From Halarchaeum rubridurum (GTDB lineage: Archaea > Halobacteriota > Halobacteria > Halobacteriales > Halobacteriaceae), in NCBI RefSeq assembly GCF_014647115.1, contig NZ_BMOO01000001.1, positions 186,001 through 250,000 on the forward strand: 64,000 bases of DNA. Reading direction: 5' to 3'. The notes under the pieces were generated by a model. It saw only the letters and a program-made list of their open reading frames with translations. It did no database searches and was not told the DNA's origin. Positions 1 through 64,000 of the stretch are shown here, in pieces (positions within the stretch are counted from its first letter, which is position 1; the number at the start of each line of letters is the position of its first letter). Made by a program: the position numbers and the translations under genes.

Positions 1-702
1 CCACTGCGGTTCGCCGGTCTTGATAGCGCGCCCGCCCGCGCCCCGCCCGAGGTCGCTATCGTCGACTCTGACCTCGAAGGACTCGACGTACTCCCCGTCG
101 AACCCCGCGGACGCCGACGGGACGACCACCTTCCTGTCGGGGTCGTAGCGCCCCATCCAGACCGCGTCGTACGGGGCCGACTCCGTGAGGCGCTCGCAGA
201 CCGCCCGTTCGAGGGCGTTCCGGTCCGTCTTGTCGACGAGCTCCTGCGTCGTGATGCGCAGCGTCTCGTTGATGCGGTTGAGCCGCCGGATGTCGCGCTG
301 TTGGTCGAGCCGGCCCGCGTCGTAGATGCCGACGATCAAGCCGAGCAGGACGCCGAACGGGACGGCGCTGAGGAGCTCCCGAACGGGGTCGTACTACCCG
401 TTGACCGGCGCGAAGAGGCGTATCTCGGCGACGATCCACGTGTTCATCCCGCCGATGGCGACGATGCCCGCCGCCATCCACAGGAGCGTGCGCCCCACGA
501 ACGGCTCCGGGACGACGTTCCCGCGCGCGATGACGACCCCCGCGATCACGACGGCGAGCGACGCGACTAACGGGACGGCCTCCAAGCCGGCGTGCATCGC
601 GACGTCGCGGAACACGTAGACGTGGTACGCGAGAAAAGCGGCGAGCGCGACGCCGAGCGCCACCGTAATCGCGCCGCCCGTCCGCGCCGAAATCCTGTGC
701 AT
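1..702 (-). pseudogene. Membrane sensor protein (4 TM + GAF) split by an in-frame amber codon; 3' end beyond window
   Basis: The frame opens with ATG at 702 and encodes three hydrophobic helices (about residues 11-31, 40-60 and 70-90). A TAG at 396-394 (codon 103) interrupts it. The same frame then stays open to the window edge for 131 more codons. These hold a fourth membrane helix, a charged helical linker (DQQRDIRRLN) and the start of a GAF-type sensory domain (residues NALERAVCERL and PYDAVWMGRYD). This layout matches haloarchaeal membrane-bound histidine kinases or bat-type regulators; the output domain lies outside, so the class is open. Because the frame is kept on both sides, a recent nonsense mutation or a sequence error is more likely than two genes. 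CAG to TAG would be a single transition. Confidence 0.6.
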
Positions 703-925
703 CCACGGTAAACTACGTTCTCCACGGTTATCATACCCCGCATCGACTCGAACATGTCGGCCTCGAAATTAATCGACGCGCGGGTCGGTCGGCACGAGCC
801 AGATTAAGCCAGTCCGGACGTTGACTCCGGGACCGCCCATACGACGACTCACCGGTACGGACGTCGTAGACGCAAATCTGTACGCGTTCGGGAGTCTGGT
901 AGACCAGGACGCACCGATTTCCGTT

Positions 926-2071
926 CTAGTTCGTCAGCTGGCTGGGTTCGGGAGCCCAATACCTCTCGGTGGTGTACTCTTCTTGTGGAACGGGCTCGAC
1001 GGTTAGTTGGTCGTTCTCCGCGTGTATGAGCCCGATCTCCTCTTTGTTCACCGTATTTTGGAACTCGTCGTGGAGTTTTTTGAGGTAGTCGGGGCCATCG
1101 TAGTCGTGAATCGCTTCCTCCTGCAATTCTTTTGCCCCCGACCTCGAAGTCCACGCCCACGGATTCTCCGGCTTCAAGCCTTCTGGGTATAGTCCTGGGA
1201 CTAGTTTACCCATGTTTAGATGGTAGAAGTCGACATCTTTGTCGGATACCTCACTTTCTGGTATTTTTTGGTTCATTGTTTTCATTTCATCGTAGGATGT
1301 GATTCTCAAGTTGTGGTCTCCTGATCCTGTCTGTGTTTCGTCTTGTGTTAGGCTTTCTATCCATCTTTCTACTGTGCTGTTTGGGTCTTCGCCGGGGTAG
1401 AGTGTTTTTCGTTCGTCGGTTAGGCCGTATTCTGCTAGTGTTGTTGTTTTGCCGGCGTCGGTGTGGATGTCGATTCCGTGGATGGGTTTGCCGGAGACGA
1501 CCATCGGCGTCGGGTATATTTGCATCCAGTCGTCTTCGTCCGTATCGATGGGGCGCTCGAGTTTTTGGTGTGCGATGTAGCGTGCGGCCTGTGCGAAGTC
1601 GGCGGCCTCCTCCCATGTGATTCCCGAGTAGTCGTGGATGATGTCCCCGATTGGCTCCATGAGAATCTCGCCGTGTCTCTCACTCGGAGAGTCCTCAAGC
1701 CGGGATTCGACCTCCTCGAAGGGGTAATTCTCCTCCATCTCCCGTGCAATATCATCATCGGTGCTCGGTACAAGATTCAAAATATAGTCATCCAAAAAAG
1801 ATTCTTTGATATAGAATGTTTCGTCTTCTTGAGTGGTTGTTTCTTCTTCTGTTGTGGTAGTTGTTTCTGTTTGCGTTGTGGTTGTCGTCGTAGTCGTTGC
1901 CGCTCTGTTGGTTTCGGTATCTGCACACCCCGCTGCGAGGACGGTGGCGCCAGCAGCTCCGGCCGTCTTCAGGAATCGTCGCCGCGACCCGTCCATCTCG
2001 GCTGCGCCATCATTTTCCAAATCGTTCGTCGACTCCTGCACCGTATTCGAATCCGTCTTTTTGTGTGTCAT
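926..2071 (-). CDS. Tat-exported lipoprotein of unknown function, AT-richer than its surroundings
   Basis: The 381-residue product has a twin-arginine signal (R30-R31-R32-F-L-K) followed by a hydrophobic stretch and a lipobox LAAGC with Cys49 as the predicted lipid site, so it should be exported folded and anchored outside the membrane. A Thr/Glu/Gln low-complexity linker covers about residues 57-85. The mature part is acidic, with a few Trp/Tyr-rich segments, and shows no catalytic motif that I recognise. The central part (about 1200-1900) is visibly richer in A/T than the flanks, which suggests transfer. An AT-rich stretch with TATA-like sequence lies near 2111-2130, upstream of the ATG. 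No transporter genes lie beside it, so a binding-protein role is not supported. Confidence 0.75.
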   Translation of the reverse strand: MTHKKTDSNTVQESTNDLENDGAAEMDGSRRRFLKTAGAAGATVLAAGCADTETNRAATTTTTTTTQTETTTTTEEETTTQEDETFYIKESFLDDYILNLVPSTDDDIAREMEENYPFEEVESRLEDSPSERHGEILMEPIGDIIHDYSGITWEEAADFAQAARYIAHQKLERPIDTDEDDWMQIYPTPMVVSGKPIHGIDIHTDAGKTTTLAEYGLTDERKTLYPGEDPNSTVERWIESLTQDETQTGSGDHNLRITSYDEMKTMNQKIPESEVSDKDVDFYHLNMGKLVPGLYPEGLKPENPWAWTSRSGAKELQEEAIHDYDGPDYLKKLHDEFQNTVNKEEIGLIHAENDQLTVEPVPQEEYTTERYWAPEPSQLTN

Positions 2072-2455
2072 CGTCAGATAGCGGTCACGTAGTCAGTTGT
2101 CGTACCGTGCGTATGTTAGATACTTATACATTCTCCCCGGAAGGGAGCGCACTCTGTGCGGAGTCGGGTCGTCGGCGTCCTCTTCGACGGCGGTGCTCCC
2201 GTTCGGCGCGGTGGACGGTCGGCCGGCCGACGCGCTCGACGGCCTCCTCGCCGTCGAGTTCGCTATGGAGTCGGCTCGAAAGTAGCGGCCTCGGCACTCA
2301 TAGGGCTCGTCACGGCGCGGGTGCCAGCCCGGCTCGGCCCGGTGCGTTCGTCATCGGCCACCGTGACGTACCACGGCGTCGCGTAAAACGCCACCGTCAC
2401 CGCGGGCGCGGCGTCGCGGCGCAACCGTAATCCGGTCGGGCGACGACGGGCGCGT
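2072..2455. other. Intergenic region between divergent genes
   Basis: This 384-base gap separates the leftward lipoprotein gene from the rightward cyclodeaminase gene. Bases 2111-2130 are AT-rich and contain a TATA-like stretch suited to the leftward gene. The rest is GC-rich; short open frames there lack initiation signals and recognisable motifs, so I call no gene. Confidence 0.6.
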
Positions 2456-3688
2456 ATGACCGTTTCGCGGACCGTCGAACTGGAGGGCCACATCATCGAC
2501 TCGGGGACGATGCAGCGCTGCTTCGAGGTGATCATGGACCTCGGCGGGGACTTCGACGTGGAGGCCTTCGACGTGGGGCGGGCGAAGGACGAGGAGTCCT
2601 ACGCGCGCCTGCGGGTGCTCGCGCCGGACGAGGCGACGCTGCAGTCCATCGTCCACGAGCTCCACCAGTCGGGAGTGAACCCGGCGGACCCGCAGGACGC
2701 GACGTTGACGCCCGCGCCGGCGGACCGCGTGGTGCCGGCGGGGTTCTACTCGACGACGAACCACCCGACGGACGTGCGCGTCGGCGGGGAGTGGATCACG
2801 GTCGAGGACATCGAGATGGACTGCGCCATCGTCGTCGAGGACCCCGAGGGCGAGCCGACGGCGCGCACGCAGGTCCTGAACGGTATCGAGGCGGACGACC
2901 TCGTGGTGACGGGCGAGGCGGGTATCCGCGTGCGGCCGCCCGAGCGCCCGCGGGACACGTCGGGCGCGTTCGGGTTCATGCGCGGCGGCGTCTCCGCCGA
3001 GCGGCCCTCAGAGTCGCGCATCCGGAAGGTCGCGGAGGCGCTCCGCGAGGTGAAGGCCGAGGGCGGGAACGTCCTCGTCGTCGCCGGCCCGGCGGTCATC
3101 CACTCCGGGGCGGGTGACGCGCTCGCCGAGCTCGTCCGCGAGGGGTACGTGGACGCGCTCTCCGCGGGGAACGGCTTCGCCACGCACGACATCGAGCGCG
3201 GGCTCTACGGGACGAGCCTCGGGATGAACATCGAGACGCTGGAACACCCCCGGAAGGGGCACAAACACCACATCTACACGATCAGCGAGATCGTTCGCGC
3301 GGGCGGGATCGCCGAGGCGGTCGACGACGGCCTCGTGACGGAGGGCGTGATGTACGAGTGCGTCGAGAACGACGTCGACTACGTCCTCGCGGGGTCGATC
3401 CGCGACGACGGCCCGCTCCCCGACACCATCACGGACACCGTCGAGGCGCAGGGCGAGATCAGACGCCAGGCCCACGAGGCCGACATGGTCGTGATGCTCT
3501 CGACGCTGTTGCACTCCGTCGCGGTCGGGAACTGCCTGCCCTCGGCGACGCGCGTCGTCTGCGTCGACATCAACCCCGCGACGGTCACGCAGCTGCTGGA
3601 CCGGGGGAGCGCGCAGGCGGTCGGGCTCGTCACGGACGTCGGGACGTTCGTGCCGACGCTCGCCGACGAACTGGTCGCGGCCGACTGA
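2456..3688 (+). CDS. Archaeal-type ornithine cyclodeaminase (TIGR00300, LOR/SDH-like family)
   Basis: The 410-residue protein matches the TIGR00300 family. Its N-terminal 90 or so residues form the LOR/SDH-like region (ELEGHIIDSG, GGDFDVEAFDVG). The C-terminal domain carries the family stretches VVAGPAVIHSGAG, ALSAGNGFATHDIE, HHIYTISEI and a dinucleotide-fold-like segment near VVCVDINPATVTQLLDRG. Archaeal members have been characterised as ornithine cyclodeaminases that make proline from ornithine with release of ammonia. They are unrelated to the classical mu-crystallin-type enzyme. Length agrees with the family and the ATG at 2456 gives the expected N-terminus. The gene stands alone; no other proline or arginine gene is adjacent. 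Family is firm and the reaction is inferred from characterised relatives. Confidence 0.8.
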   Translation: MTVSRTVELEGHIIDSGTMQRCFEVIMDLGGDFDVEAFDVGRAKDEESYARLRVLAPDEATLQSIVHELHQSGVNPADPQDATLTPAPADRVVPAGFYSTTNHPTDVRVGGEWITVEDIEMDCAIVVEDPEGEPTARTQVLNGIEADDLVVTGEAGIRVRPPERPRDTSGAFGFMRGGVSAERPSESRIRKVAEALREVKAEGGNVLVVAGPAVIHSGAGDALAELVREGYVDALSAGNGFATHDIERGLYGTSLGMNIETLEHPRKGHKHHIYTISEIVRAGGIAEAVDDGLVTEGVMYECVENDVDYVLAGSIRDDGPLPDTITDTVEAQGEIRRQAHEADMVVMLSTLLHSVAVGNCLPSATRVVCVDINPATVTQLLDRGSAQAVGLVTDVGTFVPTLADELVAAD

Positions 3689-3735
3689 GCGGGGGAGACA
3701 CGCGAAACGGTAGCGCGGGAGAAGAGGGGGAGTCG

Positions 3736-5163
3736 TTACTCGTCGTTGTCGTCGGCGGCGTCGTCGCTCTCCGCGCCGTCCGCGTCGCCGGGCGTCGCCG
3801 CGACGCCCTCCTCTGCGTGCTCGTCGGCGCGCGGGAAGGCGTCGATGGTGTCGCCGCGGAAGGCCTCCTCGTCGAACTCGTAGTCCTCGTCGAAGAAGTC
3901 CATTATCGTGTGCGTGTCACGCATGGCGTTCTTCAGGCAGGTGGAAGCCCCGGGCGAGGGCGTGATGTTGAAGATGACGTCGTCGCCGACGATCTTCGCC
4001 TCGCCCATGTCGAGGGAGTACGTCTCCGTGTTGACGATCTGCGGGCGGACGCCGCCGTACCCCTCCGCGCGCTGGATGTCCTCGAGCTCCATCGTCGGGA
4101 CGACCTTCTGGACGTCCGGGAGGAAGGCCCGGCGGCCGACCTCCGGGAGGTCGTATATCAGGTTGCGGATGACGAACGGGAAGAGGATGCGGTCGGCGAG
4201 GATGTTCCCGTAGCTGAGGAAGGAGGGGAGGTTGAGGCCGAAGACGTCGAGGAAGTCCTCGACGGTCCCGAGGCGGCCGCGTTCGAGCGTCGGGACGACC
4301 TTCGCGGTCGGGCCGAAGCGCGTGATGGAATCGTCGTGGACGTCCGCGTCGCCGTGGACCGCGGCGAACGGCAGCTTCTTCATCTGGAGAGTGTAGACCT
4401 TGCCGTTCAGCGGGCCGTCCTCGGCGAGGAAGAAGCTCCCCGCGACGGGGAGGAGCGCGAGGTTCTCACCGTATCCCATCTCCTTCGCTATCTGGAGGCT
4501 GTGCGACCCGGCGGCGACGACCGCGACCTCGCAGTCGAAGGGCCCTTCATCGGTCGTGAGCGTGTACCCGCGGGTGGTCTCGGTGATGTCCTCGACCTCG
4601 GTCCCGGTGTAGACGTCGACGCCCGCCTCCTCTGTTGCGGCCTCGACGAAGGACTGGGCGGTCGCGCCGTAGTCGACGACGTAGCCGTCGGGCGTCTGGA
4701 GCGCGAGCAGGTCGTCTTCGGGGTCGCGGCCCTCGACGACCTTCGGTTCGACCGCCGCGATTTCCTCGCGGCCGATGGGGCGGAGTTTCGGGAAGAGGTC
4801 GCCGAAGCCCTCCTCGTGGTAGCGCTCTTCGAGCGAGGCGACTTCCTCGTCGCCGACGCCGAGGACCATCTTCGAGCGCTTCGAGTGCATCTCGCGCCCC
4901 TCGTCGTGGTTCTCGAGGTAGCCGGCGAGGAGTTCGGCGCCCTCCTTGACCTCCTCGGCCTTCTCCAGGGTGTAGTTCGTCTCGATGTCCCCGAAGTGGA
5001 GCGTCTGGGAGTTGTTCGTGTGGTGGGAGTTGATCGCCGCGATCTCGTCTTCTTTCTCCACGAGCGCGACCGACTCGACGTCGGTGAACTTCGCGACCGT
5101 GTAGAGGAGCGATGCGCCACTGATACCGCCGCCGACGATGACTAAGTCGTACTCTCCGGACAT
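3736..5163 (-). CDS. mqo: Malate:quinone oxidoreductase, FAD-dependent
   Basis: The 475-residue protein opens with a Rossmann FAD motif (IVGGGISGASLLY) and an acidic strand end (VEKEDE). It then has the segment NNSQTLHFGDIETNYT, which is characteristic of the Campylobacter/Helicobacter-type malate:quinone oxidoreductases. Other family marks are RFGPTAKVVPTLERG in the middle and PSPGASTCLKNAM near the C-terminus. The enzyme would oxidise malate to oxaloacetate at the inner face of the membrane and pass electrons to menaquinone. About 40 C-terminal residues are an acidic Asp/Glu/Ala tail typical of halophile extensions. The gene is monocistronic by spacing. A related 2-hydroxyacid oxidase activity cannot be excluded. 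Confidence 0.8.
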   Translation of the reverse strand: MSGEYDLVIVGGGISGASLLYTVAKFTDVESVALVEKEDEIAAINSHHTNNSQTLHFGDIETNYTLEKAEEVKEGAELLAGYLENHDEGREMHSKRSKMVLGVGDEEVASLEERYHEEGFGDLFPKLRPIGREEIAAVEPKVVEGRDPEDDLLALQTPDGYVVDYGATAQSFVEAATEEAGVDVYTGTEVEDITETTRGYTLTTDEGPFDCEVAVVAAGSHSLQIAKEMGYGENLALLPVAGSFFLAEDGPLNGKVYTLQMKKLPFAAVHGDADVHDDSITRFGPTAKVVPTLERGRLGTVEDFLDVFGLNLPSFLSYGNILADRILFPFVIRNLIYDLPEVGRRAFLPDVQKVVPTMELEDIQRAEGYGGVRPQIVNTETYSLDMGEAKIVGDDVIFNITPSPGASTCLKNAMRDTHTIMDFFDEDYEFDEEAFRGDTIDAFPRADEHAEEGVAATPGDADGAESDDAADDNDE

Positions 5164-5409
5164 GGTTAGAGGTGGGGAGGCTATCTCGACGCTCTCGCTC
5201 CACCCGCTTAACTCATGTTCTATCGGCGCGTCAGCGCCCGACGACCGTCGAATCGGGGGTTCGACGGTCGTGTAAGAAACGGCGGGTCGCGGGCCGTCTC
5301 AGGGCGGGGTGCCCCCGGCGCGCCCGGTCGAGCGCCGTCGCTCGTCGGTGTGGTGTGCTGCAAAACGAAAGTGTGCTGCGTCGCCCGGGGGGCGACGGTG
5401 TGAACGGAC

Positions 5410-5604
5410 TTACGAGCGGACGACGTTCGTCGCGCGCGGGCCCTTCGGGGCGTCCTCGATTTCGAAGTCGATTTCGGTCCCCTCGGTGAGGTCCTCGCCG
5501 CCGACGTCCTCCATGTGGAAGAACACGTCCTCGTCCGCGTCGTCAGTCTCGATGAAACCGTAGCCGCCCGTGTCGTTGAAGAAGTCAACCGTACCGTGTG
5601 CCAT
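5410..5604 (-). CDS. cspA: Cold-shock domain protein
   Basis: The 64-residue product is a single cold-shock domain. It starts MAHGTVDFFND and carries the RNP1-like motif GYGFIETDD and the RNP2-like motif VFFHMED, which together form the nucleic-acid binding face of this five-stranded barrel. The ATG at 5604 was chosen because homologues begin at this point and upstream in-frame codons look unrelated. Haloarchaea usually encode several such proteins, thought to act as RNA chaperones. It is flanked by noncoding sequence on both sides and seems to be its own transcription unit. Confidence 0.93.
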   Translation of the reverse strand: MAHGTVDFFNDTGGYGFIETDDADEDVFFHMEDVGGEDLTEGTEIDFEIEDAPKGPRATNVVRS

Positions 5605-5801
5605 TACGAATAGACGAACGTCCGGTACAGGGATAAGTCCTGCGTGACTGTCGTTCACTTACCGCTATCGAGTGAACGAACGACCATATCGAATCGGTTT
5701 GTGCGGATACTCGACCATCCAGTCGGTTCCGGCCGGGCGAACGCCCGGAACCCGACACGACCGCCGCCGTTCCGGACGTATCGACGGTTCTCCCTCTCCC
5801 C

Positions 5802-6899
5802 CTACTCGATTCGCTCGCGCGTCGCCGCCGTCACGAGCGGGAGGGTGATCGTCGCGTCGCCGACGACGGTGGCGTTCGCCGCGCTCGGCTTCAGCTTCCC
5901 CCACGAGCGCGCCTCGTCGAGCGACGCGCCCGAGAGCCCGCCGGTGTCCGTCGAGTCCATCGTCAACTGGACGGCGTAGTCGTACGCCTCGGGGACGACG
6001 AGCATCGTCTGGAGGACGTAGTTCTTCGGGACGCCGCCGCCGACGAGCATCGCGCCCGCGCGCTCCGCGTCGAACGCGATGTCCGTCAGGTGCGTCATGT
6101 CCGAGAGCGCATCGAGCGTGAAGTCGGAGGTCTGCGAGTACATCCACGCCTGGAGGCCGAGCACCGAGTCCTGAATTGCCGGGACGTATATCGGGACGTC
6201 GTTCTCGTAGGCCGCGGCAGCGATTCCCGCACCTTCATCGACGTCCTCGGCCGCGTTGCGCTCGCTGTTCGCCTTCCCGAGCGCCTCGGTGAACTCCTGA
6301 ATCGACACCGTGCGCTCGACCGTCGGGAAGACGTTCTCGCGGAGGTGGGACTCGAAGAGCGCGAAGTGCTCCTGGGGGAGGTAGACGTTGTAAATCCGGT
6401 CCACCTGCTCCTCGCGCAGCGACTCGTCGTAGTCGCGCTCCGACATCCCGCGGTGCTCGTCGCCCGCGTCCATCCGGTGGTCGTCGGGGCCCGCGTGGCC
6501 GTGGTGGTGTTTTCCACCGATGGCCTCGATGGCGTCGTGCGTCAGGTTCGCGCCCGTCGTGACGAGCACGTCGATGTGGCCGTCGCGGATGAGGTCAGCG
6601 ACGATCTTGCGCATCCCCGTCGGCACCATCGCGCCCGCGAGGCCGAAGAAGTTCGTCACGTCGTCGTTCCCGAGCATCTCCGCGTAGGTGTCGACGGCGT
6701 GCGAGACGTCCGCCGCGCCGATGCCCGCGTTCCCGTACTGCTCGACGAGTTCGCCGACCGTCATCCCCGCGCGGACGTCCGCGTGCCCGAGCGGGTCGTG
6801 CTCGAACTCCTCGCGCTCCGGCGTCCCGTGGCCCTGTTCGTCGCCGTGCTCGTCGTGTTCACCGCCCCGTTCGTCGTGACCGTCGTCGTGGTCGCTCAT
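5802..6899 (-). CDS. dys: Deoxyhypusine synthase
   Basis: The 365-residue protein transfers an aminobutyl group to the conserved lysine of aIF5A. Family signatures include NFFGLAGAMVPTGMRK, DVLVTTGANLTHD and, near the C-terminus, LDEARSWGKL, whose Lys335 is the expected catalytic lysine that forms the covalent intermediate. The first 40 residues are an extension rich in His, Asp and Glu (seven His). A second His/Asp-rich insertion follows GKHHHGHA. These are unlike the conserved core and could bind metal, or may just be a halophilic disordered tail. The genes for an agmatinase homologue and for aIF5A lie just upstream on the same strand, which matches the hypusine gene neighbourhood of haloarchaea. 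Confidence 0.93.
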   Translation of the reverse strand: MSDHDDGHDERGGEHDEHGDEQGHGTPEREEFEHDPLGHADVRAGMTVGELVEQYGNAGIGAADVSHAVDTYAEMLGNDDVTNFFGLAGAMVPTGMRKIVADLIRDGHIDVLVTTGANLTHDAIEAIGGKHHHGHAGPDDHRMDAGDEHRGMSERDYDESLREEQVDRIYNVYLPQEHFALFESHLRENVFPTVERTVSIQEFTEALGKANSERNAAEDVDEGAGIAAAAYENDVPIYVPAIQDSVLGLQAWMYSQTSDFTLDALSDMTHLTDIAFDAERAGAMLVGGGVPKNYVLQTMLVVPEAYDYAVQLTMDSTDTGGLSGASLDEARSWGKLKPSAANATVVGDATITLPLVTAATRERIE

Positions 6900-6938
6900 G
6901 GCGGAGGTGAGGGGCGACGACGCTTTGAATGGCCCGAC

Positions 6939-7703
6939 TCAGAGCCCGGTCGGCACGTCGAGGTACGTCGTCTCGACGCCCCACGAGTCGGCGAGGGCCA
7001 GCAGCGAGCGCACCCCGAACGTCTCCGTCCCGTAGTGCGTCCCGCAGAAGACGTTGATCCCCGCCTCCTTTGCCTCGTGGTACGTCTTCCCCTTCGGTTC
7101 GCCCGTCACGAACGTGTCGACGCCCGCCGCGACGGCCTCGTCGAGGAAGTCCGCGCCCGCGCCCGTCAGGACCGCGACGTCCTCGACCGTCTCCGGGCCG
7201 AAGTCGAGACAGCGAACCCCCGTCCCGCCGTGGTCGAGTTCGTCGCTGAGGGTGTCGTGGACGGCCGCCCGCGAGAGCCCGTCCGCCCGTCCGCGTAAGC
7301 CGACCGTCTCCGGGCCGACCGCCCCGAACCCCTCGACATCGTCGAGGTCGAGCAGGTCCGCGACCCCCGCCGCGTTCCCGAGTTCCGGGTGGCCATCGAG
7401 AGGGAGGTGCGAGACGTAGAGCGCGACGTCGTTCTCTATCAGCGGCGCGACCCGGCCGTACTGGCGGCCCGTCACGCGCTCGATTCCGCCCCAGGAGAGG
7501 CCGTGGTGAGTGACGAGGAGGTCCGCGCCGACGTCGGCGGCCGCCGCCGCCGTCTCCGCGACCGCGTCGACGGCGAACGCGACGTGCGTGACCTCGCGTT
7601 CGTCCGGGCCGACCTGCAGGCCGTTCGCGGAGGCGTCCACGTCCGCGTAGTCCTCGGTTCGCAGTCGCTCGTCGTAGCGCGAGACGATCTCGGAGAGCTT
7701 CAT
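6939..7703 (-). CDS. Nif3-like dinuclear metal-centre protein (DUF34 family)
   Basis: The 254-residue product has the Nif3 family marks: N-terminal MKLSEIVSRYDE, NGLQVGP, the metal-ligand motif LLVTHHGLSWGG, VSHLPLD and C-terminal GEPKGKTYHEA followed by GTHYGTETFGV. The family forms hexameric rings with a two-metal site. Its role is unsettled; GTP cyclohydrolase-like or metal-insertion functions have been proposed. I start at the ATG at 7703 because homologues begin MKLSEI; an ATG nine codons earlier is open but unlikely. It lies between dys and the agmatinase gene on the same strand, so it may be co-expressed with hypusine biosynthesis, though no biochemical link is known to me. Confidence 0.88.
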   Translation of the reverse strand: MKLSEIVSRYDERLRTEDYADVDASANGLQVGPDEREVTHVAFAVDAVAETAAAAADVGADLLVTHHGLSWGGIERVTGRQYGRVAPLIENDVALYVSHLPLDGHPELGNAAGVADLLDLDDVEGFGAVGPETVGLRGRADGLSRAAVHDTLSDELDHGGTGVRCLDFGPETVEDVAVLTGAGADFLDEAVAAGVDTFVTGEPKGKTYHEAKEAGINVFCGTHYGTETFGVRSLLALADSWGVETTYLDVPTGL

Positions 7704-7957
7704 GGGGAAATGAGCGAGGCGCGGCGACAAGAAAGTGGGAGTTCAAACGCGAGGGCGGGACCACGCCGAAACGTGTTCTGAGAGTCGCCCGTCGGCGGCC
7801 GCCGCGAAACGGTGGCGTGGCCCCGGCGGGAGCGGCGATGCCACCTGTTCGCCATTCGACAAGCCGTCGCCGTCCGACGAGCCGTCGTCATTCGACGAGC
7901 CGTCCACACCGACGCCGGCGTCCGTGTCGACCACGGCGTCCACCCCCGCGCTCGCGG

Positions 7958-8797
7958 TCAGTCCGCCCCGTCGCTCGCGTCCGTGTCCGCGTTCGCGTCG
8001 GCGTGCGCGAAGACGAAATCGCGGAGGAGCTTCGCCGCCAGCGTCGCCGCCTGCCCGTCGTCGCGGTCGTTCACCTCCACGACGTCGAAGCCCGCGGCGT
8101 GGGGTGCGACGGCGCGCACGACGTCGCGGAGCTCGCGCGACGTCAGCCCGTACGGTTCGGGAGTGCCGGTACCGGGCGCGTACGCGGGGTCCGCGGCGTC
8201 GACGTCGACCGAGAGGTAGACGTCTCGGTCGGCGAACGCGGCCGGCGGCGTCCACTCCGCGACGGCCGCGGGCTCGACGACCGTGACGTCGGCCGCGTCG
8301 GCGCGTTCCCACTCCGCTTCGCTCCCCGAGCGCGCCCCGAGTATCACCGCCTCGTCGGCGGTGTCGAGGGCGTGACGCGTCACCGTCGAGTGACTCCACG
8401 GGTCGCCGTCATACGCCTCGCGGAGGTCGAGATGGGCGTCGCAGACGACGACCACCTCGGGGTCGAGCGCGCGGACCGGCGCGAGGGAGACGGTGTGCTC
8501 GCCGCCGAGCACGAGCGGGGTCGCGCCGTCGCGGACGACCTCGCGGCAGACGCTCGTCAGGTAGTCGAGATACTCCTCGGCGTCGGTCCACGCGTGGACG
8601 TCGCCGCGGTCGGCGACGCCGAGAGTCGAAAAGGATTGGTCGGTCGCGCGGTCGTAGTCCTCGAACGTCCCGGCGAACCGGCGGACGCGTTCCGGACCGA
8701 AACGCGTCCCGGGTCGAAAGGACGTGGAGACATCGAGCGGCGCGCCGACGACCGTATATGCGGGAGCAGAGGGGTCCGCCGTCGCGCCGGGGAACAT
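7958..8797 (-). CDS. speB: Agmatinase-like ureohydrolase
   Basis: The 279-residue protein belongs to the arginase/agmatinase fold. The binuclear manganese ligands are all visible: GGEH, DAHLDLR and SVDVDAADP, followed by APGTGTPEP. It would hydrolyse agmatine or a related guanidino compound to an amine and urea. Its start lies four bases downstream of the aIF5A stop, so the two are almost certainly co-transcribed. In Haloferax volcanii the homologue beside the aIF5A gene has been linked to making the deoxyhypusine side chain, probably by removing urea from an agmatine-derived intermediate; I infer the same role here. The last 15 residues (Ala/Asp-rich) are unconserved. Confidence 0.88.
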   Translation of the reverse strand: MFPGATADPSAPAYTVVGAPLDVSTSFRPGTRFGPERVRRFAGTFEDYDRATDQSFSTLGVADRGDVHAWTDAEEYLDYLTSVCREVVRDGATPLVLGGEHTVSLAPVRALDPEVVVVCDAHLDLREAYDGDPWSHSTVTRHALDTADEAVILGARSGSEAEWERADAADVTVVEPAAVAEWTPPAAFADRDVYLSVDVDAADPAYAPGTGTPEPYGLTSRELRDVVRAVAPHAAGFDVVEVNDRDDGQAATLAAKLLRDFVFAHADANADTDASDGAD

Positions 8798-8801
8798 CCG
8801 A

Positions 8802-9182
8802 CTACTGGAGGACCTTGCGCTTGCCCTCCCACTCGAGGTACTCGATCTCGTCGTCGGGGTCGACCTCGACGTCGCCGGGAATCTCCATGGTCACGGTCTC
8901 GTACGTTTCGAGGTCCATGACCTGCACGACGGTGTCGGACTCCTTGGAGACGATCTGGCCCTGCTTGCGGTCGATTATCGGAACCCAAATCTTCGCGTCG
9001 ACCGGCTGGCTGAGCGACCGGCGCTTGCCGTCGAAGACCCCGCGGGCCTCGATGCGGGCCTTCGCGCTGCCGTGTTTCCCGGGCTTGGCGGTCGAGTAGC
9101 CGTCGATCTTACACGCGGCGTCCTCGACGATGACGTAGTTGCCTTCCTGGAGGTCACGGACTTCCTTCTGCTCTTTCGCCAT
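8802..9182 (-). CDS. eif5A: Translation initiation factor aIF5A
   Basis: The 126-residue factor has the KOW/SH3-like N-terminal domain with the modification loop [13 protein letters not shown]; Lys36 is the residue expected to become deoxyhypusine or hypusine. A C-terminal OB-fold begins near [10 protein letters not shown]. The protein binds the ribosome and helps peptide-bond formation at difficult sequences such as polyproline. A good TATA element centred about 26 bases upstream of the ATG implies a leaderless transcript. It heads the block agmatinase, Nif3-like, dys, although the 254-base gap after the agmatinase suggests that not all four share one transcript. Confidence 0.96.
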
Positions 9183-9203
9183 GCTCCCGGATTCTCGCCT
9201 GCC

Positions 9204-9213
9204 GGGTATAAAC
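9204..9213 (-). promoter_or_regulatory. TATA element of the aIF5A gene
   Basis: On the minus strand this reads GTTTATACCC, centred about 26 bases before the aIF5A ATG at 9182. That is the distance expected for archaeal TBP/TFB-directed leaderless initiation, and the sequence stands out from GC-rich surroundings. Confidence 0.6.
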
Positions 9214-9238
9214 GGTTTGGAACGCGCCAGCGGCCCCG

Positions 9239-10885
9239 TCAGCGCTCACCACGCCCGGCGGCGAGGCCGGCCGCGGCCCGGCTCCTGCGGCGGCGAAACG
9301 AGCGCCAGCAGAGGAGGCCGACGACGAGCGTGCCGGCGCCGACGGCGAGCGCCGCCGCCTCCGCCGCGTCGGCGTACAGCAGGCCCGTCGAGACGGCACC
9401 CGCGCCGAACAGCAGGCCGGTGACGAGGCGCTTGGCGAGGGCGTCGAGGGCCCCGGTCGAGTCCTCGACGGCCGCCTCGACGTAGAAGTCGTCGCGGTCG
9501 ATCCGGTCGAGCGCGCGTTCGAGCGTCGGCGCGAGACGCATCGTGGAGCGCGCGGACGCCGCGAGCTGGTCGCCCGTCTCCGCGAGGAGCTCCCGGGCAC
9601 CGCGCTCGTAGTAGCCCTGTTCGCCGAGGTAGTCGGTGGCGACGGAGACGAAGTCGAAGTCGGGGTCGAGCGTGAGACAGACGCCCTCGACGACGGTGGC
9701 GACGCGGAGGACGAGCGCGAGGTTCGGCGGGAGACGAAGCGGGAACTCGTACATCGTATCCTCGACCTTCGAGACGATCTGCTGGACGCGATACTGCTCG
9801 ACGTCCTCGCCGCGGGCGTCCGCGATGGCGAGCTCCATCACCTCGGCCATCGTCGCGCGGTCGGCGTCCGGGCTCAGCGTCCCCATCTCGATGAGCGTGT
9901 CGAGGATGGCCTCGATGTTCTGGTTCGCCACGGCGACGTAGAAGTCGACGATGTGGTCCTGGACCTCCGCGTCGACGCGCCCGCTCATGCCGAAGTCGTA
10001 GAAGACGATGGTGCCGTCGTCCTGCACCGCGAGGTTCCCCGGGTGGGGGTCCGCGTGGAAGACGCCGTCCGTGACGATCATCTGGAGGTAGGTGCGCTCC
10101 AAGGTCTCGGCGACCGCGTGTCGGTCGATATCGTGGCGTTCGAGCTCCGCGGTGTCGCTTATCTTCGTCCCGGGGACGTAGCGCATCGTGAGCACGCGCT
10201 CGCCCGAGCGCTCCTCGTACACCTCGGGGATGACGACGGCGGGGTCGTCGACGAAGTTCGCACGTATCTCCGCGAGCATCGTCGCCTCCCGCGAGTAGTC
10301 CATCTCCTGGCGGAGCGTCGTCGAGAACTCGTCGGCGACGTTGCGGAGGCTGAACGCCCGCGCGTCGTCCACGAAGAGGAGCAACACGGGGAGGAGCCAC
10401 TGAATCGCGCGCAGGTCGGCCTCCACGAGCGCTTCGATGTCGGGCCGACGAACTTTGACGGCGACGCGCTCGCCCTCGTAGGTCGCGGTGTAGACCTGCC
10501 CGAGGCTCGCGCCGCTGATGGCGTCCGTGTCGAAGTCGTCGAACGCCTCCCCGACGGGGCCCACCTCCGCCTCCAACACCCGACGGGCGTCCGCCCAGTC
10601 GGCCGGCGGCACCCGGTCCTGCAGTTGGGTGAGCTCCTCGACGTACACGGGCGGGAGGACGTCCGGGCGCGTCGAGAGTATCTGACCGAGTTTGATGAAC
10701 GTCGGCCCGAGCGTCAGGAGGTTCTCGACGAGTCGCTCGGCGCGCCGGCGCTGTCGCTCCGTCGAGACGCTGCGGCGGCCACCGATGAGGAGGAAGCGCC
10801 GCCGGTCGCGCGCGTACGACCAGACGAGCGGGAGGAAGCGCCAGCAGACGACGACGAACCGCCGGTAGGCGCGCAGCGACGCCAC
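9239..10885 (-). CDS. ABC1/UbiB-family atypical protein kinase, membrane-anchored
   Basis: The 548-residue protein has the UbiB hallmarks: KxGQ motif ([13 protein letters not shown]), Ala-rich nucleotide loop (ASLGQVY), catalytic lysine (AVKVRRP), DPHPGNL and the metal-binding DFG (VFYDFGMSG). The last 80 residues contain two hydrophobic helices that would anchor it in the membrane. UbiB/COQ8 proteins are ATPases or kinases that support quinone and isoprenoid lipid metabolism; the substrate is unknown in haloarchaea. Its ATG lies one base after the Hsp20 stop, so both are probably on one mRNA. Confidence 0.9.
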
Positions 10886-10886
10886 G

Positions 10887-11237
10887 CTACTCCTCGACGG
10901 GAACGGTGGTGGCCTGCCCGTCGGCCTTCGGAATCGTCACGTCGAGTTCGCCGGCGTCGAGCGTCGCCGACGCCCCATCGCCGACCGCGTTCGGCGGGAG
11001 CGGGACGTCGAACTCGATGAAGAGCGGGCGCTCCTCGCGCTCGTAGCGGAACCCCTCGGGGACGTCCTTCCCGCGCCGGGCGTCGACGTGGAGCCGGCAG
11101 GGGTGGACGTCGAGCGTGAGGTCGTCGGCGGAGACGCCCGGGAGGTCGAAGACGAGCCGGTATGCGTCGTCGCTCTCCAGGAGGTCGACGAAGACGGCGT
11201 CGGGAAGCTCCCGGAGCGCCTCGCGGAGCCGATTCAT
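10887..11237 (-). CDS. Hsp20/alpha-crystallin family small heat-shock protein
   Basis: The 116-residue protein is mostly an alpha-crystallin domain: DDAYRLVFDLPGVSADDLTLDV, then the central strand region LHVDARRG and the closing GELDVTIPKA. The N-terminal arm is short (about 20 residues). The usual C-terminal IxI anchoring motif is replaced by a weaker TVPVEE, so oligomer assembly may differ from standard family members. It is placed directly before the UbiB-like kinase with a one-base gap, an arrangement that suggests stress-coupled expression of the kinase. Confidence 0.87.
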   Translation of the reverse strand: MNRLREALRELPDAVFVDLLESDDAYRLVFDLPGVSADDLTLDVHPCRLHVDARRGKDVPEGFRYEREERPLFIEFDVPLPPNAVGDGASATLDAGELDVTIPKADGQATTVPVEE

Positions 11238-11292
11238 ACCCGCTCGTTGGGGCGCGGGGTCGAAAAAGGCGGTGGTCGTGGTCGAACCGGCG

Positions 11293-12324
11293 TTACGCGA
11301 CGACCGACGCGACCGCGGCGTCGAGCGTCGAGAGTGCGTCCGTGAGCGACGGCACGACGGCGTTCACGTTGCCGTTCGCTCGGGCGTTGCCGTTATCGCT
11401 CGCGCCGGCGTCGCCGTTACCGCTTGCACCGGCGTCGCCGCTACCGTTCGCGCCGGCGCCACTATCGTCGCTCGCGTCGTCGGACTCGGAGTTGCGCTCG
11501 TCCGCGTCATCGTCGGCGTCAGCGTCGCCGTTGGACGCGCTACCACCGGCGTGCGCGCCGGCTTCCACGGACGCGCCGGCTTCCTCGTCGTCCGCTTCGT
11601 CAGCGTGCTCCGAGCCCCGTTCGTCGGCGTCCGACTGACCGCGCTCGTCGGCACCGGCACGCTCGGACGCGTTCGGCTGGCCGCGTTCCGACGCGTTCGG
11701 CTGGCCGCGCTCGTCGGCACCGGCACGCTCGGACGCGTTCGGCTGGCCGCGTTCCGACGCGTTCGGCTGGCCGCGCTCCGACGCGTTCGGCTGGCCGTGC
11801 GTCGAGACGTTCACCTGACCGCTCGCCGATGCGTTCGCGTGGCCGTCGGCCGACGCGTTGGCCTCGCCGCCGACGACGCCGCTGACCGCGGCCCCGAGGT
11901 TCGACACGTCACCGCTCAGGAACGCGTTGATGAGGCCGTGGATCGACGAGACGTGGTCCGGTGCCTGCGCCGGCATGTCGGTGGGCGGGCCGGCACTCGC
12001 GTCCGTCTCGTTAGTCGCCTCGTTTTCCGTCGTTGTCGTCGTTGTTGTCTCGTTTTCCGTCGTTGTCGTCGTTGTTGTCTCGTTTTCCGTCGTTGTCGTC
12101 TCGTCGGTCGTCGTTGTCGTCGTGGTCGTCTCGTTTTCCGTCGTTGTCGTCTCGTTGGCCGCGACGGTCACGTTCCCGGTCGCGTTCGTGGCGGCCGCGA
12201 CGTCGCCGTCGAGGGTCGCGTCCGTGGTGGCTCCCGTACTTGTGCCGACTGTCGCCGCGCTCGCGCCGCCCGCGGTGACGAGCAGCGCGACGAGCGCGAC
12301 GGTGCCGAGTTTGGTGAGCGTCAT
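11293..12324 (-). CDS. Secreted low-complexity protein with GQPNASER octapeptide repeats
   Basis: The product (343 residues from the ATG at 12324; an ATG five codons earlier is possible) has a Sec-type signal peptide (LGTVALVALLVTAGGASA). It continues with a Thr-rich segment built of ENETTTT-like units, a short ordered part near DHVSSIHGLINAFLSGDV, and then five perfect GQPNASER octapeptides. The octapeptides fall in groups of three and two, each followed by AGADER, with degenerate copies on both sides. The C-terminal 110 residues are Asp/Gly/Ala/Asn-rich. I count at least 16 N-x-S/T sequons, so heavy N-glycosylation at the cell surface is likely. No anchor helix or sorting signal is seen at the C-terminus. 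I do not recognise a family; function unknown. Confidence 0.75.
   Translation of the reverse strand: MTLTKLGTVALVALLVTAGGASAATVGTSTGATTDATLDGDVAAATNATGNVTVAANETTTTENETTTTTTTTDETTTTENETTTTTTTENETTTTTTTENEATNETDASAGPPTDMPAQAPDHVSSIHGLINAFLSGDVSNLGAAVSGVVGGEANASADGHANASASGQVNVSTHGQPNASERGQPNASERGQPNASERAGADERGQPNASERGQPNASERAGADERGQSDADERGSEHADEADDEEAGASVEAGAHAGGSASNGDADADDDADERNSESDDASDDSGAGANGSGDAGASGNGDAGASDNGNARANGNVNAVVPSLTDALSTLDAAVASVVA
11659..11796 (-). repeat. Coding tandem repeat encoding GQPNASER units
   Basis: A 24-base coding unit is present in five near-identical copies. The array has a higher-order pattern: three units, AGADER, two units, AGADER. Near-identity at the DNA level points to recent slippage or unequal recombination, so copy number probably varies between strains. 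Confidence 0.85.
12019..12159 (-). repeat. Coding repeat encoding Thr-rich ENETTTT units
   Basis: Repeated units of GTT/GTC-rich codons (on the plus strand) encode Asn-Glu-Thr followed by runs of four to eight Thr. Several units are identical at the DNA level. The product resembles a mucin-like stalk with embedded NET sequons. Confidence 0.75.
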
Positions 12325-12482
12325 TGGTCGTGCCTCCACCCGGGTCGTGGGTCGGATGGGTATTGAACGGTGGCGACCGTACCCGGCGGTTTGAGCGCCG
12401 TTTAGTCCGATTTAACTCGGCTTAACGGTCGAGGTCGGAGTGATCCCGGGCGCTTTTCGGCCGGCGGGTCCTACCGGTTCGC

Positions 12483-13742
12483 ATGACCGGACCACACGAC
12501 CGCCGGCGCGCCGGATTCAAGGAGCGCACCCGGGTCGCCGAGGCCCGCGCGACGCTCCGGGAGGCCGTCACGACCCACGGGCGGACGGAGACCATCCCGG
12601 TCGCGCGGGCGGCCGGGCGGACCCTCGCCGCGCCGACGCGTGCGGGACGCGCCGTCCCGGGCTACGAGCGCGCGGCGATGGACGGCTACGCGGTGCGCGC
12701 CGCGGACACCTTCGGCGCGAGCGAACGCGACCCCGCGGTCCTGCGCGCGGCCGACTCGATGGGTTCGAACGCCGCGGTCCGCGTTCACACCGGGAGCGAA
12801 CTCCCCGAGGGCGCGGACGCCGTCGTGATGATCGAGGCCGTCGAGGAGTACGGCGACGACGTCGAGGTGCTGGACGGCGTCGCGGTCGGCGAGAACGTCG
12901 GCGCGGCGGACGAGGACGTCGCGGCCGACCAGCGCCTCCACGACGCCGGCCATCGGCTCCGCCCCTCCGACCTCGGGTTGCTGAAGGCGAGCGACGTCCG
13001 CGAGGTCGAGGTGTACGACCCGCCGGAGGTCGCGGTGATACCGACCGGCGAGGAGCTCGTGCAGGCCGACCCGGAGCCGGGCGAGATGATCGAGACGAAC
13101 GGCCTCACCGTCTCGCGCCTCGCCGAATCGTGGGGTGCGACGGCGCGCTATCGGGACGTCGTGACGGACGACGCCGACGCCCTCCGCGAGGCCGTCGCGG
13201 GCGACTGCGACGCGGACGTCGTCGTCACCACCGGCGGGTCGAGCGTCGGCGAGCGCGACCTGACGCCGGACGTCGTCGCGGACCTCGGGCGGCTCGTCTT
13301 CCACGGCGTCGCGCTCAAACCCGGCCACCCCGTCGCGGCGGGCGTCGTCGACGACACCCCCGTCCTCTGCCTGCCGGGCTACCCCGTCGCCTGCATCGTC
13401 AACGCCGTCCAGTTCCTCCGGCCGGTGCTGAAGGACGCCGGCGGGATGCCCGTCCCGGCGTTCCCGAGCGTCGAGGCCGAACTCTCCGGGAAGCTCCGGA
13501 GCGAACCCGGCGTGCGGACGTACGCGCGCGTGACGCTCGACCGAGAGGGCGGGGAGGGAGAAGGAGACGCGAACGGCGACGGCGGCGAAACGCGCGCACG
13601 CGCCGAACCCGTCCACACGAGCGGGTCGGGCGTCCTCTCGACGGTCGCGCTCGCGGACGGCTGGGTGGTGATTCCGGAGTCCGTGGAGGGGTACGCGGCC
13701 GGCGAGACCGTCACCGTCGAGCAGTGGGAGGTGGCGCCGTGA
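12483..13742 (+). CDS. moeA: Molybdopterin molybdenumtransferase MoeA (first copy)
   Basis: The 419-residue protein inserts molybdate into adenylylated molybdopterin. Gephyrin/MoeA family marks are AAMDGYAVRAADTFG, PEGADAVVMIE, VAVIPTGEEL, TTGGSSVGERD, FHGVALKPGHPV and LPGYPVACIVNAVQFLRP. A Gly/Glu-rich insertion (GGEGEGDANGDGGE) interrupts the C-terminal beta domain. The ATG at 12483 precedes a poorly conserved basic N-terminus of about 12 residues. The stop overlaps the start of the next gene in a GTGA arrangement, which indicates translational coupling with the second, longer MoeA. Confidence 0.92.
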   Translation: MTGPHDRRRAGFKERTRVAEARATLREAVTTHGRTETIPVARAAGRTLAAPTRAGRAVPGYERAAMDGYAVRAADTFGASERDPAVLRAADSMGSNAAVRVHTGSELPEGADAVVMIEAVEEYGDDVEVLDGVAVGENVGAADEDVAADQRLHDAGHRLRPSDLGLLKASDVREVEVYDPPEVAVIPTGEELVQADPEPGEMIETNGLTVSRLAESWGATARYRDVVTDDADALREAVAGDCDADVVVTTGGSSVGERDLTPDVVADLGRLVFHGVALKPGHPVAAGVVDDTPVLCLPGYPVACIVNAVQFLRPVLKDAGGMPVPAFPSVEAELSGKLRSEPGVRTYARVTLDREGGEGEGDANGDGGETRARAEPVHTSGSGVLSTVALADGWVVIPESVEGYAAGETVTVEQWEVAP

Positions 13743-15607
13743 CGGACCGCAAGGAGTTCCGCGACCTCGCCTCGCCCGCGGAGGCCCACGAGGTCGTCGC
13801 GTCGCTCGACATCGCGCCCGACCCCGAGACCGTGCCGCTCGCGGAGTGTCGGGGGCGGGTGCTCGCCGAGCGCGTCGACGCGGGAATCGACGTCCCGGGG
13901 TTCGACCGGGCGTCGATGGACGGCTACGCGGTGCGCGCGCGCGACACCTTCGGCGCGGACGAGACCGACCCCGTCGTGCTCCCGCGCGTCGGGACCGTCC
14001 ACGCGGGGACGGAGCCCGACGTCGACGTCGGCGCGGGCGAGTGCGTCGAAATCTCGACCGGCGCGGTGCTACCCGGGGGCGCGGACGCCGTCGTGCCCGT
14101 CGAGCGCACCCACGAGGCCGACGAGAGCGACGGTGTCGCCTTCGAGACGGCGGTCGCGCCCGGCGACAGCGTGATGGCCGCGGGCGCGGACGTCGCCGCG
14201 GGCGAGCGCGCACTCGGCCCCGACACGGAGCTGACGCCGCGCGAAATCGGCCTGCTCTCCGCGCTCGGCGTCGACGAGGTGCCCGTGCGCGGGCGGCCGA
14301 CGGTCGGCGTCGTCTCGACCGGCGACGAACTCGTTCGACCCGGCGAGGCGCTCGATCACGGCGCGGGCGAGATTCACGACGTCAACAGCTACACCGTCGC
14401 CGCCGCGGTCGAGGAGGCGGGCGGCGAGGCCGTCCTCTACCCGCACGCGGGCGACGACTACGACGAGCTCGAACGCCAGCTCCGGAGTGCGGCCGCGGAG
14501 TGCGACCTCGTCTTGAGCTCGGGCTCGACGTCCGCCTCCGCCGTCGACGTCGTCTACCGCGTCATCGAGGAGCGCGGCGACCTCCTCCTGCACGGCGTCT
14601 CGATCAAGCCCGGGAAGCCGATGCTCGTCGGCCGCCTCGGCGGGGCCGCGTACGTCGGGCTCCCCGGCTATCCCGTCTCCGCGCTCACCATCTTCCGGAC
14701 GTTCGTCGCGCCCGCGATACGCGACGCCGCCGGACGACCCGACCCCGAGCGCGCGAGCGTCACGGGTCGCCTCGCGAGCGCGGAACGCCACGGGCAGGGC
14801 CGCACTCGCCTCGTTCCGGTCGGCCTCGTCGCGGACGGCGCGGGCGAGACACTCGTCTACCCCGTCGACAAGGGGAGCGGCGCGACGACGTCGCTCGTCG
14901 AGGCCGACGGCGTCGTCGAGATGGACGCCGACACCGACTACCTCGCGGCGGGCGAGACCGTCACCGTCGAGTTGTTCTCGCCGGCCGTCCGCCCGCCCGC
15001 CGTGCTCTGCGTCGGCGAGGACGACCCGCTCTTCGCCCGCGCGCTCGACGGCGTGCGGGACCCGCGCTACCTCGCGGCGGGGACGCGGACGGGGTTCCGC
15101 CGCCTCCGCGACGGCCTCCCGGACGTCGTCGTCGCCAGCGGCCCCGACGACCCGGGCGAGGCGACCGCGGAGCTCGCCGCGTGGACGCGCGAGTGGGGGC
15201 TGCTCGTCCCCGCGGGCAACCCCGACGACGTCGCGGGCCTCGCCGACCTCGCCGGGAGCGAGGGACGCTTCGTGAACCGGACGACGGCGAGCGGCCTGCG
15301 CGCGACGTTCGACGCGGCACTCGACGACGCGGGCGTCGACCCCGAGGAGATTTCGGGATACGAGCGCACGGTGCGCGCCCACGAGTCGCCGGCGCGAACC
15401 GTGGCGGACGGCGGTGCCGACGTCGGCCTCGGCCTCCGCGCGAGCGCCGCGAAACTCGGCCTCGGCTTCGTCCCGCTCGGTGAGGAACGCGTCCGTGTCC
15501 TCGTGAACCCGGAGCGACGGGAGAAGGCGGGCGTCGCGGCGCTCGACGCAGCGCTCGACGGGCTCGCGGGGCTCGTCGCCGACCTCCCCGGGTACGAAAC
15601 GGCGTAG
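13739..15607 (+). CDS. moeA: MoeA fused to a C-terminal periplasmic-binding-like domain (second copy)
   Basis: The 622-residue protein starts at GTG 13739, which overlaps the first moeA stop. Residues 1 to about 400 are a complete MoeA: ASMDGYAVRARDTFG, PGGADAVVPVE, VGVVSTGDELV, SSGSTSASAVD and LLHGVSIKPGKPM. From about residue 420 a separate domain resembles the type-2 substrate-binding fold seen in LysR effector domains and MoeA-LysR fusions (EDDPLFARALDG, RTTASGLRATFD, YERTVRAHESPARTVADGGADVGLGLRASA). Such fusions are common in Euryarchaeota. The added domain may sense or deliver molybdate or tungstate; this is inference. The same GSxSxxxxD substitution (SGSTSASAVD rather than GGSSVGERD) separates it from copy one. 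Confidence 0.9.
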   Translation: MTDRKEFRDLASPAEAHEVVASLDIAPDPETVPLAECRGRVLAERVDAGIDVPGFDRASMDGYAVRARDTFGADETDPVVLPRVGTVHAGTEPDVDVGAGECVEISTGAVLPGGADAVVPVERTHEADESDGVAFETAVAPGDSVMAAGADVAAGERALGPDTELTPREIGLLSALGVDEVPVRGRPTVGVVSTGDELVRPGEALDHGAGEIHDVNSYTVAAAVEEAGGEAVLYPHAGDDYDELERQLRSAAAECDLVLSSGSTSASAVDVVYRVIEERGDLLLHGVSIKPGKPMLVGRLGGAAYVGLPGYPVSALTIFRTFVAPAIRDAAGRPDPERASVTGRLASAERHGQGRTRLVPVGLVADGAGETLVYPVDKGSGATTSLVEADGVVEMDADTDYLAAGETVTVELFSPAVRPPAVLCVGEDDPLFARALDGVRDPRYLAAGTRTGFRRLRDGLPDVVVASGPDDPGEATAELAAWTREWGLLVPAGNPDDVAGLADLAGSEGRFVNRTTASGLRATFDAALDDAGVDPEEISGYERTVRAHESPARTVADGGADVGLGLRASAAKLGLGFVPLGEERVRVLVNPERREKAGVAALDAALDGLAGLVADLPGYETA

Positions 15608-15676
15608 TCGTCGCTCGAACGGTGCCGATGCACGGACGTGGCGCCACCCGGCGCGCCGGCGCGCGGTCGCCGCCCG

Positions 15677-16330
15677 TCAGTCGCCGCCGCTCTGCGCGCC
15701 GGCGAGGTCGCGGAACGACTCGATTCGGTGGTCGCCGAGGACGCAGACGCCGCGACGAGCCGGGTCGTGGCGCTCGACGTGGATGGAGTCGAGGCCGGCG
15801 TTCGCGGCGGCGTCGACGTCGCTCGTCCCGTCGCCCGCGTAGACGCCGGTCTCGGTCGCGTCCACGCCGAGGTCGGCGCGCGCGCGGTGGAGCGGTTCGG
15901 GGTCGGGTTTGAACCCCGTCTCCTCGTCGCAGGGGAGGACGACGTCGAACCAGTCGCGGACGTCGAGCGAGTCGAGGACGACGTCGGTTATCGGCGCGGG
16001 GCAGTGCGTGACGAGGCCGACCGGCCGGTCGAGGTCCGCGACGAACGCCGCGTCGTCGTAGAGGTAGGTGGCTTCGGCGCGCGCCGTCGCGTCGTCGAGT
16101 TCGTCGAAGACCGGCCAGAACGACTCGGGGTCGTACCCCCACGCGCGGAGGCTCTCGTTGCGGTCCCCGCCGAGGCCGTGCCAGAGGACCTCGGCCTGCC
16201 GGTCGCTGAAGGAGACGCCGAGGCGGTCCTCGACGCGGTCGAAGGTCTCGCGGACGTACGCCCACTCCGTGTCGACGAGCGTCCCGTCGAGGTCGAGCAG
16301 CCAGTAGTCGTAGGCCGGGCGCGTCTGCAT
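15677..16330 (-). CDS. HAD-superfamily phosphatase
   Basis: The 217-residue protein has all HAD motifs: nucleophile DLDGTLVDTEW, motif II threonine (GLVTHCPAP), lysine (FKPDPEPL) and acidic motif IV (YAGDGTSDVDAAANAG). The alpha-helical cap lies between about residues 18 and 90. It most resembles phosphoglycolate phosphatase-like haloarchaeal enzymes, but the substrate cannot be read from the sequence. It converges on the second moeA across 69 bases. Confidence 0.85.
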   Translation of the reverse strand: MQTRPAYDYWLLDLDGTLVDTEWAYVRETFDRVEDRLGVSFSDRQAEVLWHGLGGDRNESLRAWGYDPESFWPVFDELDDATARAEATYLYDDAAFVADLDRPVGLVTHCPAPITDVVLDSLDVRDWFDVVLPCDEETGFKPDPEPLHRARADLGVDATETGVYAGDGTSDVDAAANAGLDSIHVERHDPARRGVCVLGDHRIESFRDLAGAQSGGD

Positions 16331-16364
16331 CTACGTGGAAGAAGGGCCCGGACCGGGAAGTGGT

Positions 16365-16745
16365 TTACTCCGCCTCGGGCTCGACTTCGAGGCTACTCCC
16401 GAGGTACTTGTTCACGACCTCGTCGACGCTCTCGGCACGGAAGGCGTCGAGATTCGCGGCAATCTCCTCGCGGAACGCCTCGCGGTACGCCGCATCGACC
16501 TCGAAGGCGCGATAGTCCACGTCGAGGACGGTGACGCCGCCGAGCGCCTCCGCGGTCAGCTCCCGGACGTGCGCCTCGTCGCCGATTTCGCCGCGCCAGA
16601 GGGTGTCGCGGAAGAACAGCCACCCCGCCTCCCCGGGCGGCTCGGCCGGCCGGACGAGACGCGTCTCGAACGTGTCGGGGTCGACGGTCACGTCGCGTTC
16701 GGGTTCGAGGCGAAAGCGGACCGCGAAGACGTACCGGCCCTCCAT
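16365..16745 (-). CDS. LWR-salt family protein, function unknown
   Basis: The 126-residue acidic protein contains the LWR motif (FFRDTLWRGEI) after a GEAGWLFF segment. These features and the length fit the haloarchaeal LWR-salt family named for that motif. There is no signal peptide or membrane helix. Its ATG begins on the base after the stop codon of the pterin dehydratase gene, so the two should be co-translated. I know of no established function; the conserved coupling hints at a link with pterin or molybdopterin chemistry, but this is inference only. Confidence 0.75.
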   Translation of the reverse strand: MEGRYVFAVRFRLEPERDVTVDPDTFETRLVRPAEPPGEAGWLFFRDTLWRGEIGDEAHVRELTAEALGGVTVLDVDYRAFEVDAAYREAFREEIAANLDAFRAESVDEVVNKYLGSSLEVEPEAE

Positions 16746-17021
16746 CTACCGGAGCGCGTCGCACTCCGCCGCGAGTTCGAGGTCCTGCTCGGTGACGCCG
16801 CCGGCCTCGTGGCTCGTGAAGCGAATCTCGACGGTGTCGTACTCGATGACGATGGTCGGGTGGTGGAACGCCTCGTCGGCGAGTTCGCCGACCTCGCTCG
16901 CGAACGCGACACCCGCGAGGTAGTCGTCGAAGTCGTAGCTGCGGACGATTTCGTCGTCGACGTACTCCCACTCGGGCGGCAGTTGCTCCGCGATCTCCTC
17001 GTCGGTGAGCGTCTCGCTCAT
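16746..17021 (-). CDS. 4a-hydroxytetrahydrobiopterin dehydratase (pterin carbinolamine dehydratase)
   Basis: The 91-residue protein shows the PCD signature: FHHPTIVIEYDTVEIRF followed by SHEAGGVTEQDLELAAECD, including the paired catalytic histidines and the third in the SHEAGG loop. Size is normal for the family. It would recycle 4a-hydroxypterin made by aromatic amino acid hydroxylases, or act in a molybdopterin-related reaction as suggested for some prokaryotic members. No phenylalanine hydroxylase gene lies nearby, and the flanking moeA genes favour the second idea weakly. Confidence 0.88.
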   Translation of the reverse strand: MSETLTDEEIAEQLPPEWEYVDDEIVRSYDFDDYLAGVAFASEVGELADEAFHHPTIVIEYDTVEIRFTSHEAGGVTEQDLELAAECDALR

Positions 17022-17075
17022 AGTGGGAGCACGTCGCGGACCCTCAAAACGGTGGGGGCGGTCGGTGCGCGTCGC

Positions 17076-18395
17076 TCAGTCGGTCTCGCTCTCGACGGCC
17101 GCGAAGCGCGGGGCGTCGGCGCCGTCGCCGAAGGGCGGGTCGGCACCCTCGACGTCCGGGTCGAAGAGGCGGATGGCGGTGGCGATGGTCTCCCAGTCGT
17201 CCTCGCCGGCGGCCTCGCGGAGGCTCCGGGTCGGCGCGGCGAGGAGTTGGGAGACGAGCGCGTCCGCGAGGGACTCGACGACCTCGCGTTCGGCGTCGCC
17301 GATGCCGCCGTCGCTCGCGGCGTCGAGGCGGGAGAGCGCCGTGGCGACCTCGCGGTCCTTCGTGCGCTCCGCGCTCTCGTACATCTGGGCGATGACGGCG
17401 TCGGCGCGCTTGCGTTTGTACTGCGAGAGGAGTCGGTCGAGTTCCTCCTCGACGATGGACTCGACGGCGATGGCCGCGGTCGCGCGGCGTTCGCGGGTCC
17501 GGGCGGTGACGTCCTCCAGGTCGTCGAGGTCGTGGACGGCCGCCTCGTCGTCGGCGGCGACGGCCGGCGCGACGTCGCGGGGCTGCCCGAGGTCGACGTA
17601 GAAGGTCTCGCCCGCGTCGTCGGCGACGGCGGGCGTGACCACGGGCTCGTCGCTCCCGGTGGCGGCGACGACGACGTCCGCGTCGGAGAGCGCTCGCGGG
17701 AGGGCGTCGAGGTCGACGGCGCGTCCGGGGGCGTCGAGGTCCGCGAGCACCCACTCGGCGTGCTCGGGCGTCCGGTTGGCGACGACGACGTCCGCGACGC
17801 CCGCGGCGTCGAACGCCTTCGCGGCGAGCGACCCCATCTCGCCCGCGCCGACGACGAGCGCGCTCGCGTCGTCGAGGTCGAGTTCGGCGTCGGCGAGGTG
17901 GACGGCGGCGCTCCCGAGGCTGACGACGCCCTCGTTGATCGCGGTCTCGTTGCGCGCGCGCTCGCCGACGTGGATGGCCTTCGTCACGCCCTCCTCGAGC
18001 ACGGGGCCGATGTCGCCCGAATCGACCGCCGCCTCGTAGGCGCGCCGAACCTGCCCGAGTATCTGGTCCTCGCCGACGACGAGGGACTCCAGGCCGGCCG
18101 CGACGCGCATGAGGTGTCGCAGGCTCTCCTCGTGGCCGGTGGCGACGGCCGCCGGGTGGTCACCGAGACCGACGGCGTCGAGGGCGCGACGGCCCGCTTC
18201 CGGGTCGTCGGTGACGACGTACGCCTCGACGCGGTTGCACGTCTGGAGGGCGTACGCCTCCTCGACACCGCCCTGCGCGCCGAGCGCGTCGAGCAGGACC
18301 GCGGTGCTGTCCGCTCGGGCGTCCTCGATGTCCTCGACGGTCGCCTCGGGGTGGGCGACGCGGACGCCCGAGACGACGCTCGTGTTCCGGTTCAC
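17076..18395 (-). CDS. hemA: Glutamyl-tRNA reductase
   Basis: The 439-residue enzyme reduces glutamyl-tRNA to glutamate semialdehyde, the first committed step of tetrapyrrole synthesis. The catalytic cysteine is in LQTCNRVEAY (Cys53). The substrate region ESLVVGEDQILGQVRRAYE and the Rossmann motif ALVVGAGEMGSLAAKAF follow. The C-terminal dimerisation helices are present, then a poorly conserved acidic tail. The ATG overlaps the stop of the upstream dehydrogenase gene by four bases, so both are translated from one mRNA. Confidence 0.95.
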   Translation of the reverse strand: MNRNTSVVSGVRVAHPEATVEDIEDARADSTAVLLDALGAQGGVEEAYALQTCNRVEAYVVTDDPEAGRRALDAVGLGDHPAAVATGHEESLRHLMRVAAGLESLVVGEDQILGQVRRAYEAAVDSGDIGPVLEEGVTKAIHVGERARNETAINEGVVSLGSAAVHLADAELDLDDASALVVGAGEMGSLAAKAFDAAGVADVVVANRTPEHAEWVLADLDAPGRAVDLDALPRALSDADVVVAATGSDEPVVTPAVADDAGETFYVDLGQPRDVAPAVAADDEAAVHDLDDLEDVTARTRERRATAAIAVESIVEEELDRLLSQYKRKRADAVIAQMYESAERTKDREVATALSRLDAASDGGIGDAEREVVESLADALVSQLLAAPTRSLREAAGEDDWETIATAIRLFDPDVEGADPPFGDGADAPRFAAVESETD

Positions 18396-19057
18396 GTTGT
18401 GTACTCCGTGTCGACGACGTCCGCCACGACCCGCCGGACGGCGTCGTCGACCGCTTGGTTGCCCTTGGCGTCTGCGCTACGTAAAGCCTTCCAAACCGGC
18501 TCCGACCGCACGACGGCGCGGACCGCGTCCCGCCGCTCGCCGGGGGGTACTCCCGCGGCCTTCAGGTCGGCGCGCAGGTCGGCGGTGAGGGACGCCATCG
18601 CGCCCGCGCCCGCGACGGACGCCTCGATTTGCTCGCGGAGGTGTTTGGCGAGCGCGGGGCTCGTCCCGCCCGTCGACACCGCGACCGTCACCGGGTCGTC
18701 GCGGACCGTCGCGGGCACGGCGACGTCGTCGAACGCCCGCTCGCCCGCGTGGTCCGCGCGGTTCACCAGCGCGCCCGCGTCCCGGGCCGCCGCGACAGCC
18801 ATCTCGTTCGTCTCGGTGTCGTCCGTCGCCGCGACGACGAGGACGGGGTCAAGGCGCGCCAGCCACGCGTCGAGCGTCTCCCGGTCCGCCCGCGAACGGA
18901 CGCGCTCCGCGTCGCCGAAATCCGCGTCCGCGAACGCGGGACTGAGGACGACGACGCGGGCCTCCCGAGCGAAGCGCCGGGCCTTGCGCGCGCCGACCGA
19001 CCCGCCGCCGACGACGAGCACCGACTCGCCCGCGAAGTCGAAGGCGAGCGGTATCAC
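18392..19057 (-). CDS. Precorrin-2 dehydrogenase / sirohydrochlorin ferrochelatase-like (Met8/CysG-N type)
   Basis: I start at GTG 19057, giving 221 residues beginning VIPLAFDFAGESVLVVGGGSVGARKA, because homologues start here; upstream sequence is Arg/Pro-rich and unrelated. The NAD-binding glycine motif is clear. The family stretches VVAATDDTETNEMAVAAA, GALVNRAD and VAVSTGGTSPALAKHLREQIE follow, the last being the conserved Ser region. It oxidises precorrin-2 to sirohydrochlorin, which haloarchaea use for siroheme and for heme through the siroheme-dependent route. It overlaps hemA by four bases, tying both steps into one unit. Confidence 0.88.
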   Translation of the reverse strand: MIPLAFDFAGESVLVVGGGSVGARKARRFAREARVVVLSPAFADADFGDAERVRSRADRETLDAWLARLDPVLVVAATDDTETNEMAVAAARDAGALVNRADHAGERAFDDVAVPATVRDDPVTVAVSTGGTSPALAKHLREQIEASVAGAGAMASLTADLRADLKAAGVPPGERRDAVRAVVRSEPVWKALRSADAKGNQAVDDAVRRVVADVVDTEYTT

Positions 19058-19151
19058 GCGCGCCCACCCCGCACGCGGTACGCGGCCCGGGCTCGTCGAG
19101 TCGGCGCGTCGGTCGTCACCGTCACCCCGCGGCGAGTGCGGCGCATCCGCC

Positions 19152-19577
19152 CTACTCCGCGTCCCAGCCGTCCTCGGTGACGCCGACGACCGAGACGGCG
19201 TGGTCGAGCCCGCCAAGGTCAGCGACGACGGTGTCGAGGGCGTCGCCCGCCTCCCAGTAGAGCACGAGGTCGTAGGTGTCGTCGCGCATGAGCTGCTGGC
19301 ACTCCCAGACGAACTCGTCGCCCGCGACCGTGAGCCCCTGGTGTTGGTTCACGCCGAAGCGGTCGTCGTCGTTCCCCGAGTAGACGTAGGTGTCGCTCGC
19401 GTCGATGCCGGCGTGCTCCGCGACGACGTCGCCGGCCTCCAGGGTGAGCTGGTGGAGGAGGCTCTCGGCCTCGTTGTCGAGGTCGGTGTGGACGACCGCG
19501 CCGTGGAGCGTTATCTCGCCGGGTTTCAACAGGTCCGCCGCGCGCCGATAGAGGTCCGCGTTCGCCGTCTCGGTCAT
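19152..19577 (-). CDS. Conserved haloarchaeal protein of unknown function (DUF5778-like)
   Basis: The 141-residue soluble protein begins at ATG 19577 (MTETANADLYRR). It has no catalytic motif I can name. The pattern LLKPGEITLHGAVVHTDLDNE, EHAGIDASDTYVYSG and YDLVLYWEAGD suggests a compact alpha/beta domain. I believe it is the family labelled DUF5778, found next to heme biosynthesis genes in haloarchaea, but I cannot confirm the number. It lies 94 bases upstream of the precorrin-2 dehydrogenase on the same strand, so a role in tetrapyrrole handling is a reasonable guess. Confidence 0.75.
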   Translation of the reverse strand: MTETANADLYRRAADLLKPGEITLHGAVVHTDLDNEAESLLHQLTLEAGDVVAEHAGIDASDTYVYSGNDDDRFGVNQHQGLTVAGDEFVWECQQLMRDDTYDLVLYWEAGDALDTVVADLGGLDHAVSVVGVTEDGWDAE

Positions 19578-19698
19578 ATCCGGCCCCACGCGAGTCCGGG
19601 CTAAAGGGCTCACGGTCCGCGCGTCGAGCGCGCCGCCCGCGCCGCCCGCGGCGTCGAGAGGGCAAGGCTCATACCCGCCGGCGCGTAACCGGGAGCGT

Positions 19699-20616
19699 AT
19701 GCGAGGGTGGCTCCGCCGCCGCTTCGACGCCGCCTACGAGCGCGTCCTCCGTCGCGAAATCTCGGGCGCGCCGGCGCACGTCGCGGTCATCCAGGACGGC
19801 AATCGCCGCTACGCGCGCGAGCGCGGCGACGACCCCAGCGACGGCCACCACGCGGGCGCGGAGACCACCGAGCGCGTCCTCGACTGGTGCGCCGACCTCG
19901 GCGTCGCGGAGCTCACCCTTTATGCCTTCTCCACGGAGAACTTCGAGCGCCCCCCGGCGGAGCGCGAACGCCTCTTCGACCTCCTCGAAACGAAGCTCCG
20001 CGAGTTCGCGGACGCAGAACGGGTCCACGAGCAGGGCGTGCGTATCCGCGCCATCGGCGAGACGCGACGCCTCCCCGAGCGCGTCCGCGACGCCATCGAC
20101 TACGCCGAGCGCCGCACCGCGGGCTACGACGGGTTCGCGCTGAACGTCGCGCTCGCGTACGGCGGGCGCGCGGAACTCCTCGGTGCCGCCCGCGACGTCG
20201 CGCGCGCCGTCGAGGCCGGCGACCTCGACCCCGCGGACGTCGACGTCGCCGAAATCGAGGAGCGCCTCCACGACGACCCCGTCCGCGACGTCGACCTCAT
20301 CGTCCGTACCGGTGGCGACGAGCGCACCTCGAACTTCCTGCCCTGGCACGCGAACGGCAACGAGGCCGCCGTCTTCTTCTGTGCGCCCTACTGGCCCGCG
20401 TTCTCGAAGGTCGACTTCCTCCGCGCCATCCGCACCTACGAGTCCCGCGAGGCCTCCTGGCAGCGCGCGAAGGCCGAACGCGCCCTCGCGCTCGTCCGGG
20501 CCTTCGGAAGCGTCGAGGTCCGCGAAGCGCGCGACGTCCTCGCGCGCCTCCGCGAGTACGTCCCCGACGGCGCCGAGGTCGACGTCGAGACGGACGGCGA
20601 ATCGCGCGCGGACTGA
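19699..20616 (+). CDS. uppS: Cis-polyprenyl diphosphate synthase, catalytic type
   Basis: The 305-residue protein elongates allylic diphosphates with isopentenyl diphosphate to the polyprenyl chain used as glycan carrier. The catalytic motif is intact (QDGNRRYARERGDD, Asp33). So are YAFSTENFERPP and LIVRTGGDERTSNFLPW. The usual WQ-x-x-YSE-LYF segment downstream is changed to WHANGNEAAVFF, and the WPDF is WPAF. The C-terminal 60 residues are an Arg/Glu-rich helix and acidic tail. A second, degenerate member faces it tail to tail 39 bases away. Confidence 0.92.
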   Translation: MRGWLRRRFDAAYERVLRREISGAPAHVAVIQDGNRRYARERGDDPSDGHHAGAETTERVLDWCADLGVAELTLYAFSTENFERPPAERERLFDLLETKLREFADAERVHEQGVRIRAIGETRRLPERVRDAIDYAERRTAGYDGFALNVALAYGGRAELLGAARDVARAVEAGDLDPADVDVAEIEERLHDDPVRDVDLIVRTGGDERTSNFLPWHANGNEAAVFFCAPYWPAFSKVDFLRAIRTYESREASWQRAKAERALALVRAFGSVEVREARDVLARLREYVPDGAEVDVETDGESRAD

Positions 20617-20655
20617 CGAGGATGGGAACGGTTCGGCGGCGGACCGCTTCCTCCC

Positions 20656-21264
20656 TCACCGGCCGAACCGACGCTGACGGTCCTGGTACTCCCGTATCGC
20701 GCGCAGGTAGTCCCGCGCCCGGAAGTCGCGCCAGTTGACGTCCGTGAAGTAGAGTTCGGAGTAGACGGACTGCCAGATCATGAAGTCCGAGAGGCGTTCC
20801 GCGCCGGTCTTGATGAGGAGGTCGGGGTCCGTGGGGAAGACGAGGTGGTCCTCGACGGCGGCCTCGTCGACCTCGTCGGGGTCGAGCGCGCCGCGCTCGA
20901 CGTCCTCGGCGATGGCGCGGACGGCCTCCGCGAACTCGTGTTTGCCGCCGAGGCCGATGCTCACCTGAACCGGCGCGTCGGCGCGTTCGGTGTCGTCGGG
21001 GCCGCGGAGGGCGATTTCGCGGGGGCTGTCGATAGCGGTGAGTTCGCGTTCGAGCGTCGGGACGACGGCGCGGTCGAGGACGCTCACGGAGACGGTGACG
21101 CGCGACGCGCCGTGCTCGACGGCGAGGGCGAGAAACCGCTCCAGCGTGTCGTACGCGCCGGCTTCGAGGAGGTCGCGTTCGGTGATGACGAGCGCGACGT
21201 GGTCGGGGACGGCGGCGTCGGCGTGCCGGACGCGCCACGACTGGTAGCGATCGTAGAGTCCCAC
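20656..21264 (-). CDS. Degenerate cis-prenyltransferase homologue lacking the catalytic Asp motif
   Basis: Starting at GTG 21264 (VGLYDRYQSWRV), the 202-residue protein aligns with cis-prenyltransferases. Where DGNRRxA is expected it reads ALVITERDLLEAG, so the catalytic aspartate and diphosphate-binding residues are missing. The C-terminal part is well kept: GGKHEFAEAVRAIAED, DLLIKTGAERLSDFMIWQ and SELYFTDVNWRDF. This is the reverse of the neighbouring enzyme, whose active site is intact but whose C-terminal segment has drifted. The pattern resembles the two-subunit cis-prenyltransferases of eukaryotes and Archaeoglobus. A non-catalytic partner subunit is my favoured reading; an independent enzyme with altered chemistry is possible. 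Confidence 0.85.
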   Translation of the reverse strand: MGLYDRYQSWRVRHADAAVPDHVALVITERDLLEAGAYDTLERFLALAVEHGASRVTVSVSVLDRAVVPTLERELTAIDSPREIALRGPDDTERADAPVQVSIGLGGKHEFAEAVRAIAEDVERGALDPDEVDEAAVEDHLVFPTDPDLLIKTGAERLSDFMIWQSVYSELYFTDVNWRDFRARDYLRAIREYQDRQRRFGR

Positions 21265-21323
21265 GCAACGAGATGGGGCGCGAGCGCCCCTAAACCTCAC
21301 GTCCCGCTCCGTCGTTCGGGATT

Positions 21324-21331
21324 CTTAAGTA
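21324..21331 (+). promoter_or_regulatory. TATA element of the DUF92 gene
   Basis: The sequence CTTAAGTA is centred about 28 bases before the GTG start at 21356. This spacing supports that start and a leaderless transcript. Confidence 0.5.
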
Positions 21332-21355
21332 CGCTGGCGGTGATACCCGCCGGTA

Positions 21356-22651
21356 GTGACTCCGCCGCTCCGTCGGGCCGTGGCGTACGCGCTCGTCTCG
21401 ACGTTCGCGCTCGCCGCGCCGCTGCTCGGGCGGTTCGCCGCGGCCCCGTTCGTCGTCGTCGCCGCGTTCGCCTACGTCGTCACCGACGGCCCGGCGTTCC
21501 GACTGTTCGCCTACCCGTGGGACGAGAACGACGGGCGGCTCCGGACGCTCCTCGGGTTCGCGCTCGCCGCGATTGGCCTCGGCGTGCTCGTCCCCGCCGT
21601 CGACCTCGGCGTCGGCGCGTTCGTCGCCGCGGTGCTCGCGCTCGGCTACGGCGACTTCGGGCGACGACTCGTCCTCGAATACCGGGCGGACGCGTTCGCC
21701 GGGAGCGTCGGCTTCGTCGCGGCGTCGCTCGTCGGCGCGCTCCTCGGGCAGGTCGTCGTCGCGGCCGCGGTGACGCCGTCGATGGCCTTCCTCGCGGTCA
21801 GCGCGGCGCTGCTCGCCGGCCTCCTGCGCGAGACGTTCACGGAGCGCGACTACCCCTACGTCGTCCTCTCCGTCGGCCTGCTCTGCTGGCTGTTGGCGGC
21901 GCTCGCCCCCGCGCCGTCGTGGACGCGAATCGTCGCCGCCGTCGCCCTCACCGTCGTCTTCGGTGGGCTCTCCTACGGCCTCGGCGCGGCCTCCGTGACG
22001 GGGATGCTCACCGGGGTGTTCCTCGGCGTGCTCGCCCTCGTCCTCGGCGGCTACGGCTGGTTCGCCGTCCTCGTGACGTTCTTCGCGGTCGGCGGCCTCG
22101 CCTCGAAGTACCGCTACGACGAGAAGGCGGACATCGGCGTCGCCGAGGAGAACGACGGCGCGCGCGGGAGCGGGAACGTCCTCGGGAACTCGCTCGCGGC
22201 GCTCCTCGCGCTCCTCGGCTACGCGGCCGGCCCCGCGCTCCCGGTCCCCGGCGCGCTGTTCGCGCTCGCGTTCGCGGGGAGCGTCGCCACCGCGCTCGCC
22301 GACACCCTCTCCTCCGAGATCGGCACGCTCTACGGCCCGCCCCACCTCCTCACGACGTTCGAGACGGTGCCGCCAGGGACCGACGGCGCGGTGACGTGGC
22401 AGGGCGAACTCGCCGGCCTCGCCGGTGCGCTCGTCGTCGCCGCCCTCGCCGGCGCGCTCCTCGGATTCTCGACGACGGGGGCGGCGCTCGTCCTCGCGGG
22501 CGGCGTCGTCGGGATGACGGTCGACAGCCTCGCGGGCGCGACAATCGAGGGCGGCTACGTCGGCAATCAGGGCGTCAACGCGCTCGCCACGTGCTGTGGC
22601 GGGCTGGCGAGCGCACTCCTCGCCGCCGCCATCGGGCTCGTAGCGTTCTGA
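21356..22651 (+). CDS. DUF92 family integral membrane protein, possible polyprenol/phytol (phosphate) kinase
   Basis: The 431-residue protein begins at GTG 21356. It contains about eleven to twelve hydrophobic helices with short polar loops. The C-terminal half matches DUF92 (TMEM19/VTE6 relatives): FFAVGGLASKYRYDEKAD, GNVLGNSLAALLA, ADTLSSEIG and GATIEGGYVGNQGVNALATC. The N-terminal half looks like a dolichol-kinase-type membrane domain. Plant and cyanobacterial DUF92 proteins phosphorylate phytyl phosphate using CTP. Next to two cis-prenyltransferase genes, an isoprenoid alcohol kinase role, for example dolichol salvage, is plausible but not shown. Confidence 0.82.
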   Translation: MTPPLRRAVAYALVSTFALAAPLLGRFAAAPFVVVAAFAYVVTDGPAFRLFAYPWDENDGRLRTLLGFALAAIGLGVLVPAVDLGVGAFVAAVLALGYGDFGRRLVLEYRADAFAGSVGFVAASLVGALLGQVVVAAAVTPSMAFLAVSAALLAGLLRETFTERDYPYVVLSVGLLCWLLAALAPAPSWTRIVAAVALTVVFGGLSYGLGAASVTGMLTGVFLGVLALVLGGYGWFAVLVTFFAVGGLASKYRYDEKADIGVAEENDGARGSGNVLGNSLAALLALLGYAAGPALPVPGALFALAFAGSVATALADTLSSEIGTLYGPPHLLTTFETVPPGTDGAVTWQGELAGLAGALVVAALAGALLGFSTTGAALVLAGGVVGMTVDSLAGATIEGGYVGNQGVNALATCCGGLASALLAAAIGLVAF

Positions 22652-22659
22652 GAAGGCGT

Positions 22660-24030
22660 CTAGGTCAGGTCGTCGAAGGTGTGGAGCGCGACGCTCACGG
22701 GCTCTTTCACGACGTCCGCGCGCTCGGTGCCGACGAGCGCCTCGACCCCGCGCTGGGCGGCAACGTCGAGAAGTCGTTGGGTTATCGGGCCGTCCCGGAC
22801 GGCAAGCATCGGCGCCGGCTCCGTCTCTCGGAGCGTCTCGAATGCGTCGGCTGCCTCGGTGTCCGCGACGCGCTCGAAGCCGGCGGCGTAACAGCGACAG
22901 CGGCCGCTCCCGCGGACGGACGCGGCGGCGTCGGCAGTGGACGTCGGGCCGGGTTCGGGGGTCGACTCGGCGGGCGTGTCGCCCGTCGCGTCGGTACTCT
23001 GGTCGTCCGCGTCGGGCACGCTCTCGGCGTCGGCGTCGTCGGACGCCGACGGACTCGGCCCCGACTCCGGTTCGTCCGTCGGCGTGGGCGAGGGGACGGC
23101 GCTCCCGTCCGTCGCGGCGACACCGAGCGTCTCGGCGTCGGTGGCTTCGGTGCTCGCGTCGGCGGCCGTCGTAGACGACGCCGACGCGTCCGTGTCCGTC
23201 GTAGCCGTCGTGTCCGACGTGTCCGTCGCGTCGCTCGCGCCCGCGGGGCGTTTCCCGCGGAGCGCGGCGTGGACGGCGGCGCGCGAGAGGTCCTCGACGG
23301 ATTCGCTGTCGGGGGGTGAGGCGACGTAGTCGACGTCGCCGACCTGCCGGAGCTCTTCGAGGATGAGGTCGCCGCCCCGGTCGCCGTCAAGGAACGCGGT
23401 GGTGCGGCGCTCGCGGGTGAGGTCCGCGACGGCGTCGGGGACGGACGTCCCCTCGACGGCGATGGCGTTCTTCACGCCGTACTTGAGGAGGGTGACGACG
23501 TCGGCCCGGCCCTCGACGACGACGACGGCGTCGCTCGATTCGACGTTCGGGCCCGCGGGGAATCCCTCGAACTCGGTGACGTCGCCGACGCGCACGGCCT
23601 CGCGGACCTCCGTGAGGATGTCGTCGCTGTCGATGGCGCCCTCGTCGAAGGAGGTGGCGAGGAGCTCCTTCGCGCGCTCCGTGATTTCGCGGCGTTTGGC
23701 GGCCCGGCAGTCCTCGATGCGCGAGACCTCGACGGTGGCGCGACAGGGACCGACGCGCTCGATGGCTTCGAGGGCCGCGCCGAGCACGGACGTCTCGACG
23801 CGGTCGAGGTTCGAGGCGAGCGTGATGTGACCGAAGGACTGCCCGCCCTCCGTCTCGACGTCGACGTCGAGCCGGCCGAGCTTGGAGGCGTCCTGGAGGG
23901 CGTGGATGTCGAGTTCGTCGCCGAGCAGGCCTTCGGTCTGTCCGAACACCGCCCCGACGACGTCGCTGCGTTCGACGATGCCGTCCGCGACGAGGTCGGC
24001 GTGAACGCGATATTTGGCGGTGTCTTCCAT
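22660..24030 (-). CDS. dnaG: Archaeal DnaG-type primase / exosome subunit
   Basis: The 456-residue protein begins with the archaeal DnaG N-terminal region (TAKYRVHADLVADGIVERSD, GPCRATVEVSRIEDCRAAKR). It then has a TOPRIM domain with the catalytic glutamate (AVVVVEGRADVV) and acidic pair (AFLDGDRGGDLI). Archaeal DnaG is found with the RNA exosome, where it favours poly(A) binding, and retains limited primase activity. Between TOPRIM and the C-terminal segment (RCRCYAAGFERVAD) lies a Thr/Ser/Asp/Ala linker of roughly 120 residues, much longer than the core needs and probably disordered. Confidence 0.94.
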   Translation of the reverse strand: MEDTAKYRVHADLVADGIVERSDVVGAVFGQTEGLLGDELDIHALQDASKLGRLDVDVETEGGQSFGHITLASNLDRVETSVLGAALEAIERVGPCRATVEVSRIEDCRAAKRREITERAKELLATSFDEGAIDSDDILTEVREAVRVGDVTEFEGFPAGPNVESSDAVVVVEGRADVVTLLKYGVKNAIAVEGTSVPDAVADLTRERRTTAFLDGDRGGDLILEELRQVGDVDYVASPPDSESVEDLSRAAVHAALRGKRPAGASDATDTSDTTATTDTDASASSTTAADASTEATDAETLGVAATDGSAVPSPTPTDEPESGPSPSASDDADAESVPDADDQSTDATGDTPAESTPEPGPTSTADAAASVRGSGRCRCYAAGFERVADTEAADAFETLRETEPAPMLAVRDGPITQRLLDVAAQRGVEALVGTERADVVKEPVSVALHTFDDLT

Positions 24031-24120
24031 AGAGGGATATGGGAGTCCCTTCCTGATACACTATTCGGACTCAAATACCTACTGGCGTGACGGGTGGGGC
24101 GGGGGAGCGGACCGGTGCGC

Positions 24121-25539
24121 TCAGTCGAGCGGCGTCCCCTTCGTCTCGACGCCGAAGGCGAGGACTATCACGCCGCCGAGGGCGAACGCGACGGCGAGCG
24201 GGAGGAGCGCGGCGACGTAGCCGACGGGGACGAGCGCGCCGGCGAGGATGGGGCCGACGACGGCCGCTATCTTCCCGACGCCGCCCGCGAAGCCGTTGCC
24301 GGTCGCGCGGAGAGGCGTCGGGAAGAGCTCGGGCGTGTAGGCGTATATCGCGCCCCACGCGCCGAGCGTGAAGAAGGAGGAGGCGAGGAGGGCGAGGAAG
24401 AACGGCCAGAAGCCCTCGATGCCGAGGCCGAAGCCCGCGCCGGGCATCGCGGCCGCGAAGACGAACGTGAAGACGCCGGAGGCGAGCAGGTAGACGCCGA
24501 GCGTGGGTTTGCGGCCGACTTTCTCGACGAGGTAGGCGGCGCTCGCGTAGCCGGGGAACTGGACGAGCGCGATGAGGAGGAAGTAGCCGTAGATGCCGCC
24601 GATAGTGACGCCGCCGAGCTGGAAGGCGGGGACGGTGCCGCTCGCGCCGAACGTCTGCGGGAGCCAGATGAACACCCCGTAGTAGCCGAAGTTGATGGCG
24701 AACCACGCGAGCGCGATGGTGACGGTGCGGGCGCGGAGGCCCGCGGCGAAGAGGTCACGAACGCTCGACTCGGAGCCGGTGTCGACGGCCGCGGGGTCGA
24801 TGGGTTCGTAGTCCCCGCCGGACTCCGCGGCGATGGCGCGCAGGCGCTCGTTCGCGGCGTCGACCTTCCCGACCCGCGCGAGGTAGTACGGCGTCTCGGA
24901 GAGCCCGTATCGGATGACGAAGACGAGGAGGCCGGGGAGCGCGGAGGCGACGAAGAGGAGCCGCCAACTCTCGACGGCACCGACGCCCGGGACGGTGACG
25001 AGGCCGCCGCTCGGGAGGTACGAGAGGAAGAGCCAGGCGAGCGCGACGGCGAATCCGTAGCCGAGCGGCCAGAAGGCGTCGAGGTACACCAGATACCGGC
25101 CGCGTCGGTCCGTCGGGAGGTGCTCGGAGAGGTAGGAGGTGTCGACGGCGAGCGCGCCCCCGAGACCGACGCCGGTCAAGAATCGCAGGGCGAAGCCGGT
25201 GTAGAAACCGACGGCGAGGGCGGTGAGGCCGGCGAAGACGGCGTAGGAGAGCACGGTCCACTGGAAGGCGGGTTTGCGGCCGTAGCGGTCGGCGACGTAC
25301 CCCCAGCCCCAGTTGCCGGCGATCATCCCCATGAGGCTCGCGGAGCCGAGGAGGCCGGCCGCGAGCCCGGAGAGCCCCCAGGCTTCCAGGAGGACGGGGA
25401 GGGTGAAGCTGATCAGGATGACCTCCATCCCGTCGAAGGCCCACGCGGTGCCACAGATGGCCAACAGCCGGCGGTGGAACGACCCGATAGGGATTCGGTC
25501 GAGCGCGCCGGCGACGGACGTCGCGTCGTGGTCCGACAT
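24121..25539 (-). CDS. MFS transporter, sugar/aromatic acid:H+ symporter type
   Basis: The 472-residue protein has twelve predicted membrane helices. The loop between helices 2 and 3 is a good MFS motif A (GYVADRYGRKP). DGMEVILISFTLPVL in helix 1 and the cytosolic loop near LPTDRRGRYL fit the AAHS/SV2-like subfamilies that carry carboxylates or sugars. The middle loop of about 60 residues carries an acidic stretch. Substrate cannot be inferred since no catabolic gene is adjacent. It is probably transcribed alone from the TATA element 28 bases upstream. Confidence 0.87.
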   Translation of the reverse strand: MSDHDATSVAGALDRIPIGSFHRRLLAICGTAWAFDGMEVILISFTLPVLLEAWGLSGLAAGLLGSASLMGMIAGNWGWGYVADRYGRKPAFQWTVLSYAVFAGLTALAVGFYTGFALRFLTGVGLGGALAVDTSYLSEHLPTDRRGRYLVYLDAFWPLGYGFAVALAWLFLSYLPSGGLVTVPGVGAVESWRLLFVASALPGLLVFVIRYGLSETPYYLARVGKVDAANERLRAIAAESGGDYEPIDPAAVDTGSESSVRDLFAAGLRARTVTIALAWFAINFGYYGVFIWLPQTFGASGTVPAFQLGGVTIGGIYGYFLLIALVQFPGYASAAYLVEKVGRKPTLGVYLLASGVFTFVFAAAMPGAGFGLGIEGFWPFFLALLASSFFTLGAWGAIYAYTPELFPTPLRATGNGFAGGVGKIAAVVGPILAGALVPVGYVAALLPLAVAFALGGVIVLAFGVETKGTPLD

Positions 25540-25561
25540 GTCGCACCGTTTGGTTGCATTG

Positions 25562-25571
25562 CATTATAATA
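25562..25571 (-). promoter_or_regulatory. TATA element of the MFS transporter gene
   Basis: An AT-rich core (CATTATAATA on the plus strand) sits 28 bases before the MFS start at 25539, consistent with leaderless initiation. Nothing else in this 127-base gap is as AT-rich. Confidence 0.6.
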
Positions 25572-25666
25572 GCAGGTGGTAGGCGAACGAATTGCCGGTG
25601 TGAAGAAGAAAAGTCTTCGAGGAGGGTCGGTAACGCTTATCCATCGTTCGACCGCTCTGTACGGAC

Positions 25667-26563
25667 ATGGCCACGCACGTCGTCCCGGTCGGCTTCGACT
25701 ACGACCGGCTCATCGCGCCGCTCGTGCGCGAACGCCTCTCCGTCGAGCGCGTCGTCCTCTTGGAGGGCGCGGTCGGGAGCGAGGCGAACGTCGAGTACTC
25801 GCGGAACCTCGCGGAGAAGCTCGCGCGCGACTTCGAGAACCTCCTCGGCGCGGAGACCGAACGCCTCGACGTCGCGGACGTCTACGACTACGACGCCGCC
25901 TTCGAGCAGGCCTTCGACCTCATCAACGACGAACTCGACCGGGGCGAGGGCGACGTCTGGGTGAACATCTCCTCGATGCCCCGCACGGTGAGCTTCGCGT
26001 TCGCCACCGCCGCCGACTCCGTCGTCATCGAGCGCGCGGACGACCGCGACCGCGTCCACACCTACTACACGGCCCCCGAGAAGTACCTGGAGACCGAACT
26101 CGCCGAGGAGCTCCGCGAGGCCGTCGACCTCCTCGACGCCGCGGCCGACGGCGACGTCGGCGCGGAACGCGCCGCCGAACGCGCCGCCGCCGCCCGCGAC
26201 CTCCTCGACGAGTTCGACGAGCGCGGCACCACCATCGGCGCGAAGGAGCTGGAGGGCGGCCACATCATCGAGTTCCCCGTCGCCTCCTTCTCGAACGTCA
26301 AGCCCTTCGAGGAGCTCATTCTCTACACGCTCGGCGACCACGGCGAGTTCGAGAGCGTGAGCGAGCTCGCGGAGACGCTCGCGGGCGAACTCGGCGAGGA
26401 GTACACGGACAGCTTCCGCTCGAAGGTCATCTACAACGTCGACCGGCTCGGCCCCGAGGGGAAGGGGTACGTCGAGCAGGAGCCGAGCGGGAACGCCCAC
26501 CGGACCTACCTCTCGCGGATCGGCGAGCTCTGGGTGCGCGCCCACCGGGACGAAGGGGAGTAG
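25667..26563 (+). CDS. CARF-like sensor with C-terminal winged helix (DUF6293 family)
   Basis: The 298-residue protein starts with a Rossmann-like domain (THVVPVGFDYDRLIAPLVRE). A loop at residues 98-106 (VWVNISSMPR) sits where CARF domains have their VNxTGGT ligand-binding motif. Residues 75-95 form the helix before it. From about residue 195 the chain changes to a winged-helix domain (FEELILYTLGDHGEFESVSELAETL, RSKVIYNVDRL). The family is labelled DUF6293. CARF-HTH proteins such as Csa3 bind cyclic oligoadenylates and control CRISPR genes. No CRISPR or Cas gene is in this window, so the ligand and target are unknown. Confidence 0.8.
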   Translation: MATHVVPVGFDYDRLIAPLVRERLSVERVVLLEGAVGSEANVEYSRNLAEKLARDFENLLGAETERLDVADVYDYDAAFEQAFDLINDELDRGEGDVWVNISSMPRTVSFAFATAADSVVIERADDRDRVHTYYTAPEKYLETELAEELREAVDLLDAAADGDVGAERAAERAAAARDLLDEFDERGTTIGAKELEGGHIIEFPVASFSNVKPFEELILYTLGDHGEFESVSELAETLAGELGEEYTDSFRSKVIYNVDRLGPEGKGYVEQEPSGNAHRTYLSRIGELWVRAHRDEGE

Positions 26564-26794
26564 TCAGCGCGCGGCGTCGAACAGCGTCGCTGCGACGCCG
26601 AACGCGACGACCGCCGCGGCCGCGACGGCGATATCGCTTCGCGTCGCATCCACACCGAGCGGTGGCGGGCCGTACGCGAGGACGGCGACGGCGAGGAGGA
26701 GCACGAGGGTTCGGAGGCCGTTGCGTCGGAGGGCGCGTCGCGCGCGCCCACCATCGAGGGGGGACACAGGTCGTCCGACGGTGGGCGCCGGCAA
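26564..26794 (-). CDS. Small two-helix membrane protein, unknown
   Basis: The 76-residue frame has a basic N-terminus (GRARRALRRNGLR) and two hydrophobic helices (TLVLLLAVAVLAYG and DIAVAAAAVVAFGVAATLF). It starts four bases after the enolase-like gene and ends one base from the convergent DUF6293 stop, filling the gap exactly, which favours a real gene. Basic-in charge distribution would place both termini in the cytosol. No family is recognised. Confidence 0.5.
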   Translation of the reverse strand: MPAPTVGRPVSPLDGGRARRALRRNGLRTLVLLLAVAVLAYGPPPLGVDATRSDIAVAAAAVVAFGVAATLFDAAR

Positions 26795-26798
26795 AAGC

Positions 26799-27845
26799 CT
26801 ACTCCCACTCCAGCCCGCGCGAGTTCGCGGGCGCGTCGAGGGGGCTCGCCGGCGGGTCCGCGGGGACGTCCGGGTCGTTGTAGACGCGGGGCGCGACGTC
26901 GTTCGGCGCGTTCGGGTAGAGCAGCGACGCGAGCAACTGGACGTGCGTCCGCCCGACGTCGAGCTCGAACTGGCCGCCGCCGTAGCAGTCCACGCCGTTG
27001 TCGGCCGCCCATTCGAGCGTGTCGAGTAGCGACTCGACGCTGCCGAAGCGCGAGGGCTTGACGTTCAGCCACGCGGGTTCGACGGGGAGCGACTCGGCGC
27101 TCTCGACGCCGGTGACGGGCGCGTCGAACGAGACGCGTTCGGCGTTCGCCGCGACGAGCGGCCGCGTCTCCGGGGTGAGCGCGGGGTCCTCGACGATGGC
27201 ACCGGGGACGTCGAAGACGCGTTCGTAGAGGTCGGGGTCGGGCGCCTGGTCCACGTCGGTCCCCTCGTAATACCCCTTCAGGTCGAGGATGCGGACCGCG
27301 CCCGTCTCGCGGAGGTCGGCGAACGTCTCCGCGGGCCAGTCGCTCTCCGGGTCGAGCTTGAACCCCAGTTCCGGGCGGCGCTCGCGGAGGCGGTGGACGC
27401 GCTCCGTGTCGCCCTCGGGGAGGCGCGCGGACGCGACGAACGTGACGGGCGCGGGATCGACGCCGAATACCTCGGAGAGGGACGTGACGGACTGCTTGAG
27501 CGCGAGGTCGAGCGCGGCGGACTCGATCCCCCAGCGCCGATAGTGCCTCGAATCCGCGCGCTCGGGGGGCTTCGACGGGAAGAGGTCGACGTCGTCGAGG
27601 TGGGCCGCGAACTCCGCGAACGTCCAGCGGCCCGTGAGCTCGTCGAAGTCCGTGTCGAGGGCGTCGTGGTCGACGGCGTCGTAGGTGACGTCCTCGCCGC
27701 GGCCCGCGGTGTTCCCGCCCGGCCCCCGGAAGACGAACGTCGTCGTGACGCGCTCGAAGCCGCTCGACGTCTCGCGGGCGTTGCGCTCGCGCTCGATGGT
27801 GGTGACGTAGAAGGGGAGGTCGGCGACGCGGTCGTAGAGGGACAT
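26799..27845 (-). CDS. Enolase-superfamily protein (mandelate racemase-like fold)
   Basis: From ATG 27845 the product has 348 residues. The barrel metal ligands are recognisable as acidic strand ends: RILDLKGYYEG, AIVEDPAL and VSFDAPVTG. A lysine follows in LNVKPSRFGS, and GFKLDPESDWP marks the strand that holds the general base, though only one lysine of the usual KxK is present. The N-terminal capping domain is atypical and contains an Arg/Gly-rich loop (FRGPGGNTAGRGED). Superfamily assignment is good; the substrate is not evident. An ATG nine codons upstream is less likely because homologous sequence begins at MSLYDRV. Confidence 0.75.
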   Translation of the reverse strand: MSLYDRVADLPFYVTTIERERNARETSSGFERVTTTFVFRGPGGNTAGRGEDVTYDAVDHDALDTDFDELTGRWTFAEFAAHLDDVDLFPSKPPERADSRHYRRWGIESAALDLALKQSVTSLSEVFGVDPAPVTFVASARLPEGDTERVHRLRERRPELGFKLDPESDWPAETFADLRETGAVRILDLKGYYEGTDVDQAPDPDLYERVFDVPGAIVEDPALTPETRPLVAANAERVSFDAPVTGVESAESLPVEPAWLNVKPSRFGSVESLLDTLEWAADNGVDCYGGGQFELDVGRTHVQLLASLLYPNAPNDVAPRVYNDPDVPADPPASPLDAPANSRGLEWE

Positions 27846-27881
27846 AGGGAGCGAGAGGGCGGCGAGCCCCAAAAACCTCGG

Positions 27882-28634
27882 TCAGTCGGCGCGCCGGACC
27901 CGGAGTTTTGCGACCCGGGTGGCGAGCGCGAGGAACGTGGCGAGGAGCGCGACCGTCACCGCGCCCGCGGCGGCGAGCGCGTGCGCGGCCGGCGGATGCG
28001 TGATCGGCCCCGAGAGGAGCGGCTGACCGAGGAACGAGCCGACCGCGTAGCCGACGGACTCGGGCGGGACGAAGGTGTGGTGGGGCGTGCCGAGCAGGGG
28101 AACGAAGTAGTCGAGGAGGAGGTTCAGGAGGTACCACGCGAGCGCGACGGCGACGGCGCCGACCGAGAACTCCGCGTAGCGCTGTATCACGAACGCCTCG
28201 ACGGCCATGGCGAGGTGCGAGCAGAGGAGGAAGGCGTACATCGGGAGCGGGAGGTAGGCGAACCCCTCGCGGAAGACGAGGAGGACGTACGGCGTCCAGA
28301 GGCCGAGGATCAGACAGCCGTAGAAGGCGAGGGCGTGCACCCACTCGCCGCCGCGTCCGGTCGCCCAGAGCGCGAGCGAGCACGCGACGAACAGCGTCGC
28401 CATCGGCGAGTCGGGGACGAACACCCAGAGCGCCGTCGGTTCGACGGAGAGTTGGGGAACGTAGTACCAGAAGCCGAAGAGGGTCCCGAGGACGTTGGCG
28501 AGGACGACCGGCCAGACGAGGCGGAGGCCGAGGTCTTCGAGGCGCGTCGGGAGCGGCGCGACGTACCACGGCAACCCCTCGGGGGCCGGGAGCGTGTCGC
28601 GCGGCCGGAGGAGCCACGCGGGGAGTGCCGACAT
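27882..28634 (-). CDS. DUF1405 family membrane protein
   Basis: Starting at ATG 28634, the 250-residue protein has about seven hydrophobic helices. Conserved-looking segments are [10 protein letters not shown] in the first helix hairpin, [40 protein letters not shown] and [15 protein letters not shown]. These match the DUF1405 family of archaeal and Bacillus membrane proteins (YpjA-like), whose role is unknown. The gene is divergent from pdxS. Sequence upstream of the chosen ATG is open but Arg/Pro-rich and unlike a membrane protein. Confidence 0.82.
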
Positions 28635-28843
28635 ACGCCCGAGGAGACGCCCGGGGCGCATATAGCGTGGTGGTCGCCGGGCGGTCGGAGCCGAAACGGG
28701 CGACGCGCGTGGCGGGCGGGGAGCCGAGGACGGACACGCCGCGCCGTCGGGAACGCCGACGCGCCGCCGCCGACGGTCTCGACGCGACGGCCGCGGGCAC
28801 CGCAACCGGCATTCCTTTGGCGGTCCCGACGCTACTTTTTGGT

Positions 28844-29749
28844 ATGACCGAGACGGACATCGAGGACCTCAAGCGCGGGACGGACCTCGTGAAGCGCGGC
28901 TTCGCACGCATGCAGAAGGGCGGCGTCATCATGGACGTCGTGAACGCCGAGCAGGCCCGCATCGCCGAGGACGCCGGCGCGGTCGCCGTCATGCACCTCG
29001 AAGCCGTGCCCGCCGACATCCGCAAGCGCGGCGGCGTCGCGCGGATGGCCGACCCCGGCACCATCGACGAGATCATCGAGGAGGTCTCCATTCCCGTCAT
29101 GGGCAAGGTCCGTATCGGCCACCGCAAGGAGGCCGAAATCATGGAGGTCGCGGGCGCCGACATGATCGACGAGTCCGAGGTCCTCACCCCCGCCGACGAC
29201 AAATACCACATCGACAAGCGCGACTTCACCGCGCCGTTCGTCTGCGGCGCGCGCAACCTCGGCGAGGCCCTCCGGCGCATCGACGAGGGCGCCGCGATGA
29301 TCCGCACGAAGGGCGAGGCCGGCACCGGCGACGTCAATCAGGCCGTCCACCACCAGCGCACCATCAAGAGCGAGATTCGCAAGCTCGAGGGCATGAACCA
29401 CGAGGAGCGCGTCATGTGGGCCCGCGAGCACGAGGCGCCGCGCGAGCTCGTCCACGAGACCGCCGAGATGGGGCGCCTCCCCGTCGTCAACTTCGCCGCC
29501 GGCGGCATCGCCACGCCCGCCGACGCCGCGCTCATGATGTACCACGAGTGCGACGGCATCTTCGTCGGCTCCGGCATCTTCGGCGCCGAGGACCCCGAGA
29601 AGATGGGCCGCGCCATCGTCGACGCCGTCAACAACCACGACGACCCCGAGCGTCTCGAGGAAATCGCCTCCAACATCGGCGCGGGCATGAAGGGCGAAGC
29701 CAACGCCGACCTCCCCGAAGAGGAGCAGCTGCAGGGCCGCGGCAACTAA
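28844..29749 (+). CDS. pdxS: Pyridoxal 5'-phosphate synthase lyase subunit
   Basis: The 301-residue protein makes PLP from ribose 5-phosphate, glyceraldehyde 3-phosphate and ammonia delivered by PdxT. Signatures are [15 protein letters not shown], the active-site lysine in [27 protein letters not shown] with the second lysine, and the phosphate-binding [14 protein letters not shown] and GIFVGSGIF. Length is standard. The pdxT partner is not in this window. A T-run (CGTCTTTTTCC) begins 14 bases after the stop and may terminate transcription. Confidence 0.97.
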
Positions 29750-30064
29750 GAACGACCGTCTTTTTCCACGGAGGGGTCGCCTCCGGCGACCCTCACCGTG
29801 CAAAAACACGGGAGAAAAGGCCGGTCGCCCCTGGCGACCGGTGAATCGCCTCGCTCGGGTTCTGACGAACCGCTCGCTCGGCGAACGCTGGCCACGTGGG
29901 ACGGTCGATCGACCGAGGTACGACACGACCCGCGAGAGGGCGTCGTGGGAAGCTACTCAGTTAACGCTAATACTCTCTATCGCAGTTCTGATATTCGCAT
30001 ATATCGTCTACAAGTTGTTCTGGAGTAGTTAAGCGAGTCCGATAGCTCCTCTGTATTGAACGTT

Positions 30065-30083
30065 CCACGTGGGCTAGCGTCCG
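30065..30083 (+). repeat. Dispersed intergenic repeat, copy 1
   Basis: CACGTGGGCTAGCGTCCG within this stretch occurs a second time at 61658-61675. Both copies are intergenic and in the same orientation. An 18-base exact match by chance within 64 kb is improbable. Confidence 0.7.
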
Positions 30084-30142
30084 GCGACCGAGTGGCTCGA
30101 AGAGCCCGGTAGGTCGCCGGTTCACTCGCGCGCTAGCGCGAG

Positions 30143-30178
30143 GCCCGAGGACCACCGACGGTGGTCCGACGGGCTTTT
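30143..30178 (+). terminator. Strong hairpin followed by a T-run
   Basis: GCCCG, then GGACCACC-GAC-GGTGGTCC, then CGGGC form an almost perfect stem of 13 pairs, directly followed by TTTT. On the plus strand it looks like an intrinsic terminator and would catch any transcript crossing from pdxS. Confidence 0.55.
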
Positions 30179-30185
30179 GGTCGAG

Positions 30186-30220
30186 CTTTTGCCAGGGCGG
30201 CTCGCCGCCCGCAGCAAAAG
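30186..30220. terminator. Symmetric hairpin, possible bidirectional terminator
   Basis: CTTTTGC and GCAAAAG form the outer stem around an inner GGGCGGC-TC-GCCGCCC stem. Because T-runs occur on both strands it could stop transcripts from either side; it begins four bases after the tfs stop codon. Confidence 0.55.
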
Positions 30221-30224
30221 GTCG

Positions 30225-30545
30225 TTAGTTATAACTCCGCCAGCGGTGGCCGCACTCGGTGCACTTGAAAAAGCGCGTGGGTGGTTCGTCTGCGGCGCCG
30301 GTCTGTTTGATGGTGTACCACGCTTCGGTATTGCCGCAGGCGTCGCAGATGACCTCGGCGGTGGGTTTGCCCTCGTCGTCGGCGTTCTCGGTGGTCTCGA
30401 TGACGTCGCTGTCGTCCTGCGCGTCGGTCGTGACGTAGTCGGCTTCGCTGGCGGCGTCGCGGCCCTGTTCGTGGCCGCAGCTCGAACAGACCATCACGTC
30501 GCCGTCGGCGTGCATCATCGACCCGCACTCGTCGCAGAACTGCAT
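30225..30545 (-). CDS. tfs: Transcription factor S (TFIIS-like cleavage factor)
   Basis: The 106-residue protein has an N-terminal zinc ribbon (CDECGSMM and CSSCGHE) and a C-terminal TFIIS-type ribbon (CDACGNTEA and CTECGHRWRSYN). The acidic hairpin tip reads GAADEPPTRFF; the Asp-Glu pair is what reaches the polymerase active site and stimulates cleavage of backtracked RNA. An acidic linker joins the two ribbons. Length and motif order are typical, so it should be the functional general factor and not one of the inhibitory paralogues. Confidence 0.95.
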   Translation of the reverse strand: MQFCDECGSMMHADGDVMVCSSCGHEQGRDAASEADYVTTDAQDDSDVIETTENADDEGKPTAEVICDACGNTEAWYTIKQTGAADEPPTRFFKCTECGHRWRSYN

Positions 30546-30587
30546 ACGCGTGGGGTGGGGACGGACGCCGAAAAGCCCCCGCTTTCG

Positions 30588-31781
30588 TCACTCCTCGTCG
30601 TCGTTCGCCCACTCGATTGCGAGGTCCTCGTCGTCGCCGTCCCGCTCCTCGCCGCCGTCGTCCGCATCGCCGTCCGCGTCGCCCCACGTGATTTCGTCGG
30701 GGGAGACGGTGTCGTCCTCGTCCGTGCCGTCGGCCTCCGCGTCGGCGTCCACGGTGTCGTCGTCGGTCGCGTTCGCTGACTCCGCACCGCCATTCGCGTC
30801 GTCGCCCCACGCGATGTCGTCCGGGGAGACGGTCTCGCCCGCGTCACCGGTGGCATCGTCGTCCGGTTCGGAGACCGCGGACGGCTCGTTCCCCGTTCGG
30901 CCGTCGTCGCTCGTGGCGGTCGTCGCGTCCGCCTCCACGGTCCGCTCGTCGTCGTTCGCGCGTTCGGCGTCGTCCGCGGCCACACCGGCGACCGCGCCGG
31001 ATTCGTTCGACGCGTCGCTCGGCGTCGGGTCCCCGACGGCGTTCTCGTCGGCCGATGTGTCGTGAGACGTGTCCAGGTCGTCCGGTTCGTCGTCGGCCGA
31101 TACATCGTCAGACGTGTTCGGGTCGTCGTCGATGGACGCGCCAGGCGTGGGGCCGTCGCTCCCGGTGTCCGACGTCGTCGTCTCGTGTTCGTCGCCGTCC
31201 GCGGCGTCGCGGATGTCGATGAGCCCCTCACCCGCGTCGCCGTCCTCGTCTCCGGCGGCCACGACGGGTGTGTCCCCCGCGGCGTCGTCTGCCGCGTCCT
31301 CGTCCGTGGCGGGCGCGTCGACCTCGTCGAGCTCCTCGGTGGGTGACTCATCCACGGCGTCGACGTCGACGTCCTCGACGACCATCGGGCAGTCGACGAC
31401 CTCGAAGCGCTCGCTGTCGACGACGCGGCGTATCTCCGTCCCCTCGTGCGTACATTCGAGGGCGGGCGGGTCGGCGAAGAAGCGACAGCCGTGGCAGGTG
31501 CGATCCGAGACGACGCGGACGTCGCCGTCGACGTCGACGTCGGCGGCCTCCTCGTCGGCCACCTCGCCCTCGGTGAGCGACTCCCACGCGCTCGCGTCCG
31601 CGGGGTCACCCTCGACGTCCACCTCCTCGAAGAGGTCCTCGTCGACGTCGACCTCGGCTTCGTCCTCGTCCGCGGTGTCGTCCTCGTCGAAGGTCGGCGC
31701 GCCGCGCTCCTCGGGTGGCGGGAGGTCGGTCGTCGCCGCGTCCTCCGGGAAGTCGTCGTCCGCGCGCTCGTCGTCGCTCAT
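30588..31781 (-). CDS. Very acidic protein with a four-Cys cluster and repeated SPDEIxWGD motif
   Basis: The 397-residue protein is dominated by Asp, Glu, Ala and Thr. One small ordered region is visible (residues 88-134) with Cys96, Cys99, Cys110 and Cys131 (TCHGCRFF, LECTHEG, VDCPMV), spaced like a zinc or Fe-S site. Residues 135-330 look disordered. Near the C-terminus TVSPDDIAWGDD and TVSPDEITWGDA repeat one another, and the chain ends with a weaker third version (LAIEWANDDEE). Its start overlaps the stop of the RecA-fold gene by four bases, so the two products are made together and may bind each other through these motifs. I do not recognise a named family. Confidence 0.75.
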   Translation of the reverse strand: MSDDERADDDFPEDAATTDLPPPEERGAPTFDEDDTADEDEAEVDVDEDLFEEVDVEGDPADASAWESLTEGEVADEEAADVDVDGDVRVVSDRTCHGCRFFADPPALECTHEGTEIRRVVDSERFEVVDCPMVVEDVDVDAVDESPTEELDEVDAPATDEDAADDAAGDTPVVAAGDEDGDAGEGLIDIRDAADGDEHETTTSDTGSDGPTPGASIDDDPNTSDDVSADDEPDDLDTSHDTSADENAVGDPTPSDASNESGAVAGVAADDAERANDDERTVEADATTATSDDGRTGNEPSAVSEPDDDATGDAGETVSPDDIAWGDDANGGAESANATDDDTVDADAEADGTDEDDTVSPDEITWGDADGDADDGGEERDGDDEDLAIEWANDDEE

Positions 31782-32614
31782 CGAATCTTGCGGACGTTCG
31801 AGACGTCGAAGCCGGCCTCGTGTATCTCGGTCTCGAAGCGGACGATGTCCTCCTCTTCGAGCTGGCTGAGGACGCCGCGGAACTCCTGAACGAACATCGT
31901 CCGGACGCGTTCGTTACCGCCGGTCTCCCAGCCGAACTGGACGGTGCCGTCGACGCAGGCCATCAGCTCGCCGAACTCGGTCTCGGTAATCGCGTCGCGC
32001 GAGAGGTGGAGGAGCACGAGGCCGTCCCACTCGCGGGTGGCCTTGCGCAGGCCCTTGAGGAGGTAGACGACGTCGGCCCACGGGCGCTCGCGCTGCTGGT
32101 CGCCGACGAGGTCCGTGAGGGAGTCGACGACGACGAGGCTGTCCGCGGCGTGCTCGTCGAGGTAGTCGGCGAACGCCTGGATGACGCTCCGTCGGTCCGT
32201 CGTCTCCCCGAGTTCGGAGAGCGAGCGGGGTTCGTCGACGTACCACTCGCGTGGGACCGGACTCAGCTGGAAGTACTCGGCGGAGAGGTCGGCGAACGTC
32301 ACGCCGGAGAGCCCCGAGGCGACGATTTCGTTGTCCATCGAGAACGTTATCTCGCGGCTGACGTCCCCTCGGCTCGCCGAGAAGGAGACGTAGTGGACCT
32401 CGTCGGGGGGTTCGACGCCGGGGTCGAGGTCGCCGTAGTGGAGATCGAAGAGCTCGGGGTCGTCCTTGAGCATGCCGTTGAAGACGGTGCTCGTGTAGAG
32501 AAACTCGCGTGCGCCGGCCCCCGCGCTCCCCGCGAGGAGCACGACGCTCCCCGACGGGGCACCACCCCCGATTTGCCCGTCGAAGCGCGAGACGCCGAAC
32601 GGTAACCTCGCCAT
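31778..32614 (-). CDS. RecA/KaiC-fold (RAD55-like, HTR-like) protein with a degenerate Walker A
   Basis: The 278-residue protein has the order of a RecA-superfamily domain: a G-rich loop after strand 1, Walker B (SLVVVDSLTDL), and a later strand LVLLHLSRDA. The nucleotide loop reads LLAGSAGAGAREF, so the Walker A lysine is Ala35 and the following Thr/Ser is Arg36. ATP binding in the normal way is therefore doubtful. Haloarchaeal homologues are often annotated HTR-like or RadA-like. It is translationally coupled to the acidic Cys-cluster protein downstream. A regulatory or scaffold role is more likely than recombination. Confidence 0.8.
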   Translation of the reverse strand: MARLPFGVSRFDGQIGGGAPSGSVVLLAGSAGAGAREFLYTSTVFNGMLKDDPELFDLHYGDLDPGVEPPDEVHYVSFSASRGDVSREITFSMDNEIVASGLSGVTFADLSAEYFQLSPVPREWYVDEPRSLSELGETTDRRSVIQAFADYLDEHAADSLVVVDSLTDLVGDQQRERPWADVVYLLKGLRKATREWDGLVLLHLSRDAITETEFGELMACVDGTVQFGWETGGNERVRTMFVQEFRGVLSQLEEEDIVRFETEIHEAGFDVSNVRKIR

Positions 32615-32701
32615 ACGCCCCCATGAGCGCGCCCGGCGCTTACCAGTTGTGGAGGATTCGGCGAGCGGCGGCCGGCCGGTCGACCGATGGAGGGAGCGAC
32701 G

Positions 32702-33640
32702 TCACCCGTCGAGGACGCCGGCAGCGACGCGTCCCGCGCCGTTCTCGTAGGTCGGTGCGGCCGGCGGGTCGCGGGCGGCCCGGACGACCTCGTCGGGCGA
32801 CGTGACGGTGCGAAAGCCGGTCGCGCGCGAGGCGAGTCGCGCGACGCCGCGCTGTTCGCTCGTGAAGGGGTAGATAAGGCAGGGCGTCCCAGCGACGGCG
32901 GCCTCCATCACCGTCGAGTAGCCGGGACAGAGGACGAGGTCGGCGGCGCGGAGCGTCGGCAGCATCGAGGCGACGGGCTCCCAGTCGTCGCCGCCGACGA
33001 GCGTCACGTCCCGACCGGCCTCGCGGAGGCGCGCGACGCTCTCGTCGAGCGCCGTCGAGTACGTGCTGGGGAGGACGACGACGTCCGGGTCGCCGACGAC
33101 GGGGGCCTCGACGTCGAGCGCGAGCGGGGGGACGCGCGTCACGCCCGCGGGGTCGGCGCTCGCATGCGGCCAGACGGTCGGATAGTAGAAGTCGCGGGCG
33201 ACGCCGCGCTGGTAACGCGTGAGGACGTCCGCGCCCGCGCGCTCGACGGCGTCGTCGTAGAACCCGGGCGCGTTGTGCGTCGTGACGTAACAGGGGACGC
33301 CGGCGAGCGGCGCGGCCATCGCCGCGAACATGTCGTCCGTGACGAGCCGGTCGGGGTCCTCGCGCCGGAGCCAGCGGGAGAGGTCCCGAACGCGCTTCGC
33401 GCTCGCGGGCACGCTTCCGGTGAGTGTCGCGGCGAGCCCGCCCGCCCCCTGATACTCCCCGACGTAGTCGACGGGCGTCGGGACGTACTCGTCGTAGCCG
33501 AGGAGGTCGACGAAGCGCTTGCCGGGGCCGCCGCCGGCGAGCGACACCGTCGCGCCGCGGGCTTCGAGTTCGCGCGCGACGGCGAGCATCCGCGTGGCGT
33601 GGCCCGCGCCCTCCGGGTAGTGTGCGACCGCGACGTGCAT
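32702..33640 (-). CDS. Glycosyltransferase, GT-B fold (MurG/GT28-like)
   Basis: From ATG 33640 the protein has 312 residues. It opens MHVAVAHYPEGAGHATRMLAVARELEARG, where the GAGHATR loop corresponds to the acceptor-side G-loop of GT-B enzymes. The nucleotide-sugar half shows VVVLPSTYST, ADLVLCPGYSTVMEAAVAGTPCLIYPF and EQ, matching the GGxxTxxEAxxxGxPxxxxPxxxEQ donor site. It probably transfers an activated sugar to a lipid or protein; haloarchaeal relatives occur outside S-layer glycan clusters, so the acceptor is unknown. It is divergent from ilvD. Confidence 0.82.
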   Translation of the reverse strand: MHVAVAHYPEGAGHATRMLAVARELEARGATVSLAGGGPGKRFVDLLGYDEYVPTPVDYVGEYQGAGGLAATLTGSVPASAKRVRDLSRWLRREDPDRLVTDDMFAAMAAPLAGVPCYVTTHNAPGFYDDAVERAGADVLTRYQRGVARDFYYPTVWPHASADPAGVTRVPPLALDVEAPVVGDPDVVVLPSTYSTALDESVARLREAGRDVTLVGGDDWEPVASMLPTLRAADLVLCPGYSTVMEAAVAGTPCLIYPFTSEQRGVARLASRATGFRTVTSPDEVVRAARDPPAAPTYENGAGRVAAGVLDG

Positions 33641-33713
33641 ACGTGCGCTCGCGGCCGGGCGCCCGAGTAGCTTCCGGTCGCGCGAGCGTCCCGCTGTCGT
33701 AGAAATCGCGCTG

Positions 33714-33720
33714 GGTTTAT
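33714..33720 (+). promoter_or_regulatory. TATA element of ilvD
   Basis: GGTTTAT is centred about 28 bases before the ATG at 33746. That spacing fixes the ilvD start there and rules against the ATG at 33719, which would lie inside the promoter. Confidence 0.55.
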
Positions 33721-33745
33721 GGCCGCCGGCGGGCAAGGTTCGACA

Positions 33746-35533
33746 ATGAGCGGCAAACCGGAGTCGAACCCGGACGAGACGGAGCCGTCTGTGCCCGACG
33801 GCGCGAGCGACGGGGTGGGCGAGAAACCCGCGAAGGACCCCGAGCTGCGCAGCACCGAAGTCACGGAGGGACCGGACCGCGCGCCCCACCGCGCGATGTT
33901 TCGCGCGATGGGGTACGACGACAAGGACCTCGCGTCGCCGATGATCGGCGTCGCCAACCCCGCGGCGGACATCACGCCGTGCAACGTCCACCTCGACGAC
34001 GTCGCGGACGCCGCGACCGTCGGCATCGACGAGGAGGGCGGGATGCCAATCGAGTTCGGCACCGTCACCGTCAGCGACGCCATCTCCATGGGGACCGAGG
34101 GGATGAAGGCCTCCCTCATCAGCCGCGAGGTCATCGCGGACTCCGTCGAGCTCGTCTCCTTCGCCGAGCGCATGGACGCGCTCGTCACCATCGGCGGCTG
34201 CGACAAGAACCTCCCCGGGATGATGATGGCCGCCATCCGCACCGACCTCCCGAGCGTCTTCCTCTATGGGGGCTCCATCATGCCCGGCCACCACGAGGGG
34301 CGCGAAATCACGGTCCAGAACGTCTTCGAGGGCGTCGGCAGCGTCGCCTCCGGCGACATGACCGAGGAGGAACTCGTCGAGATGGAGCACGAGGCCTGCC
34401 CGGGCGCGGGCTCCTGCGGCGGGATGTTCACCGCGAACACGATGGCCTCCATCAGCGAGACGCTCGGGCTCGCACCCCTCGGGTCGGCCTCCCCGCTCGC
34501 GGAGAGCGAGGAGCGCCTCGAAGTCGCCCGCGAGGCCGGAAAGGTCGCCCTCGACGCCGTCGAGAACGACCGCCGGCCGAGCGACATCCTCACGAAGGAG
34601 TCCTTCGAGAACGCCATCGCCGTGCAGGTCGCGCTCGGTGGCTCCACGAACGGCGTCCTCCACGTCCTCGCGCTCGCCGCCGAGGCCGGCGTCGAGCTCT
34701 CCATCGAGGAGTTCGACGAGATCAGCAAGCGCACGCCGAAGATCGCCAACCTCCAGCCCGGTGGCTCGCGCGTCATGAAGGACCTCCACGACGTCGGTGG
34801 CGTCCCGGTCGTCATCCGCCGCCTCCTCGAAGGTGGGTATCTCCACGGCGACGCGATGACCGTCACCGGGAACACCATCGCGGAGGAATTGGAGACGCTC
34901 GACCTCCCCGCCGACGAGGACATCGACGCGGACTTCCTCGCCACCACCGAGGACCCCTACCACGAGGAGGGCGCCATCAAGATTCTCACCGGAAACCTCG
35001 CGCCGGACGGCGGCGTCCTCAAGGTCACCGGCGAGGAGGGCTTCCACCACGAGGGGCCGGCGCGCGTCTTCGACAACGAGGAGGACGCGATGGCGTACGT
35101 GCAGGGCGGCGAAATCGAGTCCGGCGACGTCATCGTCATCCGCAACGAGGGCCCCCGCGGCGGCCCCGGGATGCGCGAGATGCTCGGCGTCACCGCCGCC
35201 GTCGTCGGCCAGGGCCACGAGGACGACGTCGCGCTCCTCACCGACGGGCGCTTCAGCGGCGCGACCCGCGGCCCGATGATCGGCCACATCGCTCCCGAAT
35301 CCGTCGTCGGCGGCCCCATCGCCGCCCTCGAGGACGGCGACACGGTGACCGTGGACGTCCGCGAGCGCGACCTCTCCGTCGACCTCACTGAGGAAGAACT
35401 CGACGCCCGCCTCGCCGACTACGAACGCCCCGAAATCCAGTACGAGGGGGGCTTCCTCCGCAAGTACGGCGACATGTTCGACTCCGCCGCGAACGGCGCG
35501 GTCACGAACCCCGCGGTCAAGCGCGACGACTGA
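33746..35533 (+). CDS. ilvD: Dihydroxy-acid dehydratase
   Basis: The 595-residue enzyme dehydrates dihydroxy acids in valine and isoleucine synthesis. The Fe-S ligands are present (GGCDKNLPG and [18 protein letters not shown]), and the C-terminal half shows [19 protein letters not shown]. The substrate region PCNVHL is intact near residue 80. The first 40 residues are a variable acidic/Pro-rich extension. The protein ends [12 protein letters not shown]. Remarkably, degenerate copies of the DNA encoding this ending occur twice more downstream, each with its own stop codon (see repeat entry). Confidence 0.96.
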
Positions 35534-35825
35534 CGACGCAGTCCCAGCGCGGCCCTCACCGGTCGAGCAGAGCGAGACCGGGCGGTTTTCTCCCGTGTTT
35601 TGCGAGGAGTGGTGCGCTACGCGCACCCGACGACGTAAAAGACGGAACTGGCGCGGTCACGAACCCGGCCGTGAAGCGCGACGACTGACTCGCTACCCCT
35701 CCACCGAGCGACGGAGTCGCTCGGGAGTTTTTCCCCCGTGTTTTTGGACCGAGTGGTCGGCGGAGCCGACCCGAGAGAGAAGAAGACGGGCGGTTCGACG
35801 AACCCGGCCGTGAAGCGCGACGAGT
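35506..35825 (+). repeat. Three tandem copies (two decayed) of the ilvD 3' end plus terminator-like sequence
   Basis: The sequence encoding TNPAVKRDD and the stop begins at 35506 in ilvD itself. It recurs almost exactly at 35661 and again at 35800. Each copy ends in a stop (TGA, TGA, TAG). Copies are spaced about 155 and 139 bases. Between them lie a short inverted repeat (CCGAGCGA ... TCGCTCGG) and T-rich tracts (GTTTTCTCCCGTGTTTTG, GTTTTTCCCCCGTGTTTTTG), resembling archaeal terminators. The simplest reading is tandem duplication of the gene end with its terminator, followed by decay. Confidence 0.85.
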
Positions 35826-36044
35826 AGACCACGAATATGCCCCACCGAGCGGCGCAGTCGCTCGGGCGCTTTTCTCCGCCACGAGACCGTCGGCCCTATT
35901 GCCACGCTCACATTCGCTCGCGTCGACCGTGTGTTGTGAGGGGCACGAACGCGACGCTCGTGGGTCGTGGGCTTCGAAGTCGGAGACGAAGCGGCGGCGT
36001 CCGACGACCCGTGGACGGTGGAACGTCCACCGTGCGCCGTCGCG
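35534..36044. other. Intergenic region downstream of ilvD
   Basis: The 511-base gap before the convergent solute-binding protein gene begins with the ilvD 3'-end repeats, which reach to about 35890. The remaining 150 bases are GC-rich with no gene signal. A short inverted repeat (GTGGACGGTGGAACGTCCAC) lies near 36010-36029. Short open frames here on either strand are by-products of the repeats. Confidence 0.7.
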
Positions 36045-37367
36045 TTACGTGTCGAAGGCGCCGACGAAGGCCTGTGCGGTCGCCTCCGCGGCCGAGTCGG
36101 TGAACTCGGAGTAGTGTTGGCTGACGGCGGTCTTGAGGTTGCTCAGGACCTCGGGGGTCGTCGCCAGGCCGTGCCCGGTGCTCGGCGGTTGGGCGGTGGA
36201 GTCCTGGAAGTCGCTGTACTGGTTGGTCTGGAACTCGCTGAACTCGTCCATCGGGACATCGCTACGCGGCGGAATCGAACCCTTGTGGGTGTTGAAGCGG
36301 ACCTGGGCGTCCGTGGTGCCGACGTAGGTGAGCCACTTCTCGGTGGCCGCCGGCGAGGGGTTGTTCGCCGGGTAGACCCACGAGTCCATGTTGATCGAGT
36401 AGAGCCCCTCCGTCCCGGGGAAGGTTATCTGGTCCCAGTCGGTGCCGTATTCGAAGTCGTCGGTGCCGGCGTACATGCCGGCGGCCCAGTCGCCCTGGTG
36501 GAAGAAGGCGGCCCCGCCGTCGATGATGAGGTTGTTGGCCTCCTGCCAGCCGACGGTGCCGGCGTCGGAGTTGAAGTACTCGCTGTAGGCGTTGATGGTC
36601 TTGAAGGCGTCCGCGATGGGACCGGTTTCGGCCTCGCCCGCCATGAACTCCTGGTAGGTGTCCCAGCCCGACTGACCCAGGTAGACGGCCGCCCAGAGGT
36701 CGATGGTCGTCCACGGCGCCTGCGTCGATTGAGCCATGCCGACGGCGTCGGTGTTCTCCTCGACCTGGGCGAGGGCGTCGGTGAGGTCGGCGGGGGTCTC
36801 GATGGCGGAGACGTCGACGCCGGCCGCCTCGACGACGGAGGGGTTGTAGAAGAGGTTGTTCATGCGGTGGATGTTCGTCGGCACCGCGACGTACGTGCCG
36901 TCCGGACGGGCCGCCTGTTGCGGGCCGGAGACGTACGCCTCCTTCATGTCGTTCTGACTCCAGACGGACTCCTCGATGTCCCCGAGCAGGCCGGCCTCGG
37001 TGAACTGGAGGAGGTTCTTCCCCGGCCAGTCAGCCCACGAACTCGATGGGTTGTCGTTGCCGAGCCGGACGTTGATACGCGTGTTCAGGCTCGTGTTCCC
37101 GCCGCCACCGATGGCCTTGTCGTTGACCGTGACGTCCGGGTACGCCTCCTCGAACCCCTCCAGCATGCTCTGGAAGGCGGCCTGCCCGTCGCCGCCCGTC
37201 CAACCGTGCAGGATTTCCAGCTCGTTCGACCCGCCGCTTCCGCCTTCGCCGTCCCCGCTCCCGCTCCCGCCGTTCGCACAGCCTGCCAGCGCCGCCACGC
37301 CCGTCGCGCCCGCCGCCGTCAGGTAGTGCCGCCGCGAAAGCGTCTTGTCGGTGTTGTCCTCTGTCAC
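36045..37367 (-). CDS. ABC-type sugar-binding lipoprotein, orphan
   Basis: The 440-residue protein has a twin-arginine signal (SRRHYLTAAGATGVAALAGC) with a lipobox ending at Cys30, then a Gly/Ser linker. The mature part is a family-1 extracellular solute-binding protein: LEILHGWTGGDGQAAFQSMLEGFEEAYPD, ADWPGKNLLQF, AAFFHQGDWAAGMY and MDSWVYPANN. These resemble glucose or disaccharide receptors of haloarchaea. It would hand sugar to a membrane permease, but no permease or ATPase gene is present on either side, so it must use a transporter encoded elsewhere or is a remnant of a split operon. Confidence 0.9.
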   Translation of the reverse strand: MTEDNTDKTLSRRHYLTAAGATGVAALAGCANGGSGSGDGEGGSGGSNELEILHGWTGGDGQAAFQSMLEGFEEAYPDVTVNDKAIGGGGNTSLNTRINVRLGNDNPSSSWADWPGKNLLQFTEAGLLGDIEESVWSQNDMKEAYVSGPQQAARPDGTYVAVPTNIHRMNNLFYNPSVVEAAGVDVSAIETPADLTDALAQVEENTDAVGMAQSTQAPWTTIDLWAAVYLGQSGWDTYQEFMAGEAETGPIADAFKTINAYSEYFNSDAGTVGWQEANNLIIDGGAAFFHQGDWAAGMYAGTDDFEYGTDWDQITFPGTEGLYSINMDSWVYPANNPSPAATEKWLTYVGTTDAQVRFNTHKGSIPPRSDVPMDEFSEFQTNQYSDFQDSTAQPPSTGHGLATTPEVLSNLKTAVSQHYSEFTDSAAEATAQAFVGAFDT

Positions 37368-37762
37368 GTCTACGTCACCGTCACCGACCCATCCGTAAAA
37401 CTATTATTATACATAATTGTTAAAGCTCGCACGATGTTGCTGACTAATCAGGCAGTAAGTATAAGCCGGCGGGGGGAGAACACCGAGACAGAGCCGACAC
37501 GGACCAATACGGTGAGACTCCGGGAGTGGCCGTGGGATCGCCCGCTCCGGACCGTGTACTGCGTGTTCGCTGGTGGCGGAGCCGCCCGGATCGGTCCCCC
37601 GGACCCGTCATCGGCGTGTTTTGAAGCGGCGTCGAGTGCGAGCGACGGCGCACGTCGCCACTATATTACGACATCGAGAGTATCGAAATTGCGTTGTAGA
37701 GCGTGCAAAATGAGAAGCTAATGCTCCTACCGGTACTTGTGTAGAAGCAACGAAAGTGGGAG
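37368..37762. other. Intergenic region between solute-binding protein gene and tRNA-Pro
   Basis: This 395-base gap includes the AT-rich promoter at 37401-37414, a further A/T-rich stretch to about 37470 and another at 37658-37735. The middle part is GC-rich. No open frame has a plausible start or composition, and I saw no copy of the tRNA 3' end that would mark an integration site. Confidence 0.6.
37401..37414 (-). promoter_or_regulatory. TATA element of the solute-binding protein gene
   Basis: CTATTATTATACAT (plus strand) is centred about 41 bases before the ATG at 37367, giving a short untranslated leader. It is the most AT-rich site in the area. Confidence 0.6.
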
Positions 37763-37835
37763 TGGGACCGTTGAGATTCGAACTCAAGTCCGACGGACCC
37801 CATCCGCCGAGGATACCAAGCTACCCCACGGCCCC
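37763..37835 (-). tRNA. tRNA-Pro (GGG)
   Basis: The 73-base minus-strand sequence folds as a tRNA. The acceptor stem is GGGGCCG/CGGTCCC with one G-T pair, the T arm is TTGAG-TTCGAAT-CTCAA, and the anticodon stem GGCGG/CCGTC holds the loop ATGGGGT, so the anticodon is GGG. No intron is needed and the CCA is not encoded. It lies 95 bases after cbf5 on the same strand, with its own TATA-like element upstream. Confidence 0.93.
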
Positions 37836-37860
37836 GCACTCGGGAGGAAGCGGGTGCCAG

Positions 37861-37868
37861 CATTAAGG
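37861..37868 (-). promoter_or_regulatory. TATA-like element of tRNA-Pro
   Basis: CATTAAGG (plus strand; CCTTAATG on the coding strand) lies about 29 bases upstream of the mature tRNA 5' end, which is a normal distance for archaeal tRNA promoters. Confidence 0.45.
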
Positions 37869-37930
37869 CCTTCGTTTCGATGACGACGCGTGTCGGCGAG
37901 ACCGCCGTCGCGTCCGATGACCCTCCGCCG

Positions 37931-38806
37931 TCAGACGAGGACGCGTTCGAGCGAGACGACCTCCCCGGAGTCGGCGTCGGGGTCACCGACGAGACGGCCG
38001 AGACAGACGACCGCACCGTTGGGCGTGTAGCAGGCGACGAGCGCACCGTCGGTCGCGTCCTCGGCGTCGATGACGCCCGGTGCGAACACGGGCGCGCCGT
38101 CGGCGACGCTGTCGGCGGCCGAGGGGGCGATGGTGACGGACGGGAGGTGAGTGAGTGCCGTCTCGGCGGGCGCGAGGACGTCGCGGAGCCACGTCTCGTC
38201 GTCACGTTCGCGCCACTCGGCGAGCGCGTCCGCGAGGTCGTGGAGGGTGGCGAGGTCGGCGTCGTCGAACGGCCCGGTCGCGGTCCGGCGGAGGTCGCCC
38301 ATGTGCGCGCCGGTGCCGAGCGCGAGCCCGAGGTCGTGACAGAGTTTGCGGACGTAGGTCCCGCTCTCACAGCGGATACGGACGAGGACCTGCCGGCGGT
38401 CCTCGGAGAGTTCGAGGCGGTCGAGGGCGTACACCTCGCGGACGCGCAGGCGGCGCGCGACGGCGCTCTTGCGCGGGGGTTTCTGGTACAGCGGGCCCTC
38501 GAACTCGGCGAGGACCGTGTCGAGGTCCGTCGGCGCGCGGGCGTGGAGTTCGAGGACGGCGACGTACTCCTTCGGCCCTTCGAGGAGCGCGGGCGCGAGG
38601 CGTGTCGCCGTCCCGGTCAGGACGGGGAGACAGCCCGTGACCTTCGGGTCGAGCGTTCCGGCGTGGGCGGCCTTCTCCACGTCGACCATGTCGCGAATCC
38701 ACGCCGAGACCTGGTGGGCGGAGGGGCCCGGCGGTTTGTCGAGGTTCACCACGCCGAACTCGCGGAGGGCGTCGACGTCGCGCTCCTCGGGGGCCACGCG
38801 GCGCAT
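37931..38806 (-). CDS. cbf5: tRNA/rRNA pseudouridine synthase Cbf5 (TruB family)
   Basis: The 291-residue protein is the catalytic subunit of H/ACA ribonucleoproteins and can also modify tRNA position 55. The catalytic aspartate is in AHAGTLDPKVTGCLPV. Other family marks are GVVNLDKPPGPSAHQVSAWI, YQKPPRKSAVARRLR and ESGTYVRKLCHDLG. The C-terminal 80 residues form the PUA domain. It is somewhat shorter than non-halophile homologues at the C-terminus. Its start abuts the cmk stop with no gap, as in many archaea. Confidence 0.95.
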   Translation of the reverse strand: MRRVAPEERDVDALREFGVVNLDKPPGPSAHQVSAWIRDMVDVEKAAHAGTLDPKVTGCLPVLTGTATRLAPALLEGPKEYVAVLELHARAPTDLDTVLAEFEGPLYQKPPRKSAVARRLRVREVYALDRLELSEDRRQVLVRIRCESGTYVRKLCHDLGLALGTGAHMGDLRRTATGPFDDADLATLHDLADALAEWRERDDETWLRDVLAPAETALTHLPSVTIAPSAADSVADGAPVFAPGVIDAEDATDGALVACYTPNGAVVCLGRLVGDPDADSGEVVSLERVLV

Positions 38807-39385
38807 TTAGAACTCGTAGCGGACGTCGTCGATTGGCGTCGGCCCCTCGTCCTGCGACGGGACGTACGCGTCGACGGCGTAGAGGACGATGTCCGTCACC
38901 TCCTCCGGACCCCAGCGTGCCGTGTTCACGGAGAGGTCGTAGATAGTGAGGTCGTCGAAGTCGACGTCGTAGTACTCCGCGTAGCGCGCGTTCTCCGAGG
39001 CCTCGCGCTTCTCCGTCTCCTTGCGCGCCGCGGCGGGCGTCTTCCCCTCACGTTCGGCGATTCGGCGACAGCGCGTGCCGAGCGGGGCGTCGAGCCAAAT
39101 CTTGATGTCGGCGTACTCGCCGGCCATCCAGCCCGCGAGGCGGGATTCGAGGACGACGTCGTCGCGTTCGCGCGCCGTCTCGCGCAGCTGTTCGTCGAGT
39201 TCCTTGTCGATCTGCGGGTCCTCTTCGGCGAGCTCGTTGAACTCCTCAAGGGTCAGCCCGCGCTCGTCGGCGAGCCCGCGGAAGATGTCCCCACCGGAGA
39301 TGTGCTCGTAGCCGAGGTGGTCCGCGAGCGTGGACGCCACCGTGGACTTCCCGCTGCCCGGCGGCCCGGAGATCGTGACCAGCAT
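38807..39385 (-). CDS. cmk: Cytidylate kinase
   Basis: The 192-residue archaeal-type CMP kinase has the P-loop [13 protein letters not shown] and [11 protein letters not shown] for the nucleotide monophosphate site. [25 protein letters not shown] and a basic lid ([17 protein letters not shown]) follow. It phosphorylates CMP and dCMP. The gene lies between the DUF106 membrane protein and cbf5, the standard archaeal order, and shares its terminus with the cbf5 start. Confidence 0.94.
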
Positions 39386-39457
39386 ACGTCGAAATAGTGG
39401 GGGCCGGAAAAGACGTTTTTGGGACGCGACGCCGTGTGCGACGGCGTTACACCCCGA

Positions 39458-40348
39458 TCAGGTCGGCGTCGTCTGGATGCCCAGTCCCTTGCGGACGATC
39501 TGGCTGAACCCCATCGAGCAGAGGAAGTACCAGACGATCCACGCCGGCATGAACCCCGCGATGGTGTCCTTGAGGTGGGTGTGGCCGACGAGCGGGAGGA
39601 TGAGCTCCACGCCCCGGTCTATCTGCCCGAGCTTCCAGTACATCCAGAGGAAGACCGGAATGGTGAGGAGCATGATCCAGACCATCGGGCGGAACTGCAT
39701 CTTGAACATCCCGAGCTGGTCGCCCATCGCCTCCATCTGCTCCTTCTGGATGCGATCGAGCGCCTCCTCGTCGCCACGCTCGCGCGCCGCCTTCTGGCGC
39801 TCCTGGATGTCCTGCATCCGCTCTTGGTAGACGGACATCTTGTCGAAGTCCATCAGGTTCGCCTGGATGATCGACGTCCAGAATCCCGTACAGACGGCGA
39901 GCACCATCACGACGACGAAGAACGGCAACAGCCCGTTCAGCGGGCCGAGCACGACGTCGATTGCGGGCCCGACCGTCCGCCGGATCGGGTGGTAGTAGTA
40001 GCCGGTCATCATGACGAGCGAGAGGACGCCGGCAGCCTTGTCGTACGTCGTCCACGAGCTCTCCTCGTCGTCCGGGAGCTCGACGTCACTCCCGCCCTCG
40101 TAGGCGGGTTCGTCGTCGCCCGTGAGTCCCTCGCGGACGGCGTCGGGGTCGGCGAGGCGGAAGCCGTCGCCGGCCTCCTCCAAGACCCCCTTCTCGATGA
40201 GGCGACCCCACTGACCGCTCGTCAGCGACTCGTTGACGTCGCGCCACTCCACGGTCTCGTCCTCGTGTTCGAGGAGGGCCGTGATGGCGTCGCGCATCTC
40301 GGGGTCCTCGGCGACGAGGTCCCGCACTTTCTCCGCGGTCCGTGCCAT
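39458..40348 (-). CDS. DUF106 membrane insertase-like protein (Oxa1/YidC superfamily) with N-terminal winged-helix-like domain
   Basis: The 296-residue protein has three main hydrophobic helices after residue 105 (LPFFVVVMVLAVCTGFW, MVWIMLLTIPVFLWMYW, WIVWYFLCSMGFSQIV). A charged coiled-coil (MQDIQERQKAARERGDEEALDRIQKEQM) separates the first two. This is the architecture of DUF106 proteins, archaeal relatives of YidC, Get1 and EMC3 that assist membrane protein insertion. Residues 1-75 are soluble and look like a winged helix (EMRDAITALLEH, WGRLIEKGVLEEAGDGF), an addition I do not expect in the core family. The gene is downstream of secY and adk. Confidence 0.9.
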   Translation of the reverse strand: MARTAEKVRDLVAEDPEMRDAITALLEHEDETVEWRDVNESLTSGQWGRLIEKGVLEEAGDGFRLADPDAVREGLTGDDEPAYEGGSDVELPDDEESSWTTYDKAAGVLSLVMMTGYYYHPIRRTVGPAIDVVLGPLNGLLPFFVVVMVLAVCTGFWTSIIQANLMDFDKMSVYQERMQDIQERQKAARERGDEEALDRIQKEQMEAMGDQLGMFKMQFRPMVWIMLLTIPVFLWMYWKLGQIDRGVELILPLVGHTHLKDTIAGFMPAWIVWYFLCSMGFSQIVRKGLGIQTTPT

Positions 40349-40383
40349 GCTACGTACCTCCGACGGGGGCGTTCATCAACCTT

Positions 40384-41019
40384 TTACTCCGCGCGTTCGT
40401 CGACGGCGGCCTTCACGTCCGCCCAGACGTCGTCGGGCGTCTGCTCGCCGTCGATTTCGACGAACGCGTCGGTACCCCGGTAGTGTTCGATGACGTCCTC
40501 GGTGTTCTCCCGATAGGTCTCCAGGCGGTCGCGCACCGTCTCCTCGGTGTCGTCGTCGCGCTGGACGAGGTCCGCGCCACACTCGTCGCAGACGCCCTCC
40601 TCCGCGGGCGGGTTGAACTCGACGTGATAGCTCGCACCGCACTCCGGGCAGACACGACGGCCGGTGAGCCGGTCGACGAGCTCCTCCTCGGAGACGTCGA
40701 GGTAGAGGACGACGTCGAGGTCGGTCGCGTCCGCGAGGAACTCGACCTGGCTCTCGTTGCGCGGGTAGCCATCGAGGACGAAGCCGTCCGCCTCCTCCAG
40801 GGCCGCCGCGACGATCTCGTTGACGAGCGGGTCCGGGACGAGGTCGCCCGCGTCCATGTACTCGGCGGGCGTCCCGTACTCGGTCTCCATGTGTTTGTTC
40901 GCGCGCAGCGCGTCGCCCGTCGTGACGTGCTCGATGTCGTAGGCCTCACAGAGGCGCTTCGACTGCGTGCCCTTGCCGGCTCCGGGCGCGCCCAAGATCA
41001 GGATGCGCGGGTCACTCAT
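40384..41019 (-). CDS. adk: Adenylate kinase with zinc lid
   Basis: From ATG 41019 the enzyme has 211 residues and begins [23 protein letters not shown] with a perfect P-loop. [13 protein letters not shown] is the AMP-binding signature. The lid carries four cysteines (CPECGASY and CDECGADL) that bind zinc. It interconverts ATP, ADP and AMP. The upstream in-frame codons are Arg-rich and not conserved. A 134-base gap separates it from secY, the largest break in the cluster, so an internal promoter or processing site may exist there. Confidence 0.95.
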
Positions 41020-41153
41020 GACACGCCGTTCACCCTCCCGGGATAAATGTCTGCGGAAACGCGCTCGACGGTACCGACGAGCGAAGCGCGACACCGTCGG
41101 CTACGCGGGGTGGGGGACGGCGGAGGGAAAACGGCGGGGGGAGCAGCGGGTCG

Positions 41154-42632
41154 CTATTCGTTGCCGAACATCTGGCGCATCATCGGGTGCATCTCCATGA
41201 GCTGCTCCTCTGCGATCTCCTCGTACAGCTTGTACGTGATGGAGATCGTAAGCAGCAGCCCCGTCCCGGAGACGCCACCGATGGTACCCATCATGTTGGC
41301 GACGACGGCGAGGAGGCCGACGAGCGCGCCGCCGATCACGGTGACCTGCGGGATGTAGCGCTCCATGACCTTCTCGATGACCCCGACGTTCTGCCGGAAG
41401 CCCGGAATCTGCATCCCGGAGTTCTGAATCTGCTTCGCCGTCGCCTCCGGGCCCATGTCCGCCGTCTCGACCCAGAAGATGGCGAAGATGCCACCCCCGA
41501 TGACCATGAAGGTCAGGTCGATGGCGACCCGGAGGAGCACCTGCCACGGTTCGGCGCCGCCCACCCCGGCGACCCACCACATCCAGTCGGAGGGACTGTG
41601 GATGGGCGCGAGGTAGTAGAACAGGCCACCGGCGACCTGCAGGCCGGCCTGTTCCGACACGGTGTAGACGCCGAGCCAGTTGGGCATCCCGGCCTCACCG
41701 AGCCATCCGCGGAGTATCCGGCCGAGGAACTGGATGTTCGCCTGCAGGGCGCGCACCAAGATCATCGGCAGGACGCTCGCGTAGATGAGCTTCACGGGGA
41801 AGCGACCGCGGGCGCCCTTCACGCGGGCGTGGCTGAGCGGAATCTCGACGCGGACCGACTCCGCGTACACGACGACCGCGTAGATGAGCAGCGTCGTGAT
41901 GATGGGGAGGAGCCCGACCGTCGAGTTGAACAGCAGCGAGCTCGCGGTGACGTTCTCGATGTTCCCGAGCACGACGTTGATCCAGAAGGGGAGGACACCC
42001 ATGCTGCCCGTCCCGGCACCGGTCCAGTAGAGCAGACCGATGATGAGCTGCTGGGAGACCCCGGCCACGATGAAGAGGCCGATACCGGACCCGACGCCCC
42101 ACTTCGAGACGACCTCGTCCATGTAGAGGATGAGGACGCCGCCGACGAATATCTGCGCGAAGATTATCCACTTCACGCCGAAGACGCCGATCCCGAGCGC
42201 GGACGCGAGCGCGGTGTCCGCCGGGAGGAAGCCACCGAGGAACACCATCGGGAGGCCCGTCAGGCAGATCATCACGAGCACCAGCAGCTTCTGGAGGCCC
42301 TGATAGATCGCCTGGTCGCGCGGGTCGTCGGTGTCCAAGCCGAGCAGGTTCGCCCCACCGAGCAACTGGAGGACGATACTCGCCGTGACGATGGGCCCGA
42401 TCCCCAACTGGAGGACGGAGCCCTGACCGCCGGCGAGCAGACTGCGGAACTGCCCGAACAGGTCGGTCGCGTTCTGCCCGAGCCCCCAGAGGGCGACGTT
42501 CGTCAGGAAGAAGTACACCACCAGGATGAACGCCGTCCACGCCATCTTGCGCTTGAAGGGCACGTGGCCCTCCGGGCGCGAGACGGTCGGCATCCGGGTG
42601 AGGTACGGCTCGGCGGCTTCCTTCCAGCCCAT
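41154..42632 (-). CDS. secY: Preprotein translocase subunit SecY
   Basis: The 492-residue protein is the channel of the Sec translocon, with ten predicted membrane helices. It starts MGWKEAAEPYLTRMPTVSRPEGHVPFKRKM. Helix 2a plug and helix 2 show GIGPIVTASIVLQLLGGA; the cytosolic loop before helix 7 has RVEIPLSHARVKGARGRFPVKLIYAS, and the C-terminal half contains GIFAIFWVE. It is coupled to uL15 (three-base gap), the arrangement found throughout archaea and bacteria. Confidence 0.97.
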   Translation of the reverse strand: MGWKEAAEPYLTRMPTVSRPEGHVPFKRKMAWTAFILVVYFFLTNVALWGLGQNATDLFGQFRSLLAGGQGSVLQLGIGPIVTASIVLQLLGGANLLGLDTDDPRDQAIYQGLQKLLVLVMICLTGLPMVFLGGFLPADTALASALGIGVFGVKWIIFAQIFVGGVLILYMDEVVSKWGVGSGIGLFIVAGVSQQLIIGLLYWTGAGTGSMGVLPFWINVVLGNIENVTASSLLFNSTVGLLPIITTLLIYAVVVYAESVRVEIPLSHARVKGARGRFPVKLIYASVLPMILVRALQANIQFLGRILRGWLGEAGMPNWLGVYTVSEQAGLQVAGGLFYYLAPIHSPSDWMWWVAGVGGAEPWQVLLRVAIDLTFMVIGGGIFAIFWVETADMGPEATAKQIQNSGMQIPGFRQNVGVIEKVMERYIPQVTVIGGALVGLLAVVANMMGTIGGVSGTGLLLTISITYKLYEEIAEEQLMEMHPMMRQMFGNE

Positions 42633-42635
42633 CTA

Positions 42636-43121
42636 TTAGTCCTCGCTCTCGTCGGTCTCGTCGTCGCTGGCGAGCTCCTCACCGCGTTCGGTGAGAACGA
42701 CCTCGCCACCCTCGGCCTCGATGAGGTCGACGGCGGCGTCGCTGAACGCGTCGGCGACGACTTCGAGCTGGTTGTAGACCTGCCCGGACCCGAGGACCTT
42801 CACCGCGTCGACCTCGTGGCCGTCCTCGACGACGTCACGGACGTCGACGCGGTAGCCGTCCCCGGTCTCCTCGGCGACGCCCGACTCGACGTGGAGCGCG
42901 ATGTCCTCGTCGAGCTCGCGGACCGTGATTTCGGCCACGTCGAGCTTCGCCTTCTCGGGGCGCTTGAAGCCGCTCTTCCCGATGGGGTCGTAGTTGTGGA
43001 ACTCGTGCTTGTCGCGGCCGGCACGGCCACGCCCACCGCGGTGGCCGGCACCGCGTCGGTTTTTGTGCGAGCCGCCACCGTGCGTGCGCGTGCCGCGCTG
43101 GCGTCGTTTCTTGCTCGTCAT
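42636..43121 (-). CDS. rpl15: Ribosomal protein uL15
   Basis: The 161-residue protein begins MTSKKRRQRGTRTHGGG and has the basic, Gly-rich N-terminal extension that threads into 23S rRNA (KNRRGAGHRGGRGRAG). A globular acidic domain follows (VKVLGSGQVYNQLEVVADAFS). The C-terminal tail is Asp/Glu-rich, a halophilic feature. It follows uL30 by two bases in the leftward superoperon. Confidence 0.96.
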   Translation of the reverse strand: MTSKKRRQRGTRTHGGGSHKNRRGAGHRGGRGRAGRDKHEFHNYDPIGKSGFKRPEKAKLDVAEITVRELDEDIALHVESGVAEETGDGYRVDVRDVVEDGHEVDAVKVLGSGQVYNQLEVVADAFSDAAVDLIEAEGGEVVLTERGEELASDDETDESED

Positions 43122-43123
43122 TG

Positions 43124-43588
43124 TTATCGCATCCTCTCGAGGAGTTCGTCGACTTCCTCAGTCGACTGCTTACCGAGCTGTCCGCCCTCCGACTGGGGCT
43201 GCTTGATTCCCTGGTGACCGCCGCGCGGCGGGTGAAGCCGGACGACCGGGGAGAGCCCCGCCTCGCGCAGCGTCGTCTCCTCGTTGTAGAGCGCGCGCGC
43301 GAGGTCGTCGACGTCGTCGTAGTCGGTGTTCTCGGCGACCCACTCGTCGTCGACGTCCGCGTCGCCCTCGAGGGGCTCGGCGCGCTTCGCGACGAGCGCC
43401 TTCACCGTCTCCAGGGAGGGTTCGCCGTACGCGACGTAGTCGTTGACCTTCGCTATCATCCCGGAGTACGCGTCGGTCTCCGGGACGAGGGTCGCGTGGT
43501 TGACGCGGTGGAGGTTGAGCATCGAGAGCGTGTCCTCGACGCTCGAACGCATGTCGACCTCACCGCGGAGTTGGACGACCGCCTGCAT
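43124..43588 (-). CDS. rpl30: Ribosomal protein uL30
   Basis: The 154-residue archaeal-type uL30 contains the conserved [31 protein letters not shown] and GMIAKVNDYVAYGEP. It has the longer C-terminal part seen only in archaea and eukaryotes (LHPPRGGHQGIKQP). Start and uS5 stop overlap by one base. Confidence 0.96.
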   Translation of the reverse strand: MQAVVQLRGEVDMRSSVEDTLSMLNLHRVNHATLVPETDAYSGMIAKVNDYVAYGEPSLETVKALVAKRAEPLEGDADVDDEWVAENTDYDDVDDLARALYNEETTLREAGLSPVVRLHPPRGGHQGIKQPQSEGGQLGKQSTEEVDELLERMR

Positions 43589-44226
43589 TATTCGATCACC
43601 TCGCGCTTCTCGCGGGTGCGCTCGGGGACGCGGGCCTCCGCCGTGTTCTGGAGGGCGTTGAACGTCGCCTTCGCGAAGTTCACCGTCGTCCGCGTCTTCC
43701 CGGCGGACTTCGTCCAGACGTCCTCGATACCGGCGAGTTCGAGGACGTGCCGGACCGTCTCACCGCCCGCGAGACCGAGGCCGCGCGGGGCGGGAATCAG
43801 GTCGACTTCGACGCTCCCGGCCTTGCCGGTCGTCTTGAGCGCGACCGTGTGCGGACGCCCACAGCCACACTCCCACGACCCACAGCCGCGGGAGACGTCG
43901 ATGATGTTCAGCTTCGCCACCTCGATGGCCTTCTGGATGGCGCCGCCGACCTGGTCGTCGCGACCCTCGGCGTAGCCGACGAAGCCGTCGCGGTTACCGA
44001 CCGCGACGACGCACCGGAACTTCACCCGGCGGCCGGAGTCCGTCATCCGCTGGACCATGTTGATGTCCAGTACCTCGTCGTCGAGCCCCGGAAGGAGGTT
44101 GTCGACGACTTCCGGCTCCTTCAGCGGGAGCCCAGTGTTCAGCGCCGCCGACATCGACTCGATCTCGCCCTCCTGCACGCGGCGGCCGAGTCGGGTCTGG
44201 GGCTGCCAGCTGTCGTTGTAGCTCAT
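43588..44226 (-). CDS. rps5: Ribosomal protein uS5
   Basis: The 212-residue protein has the double-stranded RNA-binding N-terminal domain ([24 protein letters not shown]) and the C-terminal fold ([40 protein letters not shown]). It shapes the mRNA entry site and affects decoding accuracy. A Cys-rich insertion ([13 protein letters not shown]) between them is typical of archaeal and eukaryotic members. Confidence 0.96.
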
Positions 44227-44229
44227 TGG

Positions 44230-44781
44230 TTAGTCCTCCTGAATGGATTCGAGCACGTCATCGAAGTGCTCGGGGAGTTCTGTGGCGTCGAACTCGCCGC
44301 TGTAGAGCGGCTCGTCGAGCGATTCTGCGTAGTCCGCGATGTGCTCGCCGCGCGTGCGCTGCCAGTCGGCGAAGACGTCCTCGTTGTGCGGGATGTCGAG
44401 GCCTGCGTCGATTGCACCCTCCTGGACGGCGAACACCTTCGACCCGTGGGTCGCGGTGTTCAGACCGATGTCGAGGACGGCCTCGTCCAGACCCGCTTCG
44501 CGGGCGCGAACGCCCGCGAGGTAGCCGGTCAGGTAGGCCGAGGGGAGGTTCCCCGTCGGCGCTTCCCAGCCGTACTCCTCGAGGTCTGTCGCCTGTGCGC
44601 TCGCGAGCGTCTCGTCGCCGTCGGGGCCGGTCGCGATCAGCTGCGCCGTGACGTTGTTGTTGCTCTTTCGAGCGACAAGCCGGGGCTTGCCCGACTTGAG
44701 GAGGCGCAACCTCTGATGGTAATCCGTTCGGACCTCGCGCCGGCGGCGCATCGGGACCTTGTATCGTGGGCCGCTAGCCAT
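44230..44781 (-). CDS. rpl18: Ribosomal protein uL18
   Basis: The 183-residue 5S rRNA-binding protein starts [47 protein letters not shown] and carries the archaeal signatures YLTGYLAGVRAREAGLDEAVLDIGL and DIPHNEDVFADWQRTRGEHIADY. The acidic C-terminal segment (LPEHFDDVLESIQED) is characteristic of halophiles. Its start overlaps the eL19 stop by one base. Confidence 0.96.
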   Translation of the reverse strand: MASGPRYKVPMRRRREVRTDYHQRLRLLKSGKPRLVARKSNNNVTAQLIATGPDGDETLASAQATDLEEYGWEAPTGNLPSAYLTGYLAGVRAREAGLDEAVLDIGLNTATHGSKVFAVQEGAIDAGLDIPHNEDVFADWQRTRGEHIADYAESLDEPLYSGEFDATELPEHFDDVLESIQED

Positions 44782-45230
44782 TATTGCTCACCGTAGTGTT
44801 CCGCGATGTAGTTGTGCAGCCGGCTCACGCTGTCGAACTCGCCGCCCTTCGCCATGTTGTAGAGTTCACGGTACTGGGCGGGCGTGAGTTCGCCGCTGTC
44901 GCGGAGCTCACGGAGCTCGCGGCGCTGTGCGCGGATGCTGCTCTTCCACTCGTCCTTCTCGTTCTGGCGGGCGCCCGCCTTACCGCGGCGCGTGCCCGGG
45001 CCCTTCCGGTGACCGTAGGCGCGCTTCGCGTCGCGTTCGCGCGCACGGCCACGAGAGTTGCCCTGCTTGGTCTCGGCCCGGATGGTGCCCTCGTCGACGA
45101 GTTCACGGATGTCCTCGCGCGTGATGGCGTCCGCGATCTCGCCCTGGGCGTCCGGGTCGAACCAGACGCGGTTCTTCCCGACGTCGAGGACGTCGGCGGC
45201 CAGTCGTTTCTGTGCGCTCAGATCACTCAT
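44781..45230 (-). CDS. rpl19e: Ribosomal protein eL19
   Basis: From ATG 45230 the protein has 149 residues and is almost entirely helical, with [28 protein letters not shown], the basic tract [30 protein letters not shown], and [22 protein letters not shown]. It has no bacterial counterpart and bridges the large-subunit surface. Its first eight bases overlap the end of eL32. Confidence 0.95.
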
Positions 45231-45933
45231 TGTCGACCTCCACTTCGACGTAGGTCGGGTTGAGGACGCGGATGCCCGCCTCCTCGGCCTGCTCCTCGAT
45301 GGTCTCGCGCTTGCGCGCACCGACCTTCGAGGCGATGCGGACGGCCTCCGTGTCCGGGTCGACGCCGTCGAGGTCGTCCGCGTTGTGGACGCGGACCTCC
45401 TCGAAGCCGCTCGGGTGCTTGCCGCGCACCGCCTTCGGCGTGCGGAAGCCGGCCTCGACCTTCGGGCCCTTCCCCTTGATGCCGCGGCGCTGCTTCGAGA
45501 GCGTTCCGCGGGGCTTGCGCCACGAGGTCGGGGTCCGCTTCTTCTTGTGGTAGTCCTGTCGGTTGAACTGCGGCTTGCCGACGCGCCGGCGCTGTTCGAG
45601 GAGGCGCTCCTCCTCGTCGTCGAGCTCCGGCGTCTTGTCGGCGTGACCGCGCGGGCGGAGTTCCGTCTCCGCCTCCGACTCCTCCGCGGCCGCCTCGGCC
45701 GCGGGCGATTCCTCCTCGACTTCGGTCTCGGTCTCCTCGGAGACTTCGAGACCGCCGACGTCGGCCTTGATGCGGGCCGCGAGCGCGTTGCCCACGCCGT
45801 CGACTTCGGCGAGGTCGTCCTGGCTCGCTGCCTTCACGTCCTCGACCGTCTCGTAGCCGGCGTCGCGCAGCGCTTCGGCCTTGCTCGCGCCGACGCCGCT
45901 GATGTCTTCCAGTTCCTGGGGTTCGTCTGCCAT
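45223..45933 (-). CDS. rpl32e: Ribosomal protein eL32 with N-terminal helix-hairpin-helix extension
   Basis: The 236-residue protein is about 100 residues longer than the eL32 core. Residues 1-60 contain two helix-hairpin-helix motifs ([20 protein letters not shown] and [20 protein letters not shown]), the same type seen in DNA-repair proteins. An acidic Glu/Ala linker (about 65-95) follows. The eL32 domain starts near residue 100 ([24 protein letters not shown]) and contains [20 protein letters not shown]. Haloarchaeal eL32 proteins are known for such extensions; the function of the added module is unclear. Confidence 0.94.
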
Positions 45934-45936
45934 CTA

Positions 45937-46473
45937 TCAGGCACCTCCTTTCGTCGGTTTCTCGACGATGTAGACGCCGTCCTGGAACACGCGGGTGTCC
46001 TTATCGGTGACACGGGTGAGCTGTTCGATGTCGGCGGCGGTCTGCCCGACGGACTCCTTGTCGGAGCCCGAGAGGGTCAGCTCTTCGCCGTCGACCTGCA
46101 CGTCCGTGTCGCCGCGGATCTGCGCGCGCCGGGGCGCCTTCTCGCCGAGGAAGTTCTCGATGACCACTTCGTCATCCTCCACGGTGACCTGCATCGGGAA
46201 GTGAGAGTAGTGGACCTGCATCCGGTACTCCCAGCCCTCGGTCACGCCGTGGAACATGTTCGTCACGTGGCTCTCGAACGTCCCGACCGTGGCGTTCGTC
46301 TTCGCGTCCTCCGATTCCGCCTCGATGACGACCGCGCCGTCGTCGACGGAGACGCGCACGTCCGGGTACCAGAGCCGCCGCGTGACGGAGCCGTTTGGCC
46401 CCTCGACGGTCAGCTCCAGGTGGTCGACTTCCGCGTCGACGTCGTCGGGGATCTCGAGTTCTGTTCGCGTCAT
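45937..46473 (-). CDS. rpl6: Ribosomal protein uL6
   Basis: The 178-residue protein has the two related uL6 domains: VDHLELTVEGPNGSVTRRLWYPD in the first and VTVEDDEVVIENFLGEKAPRRAQIRGDTDV in the second. It supports the factor-binding region near the sarcin-ricin loop. It follows uS8 by two bases and precedes eL32 by three. Confidence 0.96.
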   Translation of the reverse strand: MTRTELEIPDDVDAEVDHLELTVEGPNGSVTRRLWYPDVRVSVDDGAVVIEAESEDAKTNATVGTFESHVTNMFHGVTEGWEYRMQVHYSHFPMQVTVEDDEVVIENFLGEKAPRRAQIRGDTDVQVDGEELTLSGSDKESVGQTAADIEQLTRVTDKDTRVFQDGVYIVEKPTKGGA

Positions 46474-46475
46474 TG

Positions 46476-46868
46476 TTAGTAGACGTAAGCGATGACCTGG
46501 CCACCGATGCCCTCTTCGCGGGCCTCGTAGTGGCTCATGATGCCGTGGCTGGTCGTCACGATGAGCGTCCCGTAGTCACGAGCCGGGAGGTAGCGCTTCT
46601 CCCACTGCTCGAACTCGTCGGCACCCACGGAGTATCGCGGGTTGACCGGGCCGCACTCGTTGATGGCACCCTTCAGTTCGACCTCGAACTGGCCACCCTT
46701 GCCGTCGTCGACGAACTCGAAGCCGTCGATGTACCCGCGGTCGTAGAAGACCTCGAGGACGGACCCGATGGTGTTGGAGGCGGTCGATATCGTGTGACTG
46801 AGGTGTCCGACGCTCTCGGCGTTGTCGATGCCGGAGAGGGCGTCGGAGAGTGGGTCTTTCCCTGTCAT
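46476..46868 (-). CDS. rps8: Ribosomal protein uS8
   Basis: Starting at ATG 46868, the 130-residue protein begins MTGKDPLSDALSGIDNAESVGHL and ends YGTLIVTTSHGIMSHYEAREEGIGGQVIAYVY, the conserved 16S rRNA-binding C-terminus. Upstream in-frame codons overlap uS14 and are not part of the protein. Confidence 0.96.
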   Translation of the reverse strand: MTGKDPLSDALSGIDNAESVGHLSHTISTASNTIGSVLEVFYDRGYIDGFEFVDDGKGGQFEVELKGAINECGPVNPRYSVGADEFEQWEKRYLPARDYGTLIVTTSHGIMSHYEAREEGIGGQVIAYVY

Positions 46869-46870
46869 TG

Positions 46871-47029
46871 TTAGCTGTACTTCTTGAAGCCCATCGAACG
46901 GGCGATCTCTCGGAAGCACTGTCGACACAGCCAGACGTCGTACTTACCGACGAGGCCCTGATTGCGGCCGCATCGTCGGCACTCGTGGGTCTGGCCCGTC
47001 TCCTCGTGCTCGTGTGCTGCTTCGCTCAT
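46871..47029 (-). CDS. rps14: Ribosomal protein uS14, zinc-binding form
   Basis: This 52-residue gene was found by reading the gap between uL5 and uS8. It runs from ATG 47029 to TAA at 46871. It has an acidic N-terminus (SEAAHEHEE), then the zinc site Cys17, Cys20, Cys35 and Cys38 ([16 protein letters not shown] and [10 protein letters not shown]), and ends SMGFKKYS. The end is the classic uS14 C-terminus. It overlaps the uL5 stop by four bases. Confidence 0.96.
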
Positions 47030-47544
47030 TGCGTGACCTCCACGTCGAAGTTCGCCTCGAGGAAGGAGATGGCGTCCTCGGTGTCGAGGCGGTGGTTCTC
47101 GGGGATCGGCTGGCTCCGCTTGTCCCGCTTGGAGACGCGGTAGCCGGGGCGGACGAGGTTGACCGTCACGTCCAGCCCGAAGATTCCGATGTTCGGGTCG
47201 TACTCCTGGCTCGGGAAGTCCGTGTGCTCCTCGATGCCGAAGGAGACGTTCCCCGTGTCGTCGAACTGCGCGCGCTTGAGGGAGACGGCGTCGAAGGCAC
47301 GCGTCAGGAAGTCCACGGCGTCGTCACCGCGGAGCGTGACCTTCGCGCCAATCGGGTCGCCCTCGCGGATGCCGAACTCGGGCTCCGTGCGCTTCGCCGT
47401 CGTGCGCACGGACTCCTGGCCGGTGATCTCCTCGAGGATTTCCTCCGCGTTCTGGAGTTCGCGGCCACCCTGCCCGACACCCATGTGGACGACGGCCTTC
47501 TCGATGGTGGGCTCGCGCATCTCGTGGAACGTGGCGTCACTCAT
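47026..47544 (-). CDS. rpl5: Ribosomal protein uL5
   Basis: The 172-residue 5S rRNA-binding protein shows [33 protein letters not shown]-like [18 protein letters not shown] and [20 protein letters not shown]. It sits in the central protuberance and contacts P-site tRNA. Start and eS4 stop overlap by four bases (ATGA), as do its stop and the uS14 start. Confidence 0.96.
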
Positions 47545-48269
47545 TCGTCGTCACCCTCCGGTTCGGACGCCGCGGTCTCGTCGTCGACGAACTGCTCGTC
47601 GATGACGAAGACGTAGTTCTCGACGGTCTCGAAGGAGCCCTCGTCGGTCTCGACTTCGACCGTGTTGTCGGAGCTCCCGGGCGAGACGGTGATCTCGGTG
47701 ATCTCACCGACTTCGCCGGCGTGCTGGCCGGAGACGGCGGTGACGAGCGCTCCCTCCTCGTACGGGAAGTGCGCGAGCACGTCGTCGTTGTCGAGGTCGA
47801 CGACGATGCTGTCGTTGCCGCTGTACTCGTCCTCCTCGACGACCAGATTGTGGCCGTTGTGGAGGTTGAGCTGAACGCGCCCGCCGTCGACGAGCGTCTT
47901 GTTCGTGACCTTCGCGAGTTTCCCGTCCGCGTCTGCGGCCGGAATCTCGGTCAGGGCGAGACGTCCACCCTCGTCGGGGAAGACGCGGTAGTACTCGTCG
48001 CGCTCCGGGAAGCCCAGGATGTCGAACATCCCGACGGGCTGCGTCACGTCACCGACGGTGTCGCCGTTGACGAGAACGCCGTCGTGGTGCGCGGCGTACT
48101 TCGCTTCCTTCGTCGTGTCGACGTAGCCGAGGACGTCCCGAAGAACGACGACGAGCGGAACGCCGGCCTCGCCGTGCGGGCCAGCGCCTGCCTTCGCCGT
48201 GAACGTGGCCGTCTTCCGCTCGACGGGCCACGACTTCGGTACGGAGAGTCGTTTCTGGTGGTTGCTCAT
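47541..48269 (-). CDS. rps4e: Ribosomal protein eS4
   Basis: The 242-residue protein has an N-terminal KOW-less segment ([20 protein letters not shown]), an S4-type RNA-binding region ([36 protein letters not shown]) and a C-terminal KOW domain ([23 protein letters not shown]). It is specific to archaea and eukaryotes. The acidic end ([19 protein letters not shown]) is a halophilic tail. ATGA overlaps link it to uL24 and uL5. Confidence 0.96.
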
Positions 48270-48622
48270 TCGTTGTCACCCTCCAGTCGGGTTTGGCGCA
48301 CGTCGTCGGAGAGATCGAGGCCCGTGACGCGGAGGTTCGAGGCGTCGAGCGCCCGGGGAACCTCCTCGCCGTCCGCGGCCTCGACGGTCACGCCGTCCAC
48401 GTAGACGGCGGCGTCCTTCAGGTCGACGTCGGTGACCTCGCCCTCTTCGCCGGCGAAGTCGCCGCGCATGACCTCGGCCGTGTCGCCCGCGTTGACGCGG
48501 ACGTACCGCTGACCGTACTCCTCGCGGAGGTCCTCCGCGAGGTGGGCACGAACCTGCTTCTGGCGCTCGTGGAGCGCCGCGTTCTCCGTGCGGGTGCGCT
48601 GTTTGTGTGGTTGTTCAGTCAT
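48266..48622 (-). CDS. rpl24: Ribosomal protein uL24
   Basis: The 118-residue protein contains the N-terminal archaeal segment [31 protein letters not shown] and a KOW motif ([25 protein letters not shown]). It is an early assembly protein near the exit tunnel. It ends LEGDNE and overlaps the eS4 start by four bases. Confidence 0.96.
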
Positions 48623-48623
48623 G

Positions 48624-49022
48624 TTATACGATCATCGTCGCGGTGCTCGCGATGCTGCCGTACCGCTCCGCGACCTCCCGCGTGATGGGACCCTTGATTT
48701 CGGTCCCGCGAGGCTCGCCGAGGTCGTCGATGATGACCGCGGCGTTGTCCTCGAACTTCACGCGCGTGCCGTCGGGGCGCCGGATCGGTTTGCGCTGGCG
48801 GACCACGACGGCCTCCAGCACCTGTCGGCGCATCTCGGGCGTCCCTTTCGTCACCGAGACGGTGATCTTGTCACCGATCCCCGCCTTGGGGTGTCGGTTG
48901 ACCGTCCCCTGATAGCCGGAGACGGACGTGACCTTGAGCTCGCGCGCGCCGGTGTTGTCGGCGCAGGTGATGAGGGAACCCTTCTCCAGTCCGGGCGTGA
49001 CGTCGGCTTTGATTGCTTCCAT
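48624..49022 (-). CDS. rpl14: Ribosomal protein uL14
   Basis: The 132-residue protein is one of the best conserved in the cluster: [52 protein letters not shown] and the C-terminal [20 protein letters not shown]. It lies at the subunit interface. Its start overlaps the uS17 stop by one base. Confidence 0.97.
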
Positions 49023-49348
49023 CAGTTCTCACCCTCCGTGAGCTCGACGACCACGTGGGATTTGGTCTTCGAGAGCGGTCGTGTCTCTGCGATGCGTACC
49101 GTGTCGCCTTCTGCGATATCGAAGCACTCCGGCGCGTGTGCCGGAACCCGAGAACGACGCTTCATGTAGCGGTCGTACTTCGGGACGAATACGTCGTATT
49201 CGCGTTCGACGACGACGGTCTTGTCCATTGCCGTAGAAGCGACTTCGCCTTCGATGACCTGTCCGCGAACGGACAGACTGCCGTGGAACGGGCAGTCATC
49301 GTCGGCACAGTCGCCTTCGGGCGCGTCTACGTTCAGTCCTATCGCCAT
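49022..49348 (-). CDS. rps17: Ribosomal protein uS17
   Basis: The 108-residue OB-fold protein begins [25 protein letters not shown], with a Cys pair common in archaeal members, and continues [38 protein letters not shown] and [23 protein letters not shown]. Its start overlaps the RNase P gene by ten bases, an unusually large overlap for this cluster. Confidence 0.96.
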
Positions 49349-49746
49349 TGTGATTCGACTCCGTTTTCGGAGCGTAGTGCGGGCCGTGAGAGCAGTATAT
49401 CGCCATCCACCGTAACGTAGGCCGCGTCCTCGCCCGTCGCGCCGCCGCGCGAGTCGGGTTGGGACGCGGTCCCGGCCCCCTTGCGGTCACGTCGACGCGT
49501 CGTCGACGCGGCGTCGGATGTCCTCCGAACGCGGGCCGCGGCTTCATCTATGAGTCGGAACTCGAACCTTCTTCCACCTTTCGGAACGCGCTTGGTGCCC
49601 GAGACAACCTCTATCACGAGGGTGTTGGTCGTCTCCGAGACGACCGTTCCCGCGATCCCGACCTGTGAGGTGTCGGGCGAGTCGACGACCCGCACCGGCA
49701 GGCCGACGAGTTCGTGTCGCGGGAGCGTCTCGGGCGTCAGCGTCAT
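49339..49746 (-). CDS. rnp1: Ribonuclease P protein component 1 (Rpp29/Pop4)
   Basis: The 135-residue protein is the archaeal Rpp29, which binds the specificity side of RNase P RNA with Rpp21. The Sm-like core shows [36 protein letters not shown] followed by [16 protein letters not shown] disordered insertion of about 35 residues (Arg/Ala/Ser/Gly-rich) then separates the last strand ([20 protein letters not shown]). Its place between uL29 and uS17 is the standard archaeal one; start and stop overlap both neighbours. Confidence 0.93.
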
Positions 49747-49955
49747 TATGCTTCGAGGTCGCCTTCTTCGCGCTGGATCGTCTTGATCCGCGCGACCGTC
49801 CGGCGGAGTTCGCCGATGCGGCCCGGGTTCTCCGGCGCGCCACCCGCGGCCTTCACGGCCTTCTCGTTGAGCAGTTCGGTCTCGAGCTCTTCGAGCTCGG
49901 CCTCACGCTCGGCGGGCGTCATGTCGCGGATTTCCTGGGTGTGGAGGATCGCCAT
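49746..49955 (-). CDS. rpl29: Ribosomal protein uL29
   Basis: The 69-residue two-helix protein reads [21 protein letters not shown], then [31 protein letters not shown]. The GRI[12 protein letters not shown] end is the family signature. It sits at the tunnel exit and helps form the docking site for SRP. One-base overlaps join it to uS3 and Rpp29. Confidence 0.96.
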
Positions 49956-50932
49956 TATTCCTCACCCTCCTCGTCCTCGGACGCTTCGGCTTCGTCCATC
50001 TCCTCGAGGAGCGCGTCGGCCTCCTCCTCGACGTCGGCCTCGACCTCGTCGAAGTCGTCGGGCTCGACTTCCTCTTCGAGTTCGTCGAGGGCCTCCTCGA
50101 CGGCTTCCTCGGAGTCCGGCGGCGAGGTCGGGCTCGCACCCTCCTCGGACTCGACGGCCTCTTCGAGGATTTCCTCCTCGGCGACGTCGTCGTCGGCCTC
50201 GGTGAGGGCGTCCTCACCCGGGGCCTCGCCCTCGGGACCGCCGGCTTCGACGTCTTCGGGCTCCTCGCCTTCGAGGAGCTCCTCGACGCCTTCGCCTTCG
50301 AGTTCCTCCTCGTCGACGATGAGGTCCTCGATGTCGGCGTCCTCGTCGATCTCGAAGTCGTCGGGCAGCTCGGCTCCCGGCGGGATTATCTTGACGTCCA
50401 CGCCGATGGTACCGAGCTTCATCACGGCGACGCCCTGGCCGTGGTCCACGATGGACTCGGCGGGTTCGCCGTTGTGCTTGATGTAGCCGCGGTTGAACTT
50501 CTCGACGCGGCCGCGGTTGCCGGTGACCTTCCCGCTCAGGACGATCTCGGCGCCGAGCGCGCCCGCGTCCATGATGCGGTCGATGGTCGTGTGACCGGCC
50601 TTGCGGAAGTACCACCCTCGTTCGAGGGCGTTCGCCAGGCGGTCCGCGACGATCTGTGCGTTCAGGTCGGGCTCGTCGACTTCCTGGACGTCGATCTGCG
50701 GGTCGTCCAGGTCGAAGCGCTCTTCGAGCTGCGTCGTGATCTTCCGGATGTTCTTCCCGCCCTTCCCGATGACCATCCCGGGCTTCTCGGCCTTGAGGAC
50801 GATCTGGGTTCCCATCGGCGTGTGGGCGACGTCCATGCCGCCGTAGCCGGCGCGGGCGAGTTCCTCTTTGAAGAACTCGTCGATCTGGGAGCGCTGGAGC
50901 CCCTCCTCGATGAATTCGAGTTCGTCTGCCAT
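49955..50932 (-). CDS. rps3: Ribosomal protein uS3 with long acidic tail
   Basis: From ATG 50932 the protein has 325 residues. The type-II KH domain ([21 protein letters not shown]) and the C-terminal core ([54 protein letters not shown]) fill the first 210. The last 110 or so residues are nearly all Glu, Asp, Ala, Gly and Pro, a halophilic extension far longer than in other archaea. The start follows the uL22 stop by one base. Confidence 0.96.
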
Positions 50933-50933
50933 G

Positions 50934-51392
50934 TTATTCTGCCTCCTCGATGATGAGTTCGACGTCCACCTGCGGGCTGTTCCACGCCGTCGCGCGGCCC
51001 ATCGCACGGGGCTTGCGGCCCTGCGTCTCGCCGACCTTGTGGGCGGCGACGTGCGTGATGACCATCTCAGCGGGCTCGAAGCCCTGCTGTTCGGCGTTGT
51101 TCGAGACGTTCGTCAGGAGCTTCTGGAAGTCCTTCGTCGCCTTCTCCGGGTAGCGGCCGGCGTCCCAGCCCTCGATGTCGGAACGGTGTCCGACGCCGGA
51201 GTTGTGCTGTTTGAACGGCACCGACTGCTCCTCGTTCAGCACCGCTTCGAGGTACGATTCGGCGTCCGCGACCGTTTCGCCCTTGATCTCGCGGGCGATG
51301 GCCTTGCTGTGCTTCAGGCTGATCGGCCGCTCGCGGAGCATCCCCTTCGCGGTGGTCTCCGGGTCGGCGTCGACGCTGTAGCTGATTCCCAT
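50934..51392 (-). CDS. rpl22: Ribosomal protein uL22
   Basis: The 152-residue protein begins MGISYSVDADPETTAKGMLRERPISLKHSKAIAREIKG. It includes the extended loop that lines the exit tunnel (VTHVAAHKVGETQGRKPRAMGRATAWNSPQVDVELII). The early part KGMLRERPIS is the archaeal/eukaryotic form. It lies three bases after uS19. Confidence 0.96.
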   Translation of the reverse strand: MGISYSVDADPETTAKGMLRERPISLKHSKAIAREIKGETVADAESYLEAVLNEEQSVPFKQHNSGVGHRSDIEGWDAGRYPEKATKDFQKLLTNVSNNAEQQGFEPAEMVITHVAAHKVGETQGRKPRAMGRATAWNSPQVDVELIIEEAE

Positions 51393-51395
51393 GGG

Positions 51396-51818
51396 TTATT
51401 TGAGCGGCACGAACTTCGAGGAGCGGGTCGCGCCGATACCCGCCTGCCCGTGTTCGACCGAGCTACGCGTCAGTTCGAACTCGCCGAGGTAGTGACCGAT
51501 CATCTCGGGCTGCACCTCGACGCGCCCGAACTCCTGTCCGTCGTAGACCGCGAAGGTCAGCCCGACGAACTCGGGGAGGACGGGCATGTCGCGGAGATGC
51601 GTGCGGATCGGGTTGTTCGCCGTCTCCTCGGCGTCGCGCGCTCGCGCCTTCTCGAGGACCTTCTGGTGCTCCTCGGAGAGGCCACGGGTGATGGTTCGCC
51701 GCTGTCGCGCGGGGAGCAGTTCCGCGACGTCCTCCAGGTCCATGTCCTGGAGTTCGTCAAGGTCGTAGCCACGATAGGTGAACTCACCCTCGCGGCCGGT
51801 GCGGTATTCCGTACTCAT
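51396..51818 (-). CDS. rps19: Ribosomal protein uS19
   Basis: The 140-residue protein has the archaeal N-terminal part ([36 protein letters not shown]) and the conserved core [70 protein letters not shown]. It contacts the head of the small subunit and A-site tRNA. Confidence 0.96.
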
Positions 51819-51821
51819 GCG

Positions 51822-52538
51822 TTAGTTCCCTCCACGGCCGGTGCGTCGGGAGCCGATGTCCCCGACCTTCCGTCCGGGCGGCGCGTTCTTCGAGACGCTC
51901 TTCGGGCGACCGGGGTGCTGACGGCCACCGCCACCGAACGGGTGGTCGACGGCGTTCATCGCCACACCACGGACGCGCGGCCACTTCGTCCCGCGGGCCT
52001 TCATCTTGTGGTGCTTGTTTCCGGCCTTCACGAACGGCTTCTCCGTCCGACCGCCGCCGGCGACGACGCCGACGGTGGCGCGACAGTCCGGCGAGAGGCG
52101 CTTGACCTCACCGCTCGGCAGCTGCACGACCGCGGCGTCGCGCTCGTGCGTGACGAGGTCGGCGTTCACGCCGGAGGCGCGCGCGAACTTCCCGCCGTCG
52201 CCGGGCTGGTGCTCGACGTTGCTGACGGGGACCCCTTCGGGAATCTCCGCGAGCGGGAGCGTGTTGCCGGGCTCGACGGACGCCGAGATGCCGACTTCGA
52301 GCGTGTCGCCGACGCCGACGCCCTCGGCGGCGAGGACGAGGCGCTGGTCGCCGTCGTCGAACTCGACGCGCGCGACGGGAGCGCTCCGTGCGGGGTCGTG
52401 CTCGATGTCGACGACCTCGCCGGAGAGCACGTCGCCCTCGGGCTTCTTGTGTGACAGTTCCGCCTTGTATCGGTGCGACGGCGCGCGGAACGTGCTCGTC
52501 CCGCGGCCACGTCGCTGACCCTGAATCCTGCGTCCCAT
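51822..52538 (-). CDS. rpl2: Ribosomal protein uL2
   Basis: The 238-residue protein starts MGRRIQGQRRGRGTSTFRAPSHRYKAELSH. It has the OB and SH3 domains and ends with the rRNA-binding loop NKHHKMKARGTKWPRVRGVAMNAVDHPFGGGGRQHPGRPKSVSK. The conserved histidine in the AVDHPFGGG loop supports peptidyl transferase assembly. Confidence 0.97.
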   Translation of the reverse strand: MGRRIQGQRRGRGTSTFRAPSHRYKAELSHKKPEGDVLSGEVVDIEHDPARSAPVARVEFDDGDQRLVLAAEGVGVGDTLEVGISASVEPGNTLPLAEIPEGVPVSNVEHQPGDGGKFARASGVNADLVTHERDAAVVQLPSGEVKRLSPDCRATVGVVAGGGRTEKPFVKAGNKHHKMKARGTKWPRVRGVAMNAVDHPFGGGGRQHPGRPKSVSKNAPPGRKVGDIGSRRTGRGGN

Positions 52539-52540
52539 TG

Positions 52541-52795
52541 TTAGAACACCCCTATCCGGGAGGCGACGTCCTGCGCGTCGTCCTCCTCGGAGAGCTTGAC
52601 GGTGGCCTTCTTCGTGCCGTCCATCGTCACCTGCGTGTTGACGGACTCGACGGTGACGTCGTACTGCGTGGAGATCGCCTCGCTGACGTCGCCCTTGGTC
52701 GCGTCGACGTCGACGATGAACTGGAGCTTGTTGCCGAAGTCCATGTCGTCCATCGCCTTCTCCGTGACGAGCGGGTACTCGATGATGCCGCTCAT
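52541..52795 (-). CDS. rpl23: Ribosomal protein uL23
   Basis: The 84-residue protein reads MSGIIEYPLVTEKAMDDMDFGNKLQFIVDVDATKGDVSEAISTQYDVTVESVNTQ and closes GTKKATVKLSEEDDAQDVASRIGVF. It is part of the tunnel-exit platform that binds SRP and the translocon. Its start overlaps the uL4 stop by four bases. Confidence 0.96.
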   Translation of the reverse strand: MSGIIEYPLVTEKAMDDMDFGNKLQFIVDVDATKGDVSEAISTQYDVTVESVNTQVTMDGTKKATVKLSEEDDAQDVASRIGVF

Positions 52796-53544
52796 CGCTC
52801 GGCCACCTCCGAGAGCGCGCTCTCGGTCCAGACGGTGAGCCGACCGGCGTGCGCGCCGGGCGCGAGGTCCTCGGCGTTCACTTCGGCGGCGGTCGCGACG
52901 TCGACGCCCGCGAGGTTGCGGGCGGCCGTCGACGGACCGGTCTCGCTCGACGTGACGAAGAGGACGGAGCTGGGCTCGCGGTACTTGCGGCCGCGGAGCT
53001 TGCCCTGCCCGGCGCGGACGGTCTTGCCGTCGTCCGCGCGCTCGACGTCGGCGTGCGCGCCGACGGCTTCGAGGAAGGAGACGACCTCCTTCGTCTTCAC
53101 AAGGTCCTCGAACGCATCATCGACGACGAGCGGCAGTTCGAGATCGTCGTCGAACGCGTGGCCGCGCTCTTCGACGAGTTCCGCGTCGGTCGTCGCCGCG
53201 ATGGCGGACCGGACGGCGAGCTTGCGCTCCTTCTTGTTGACCGTCTTGCCCTGGTCTTTCTCTGCTTTCGGCGGGTGCGCCTTCCGGCCGCCCACGGTCT
53301 GCGGAACGCGTGCGCCACGCCCGTTCGTCTGGGGGACGTGGGCCATACCGCGTCCGCTGCCCATGGATTCGGCGGGGGTGCGCAGACCCGCGTACTCGTC
53401 AGCGCCGTACTGCTGTTTTCGATTGGCCTGTGCGGCGAGGACCGCCCGACGGATGAGGTCGGGGCGGTACGCCGTCTCGAAGACCTCCGGGAGGTCGACG
53501 GAGCCGGCGTCGTCGCCATCGAGGCCACGGACTGTTGCCTGCAT
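52792..53544 (-). CDS. rpl4: Ribosomal protein uL4
   Basis: The 250-residue protein has the archaeal form: MQATVRGLDGDDAGSVDLPEVFETAYRPDLIRRAV, the basic tunnel loop SMGSGRGMAHVPQTNGRGARVPQTVGGRKAHPPK and the globular end GQGKLRGRKYREPSSVLFV. The loop narrows the exit tunnel opposite uL22. It follows uL3 by three bases. Confidence 0.96.
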   Translation of the reverse strand: MQATVRGLDGDDAGSVDLPEVFETAYRPDLIRRAVLAAQANRKQQYGADEYAGLRTPAESMGSGRGMAHVPQTNGRGARVPQTVGGRKAHPPKAEKDQGKTVNKKERKLAVRSAIAATTDAELVEERGHAFDDDLELPLVVDDAFEDLVKTKEVVSFLEAVGAHADVERADDGKTVRAGQGKLRGRKYREPSSVLFVTSSETGPSTAARNLAGVDVATAAEVNAEDLAPGAHAGRLTVWTESALSEVAER

Positions 53545-53547
53545 GAT

Positions 53548-54567
53548 TTAGCCCTGGTTCGACGCGGTGCTCACGTAGCGCACCTCGGGGTCGAGGCGCG
53601 GCGATTCGTTGGGTCGGATGGCCGGACGGAAGCGCAGGAGGCGCTTCTCGGGGCCGGGCAGCGAGCCCTTGATGAGGGCGTACGAGCCGGAGACGTCCCC
53701 GTAGTTCGGGAAGCCGCCCGCGGCCTCGACCGCCTCGTCGTCGCCGTCGCCGAAGTCGACGAGGCGCTTGTTGAGCTCGGTGCGCTGGTGGTAGCCGGTC
53801 TGGCCCTGCTGGGGAACCGTCGAGCGAACCCGGGAGGGGTTCCACGGACCGAGGTTCCCGATGCGGCGGCGCCAGCCCTGGCGCTTGTGTTTGCCCTTGC
53901 GTTTCTGGACGCCCCAGCGCTTGACGGGGCCCTGGGTGCCCTTGCCCTTCGTGACGCCGGAGGCGTCGAGGAACTCGCCAGCACGGAAGACGTCACCGAA
54001 CTCGTGCTCGCCGCCCTCGCTGAGGAGCTCAAGCGCGAAGTCGGCGCGCTCGTCGAGCGAGCCGCCGCCGACGCGCGTCTCCATGACGTCGGGCTTCTTC
54101 TTCGGGACGCCGGAGAGGCCCGCGGGAACGGTGTGGGTGACGACGCGGAGGTCGTCGACCTCACCGTTCTCCACGAGCTCCTCGATGGCGCCGTAATCGC
54201 CGCGCGCTGCCTCGGAGGGGACGTCGAGGGTCCGGTCGAGGTCCGCGTCGAGGTCCTCGGACCAGACTTCCGTGACCGGCTTCTTGCCGTACGGCGTGTC
54301 CTCGTACGCCCGCACCGCGGCGGCGCGCATCGCGGGTGTTTCGACGACGGTGACGGGGACGGTCGTCTCCATTCCCTCGGTGGGGGAGTTGGACTTGTCG
54401 TCCACCATCACGACGTGACTCATGCCTGCCTTGTACCCGGCGAACCCCTGAAGTCCGGGCTGGCCGTCATCGTCGGGCCAGCTGTTGAAGCGCGGGACTT
54501 CGCTCGCCGCGCGCTTACGGGGACCGAACCCCAGAGAGCCTTTGCGTGGTCGGTTTGGTTGTGGCAT
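53548..54567 (-). CDS. rpl3: Ribosomal protein uL3
   Basis: The 339-residue protein begins MPQPNRPRKGSLGFGPRKRA and contains FNSWPDDDGQPGLQGFAGYKAGMSHVVMVDD, SGVTKGKGTQGPVKRWGVQKRKGKHKRQGWRRRIGNLGPWNPSRV and the TVPQQGQTGYHQRTELNKRL loop near the peptidyl transferase centre. It is the first ribosomal gene of the cluster and lies four bases after the SPOUT methyltransferase. Confidence 0.96.
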   Translation of the reverse strand: MPQPNRPRKGSLGFGPRKRAASEVPRFNSWPDDDGQPGLQGFAGYKAGMSHVVMVDDKSNSPTEGMETTVPVTVVETPAMRAAAVRAYEDTPYGKKPVTEVWSEDLDADLDRTLDVPSEAARGDYGAIEELVENGEVDDLRVVTHTVPAGLSGVPKKKPDVMETRVGGGSLDERADFALELLSEGGEHEFGDVFRAGEFLDASGVTKGKGTQGPVKRWGVQKRKGKHKRQGWRRRIGNLGPWNPSRVRSTVPQQGQTGYHQRTELNKRLVDFGDGDDEAVEAAGGFPNYGDVSGSYALIKGSLPGPEKRLLRFRPAIRPNESPRLDPEVRYVSTASNQG

Positions 54568-54571
54568 CGTA

Positions 54572-55423
54572 TCACTCCGTGAGCGTCAGGCATGCGAGTG
54601 AGGCGAACATCGCTTCTTCCGTTCGCACGACCTCGCTACCTTGGTCGGGGATGGTGTTGAGCCAGGTGTCGAACCCCCCGGGTGCGCGGGTGGACTGGGC
54701 GGGGTCGAACTCCCTGACCGCGTCGGCGTCGATGCCGAGCATGGGCGGTAGCCCGCGTTCGGGCGAGCCGAACGCCACGGTCAGTCCGTCCTCGTGGACG
54801 CGCTGGGTGAGGTCGCCCACGGTCGCGGTGCCGACTGGCACCCCGAAGCGTGACGTGGCGACCCGGAACCCGGCGTCCGGACGGTCGAGTTCGTCCCCGA
54901 TGGCCCGAGTGAAGACCTGGAAGCCCGGTGGGGCCTCCTCCACGATCCTCGCTCGGACCGGTCGTCGCGAAGATACCCTGATGGTCACGCGCTCCCCCTC
55001 CGAGACCTCCATATCGCCGGGGAGGTGGAGGGAGATCGGGTGTTGCATACCGCAATTGACCCGAACGCGCCCTTCAGATCCGACCTGGGTCACGATCCCT
55101 TCTCGATGCGACCCCGAACCGCTCGATTCGGAGCCGGTCCATGACGAGAGGCGGAGCGGCGGCAGGATGCCGGCGTACTCCAGTTCGTCGCGGGTGTCGA
55201 AGGCCTCCTTTCGGAGGTAAGGTGGCGTCGCGGCGTACCGCAACACCGTTTCGACGAACCCGACGCCCCAGCGGCGTTCCCCCTCGGGGTCCGGAAAGAC
55301 CACGAGGCGATCCGCCCGGAAGACCGCGGCCGCGCGGGCCACGTAGCCGAGCTTGCGAGTCGCCTCGCGTTTGTCCTCGGCTTCCCGGCAGATGGACGAC
55401 GGCACGAGTACGCTGCGTGTCAT
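54572..55423 (-). CDS. SPOUT-fold RNA methyltransferase (DUF171; predicted rRNA uridine N3-methyltransferase)
   Basis: From ATG 55423 the protein has 283 residues. It begins MTRSVLVPSSICREAEDKREATRKLG and continues AAAVFRADRLVVFPDPEG, then RYAATPPYLRKEAFDTRDELEYAGILPPLRL, a strongly conserved stretch. An OB-like insertion of about 80 residues follows, and the trefoil-knot C-terminus holds LTVAFGSPERGLPPMLGI and FDTWLNTIPDQGSEVVRTEEAM. The family is related to human SPOUT1. It heads the r-protein superoperon here, the normal archaeal position, which suggests it modifies rRNA during assembly. Confidence 0.88.
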   Translation of the reverse strand: MTRSVLVPSSICREAEDKREATRKLGYVARAAAVFRADRLVVFPDPEGERRWGVGFVETVLRYAATPPYLRKEAFDTRDELEYAGILPPLRLSSWTGSESSGSGSHREGIVTQVGSEGRVRVNCGMQHPISLHLPGDMEVSEGERVTIRVSSRRPVRARIVEEAPPGFQVFTRAIGDELDRPDAGFRVATSRFGVPVGTATVGDLTQRVHEDGLTVAFGSPERGLPPMLGIDADAVREFDPAQSTRAPGGFDTWLNTIPDQGSEVVRTEEAMFASLACLTLTE

Positions 55424-55477
55424 GCCTGTTCGCGTCCACGTCTCGTCACGAGACTGTAGCCACACTACCGACGGGGC

Positions 55478-55488
55478 GCTAAAAAGGG
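55478..55488 (-). promoter_or_regulatory. Likely TATA element of the r-protein superoperon
   Basis: On the coding (minus) strand this reads CCTTTTTAGCG, about 60 bases before the ATG at 55423, giving a leader of roughly 30 bases. It is the only A/T-rich stretch between the superoperon and tRNA-Gly apart from the tRNA's own TATA. Confidence 0.5.
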
Positions 55489-55597
55489 TGTCGTTACGCG
55501 TTCGGCCCCGTGAAGCCGTCTCACGGCCGTAGACGTGTGCTAGGAGGGAACACGAACCGGCCGAACACGTCGAGGGCGCGGCGTCGCTTCGAAAGTC

Positions 55598-55605
55598 TTT
55601 TTTAT
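55598..55605 (+). promoter_or_regulatory. TATA element of tRNA-Gly
   Basis: TTTTTATA is centred about 33 bases before the mature 5' end of tRNA-Gly, and is preceded by a purine-rich GAAAG that could serve as the TFB-recognition element. Confidence 0.65.
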
Positions 55606-55634
55606 ACCCGGCACCTCGGATGAATTGCAGACGC

Positions 55635-55705
55635 GCACTGGTAGTGTAGTGGTATCACGTGACCTTGCCATGGTCACAACCGGGGTTCAAATCCCCGCCA
55701 GTGCA
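55635..55705 (+). tRNA. tRNA-Gly (GCC)
   Basis: The 71-base sequence folds fully: acceptor stem GCACTGG/CCAGTGC, D arm with GTAGTGGTATCAC, anticodon stem GTGACC/GGTCAC around the loop TTGCCAT (anticodon GCC), and T arm CGGGG-TTCAAAT-CCCCG. The terminal A is the discriminator. The CCA is not encoded and there is no intron. Confidence 0.96.
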
Positions 55706-55886
55706 TTTCTCCACAGACCTCCGCCACGGAGCGACGGCGTTCGTCGTTTCCCGTTCGGTGTTTAGCGACGTCGTCGAGTGACGTGCGTCGAGAGTCGTAC
55801 GACGGTCGTACCTCGGCTGTCCTTTCGTTCTTCTCGCGTGCGCGCGTGACGGTACGTCTATGTGGGGACGGCACGTGTCTCCGCAC

Positions 55887-56222
55887 ATGACCGTAATCGG
55901 GTTTCTCAGCGTCGCACCGGTCCGAGAGGGGAGTATGGCGGCGGACGTGGCGAAGGCCGTCGACGCGCTCGACGACTTCGACGTCTCCTACGAGACGACG
56001 CCGATGGGGACGACCATCGAGGCCGCGGACGTCGGGACGCTCCTCGACGCGGTCGAGGCGGCCCACGAGGCCGTGCCGGGTGAGCGAGTGAGCACGTTCC
56101 TGAAGATCGACGACAAGCGGACGTCCGAGGAGTCGGCCGTCGAGAAGGTCGCGGGCGTCGAGCGGGAGTTGGGGCGGGAAGCGCGACGGCGACGCGAGGA
56201 GAAATCGGACGGCGAGCGGTGA
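55887..56222 (+). CDS. Thiamine-binding protein, MTH1187/YkoF-like
   Basis: The 111-residue protein begins at ATG 55887 with MTVIGFLSVAPVREGSMAADVAKAVDALDDFDVSYETTPMGTTIEA. This is the family signature, including the PMGT loop that binds the ligand. A ferredoxin-like fold ends near FLKIDDKRT; the remaining 30 residues are a charged helix. Members bind thiamine or its pyrimidine and are thought to act as chaperones or sensors in thiamine use. No other thiamine gene is close. Confidence 0.88.
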   Translation: MTVIGFLSVAPVREGSMAADVAKAVDALDDFDVSYETTPMGTTIEAADVGTLLDAVEAAHEAVPGERVSTFLKIDDKRTSEESAVEKVAGVERELGREARRRREEKSDGER

Positions 56223-56416
56223 AGCTGCCGATCTAGTCCCGCACTCCTTCGCTCGCGCGGACGGCGTTCGTGTGGGGAGCACGGGAGACGCGCTCGTGCG
56301 CACAGCACAGCGGGAACGCGGCGCGGTTCCGGGTGAGAACGGGTTCGCGTCGCGCACTCGATCCGGAGAGAACGGGACTGCAAACGTTTTACCGCGGGAC
56401 GGCCGAACCCGCGGGT

Positions 56417-57352
56417 ATGGAGAGCATCAACCGGATGGCTGTCGAGTTGGCCGACGAGGCGGTGGAGTTCGCGGGCGAACTCGACGTCGGCGCGTTCGAC
56501 CTGGAGAACGGCGCGACGGTACTGGACTTCGGCGTCGAACACACGGGCGGTATCGAGGCCGGCCTCCTCCTCGCGGAGATTCAGACGGCGGGGTTGGCGA
56601 CGGTGCAGACCGGGATGGACACGGTCGCGGGCGCGCCCGTCACGCACGTCGAACTGGCGTGCGACCGACCCGACCTCGCACTGCTCTGCTCGCAGAAGGC
56701 GGGCTGGGAGCTCTCGGTCGACGGCTACGAGGCGCTGGGGTCGGGGCCGGCGCGCGCGCTCGTCGCCGAGGAGGCGGAGTTCCGCGAGCTCGGCTACACG
56801 GACGCGTTCGACCTCTCGGTGTTGACGCTCGAGTCGGACGCCCTCCCGACCGAGGGCGTCGCGGACCTGATCGCGGAGCGCGCGGAGGTGAACACGGACG
56901 GTCTCTACCTGCCGGCGTACGCGGCGGCCTCGACAGCGGGGAGCGTCTCCGCGGCAGCGCGCGCAGCGGAGATGGCGACGTTCCGCCTCTTCGAGGCGGG
57001 GTACGACCCCCAGGACGTTCGCTCGGTGAACGGTCGCGCGCCGGTCGCGCCGGTCGCGGGCGACGAGTCGACGGCGATTGCGCGCGGGATGGACGCGCTG
57101 GCGTACGGCGGGGAAGTGTACGCGACGGTCGAGACGGACGACTCCGAGGCGTTCGAGGCGGTGCCGTCGACGGCGGGCGAGGAGTACGGCCGGCCGCTCG
57201 GCGAGGTCTTCGACGACGTCGAGTGGGACTTCGCGGAGGTCGCGGCGGGGGTCTTCGGGCCGGCGCAGGTGACGGTGAACGTCGTCGGCGGGCCGACGTA
57301 CGCGCTCGGTGGGACGGACGAGGAGGTCCTCGCGGAGAGCTTCGGGCTCTGA
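56417..57352 (+). CDS. mch: Methenyltetrahydromethanopterin cyclohydrolase
   Basis: From ATG 56417 the 311-residue protein matches Mch: MESINRMAVELADEAVEFAGELDV, GGIEAGLLLAEIQTAGLATVQ, CSQKAGWELSVDGYEALGSGPARALV and VNGRAPVAPVAGDESTAIARGMDALAYGGEV. It interconverts methenyl- and formyl-tetrahydromethanopterin. Haloarchaea do not make methane, so here it should serve one-carbon transfer, and its presence suggests this organism uses a methanopterin-type carrier beside folate. It converges on the GTPBP1-like gene. Confidence 0.92.
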   Translation: MESINRMAVELADEAVEFAGELDVGAFDLENGATVLDFGVEHTGGIEAGLLLAEIQTAGLATVQTGMDTVAGAPVTHVELACDRPDLALLCSQKAGWELSVDGYEALGSGPARALVAEEAEFRELGYTDAFDLSVLTLESDALPTEGVADLIAERAEVNTDGLYLPAYAAASTAGSVSAAARAAEMATFRLFEAGYDPQDVRSVNGRAPVAPVAGDESTAIARGMDALAYGGEVYATVETDDSEAFEAVPSTAGEEYGRPLGEVFDDVEWDFAEVAAGVFGPAQVTVNVVGGPTYALGGTDEEVLAESFGL

Positions 57353-57364
57353 GCGCGGACGCGC

Positions 57365-58963
57365 TCAGTCGAGGAGCCCCGTGACGGTGCCGACGCCCTT
57401 GCTCGAACCCTCGCGGAAGACGAAGCGCTGGCCCTCCTCGACGAGGTAGGGCCGGAACTTGAACTCGACCGTCGCGCGCCCGGTGTCGCCGGGGAGGAGT
57501 TGGCCGCCCTCGGGGTGGAAGCGCGCGGCCTCGCTCGCGGTTTCGAGGTGGACGACGGGTTCGTAGCCGTCGTCGATGCGCGTGGGGTGGTTGAGCACCA
57601 TCACGTCGGCCTCGAAGGCGCGCGTCGGCGTCGGGTCGGCGTCGCGCGGGACGAGCACCATGCCGCGTTCGAGTTCGGACTCGCGGACGCCGGCGAGCGC
57701 GATGCCGACGATTCGGCCGGCTTCGGCCTTGTCGACGCGGTGGTAGTGCATCTCGATGCTGCGGGCCTCGACCTCGCGGAAGGAGCCGTCGCTGAAGGGG
57801 CCGAGGAGGAGTTCGTCGCCGGCCTCGACGGTCCCGGACTTGATGGTGCCGGAGGCGACGGCACCGACGCCGGTGACGCTGTACGAGCGGTCCACGTACA
57901 TGCGGAAGTCGCCGCCCGCGGCGGCGGTTTTCGGGAGGCGCTCGAACAGTTCGTCGAGGACGTCGAGGCCCTCGTCGCCGACGGCGCTCGTGCGGACGAT
58001 GGGGACGACGGCGTCGTCCGTCTCCTCGACGGCGGCGTCGACGCCGTGGCGCTCGACGGGGAGCGGGGTCCGGCCGGTGTCGCGGAGGAGGCGCTCGACA
58101 TCGCGTTCGACGGCCTCGACGCGGGCGTCGTCGGCGAGGTCGGTCTTGGTGATGGCGACGATGGTGGGGAGTTCGGTGGCGAGGAGGACGCCGAGGTGTT
58201 CGCGCGTCGTGTCGGTCGGGCCGTCGTCGGCGGCGACGACGAGCAGGCCGTAGTCGATCTTCTGGCCGACGAGGCCGCGAATCGTGGTGCGGAGCCACGG
58301 CTCGTGGCCCACGGTGTCGACGAAGGAGACGACGCGGTCGGCCTGCTCGACGACGGCGGCCCGCTCGTGTTTCCGGTGGGGGTTCTCGACGCGGACGGGG
58401 CCGTCGCCGTCGAAGCCGTAGACGCCGTAGGAGAGGTCGGCTGAGAGGCCGCGTTCGACCTCGTGGGGTTGGACGTCGAGGAAGCTCCGGGTGTCGCCGT
58501 CGCCGTCGTCGGCGCGGCCGGTGACGAGCGAGCCGACGAGCGTGGACTTCCCGTGGTCGACGTGGCCGGCGGTGCCGACGATGACGTGGTCGTCGTCCGC
58601 GGTGAGTTGGCCGCCGTCGCGGACCGTGGCGACGCCGACGAGCCCGGGCCCCTCCGTCCCCCACGTCTGGACGTCGTCGATGTGCGCGCTGGCCTCCTCG
58701 GCGAGGAGGCTGAGGACGTCGAGGGTCTCCGAGAAGGCCTCGGGGTCGATGCCGGCGATACCGCCGTCGTCGGTGACGCCGACGACGTACTGCGCCTCGC
58801 CGTCGCCGGAGAGGACGCGGTGGCGGAGTTGGGCGGCCAGACTCTCCAGTCGCCCCTCGGCGAGGTGGACCTCGCGCGTGAGGCGCTCTTTGAACTCCAC
58901 GTGCCCACCCTCCTGCTCGCCGCGTTCGAGCGCGCGATGCAGGACGGATCGGTCGACGCTCAT
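57365..58963 (-). CDS. GTPBP1-like translational GTPase
   Basis: The 532-residue protein has an N-terminal region of about 125 residues (EFKERLTREVHLAEGRLESLAAQLRHRVLSGDGEAQYVVGVTDDG) and then a G domain: P-loop VGTAGHVDHGKSTLVGS, G3 FVDTVGHEPW, G4 ITKTDLAD. Domains II and III of the EF-Tu type follow (MYVDRSYSVTGVGAVASGTIKSG). This is the GTPBP1/GTPBP2 group, related to eEF1A and to factors that rescue stalled ribosomes or degrade mRNA in eukaryotes. Its archaeal role is not established. The G4 motif has Thr for the usual Asn. Confidence 0.9.
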   Translation of the reverse strand: MSVDRSVLHRALERGEQEGGHVEFKERLTREVHLAEGRLESLAAQLRHRVLSGDGEAQYVVGVTDDGGIAGIDPEAFSETLDVLSLLAEEASAHIDDVQTWGTEGPGLVGVATVRDGGQLTADDDHVIVGTAGHVDHGKSTLVGSLVTGRADDGDGDTRSFLDVQPHEVERGLSADLSYGVYGFDGDGPVRVENPHRKHERAAVVEQADRVVSFVDTVGHEPWLRTTIRGLVGQKIDYGLLVVAADDGPTDTTREHLGVLLATELPTIVAITKTDLADDARVEAVERDVERLLRDTGRTPLPVERHGVDAAVEETDDAVVPIVRTSAVGDEGLDVLDELFERLPKTAAAGGDFRMYVDRSYSVTGVGAVASGTIKSGTVEAGDELLLGPFSDGSFREVEARSIEMHYHRVDKAEAGRIVGIALAGVRESELERGMVLVPRDADPTPTRAFEADVMVLNHPTRIDDGYEPVVHLETASEAARFHPEGGQLLPGDTGRATVEFKFRPYLVEEGQRFVFREGSSKGVGTVTGLLD

Positions 58964-59128
58964 GGACGCGTGTTAGTGACCACCTACCAAAAGCCTTCCC
59001 CGGGTGAGACTCCGGAGACGACCCGAGACGTCCGTATTCGCGGGGGAGCACGCTCGCTGGCCCGGCGTGGAAACACCGTCCCCCGTTCGGCCCCCGAGTT
59101 GATGTACCGTCGTCGCCTGCGAGGGCGT

Positions 59129-59311
59129 ATGAGCGTCACCGGGCTCTGTCAGATATGCGAGGCCGCCGAGGCGCGGTTCGCGTGCGACCGTTGCGGGGCC
59201 GTCGTCTGTCAGGCGCACTACGATCCGGGACTCGGCCTCTGCGAGGAGTGTGCGGCCGAGGAGCGCCGCTCGCGGGGCGAAGACATCGGCGACTTCCGCG
59301 GGCCGCGATAG
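59129..59311 (+). CDS. Small zinc-finger protein with eight metal ligands
   Basis: The 60-residue protein starts MSVTGLCQICEAAEARFACDRCG. Possible ligands are Cys7, Cys10, Cys19, Cys22, Cys27, His30, Cys38 and Cys41, which is enough for two zinc ions in a cross-brace arrangement like HIT, MYND or B-box fingers. The C-terminal 20 residues are charged (EERRSRGEDIGDFRGPR). Such micro-proteins are common in haloarchaea and mediate protein or RNA contacts. It is a single gene between GTPBP1-like and pyrF. Confidence 0.8.
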   Translation: MSVTGLCQICEAAEARFACDRCGAVVCQAHYDPGLGLCEECAAEERRSRGEDIGDFRGPR

Positions 59312-59391
59312 CGGGCGGTGCGTGCGACGGTATCGGGAGCGGGAGAGTCGCACGAGTCGGGAGCGCGACAGCGCGCGCCGTCGCCGGCGCG

Positions 59392-60192
59392 TCAGCGGTA
59401 CTCGTTGAGTCGGTCGCGGAGTCGCTTCGCGGCCGCACCGGCGGCGCGGTCCCAGTCCTCGCGCTCCTCGCCGGCGAAGATGATGCCGCGCGTGGAGTTG
59501 ACGACGCCGACGCCCGCCGCGGTGCGACCGTGTTCGACCGCGGCCTCGACGTCGCCGCCCTGCGCGCCGACGCCCGGCACGAGGAAGGGCAGGTCGGGCG
59601 CGATCTCCCGCACCCGTTCGAGCTCTTCGGGACGGGTCGCGCCGACGACGAGGCCGACGTTGCCGTGTTCGTCCCACTCCGCCATGCGCCGGGCGACGTG
59701 CTCGTAGAGGTACTCGTCGTACGAGGCGAGTTCGAGGTTCTGAAAGTCCTTCCCGCCGGGGTTCGAGGTGCGACAGAGGGCGAAGATTCCCTTCTCCTCC
59801 CGGGAGAGGAACGGCTGGAGGCTGTCGCGGCCCATGTAGGGGTTGACCGTGATGGCGTCGGCTCGGTCGAGCGCGCTCGCGTACTGCCGGGCGGTGTTGC
59901 CGATGTCGCCGCGCTTCGCGTCGAGGATGACGGGCACGTCCTTCCCGTGCGCGTAGGCGATGGTCTCCGCGAGCGCGCGCCACCCGTCCGCGCCCTCGTA
60001 GAAGGCCGCGTTCGGTTTGTAGCACGCGGCGCACTCGTGCGTCGCGTCGATGATTCGGCGGTTGAACTGCCAGCGCGGCAACTCGGCGTCGCGCACGTCC
60101 TCCGGGAGGCGGTCAGGGTCGGGGTCGAGTCCGACGCAGACCATCGTGTCCCGCGAGTCGATGCGCGCCGCGAGGTCCTCGAAGAAGCCCAT
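59392..60192 (-). CDS. pyrF: Orotidine 5'-phosphate decarboxylase
   Basis: The 266-residue enzyme completes UMP synthesis. The signature VILDAKRGDIGNTARQYA carries the catalytic Asp-x-Lys-x-x-Asp. CVGLDPDPDRLP near the N-terminus and FLVPGVGAQGGDVEAAVEHG with the phosphate loop and GVVNSTRGIIFA near the end complete the site. It belongs to the longer PyrF group usual in haloarchaea and actinobacteria. It follows the two uncharacterised genes upstream by 37 bases on the same strand. Confidence 0.95.
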   Translation of the reverse strand: MGFFEDLAARIDSRDTMVCVGLDPDPDRLPEDVRDAELPRWQFNRRIIDATHECAACYKPNAAFYEGADGWRALAETIAYAHGKDVPVILDAKRGDIGNTARQYASALDRADAITVNPYMGRDSLQPFLSREEKGIFALCRTSNPGGKDFQNLELASYDEYLYEHVARRMAEWDEHGNVGLVVGATRPEELERVREIAPDLPFLVPGVGAQGGDVEAAVEHGRTAAGVGVVNSTRGIIFAGEEREDWDRAAGAAAKRLRDRLNEYR

Positions 60193-60229
60193 AGCGTCGG
60201 TGCGCGTCGGGCGGGCCTAAACGTACTGC

Positions 60230-60616
60230 TTACCCCTCGCGCGCCGCGTCGAACGCGGCCCGGAACACCGGGAGGACGCGCTTTGCGTCCGCGCCGTCAG
60301 CGACGAAGACGAGGAGCGCGGGCGGGTCGGTGGCGCGCGGGCGCGCTCTGAGGTCGGCGTCGTCGGCGGCGCGCTTCGCGGCGTCGAGGCCGGCGGCGAA
60401 CTCCACGCGGACGCGTTCGGGGAGGACGAAGACGGACGCGACGCGCGCCTCTCCGAGCGTGACGTCGTACGCGCGCGCGCCGTCGGGCGTCGCCTCGACG
60501 TCCGGGTCGGCGTCCGTCACGGCCGCGTCCGCGAACGGACCGGTCTCGCGGCCCGTGAGTTCGGAGGCGAGCAGTTGGGCGATTCGCGTCCCGTCGTCGA
60601 GGGCGCGCTCGACCAT
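60230..60616 (-). CDS. Conserved haloarchaeal protein, unknown function
   Basis: The 128-residue acidic protein (MVERALDDGTRIAQLLASELTGRETGPF) has two halves: an N-terminal helix and a later alpha/beta part (YDVTLGEARVASVFVLPERVRVEFAAGLDAAKRAAD, PPALLVFVADGADAKRVLPVFRAAFDAA). No catalytic motif or membrane segment is visible. Its start directly follows the DUF2240 stop, so both are co-translated, with pyrF next. Confidence 0.7.
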   Translation of the reverse strand: MVERALDDGTRIAQLLASELTGRETGPFADAAVTDADPDVEATPDGARAYDVTLGEARVASVFVLPERVRVEFAAGLDAAKRAADDADLRARPRATDPPALLVFVADGADAKRVLPVFRAAFDAAREG

Positions 60617-61057
60617 TCAGAGGTCCTCCCCGGCCTTCCGGGCGGCCGCGGCGACGTCGACACCCTCGCGGCGCGCGTGCAGGACGGCGGCGACGTCCGC
60701 GGTCACGCCGAGCTCCCGCTGGAGGGCGTTGACGGCCGCGACCGACTCCTGTCGGTCCGCGCCCGCGGAGACGACGGCGTCGAGCGCCGTCTCGAACGCC
60801 GAGCGCTCCTGGAACAGCGACTCGTCGGGCGAGAACTCCTCGGGAATCGACACCGCGTCGAGGTCGAACGTCGCCACGAGGTCGCCCTCGTCGCGTTCGA
60901 GGAGGCCCTCGCCCGTGGCGACGTCGACGAGGCGTTTGGCCTGGTCCGGGCTCATCCAGTCCCGGTCCAGCGAGAGGGCGACGACGAACTCGTGCTCGCC
61001 GAGCCGGTCGCGGCCCTCGGAGACGAAGGGCGCGCCGACGGCGATGCGGAGGCTCAT
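60617..61057 (-). CDS. DUF2240 family protein
   Basis: The 146-residue protein starts MSLRIAVGAPFVSEGRDRLGEHEFVVALSLDRDWMSPDQAKRLVDVATGEGLLERD, the DUF2240 signature. The part DWMSPDQAKRLVDVATGEGLLERDEGDLVATFD looks like a winged helix. The second half is helical (ESVAAVNALQRELGVTADVAAVLHARREGVDV). It probably binds nucleic acid or a protein partner. It is divergent from eS8 across 88 bases and coupled to the next unknown gene. Confidence 0.8.
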   Translation of the reverse strand: MSLRIAVGAPFVSEGRDRLGEHEFVVALSLDRDWMSPDQAKRLVDVATGEGLLERDEGDLVATFDLDAVSIPEEFSPDESLFQERSAFETALDAVVSAGADRQESVAAVNALQRELGVTADVAAVLHARREGVDVAAAARKAGEDL

Positions 61058-61113
61058 GGCTCGGGAGAGCGCCCGCGCCGGCCTAAAGACGACGGGTCCC
61101 CACCGGACCGAAC

Positions 61114-61121
61114 GGCTTTAG
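61114..61121 (+). promoter_or_regulatory. TATA-like element of eS8
   Basis: GGCTTTAG is centred about 28 bases before the eS8 ATG at 61146, consistent with a leaderless transcript. Confidence 0.5.
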
Positions 61122-61145
61122 TACGTAACGACGCCATCTCGGGGT

Positions 61146-61520
61146 ATGCAGTACCAGGGCCGCTCCAAGCGCACGAAGACGGGTGCGCGAACCCGCCCGC
61201 ACTCGAAGAAGAAGAAGCACGAACTCGGTCGCTCCCCCACGGAGACGACGGTCGGCGAGGGCCGCTTCCGCGTCGTCGACTCCCGCGGCACCGGGACGAA
61301 GGTCCGCGCGCTCTCCACGGACGTCGCCAACGTCACCGACGACGGCGAGACCGAGCACGCGACCATCGAGGACGTCGTCGAAAACGACGCGAACCCGAAC
61401 TACGCCCGCCGGAACATCATCACGAAGGGCGCAGTCATCGAGACGTCCGCCGGGAAGGCGCGCGTCACCTCCCGCCCCGGGCAGGACGGGCAGGTCAACG
61501 CCGTCGCCGTCGACGAATAA
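61146..61520 (+). CDS. rps8e: Ribosomal protein eS8
   Basis: The 124-residue protein begins MQYQGRSKRTKTGARTRPHSKKKKHELG and contains ANPNYARRNIITKGAVIETSAGKARVTSRPGQDGQVNAV, the archaeal short form of eS8. It lies outside the main r-protein cluster, as usual in archaea. Confidence 0.96.
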   Translation: MQYQGRSKRTKTGARTRPHSKKKKHELGRSPTETTVGEGRFRVVDSRGTGTKVRALSTDVANVTDDGETEHATIEDVVENDANPNYARRNIITKGAVIETSAGKARVTSRPGQDGQVNAVAVDE

Positions 61521-61657
61521 CGACTTCTCTCCCGCTGTTCTCTCACCCGCCGAGCGACGGCCATCCCGACCGACGCGCTCGCGCTCCGCTCGCCGATGCG
61601 ACGCTCGGCATCGGCAAAGAGGCGGGAGAGCGACGACGCCGACGGGGCCAACTGAAT

Positions 61658-61675
61658 CACGTGGGCTAGCGTCCG
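61658..61675 (+). repeat. Dispersed intergenic repeat, copy 2
   Basis: CACGTGGGCTAGCGTCCG matches 30066-30083 exactly and in the same orientation. It lies in the 263-base gap between eS8 and the convergent cdc48 gene, which also contains a GGGCGCGC-TTC-GCGCGCCC hairpin at 61748-61766. Confidence 0.7.
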
Positions 61676-61783
61676 CGCACCGAGCGTTACCGAGATGACG
61701 GTGTCGTCTCGTTCGCCGATCAGAAATCTTTGATCTCCGATGACGCCGGGCGCGCTTCGCGCGCCCAAGCGCGGCAAAAGGGA

Positions 61784-64000
61784 CTACTGGAAGCCGATGT
61801 GGCCGCCCTCGCGGCGGTCCTGCCCGGGCGTGTTGCCGCCCTTGAACTGCTCTTCGACCTGGTCGTAGTAGTCGAGGATGTCCTCGGTGATGGTGGGGCG
61901 GACGTTCTCCAGGGCGGCCCGGAAGTGACGCATCTCGACTTCCTCGGCCGTCTCGTCGTCGCGGAGGGCCTCGATGGCGGCCTCGCGGGCGATGGAGGCG
62001 AGGTCGCTGCCGACGTAGCCGTCCGTGATCTCGGCGAGTTCGCGCAGGCTCACGTCGGGGGCGAGCGGCGTGTCCTGCGTGTGGATTTCGAGGATGCGCT
62101 CGCGACCCTCGACGCCGGGCTGGCCGACCATGACCATGCGGTCGAAGCGCCCGGAGCGGATGAGCGCGGGGTCGATGATGTCGGGGCGGTTCGTCGCACC
62201 GATAACCATCACCTCGCCCATCTCCTCCAGCCCGTCGAGTTCGGTGAGGAGCTGGTTGACGACGCGTTCGGAGACGTTGTTCCCGACCTCCTGCCCGCGG
62301 CCGGGCGCGAGGCTGTCGAGCTCGTCGAAGAATATCACCGTCGGGGAGACCTGCCGGGCCTTCCGGAAGGTCTGGCGGATGGCCTTCTCGGACTCGCCGA
62401 CCCACTTCGAGAGGAGCTGGGGGCCCCTGACGGAGATGAAGTTCGCGTTCGTCTCGTTGGCGACGGCCTTCGCCATCAGGGTCTTCCCCGTGCCGGGCGG
62501 GCCGTAGAGGAGGACGCCCGCGGGCGGGTCGATGCCCATGCGGTCGAACTTCTCCGGGCTGTTGAGCGGCCACTCGACGGCCTCCTGGACGTCCTGTTTG
62601 GCCTCGCGGAGCCCGCCGACGTCGTCCCACGATATCTTCGGGAGTTCGACGAGGACTTCGCGCATCGCCGAGGGCTCGACCTCGCCGAGCGCGCCGCGGA
62701 AGTCCTCGCGCTTGACTATCATCCGGTCGATGAGGCTCGGCGGGATGTCCTCCTCGTCGAGGTCTATCTCGGGGAGGTACCTGCGAAGCGCGCGCATCGC
62801 GGCCTCCTTCGTGAGGCTCTCGATGTCCGCGCCGACGAAGCCGTGCGTCTCGCCGGCGAGGTGCCCGAGGTTGACGTCGTCGGAGAGGGGCATCCCGCGC
62901 GTGTGTATCTTGAGTATCTCCTCGCGGCCGACCTCGTCGGGGACGCCGATCTCGATTTCGCGGTCGAAGCGCCCGGGACGGCGGAGCGCGGGGTCGACGG
63001 CGTCGACCCTGTTGGTCGCCGCGATGACGATGACCTGCCCGCGGCCTTCGAGGCCGTCCATCATCGTGAGGAGTTGGGCGACGACGCGGCGCTCGACCTC
63101 GCCCGTGACGTCCTCGCGTTTGGGCGCGATGGAGTCGAGTTCGTCGATGAAGATGATGGAGGGCGAGTCCTCCTTCGCGTCCTCGAATATCTCCCGGAGT
63201 TGCTGTTCGGATTCGCCGTAGTACTTCGAGATTATCTCCGGGCCGGCGATGGAGAAGAAACTCGCGGAGGTCTCGTTGGCGACGGCCTTGGCGAGCAGCG
63301 TCTTCCCCGTGCCGGGTGGCCCGTGGAGCAACACCCCCTGTGGCGGCTCGATGCCGAGTTTCTGGAATATCTGGGGGTGTTTCATCGGGAGTTCGACCAT
63401 CTCCCGGACGCGCTGAATCTCGTTCTGGAGGCCGCCGATGTCCTCGTAGGTGATGCCGCCGCCGGTGCGCTCGAAGCCGCTGATGGGCTCCTCGCGGAGT
63501 TCGACGTCGGTGTCCTCGGTGACGAGGACGACGCCCTCGGGGTCGGTCTCGACGGCGATCAGCGGAATCGCCTGCCCCGGGGAGCGCATGAACGGGTGGT
63601 TCGTGGAGGACATGACGGGGACGATGTCGCGCTCGACGACCGGGCGCTTGAGAATCTGGCGTTTGACCATGCCGGCCGCGTCGGAGCCGAACTGGACGCT
63701 CGCCTCCTCGGGGGGTGCGAGGACGAGCGAGTCGGCCTTCTCGGCTTCCGCCTTCCGAATCTCGACGCGCTCGCCGATGCCGACCTCGGCGTTCTGACGG
63801 GTGAAGCCGTCGATGCGGACCGTATCGGTGTTCCAGTCCTGCCGGTCGGCCCGCCAGACCTTCGCGGCGGTGGTCTCCGCGCCCTCGATTTCGATGATGT
63901 CGCCCGGGCTGAGCTTGAGGTGGAGCAGCGTGTCGGGGTCGAGGCGCGCGATGCCGCGCCCCGAGTCGTTCGGGTACGCCTTCGCAACCTCGAGTTGGAC
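61784..64000 (-). CDS. cdc48: AAA+ ATPase Cdc48/p97 homologue (5' end beyond window)
   Basis: The frame enters at the window edge ([21 protein letters not shown]) and only about ten N-terminal residues seem missing, leaving 738 residues here. The N-domain (double-psi barrel plus four-strand part) spans about residues 1-185. Two AAA modules follow, each with Walker A GPPGTGKT and Walker B ([31 protein letters not shown]), and arginine-finger regions RRPGRFDRE and IRSGRFDR. The C-terminus ends [13 protein letters not shown]. Cdc48 unfolds proteins, in archaea partly for the proteasome. The gap to eS8 holds a possible terminator hairpin. Confidence 0.96.

Follow-up and report, generated by a model that had tools for sequence, protein, structure and literature searches.

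A widespread haloarchaeal family of exported-type proteins with a conserved core, variable sequon-bearing arms and a helically phased upstream A/T array

The open reading frame and its parts

The window, by which we mean the whole stretch of 64,000 nucleotides analysed here (Halarchaeum rubridurum, assembly GCF_014647115.1, contig NZ_BMOO01000001.1, positions 186,001 to 250,000 of the forward strand), carries on its minus strand an open reading frame, 12324..11293, that starts with ATG and translates into a sequon-rich protein of exported type of 343 amino acids (11293..12324). It is flanked by hsp20 and ABC1-kinase genes on one side, hsp20 lying 55 bp downstream, and by moeA genes on the other. 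The reading frame is kept in relatives, and because it contains a core conserved at the protein level in many genera, sequence comparison makes it very likely that the gene is real. Our reading of the frame agrees with the original prediction, which had given 343 amino acids, at least 16 sequons and five exact GQPNASER octapeptides.

The protein, all of whose parts are encoded on the minus strand, begins with a Sec-type signal sequence (residues 1-23, MTLTKLGTVALVALLVTAGGASA, 12256..12324), judged by a hydropathy script and by the sequence, and with a putative cleavage site. Residues 1-25 are identical in the same-genus ortholog, which supports this assignment, and the export-type signal fits the claim that the protein is secreted. 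A Thr- and NET-rich stalk follows (residues 47-107, 12004..12186); it was correctly recognized in the original prediction, holds seven sequons (five NET plus NAT and NVT) and is modelled by AF2 with low confidence. Next come the conserved core, with two helices predicted by AF2 (residues 112-154, 11863..11991), and a sequon repeat region that includes the five GQPNASER copies (residues 156-222, 11659..11859). By translation and AF2 the remainder is a low-complexity tail rich in Asp, Gly and Asn (residues 229-323, 11356..11640) and a predicted C-terminal helix (residues 327-342, 11299..11346). In a same-genus genome (G005) the protein ends in the same ten residues. In AF2 of the whole protein, built on seven aligned sequences, 220 of the 343 residues scored below pLDDT 50, and Pfam and NCBIfam scans of the protein found no domain.

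S-layer glycoproteins and other ArtA substrates are defined by a C-terminal PGF-type motif together with a membrane span. By inspection, the C terminus of the window protein (PSLTDALSTLDAAVASVVA) has neither. No C-terminal membrane anchor was seen by inspection, as had been said before, and the helix predicted by AF2 is an addition to that picture.

A core family without a library name

The core of about 45 residues has the pattern GPP..LP..VPD.V and is predicted to form two helices. Six positions (P16, P20, V23, H27, L41 and G42, numbered by the first row) are invariant in 48 aligned cores, one row of which is the window protein, with the core pattern of the family. At E <= 1e-3 a profile of 16 core sequences matched 143 of 293 genomes of the order, some of them with short relatives only, and 44 of 87 genera; a 48-sequence profile, run on 145 genomes sampled from the class, found matches in 87. 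Of 196 genomes sampled across the phylum 22 matched, all of them from the window's own order. Pfam and NCBIfam gave nothing credible for the window protein and the 48 core sequences (the best match of any member, at 0.017, was zf-HC2), the core profile had no match at E <= 1 among PDB sequences, and a single tblastn query with one relative's core had none at E <= 1e-3 in a plasmid collection. By these sequence comparisons, this is a widespread haloarchaeal family without a name in the Pfam, NCBIfam and PDB collections searched.

An AF2 model of a 60-residue core fragment placed helices at residues 21-35 and 41-55 (mean pLDDT 78, pTM 0.49), with pLDDT of 82-96 in ten-residue blocks across residues 11-50. 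The arms around the core, by contrast with this fixed element, are of low complexity, predicted to be disordered and remodelled between species, and across genera they are often Asp-rich with few sequons. The family covers genera without GQPNASER-type repeats, and some relatives are barely more than a signal and a core. For family statistics we kept 82 of the 103 distinct proteins, those with a signal-like start and at least 95 amino acids, and dropped 21; rough custom scripts called the control ORFs and applied the rules for signals and membrane spans. Since what the family shares is a repeat-free core, and at most one sequon is present in 29 of these 82 exported-type members, the description of the protein as built around its sequons was not supported.

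Several relatives depart from the usual layout. Short proteins of 65-91 amino acids that start with MIE (L024, L016, L026, L025, L017, L018, L021 and L051) have the same core and no ordinary signal sequence; phased A/T tracts precede several of them as well. In L085 and in L089 / L093:5560-6399 a longer N-terminal part precedes the core; that of L093 (Natronocalculus) has a weak Cadherin-like Pfam match below the cut-off.

The locus in congeners and in other genera

The order ABC1-hsp20-gene-moeA is kept in two congeners, H. nitratireducens and G004, and Halospeciosus flavus has ABC1-gene-moeA with no hsp20 match. A fourth congener, G003, a draft genome that is 89% complete, has no gene at this place: moeA1 and hsp20 lie 90 bp apart in mid-contig (L170:2336-2425), and parts of both intergenic stretches still match there. 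As the site is otherwise intact, the gene seems, on this sequence comparison, to be dispensable in the G003 lineage. Two other matches in G003 were followed and rejected: L022 holds no recognisable family sequence, and the stretch around a weak match at C134:5244-5348 (E 3.2e-4) has no recognisable family member.

In other genera the neighbours of family genes look exported or membrane-bound; they include a DUF4382 lipoprotein-like protein, a DUF7345/DUF7343 protein and a small hydrophobic protein. The first occurs near the family in 8 of 30 named loci and the second in 17 of 30, where Pfam covered one example of DUF4382 and two of DUF7345/DUF7343, and BLAST clustering assigned the others. These usual partners are not adjacent to the gene in the window. 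The DUF7345/DUF7343 protein (L105:7751-8944, L112:7296-8420) combines a signal with a single apparent membrane span, ends in a DUF7343 domain, which we take to be a wHTH, and could be a membrane-bound regulator. A DUF7096 search gives a match in H. volcanii, and a Haloferax volcanii glycoproteomics study names as N-glycosylated the DUF4382 protein HVO_1030, together with HVO_1944 and HVO_1945 (a 'transmembrane glycoprotein/HTH domain protein' and its neighbour) (PMC8241124). We infer that the latter two are counterparts of the DUF7345/DUF7343 protein and of DUF7096.

Sequon use in the arms

The 16 sequons of the window protein exceed what its composition would yield: when residues 24-343 were permuted 10,000 times, the mean was 6.2 (sd 2.1) and the maximum 15. 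Across the arms of the 82 exported-type members, N-X-S/T occurred 233 times against 91 for the reversed S/T-X-N, and in an Asp control on the same arms D-X-S/T occurred 251 times against 279 for S/T-X-D. The sequon direction was favoured in 52 of the 82 members and the reverse in 8, with a p-value that is optimistic because the members are related. Thirteen of the 82 have no sequon at all, so glycosylation cannot be universal in the family.

High sequon use as a trait specific to the family was, however, rejected. When the 30 named loci were counted more roughly, the 34 exported-like neighbour ORFs had 113 sequons against 24 reversed, compared with 132 against 134 in 221 cytoplasmic-like ORFs, 9 against 7 in 27 membrane-like ORFs and 100 against 62 in the 31 family ORFs. 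Sequon use is thus a property of exported haloarchaeal proteins rather than of this family, and the window gene, with 4.66 sequons per 100 amino acids, the third highest density of the 82 members, is an extreme case of it. The window genome encodes an STT3-type oligosaccharyltransferase (PF02516 above cut-off, G000:C3:283166-283987, 90.7 bits), so that the sequence marks expected of an AglB-type N-glycoprotein, namely an export signal, sequons above composition and a transferase in the genome, are present. The idea that the protein displays glycans therefore gains from the excess of sequons and from the transferase, and loses from the sequon bias that nearby exported-like proteins share.

These counts bear on an alternative that we regard as rather unlikely, in which the arms are near-neutral, disordered acidic linkers with incidental sequons and function resides in the helical core alone, which might act, for instance, as a secreted helical peptide or an envelope-bound ligand. 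It would account for arms that vary across genera and are often Asp-rich, for the 29 members with at most one sequon, for the short relatives of hardly more than signal and core, and for a sequon bias that is general to exported-like proteins and weaker in the family ORFs. On the other hand, the arms favour the sequon direction, which speaks for real sequon use, and the high rank of the window gene does not fit with sequons that are there by chance.

In-frame growth of the repeat array

The five exact GQPNASER copies begin at residues 177, 185, 193, 207 and 215, and their DNA is nearly identical, as originally predicted. Beyond that prediction, octapeptide copies 2-3 plus AGADER make up a 66-bp unit that is duplicated in tandem with no mismatch (two units GQPNASERGQPNASERAGADER, 11641..11772, minus strand); TRF reports a period of 66 at 96% for the array. 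The absence of mismatches indicates that the array grew recently. The octapeptide DNA pattern occurred five times in the window genome and in none of the 26 other genomes of the same search. The repeats differ between species; in the same-genus ortholog the core is 91% identical but the arms have different sequon and Asn/Gly repeats.

The original prediction had compared the protein to bacterial phase-variable adhesins, whose tandem coding repeats are prone to slippage and have units that are not multiples of three. The window protein shares with them the tandem coding repeats; its units of 24 and 66 bp, however, are multiples of three and keep the frame, so ON/OFF switching is not expected and we rejected it. 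What stands of the earlier claim is recent in-frame growth, and the nucleotide repeats make length variation of the array plausible. As an account of the gene, a glycan-display adhesin whose phase or length varies by slippage nevertheless appears quite improbable: sequon-rich repeats, their exact recent duplication and their absence from the other genomes searched speak for it, and against it stand, besides the in-frame units, the lack of any Pfam or NCBIfam domain and of an anchor by inspection, the congener that has other repeats in their place next to a nearly unchanged core, and the genera of the family that do without such repeats. The repeats decorate the gene locally; what lasts is the core, together with a phased promoter.

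A phased A/T array upstream of the family

Upstream of the gene is a helically phased array of A/T tracts (12390..12425, minus strand), located at 12422-12425, 12410-12415, 12401-12404 and 12390-12392 by periodicity and tract search, 68-101 nt before the ATG. A promoter-core-like motif, CACCGTTCAATACC (12359..12372, minus strand), is by anchored alignment the counterpart of a family motif TCCCCC(C/G)TTCAAGT, with a putative TATA/BRE role. Across the family, upstream regions have A/T tracts about once per helix turn within GC-rich DNA, with a period of 10.3-10.5 bp over roughly six to eight turns. At 10.5 bp the 82 family upstreams had a mean power of 0.306, the 132 control upstreams, taken from the named loci, one of 0.079 and shuffled family upstreams one of 0.061; the best power at 10-11 bp was higher in the family than in the controls (p 2e-27). 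The difference persisted in 47 representatives below 60% identity (0.290 versus 0.079, p about 7e-19), in which the signal was sharp, falling to background at 9 and 13 bp. Power above 0.3 was found in 48 of 82 family upstreams versus 6 of 132 controls, and above 0.2 in 75 versus 20; only 3 of the 82 were below 0.15. The window gene, at 0.31 for 10.5 bp, has the array typical of the family. Among 28 assignable genus labels (26 of the 82 rows had none), 27 had a member above 0.2 and 22 one above 0.3. MIE-start and short relatives have the array too, in weaker form (means 0.22 and 0.27).

When the upstreams were aligned on TCCCCC(C/G)TTCAAGT, which lies at a median of 44.5 nt before the start, A/T peaks appeared near -68, -57, -47, -36, -26 and -16, with their spacing kept. 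A motif finder run on the 47 representatives converged on the array unit, and the core-promoter motif comes from the anchored alignment only. Chains of at least four tracts at 9-12 bp were present in 46 of the 82 family upstreams versus 8 of the 132 controls, and under stricter rules in 21 of 82 versus 2 of 132. Within the window the strict rule returned 12390-12425 only, a looser one adding 1246-1287. Applied to 400 kb of the host genome, the strict rule found four chains, three in surroundings of 46-56% GC and one in 71%, so that, at about one per 100 kb, a chain alone is not unique to the gene. Likewise, a strict pattern search of the host genome found the target and one other place, versus four matches of a reversed control pattern; the pattern by itself is thus not significant, and the case rests on the comparison across the family. 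Inspection of the upstream DNA showed TpA steps within the tracts of some genera and runs of A in those of others, so intrinsic curvature alone may not describe all of them.

The G003 empty site, where moeA1 is intact, has no array, which led us to reject the idea that the array belongs to the divergent moeA1. We set aside a sigma-70 promoter scan of the upstream region as not applicable to archaea. The remaining suggestion, that the periodicity is a general trait of AT-rich haloarchaeal promoters and no specific cis-element, draws on the lower GC of family upstreams (55% versus 61% in controls), on the controls that score above the thresholds, on the scattered chains in the host genome, one of them in GC-rich DNA, and on a DUF7096-like neighbour in Natrinema-type loci that scores as well, and it is made very improbable by the excess of high-scoring family members and strict chains, the loss of signal on shuffling, the sharp period, the fixed spacing of the anchored peaks and the missing array at the G003 site. 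The control is moreover conservative, since some of its high scorers (L091, L092, L103 and L104) look like the back side of a family array.

In Natrinema and Natronorubrum, the DUF7096-like gene near family members encodes an exported-type protein and is itself preceded by phased A/T tracts (L112:8473-8594, L115:9094-9215, L100:8912-9030 and L097:8134-8259). The DUF7096 Pfam match is weak and below the cut-off in L115 and L105 and is absent in L112. The host-genome DUF7096 gene had no phased array upstream; it follows the end of a protein that has a Thr/Ser stalk and, at its C terminus, a PGF-like hydrophobic segment (L195:1-3576, reverse complement).

Proposed role and comparison with known systems

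Neither the promoter array nor the clean absence in a congener figured in the original prediction. The reading that we prefer, with moderate confidence, is that the gene represents, in Halarchaeum, a haloarchaeal family of envelope proteins that are exported and have glycosylated arms, an envelope-docking core and expression controlled by a phased array. The signal sequence, the Pro-rich motif with the predicted two-helix core, the sequon-enriched arms of predicted disorder and the phased tracts are computed, and the remainder of the mechanism is inferred. The protein would be exported through Sec, AglB would place N-glycans on the arm sequons, and O-glycans may be added to the Thr stalk. The small helical core would dock on a partner in the cell envelope, and the glycosylated acidic arms would form a hydrated brush at the cell surface. 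If, as we propose, mainly glycan density and charge matter, arm length would be free to change by in-frame duplication. A nucleoprotein structure on the phased array, either a wrapped or a cooperative complex, would set expression.

In a more specific version of the last step, a nucleoprotein complex would wrap helically on the family promoters, which would be conserved sites for its assembly; the binder would be an HpyA-type histone or a cooperative regulator. This we put forward as a speculative and on balance unlikely extension, suggested by about six tracts at 10.3-10.5 bp and at fixed spacing to the core-promoter motif in nearly every sampled genus. Haloarchaeal histones are not known to package the genome. 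The DUF7345/DUF7343 protein encoded nearby in Natrinema-type loci is a suggested candidate for a cooperative regulator. If true, the wrapped complex would amount to a chromatin-like switch, dedicated and gene-specific, for the expression of an envelope glycoprotein.

Among open-access full texts, our literature search on the promoter feature returned general work on phased A-tracts and no description of this array. The closest published match that we found, a likeness by analogy, is HpyA of Halobacterium salinarum: HpyA-bound regions have a 10.4-bp A/T periodicity that the genome lacks, lie in coding and intergenic DNA, and yielded no sequence motif, and stronger periodicity was found in 3 of 100 random region sets (PMC10128011). 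The same text gives an 11 bp periodicity for HstA sites of Hfx. volcanii. The likeness to HpyA sites lies in the period, which in the family array is 10.3-10.5 bp. Phasing of A-tracts at 10-11 bp is a known feature of prokaryotic genomes (PMC3940949, PMC3431218); unlike such general phased A-tracts or curved DNA, the family array is anchored to the promoter of one gene family, and some of its tracts contain TpA steps.

The protein, for its part, recalls three kinds of known surface protein. The S-layer glycoproteins of Hbt. salinarum and Hfx. volcanii have a Thr-rich region with O-linked disaccharides (PMC2913515). Like them, the window protein is of exported type, with a Thr-rich region and predicted glycosylation; unlike them, it is short, without the C-terminal span and motif and without a Pfam match. 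HVO_2160 is the largest protein of Hfx. volcanii, is predicted to be a substrate of ArtA and has 19 confirmed N-glycosites (PMC8241124); the window protein resembles it and other measured AglB glycoproteins in being of exported type with many sites. Halomucin of Haloquadratum walsbyi is exported, has possible glycosylation and sulfation sites and has been proposed to form an aqueous shield around the cell (PMC1544339); it differs in having 9,159 amino acids with mucin-like domains, against 343 and a core of 45.

On the preferred reading, a conserved exported haloarchaeal family, nameless in the libraries searched, would combine a fixed core with arms that evolve freely and are probably glycosylated. 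The array, which has survived deep divergence, offers a testable target for what haloarchaeal histones or other architectural proteins recognise, and the empty site found in one congener hints that the gene could be deleted without loss of viability.

Elsewhere in the window, a minus-strand ORF of 381 amino acids (926-2071) encodes a protein whose start is twin-arginine and lipobox-like and which has a short Thr/Glu stalk; the stretch that holds it, 1-2500, has a GC content of 60% versus 69% overall.
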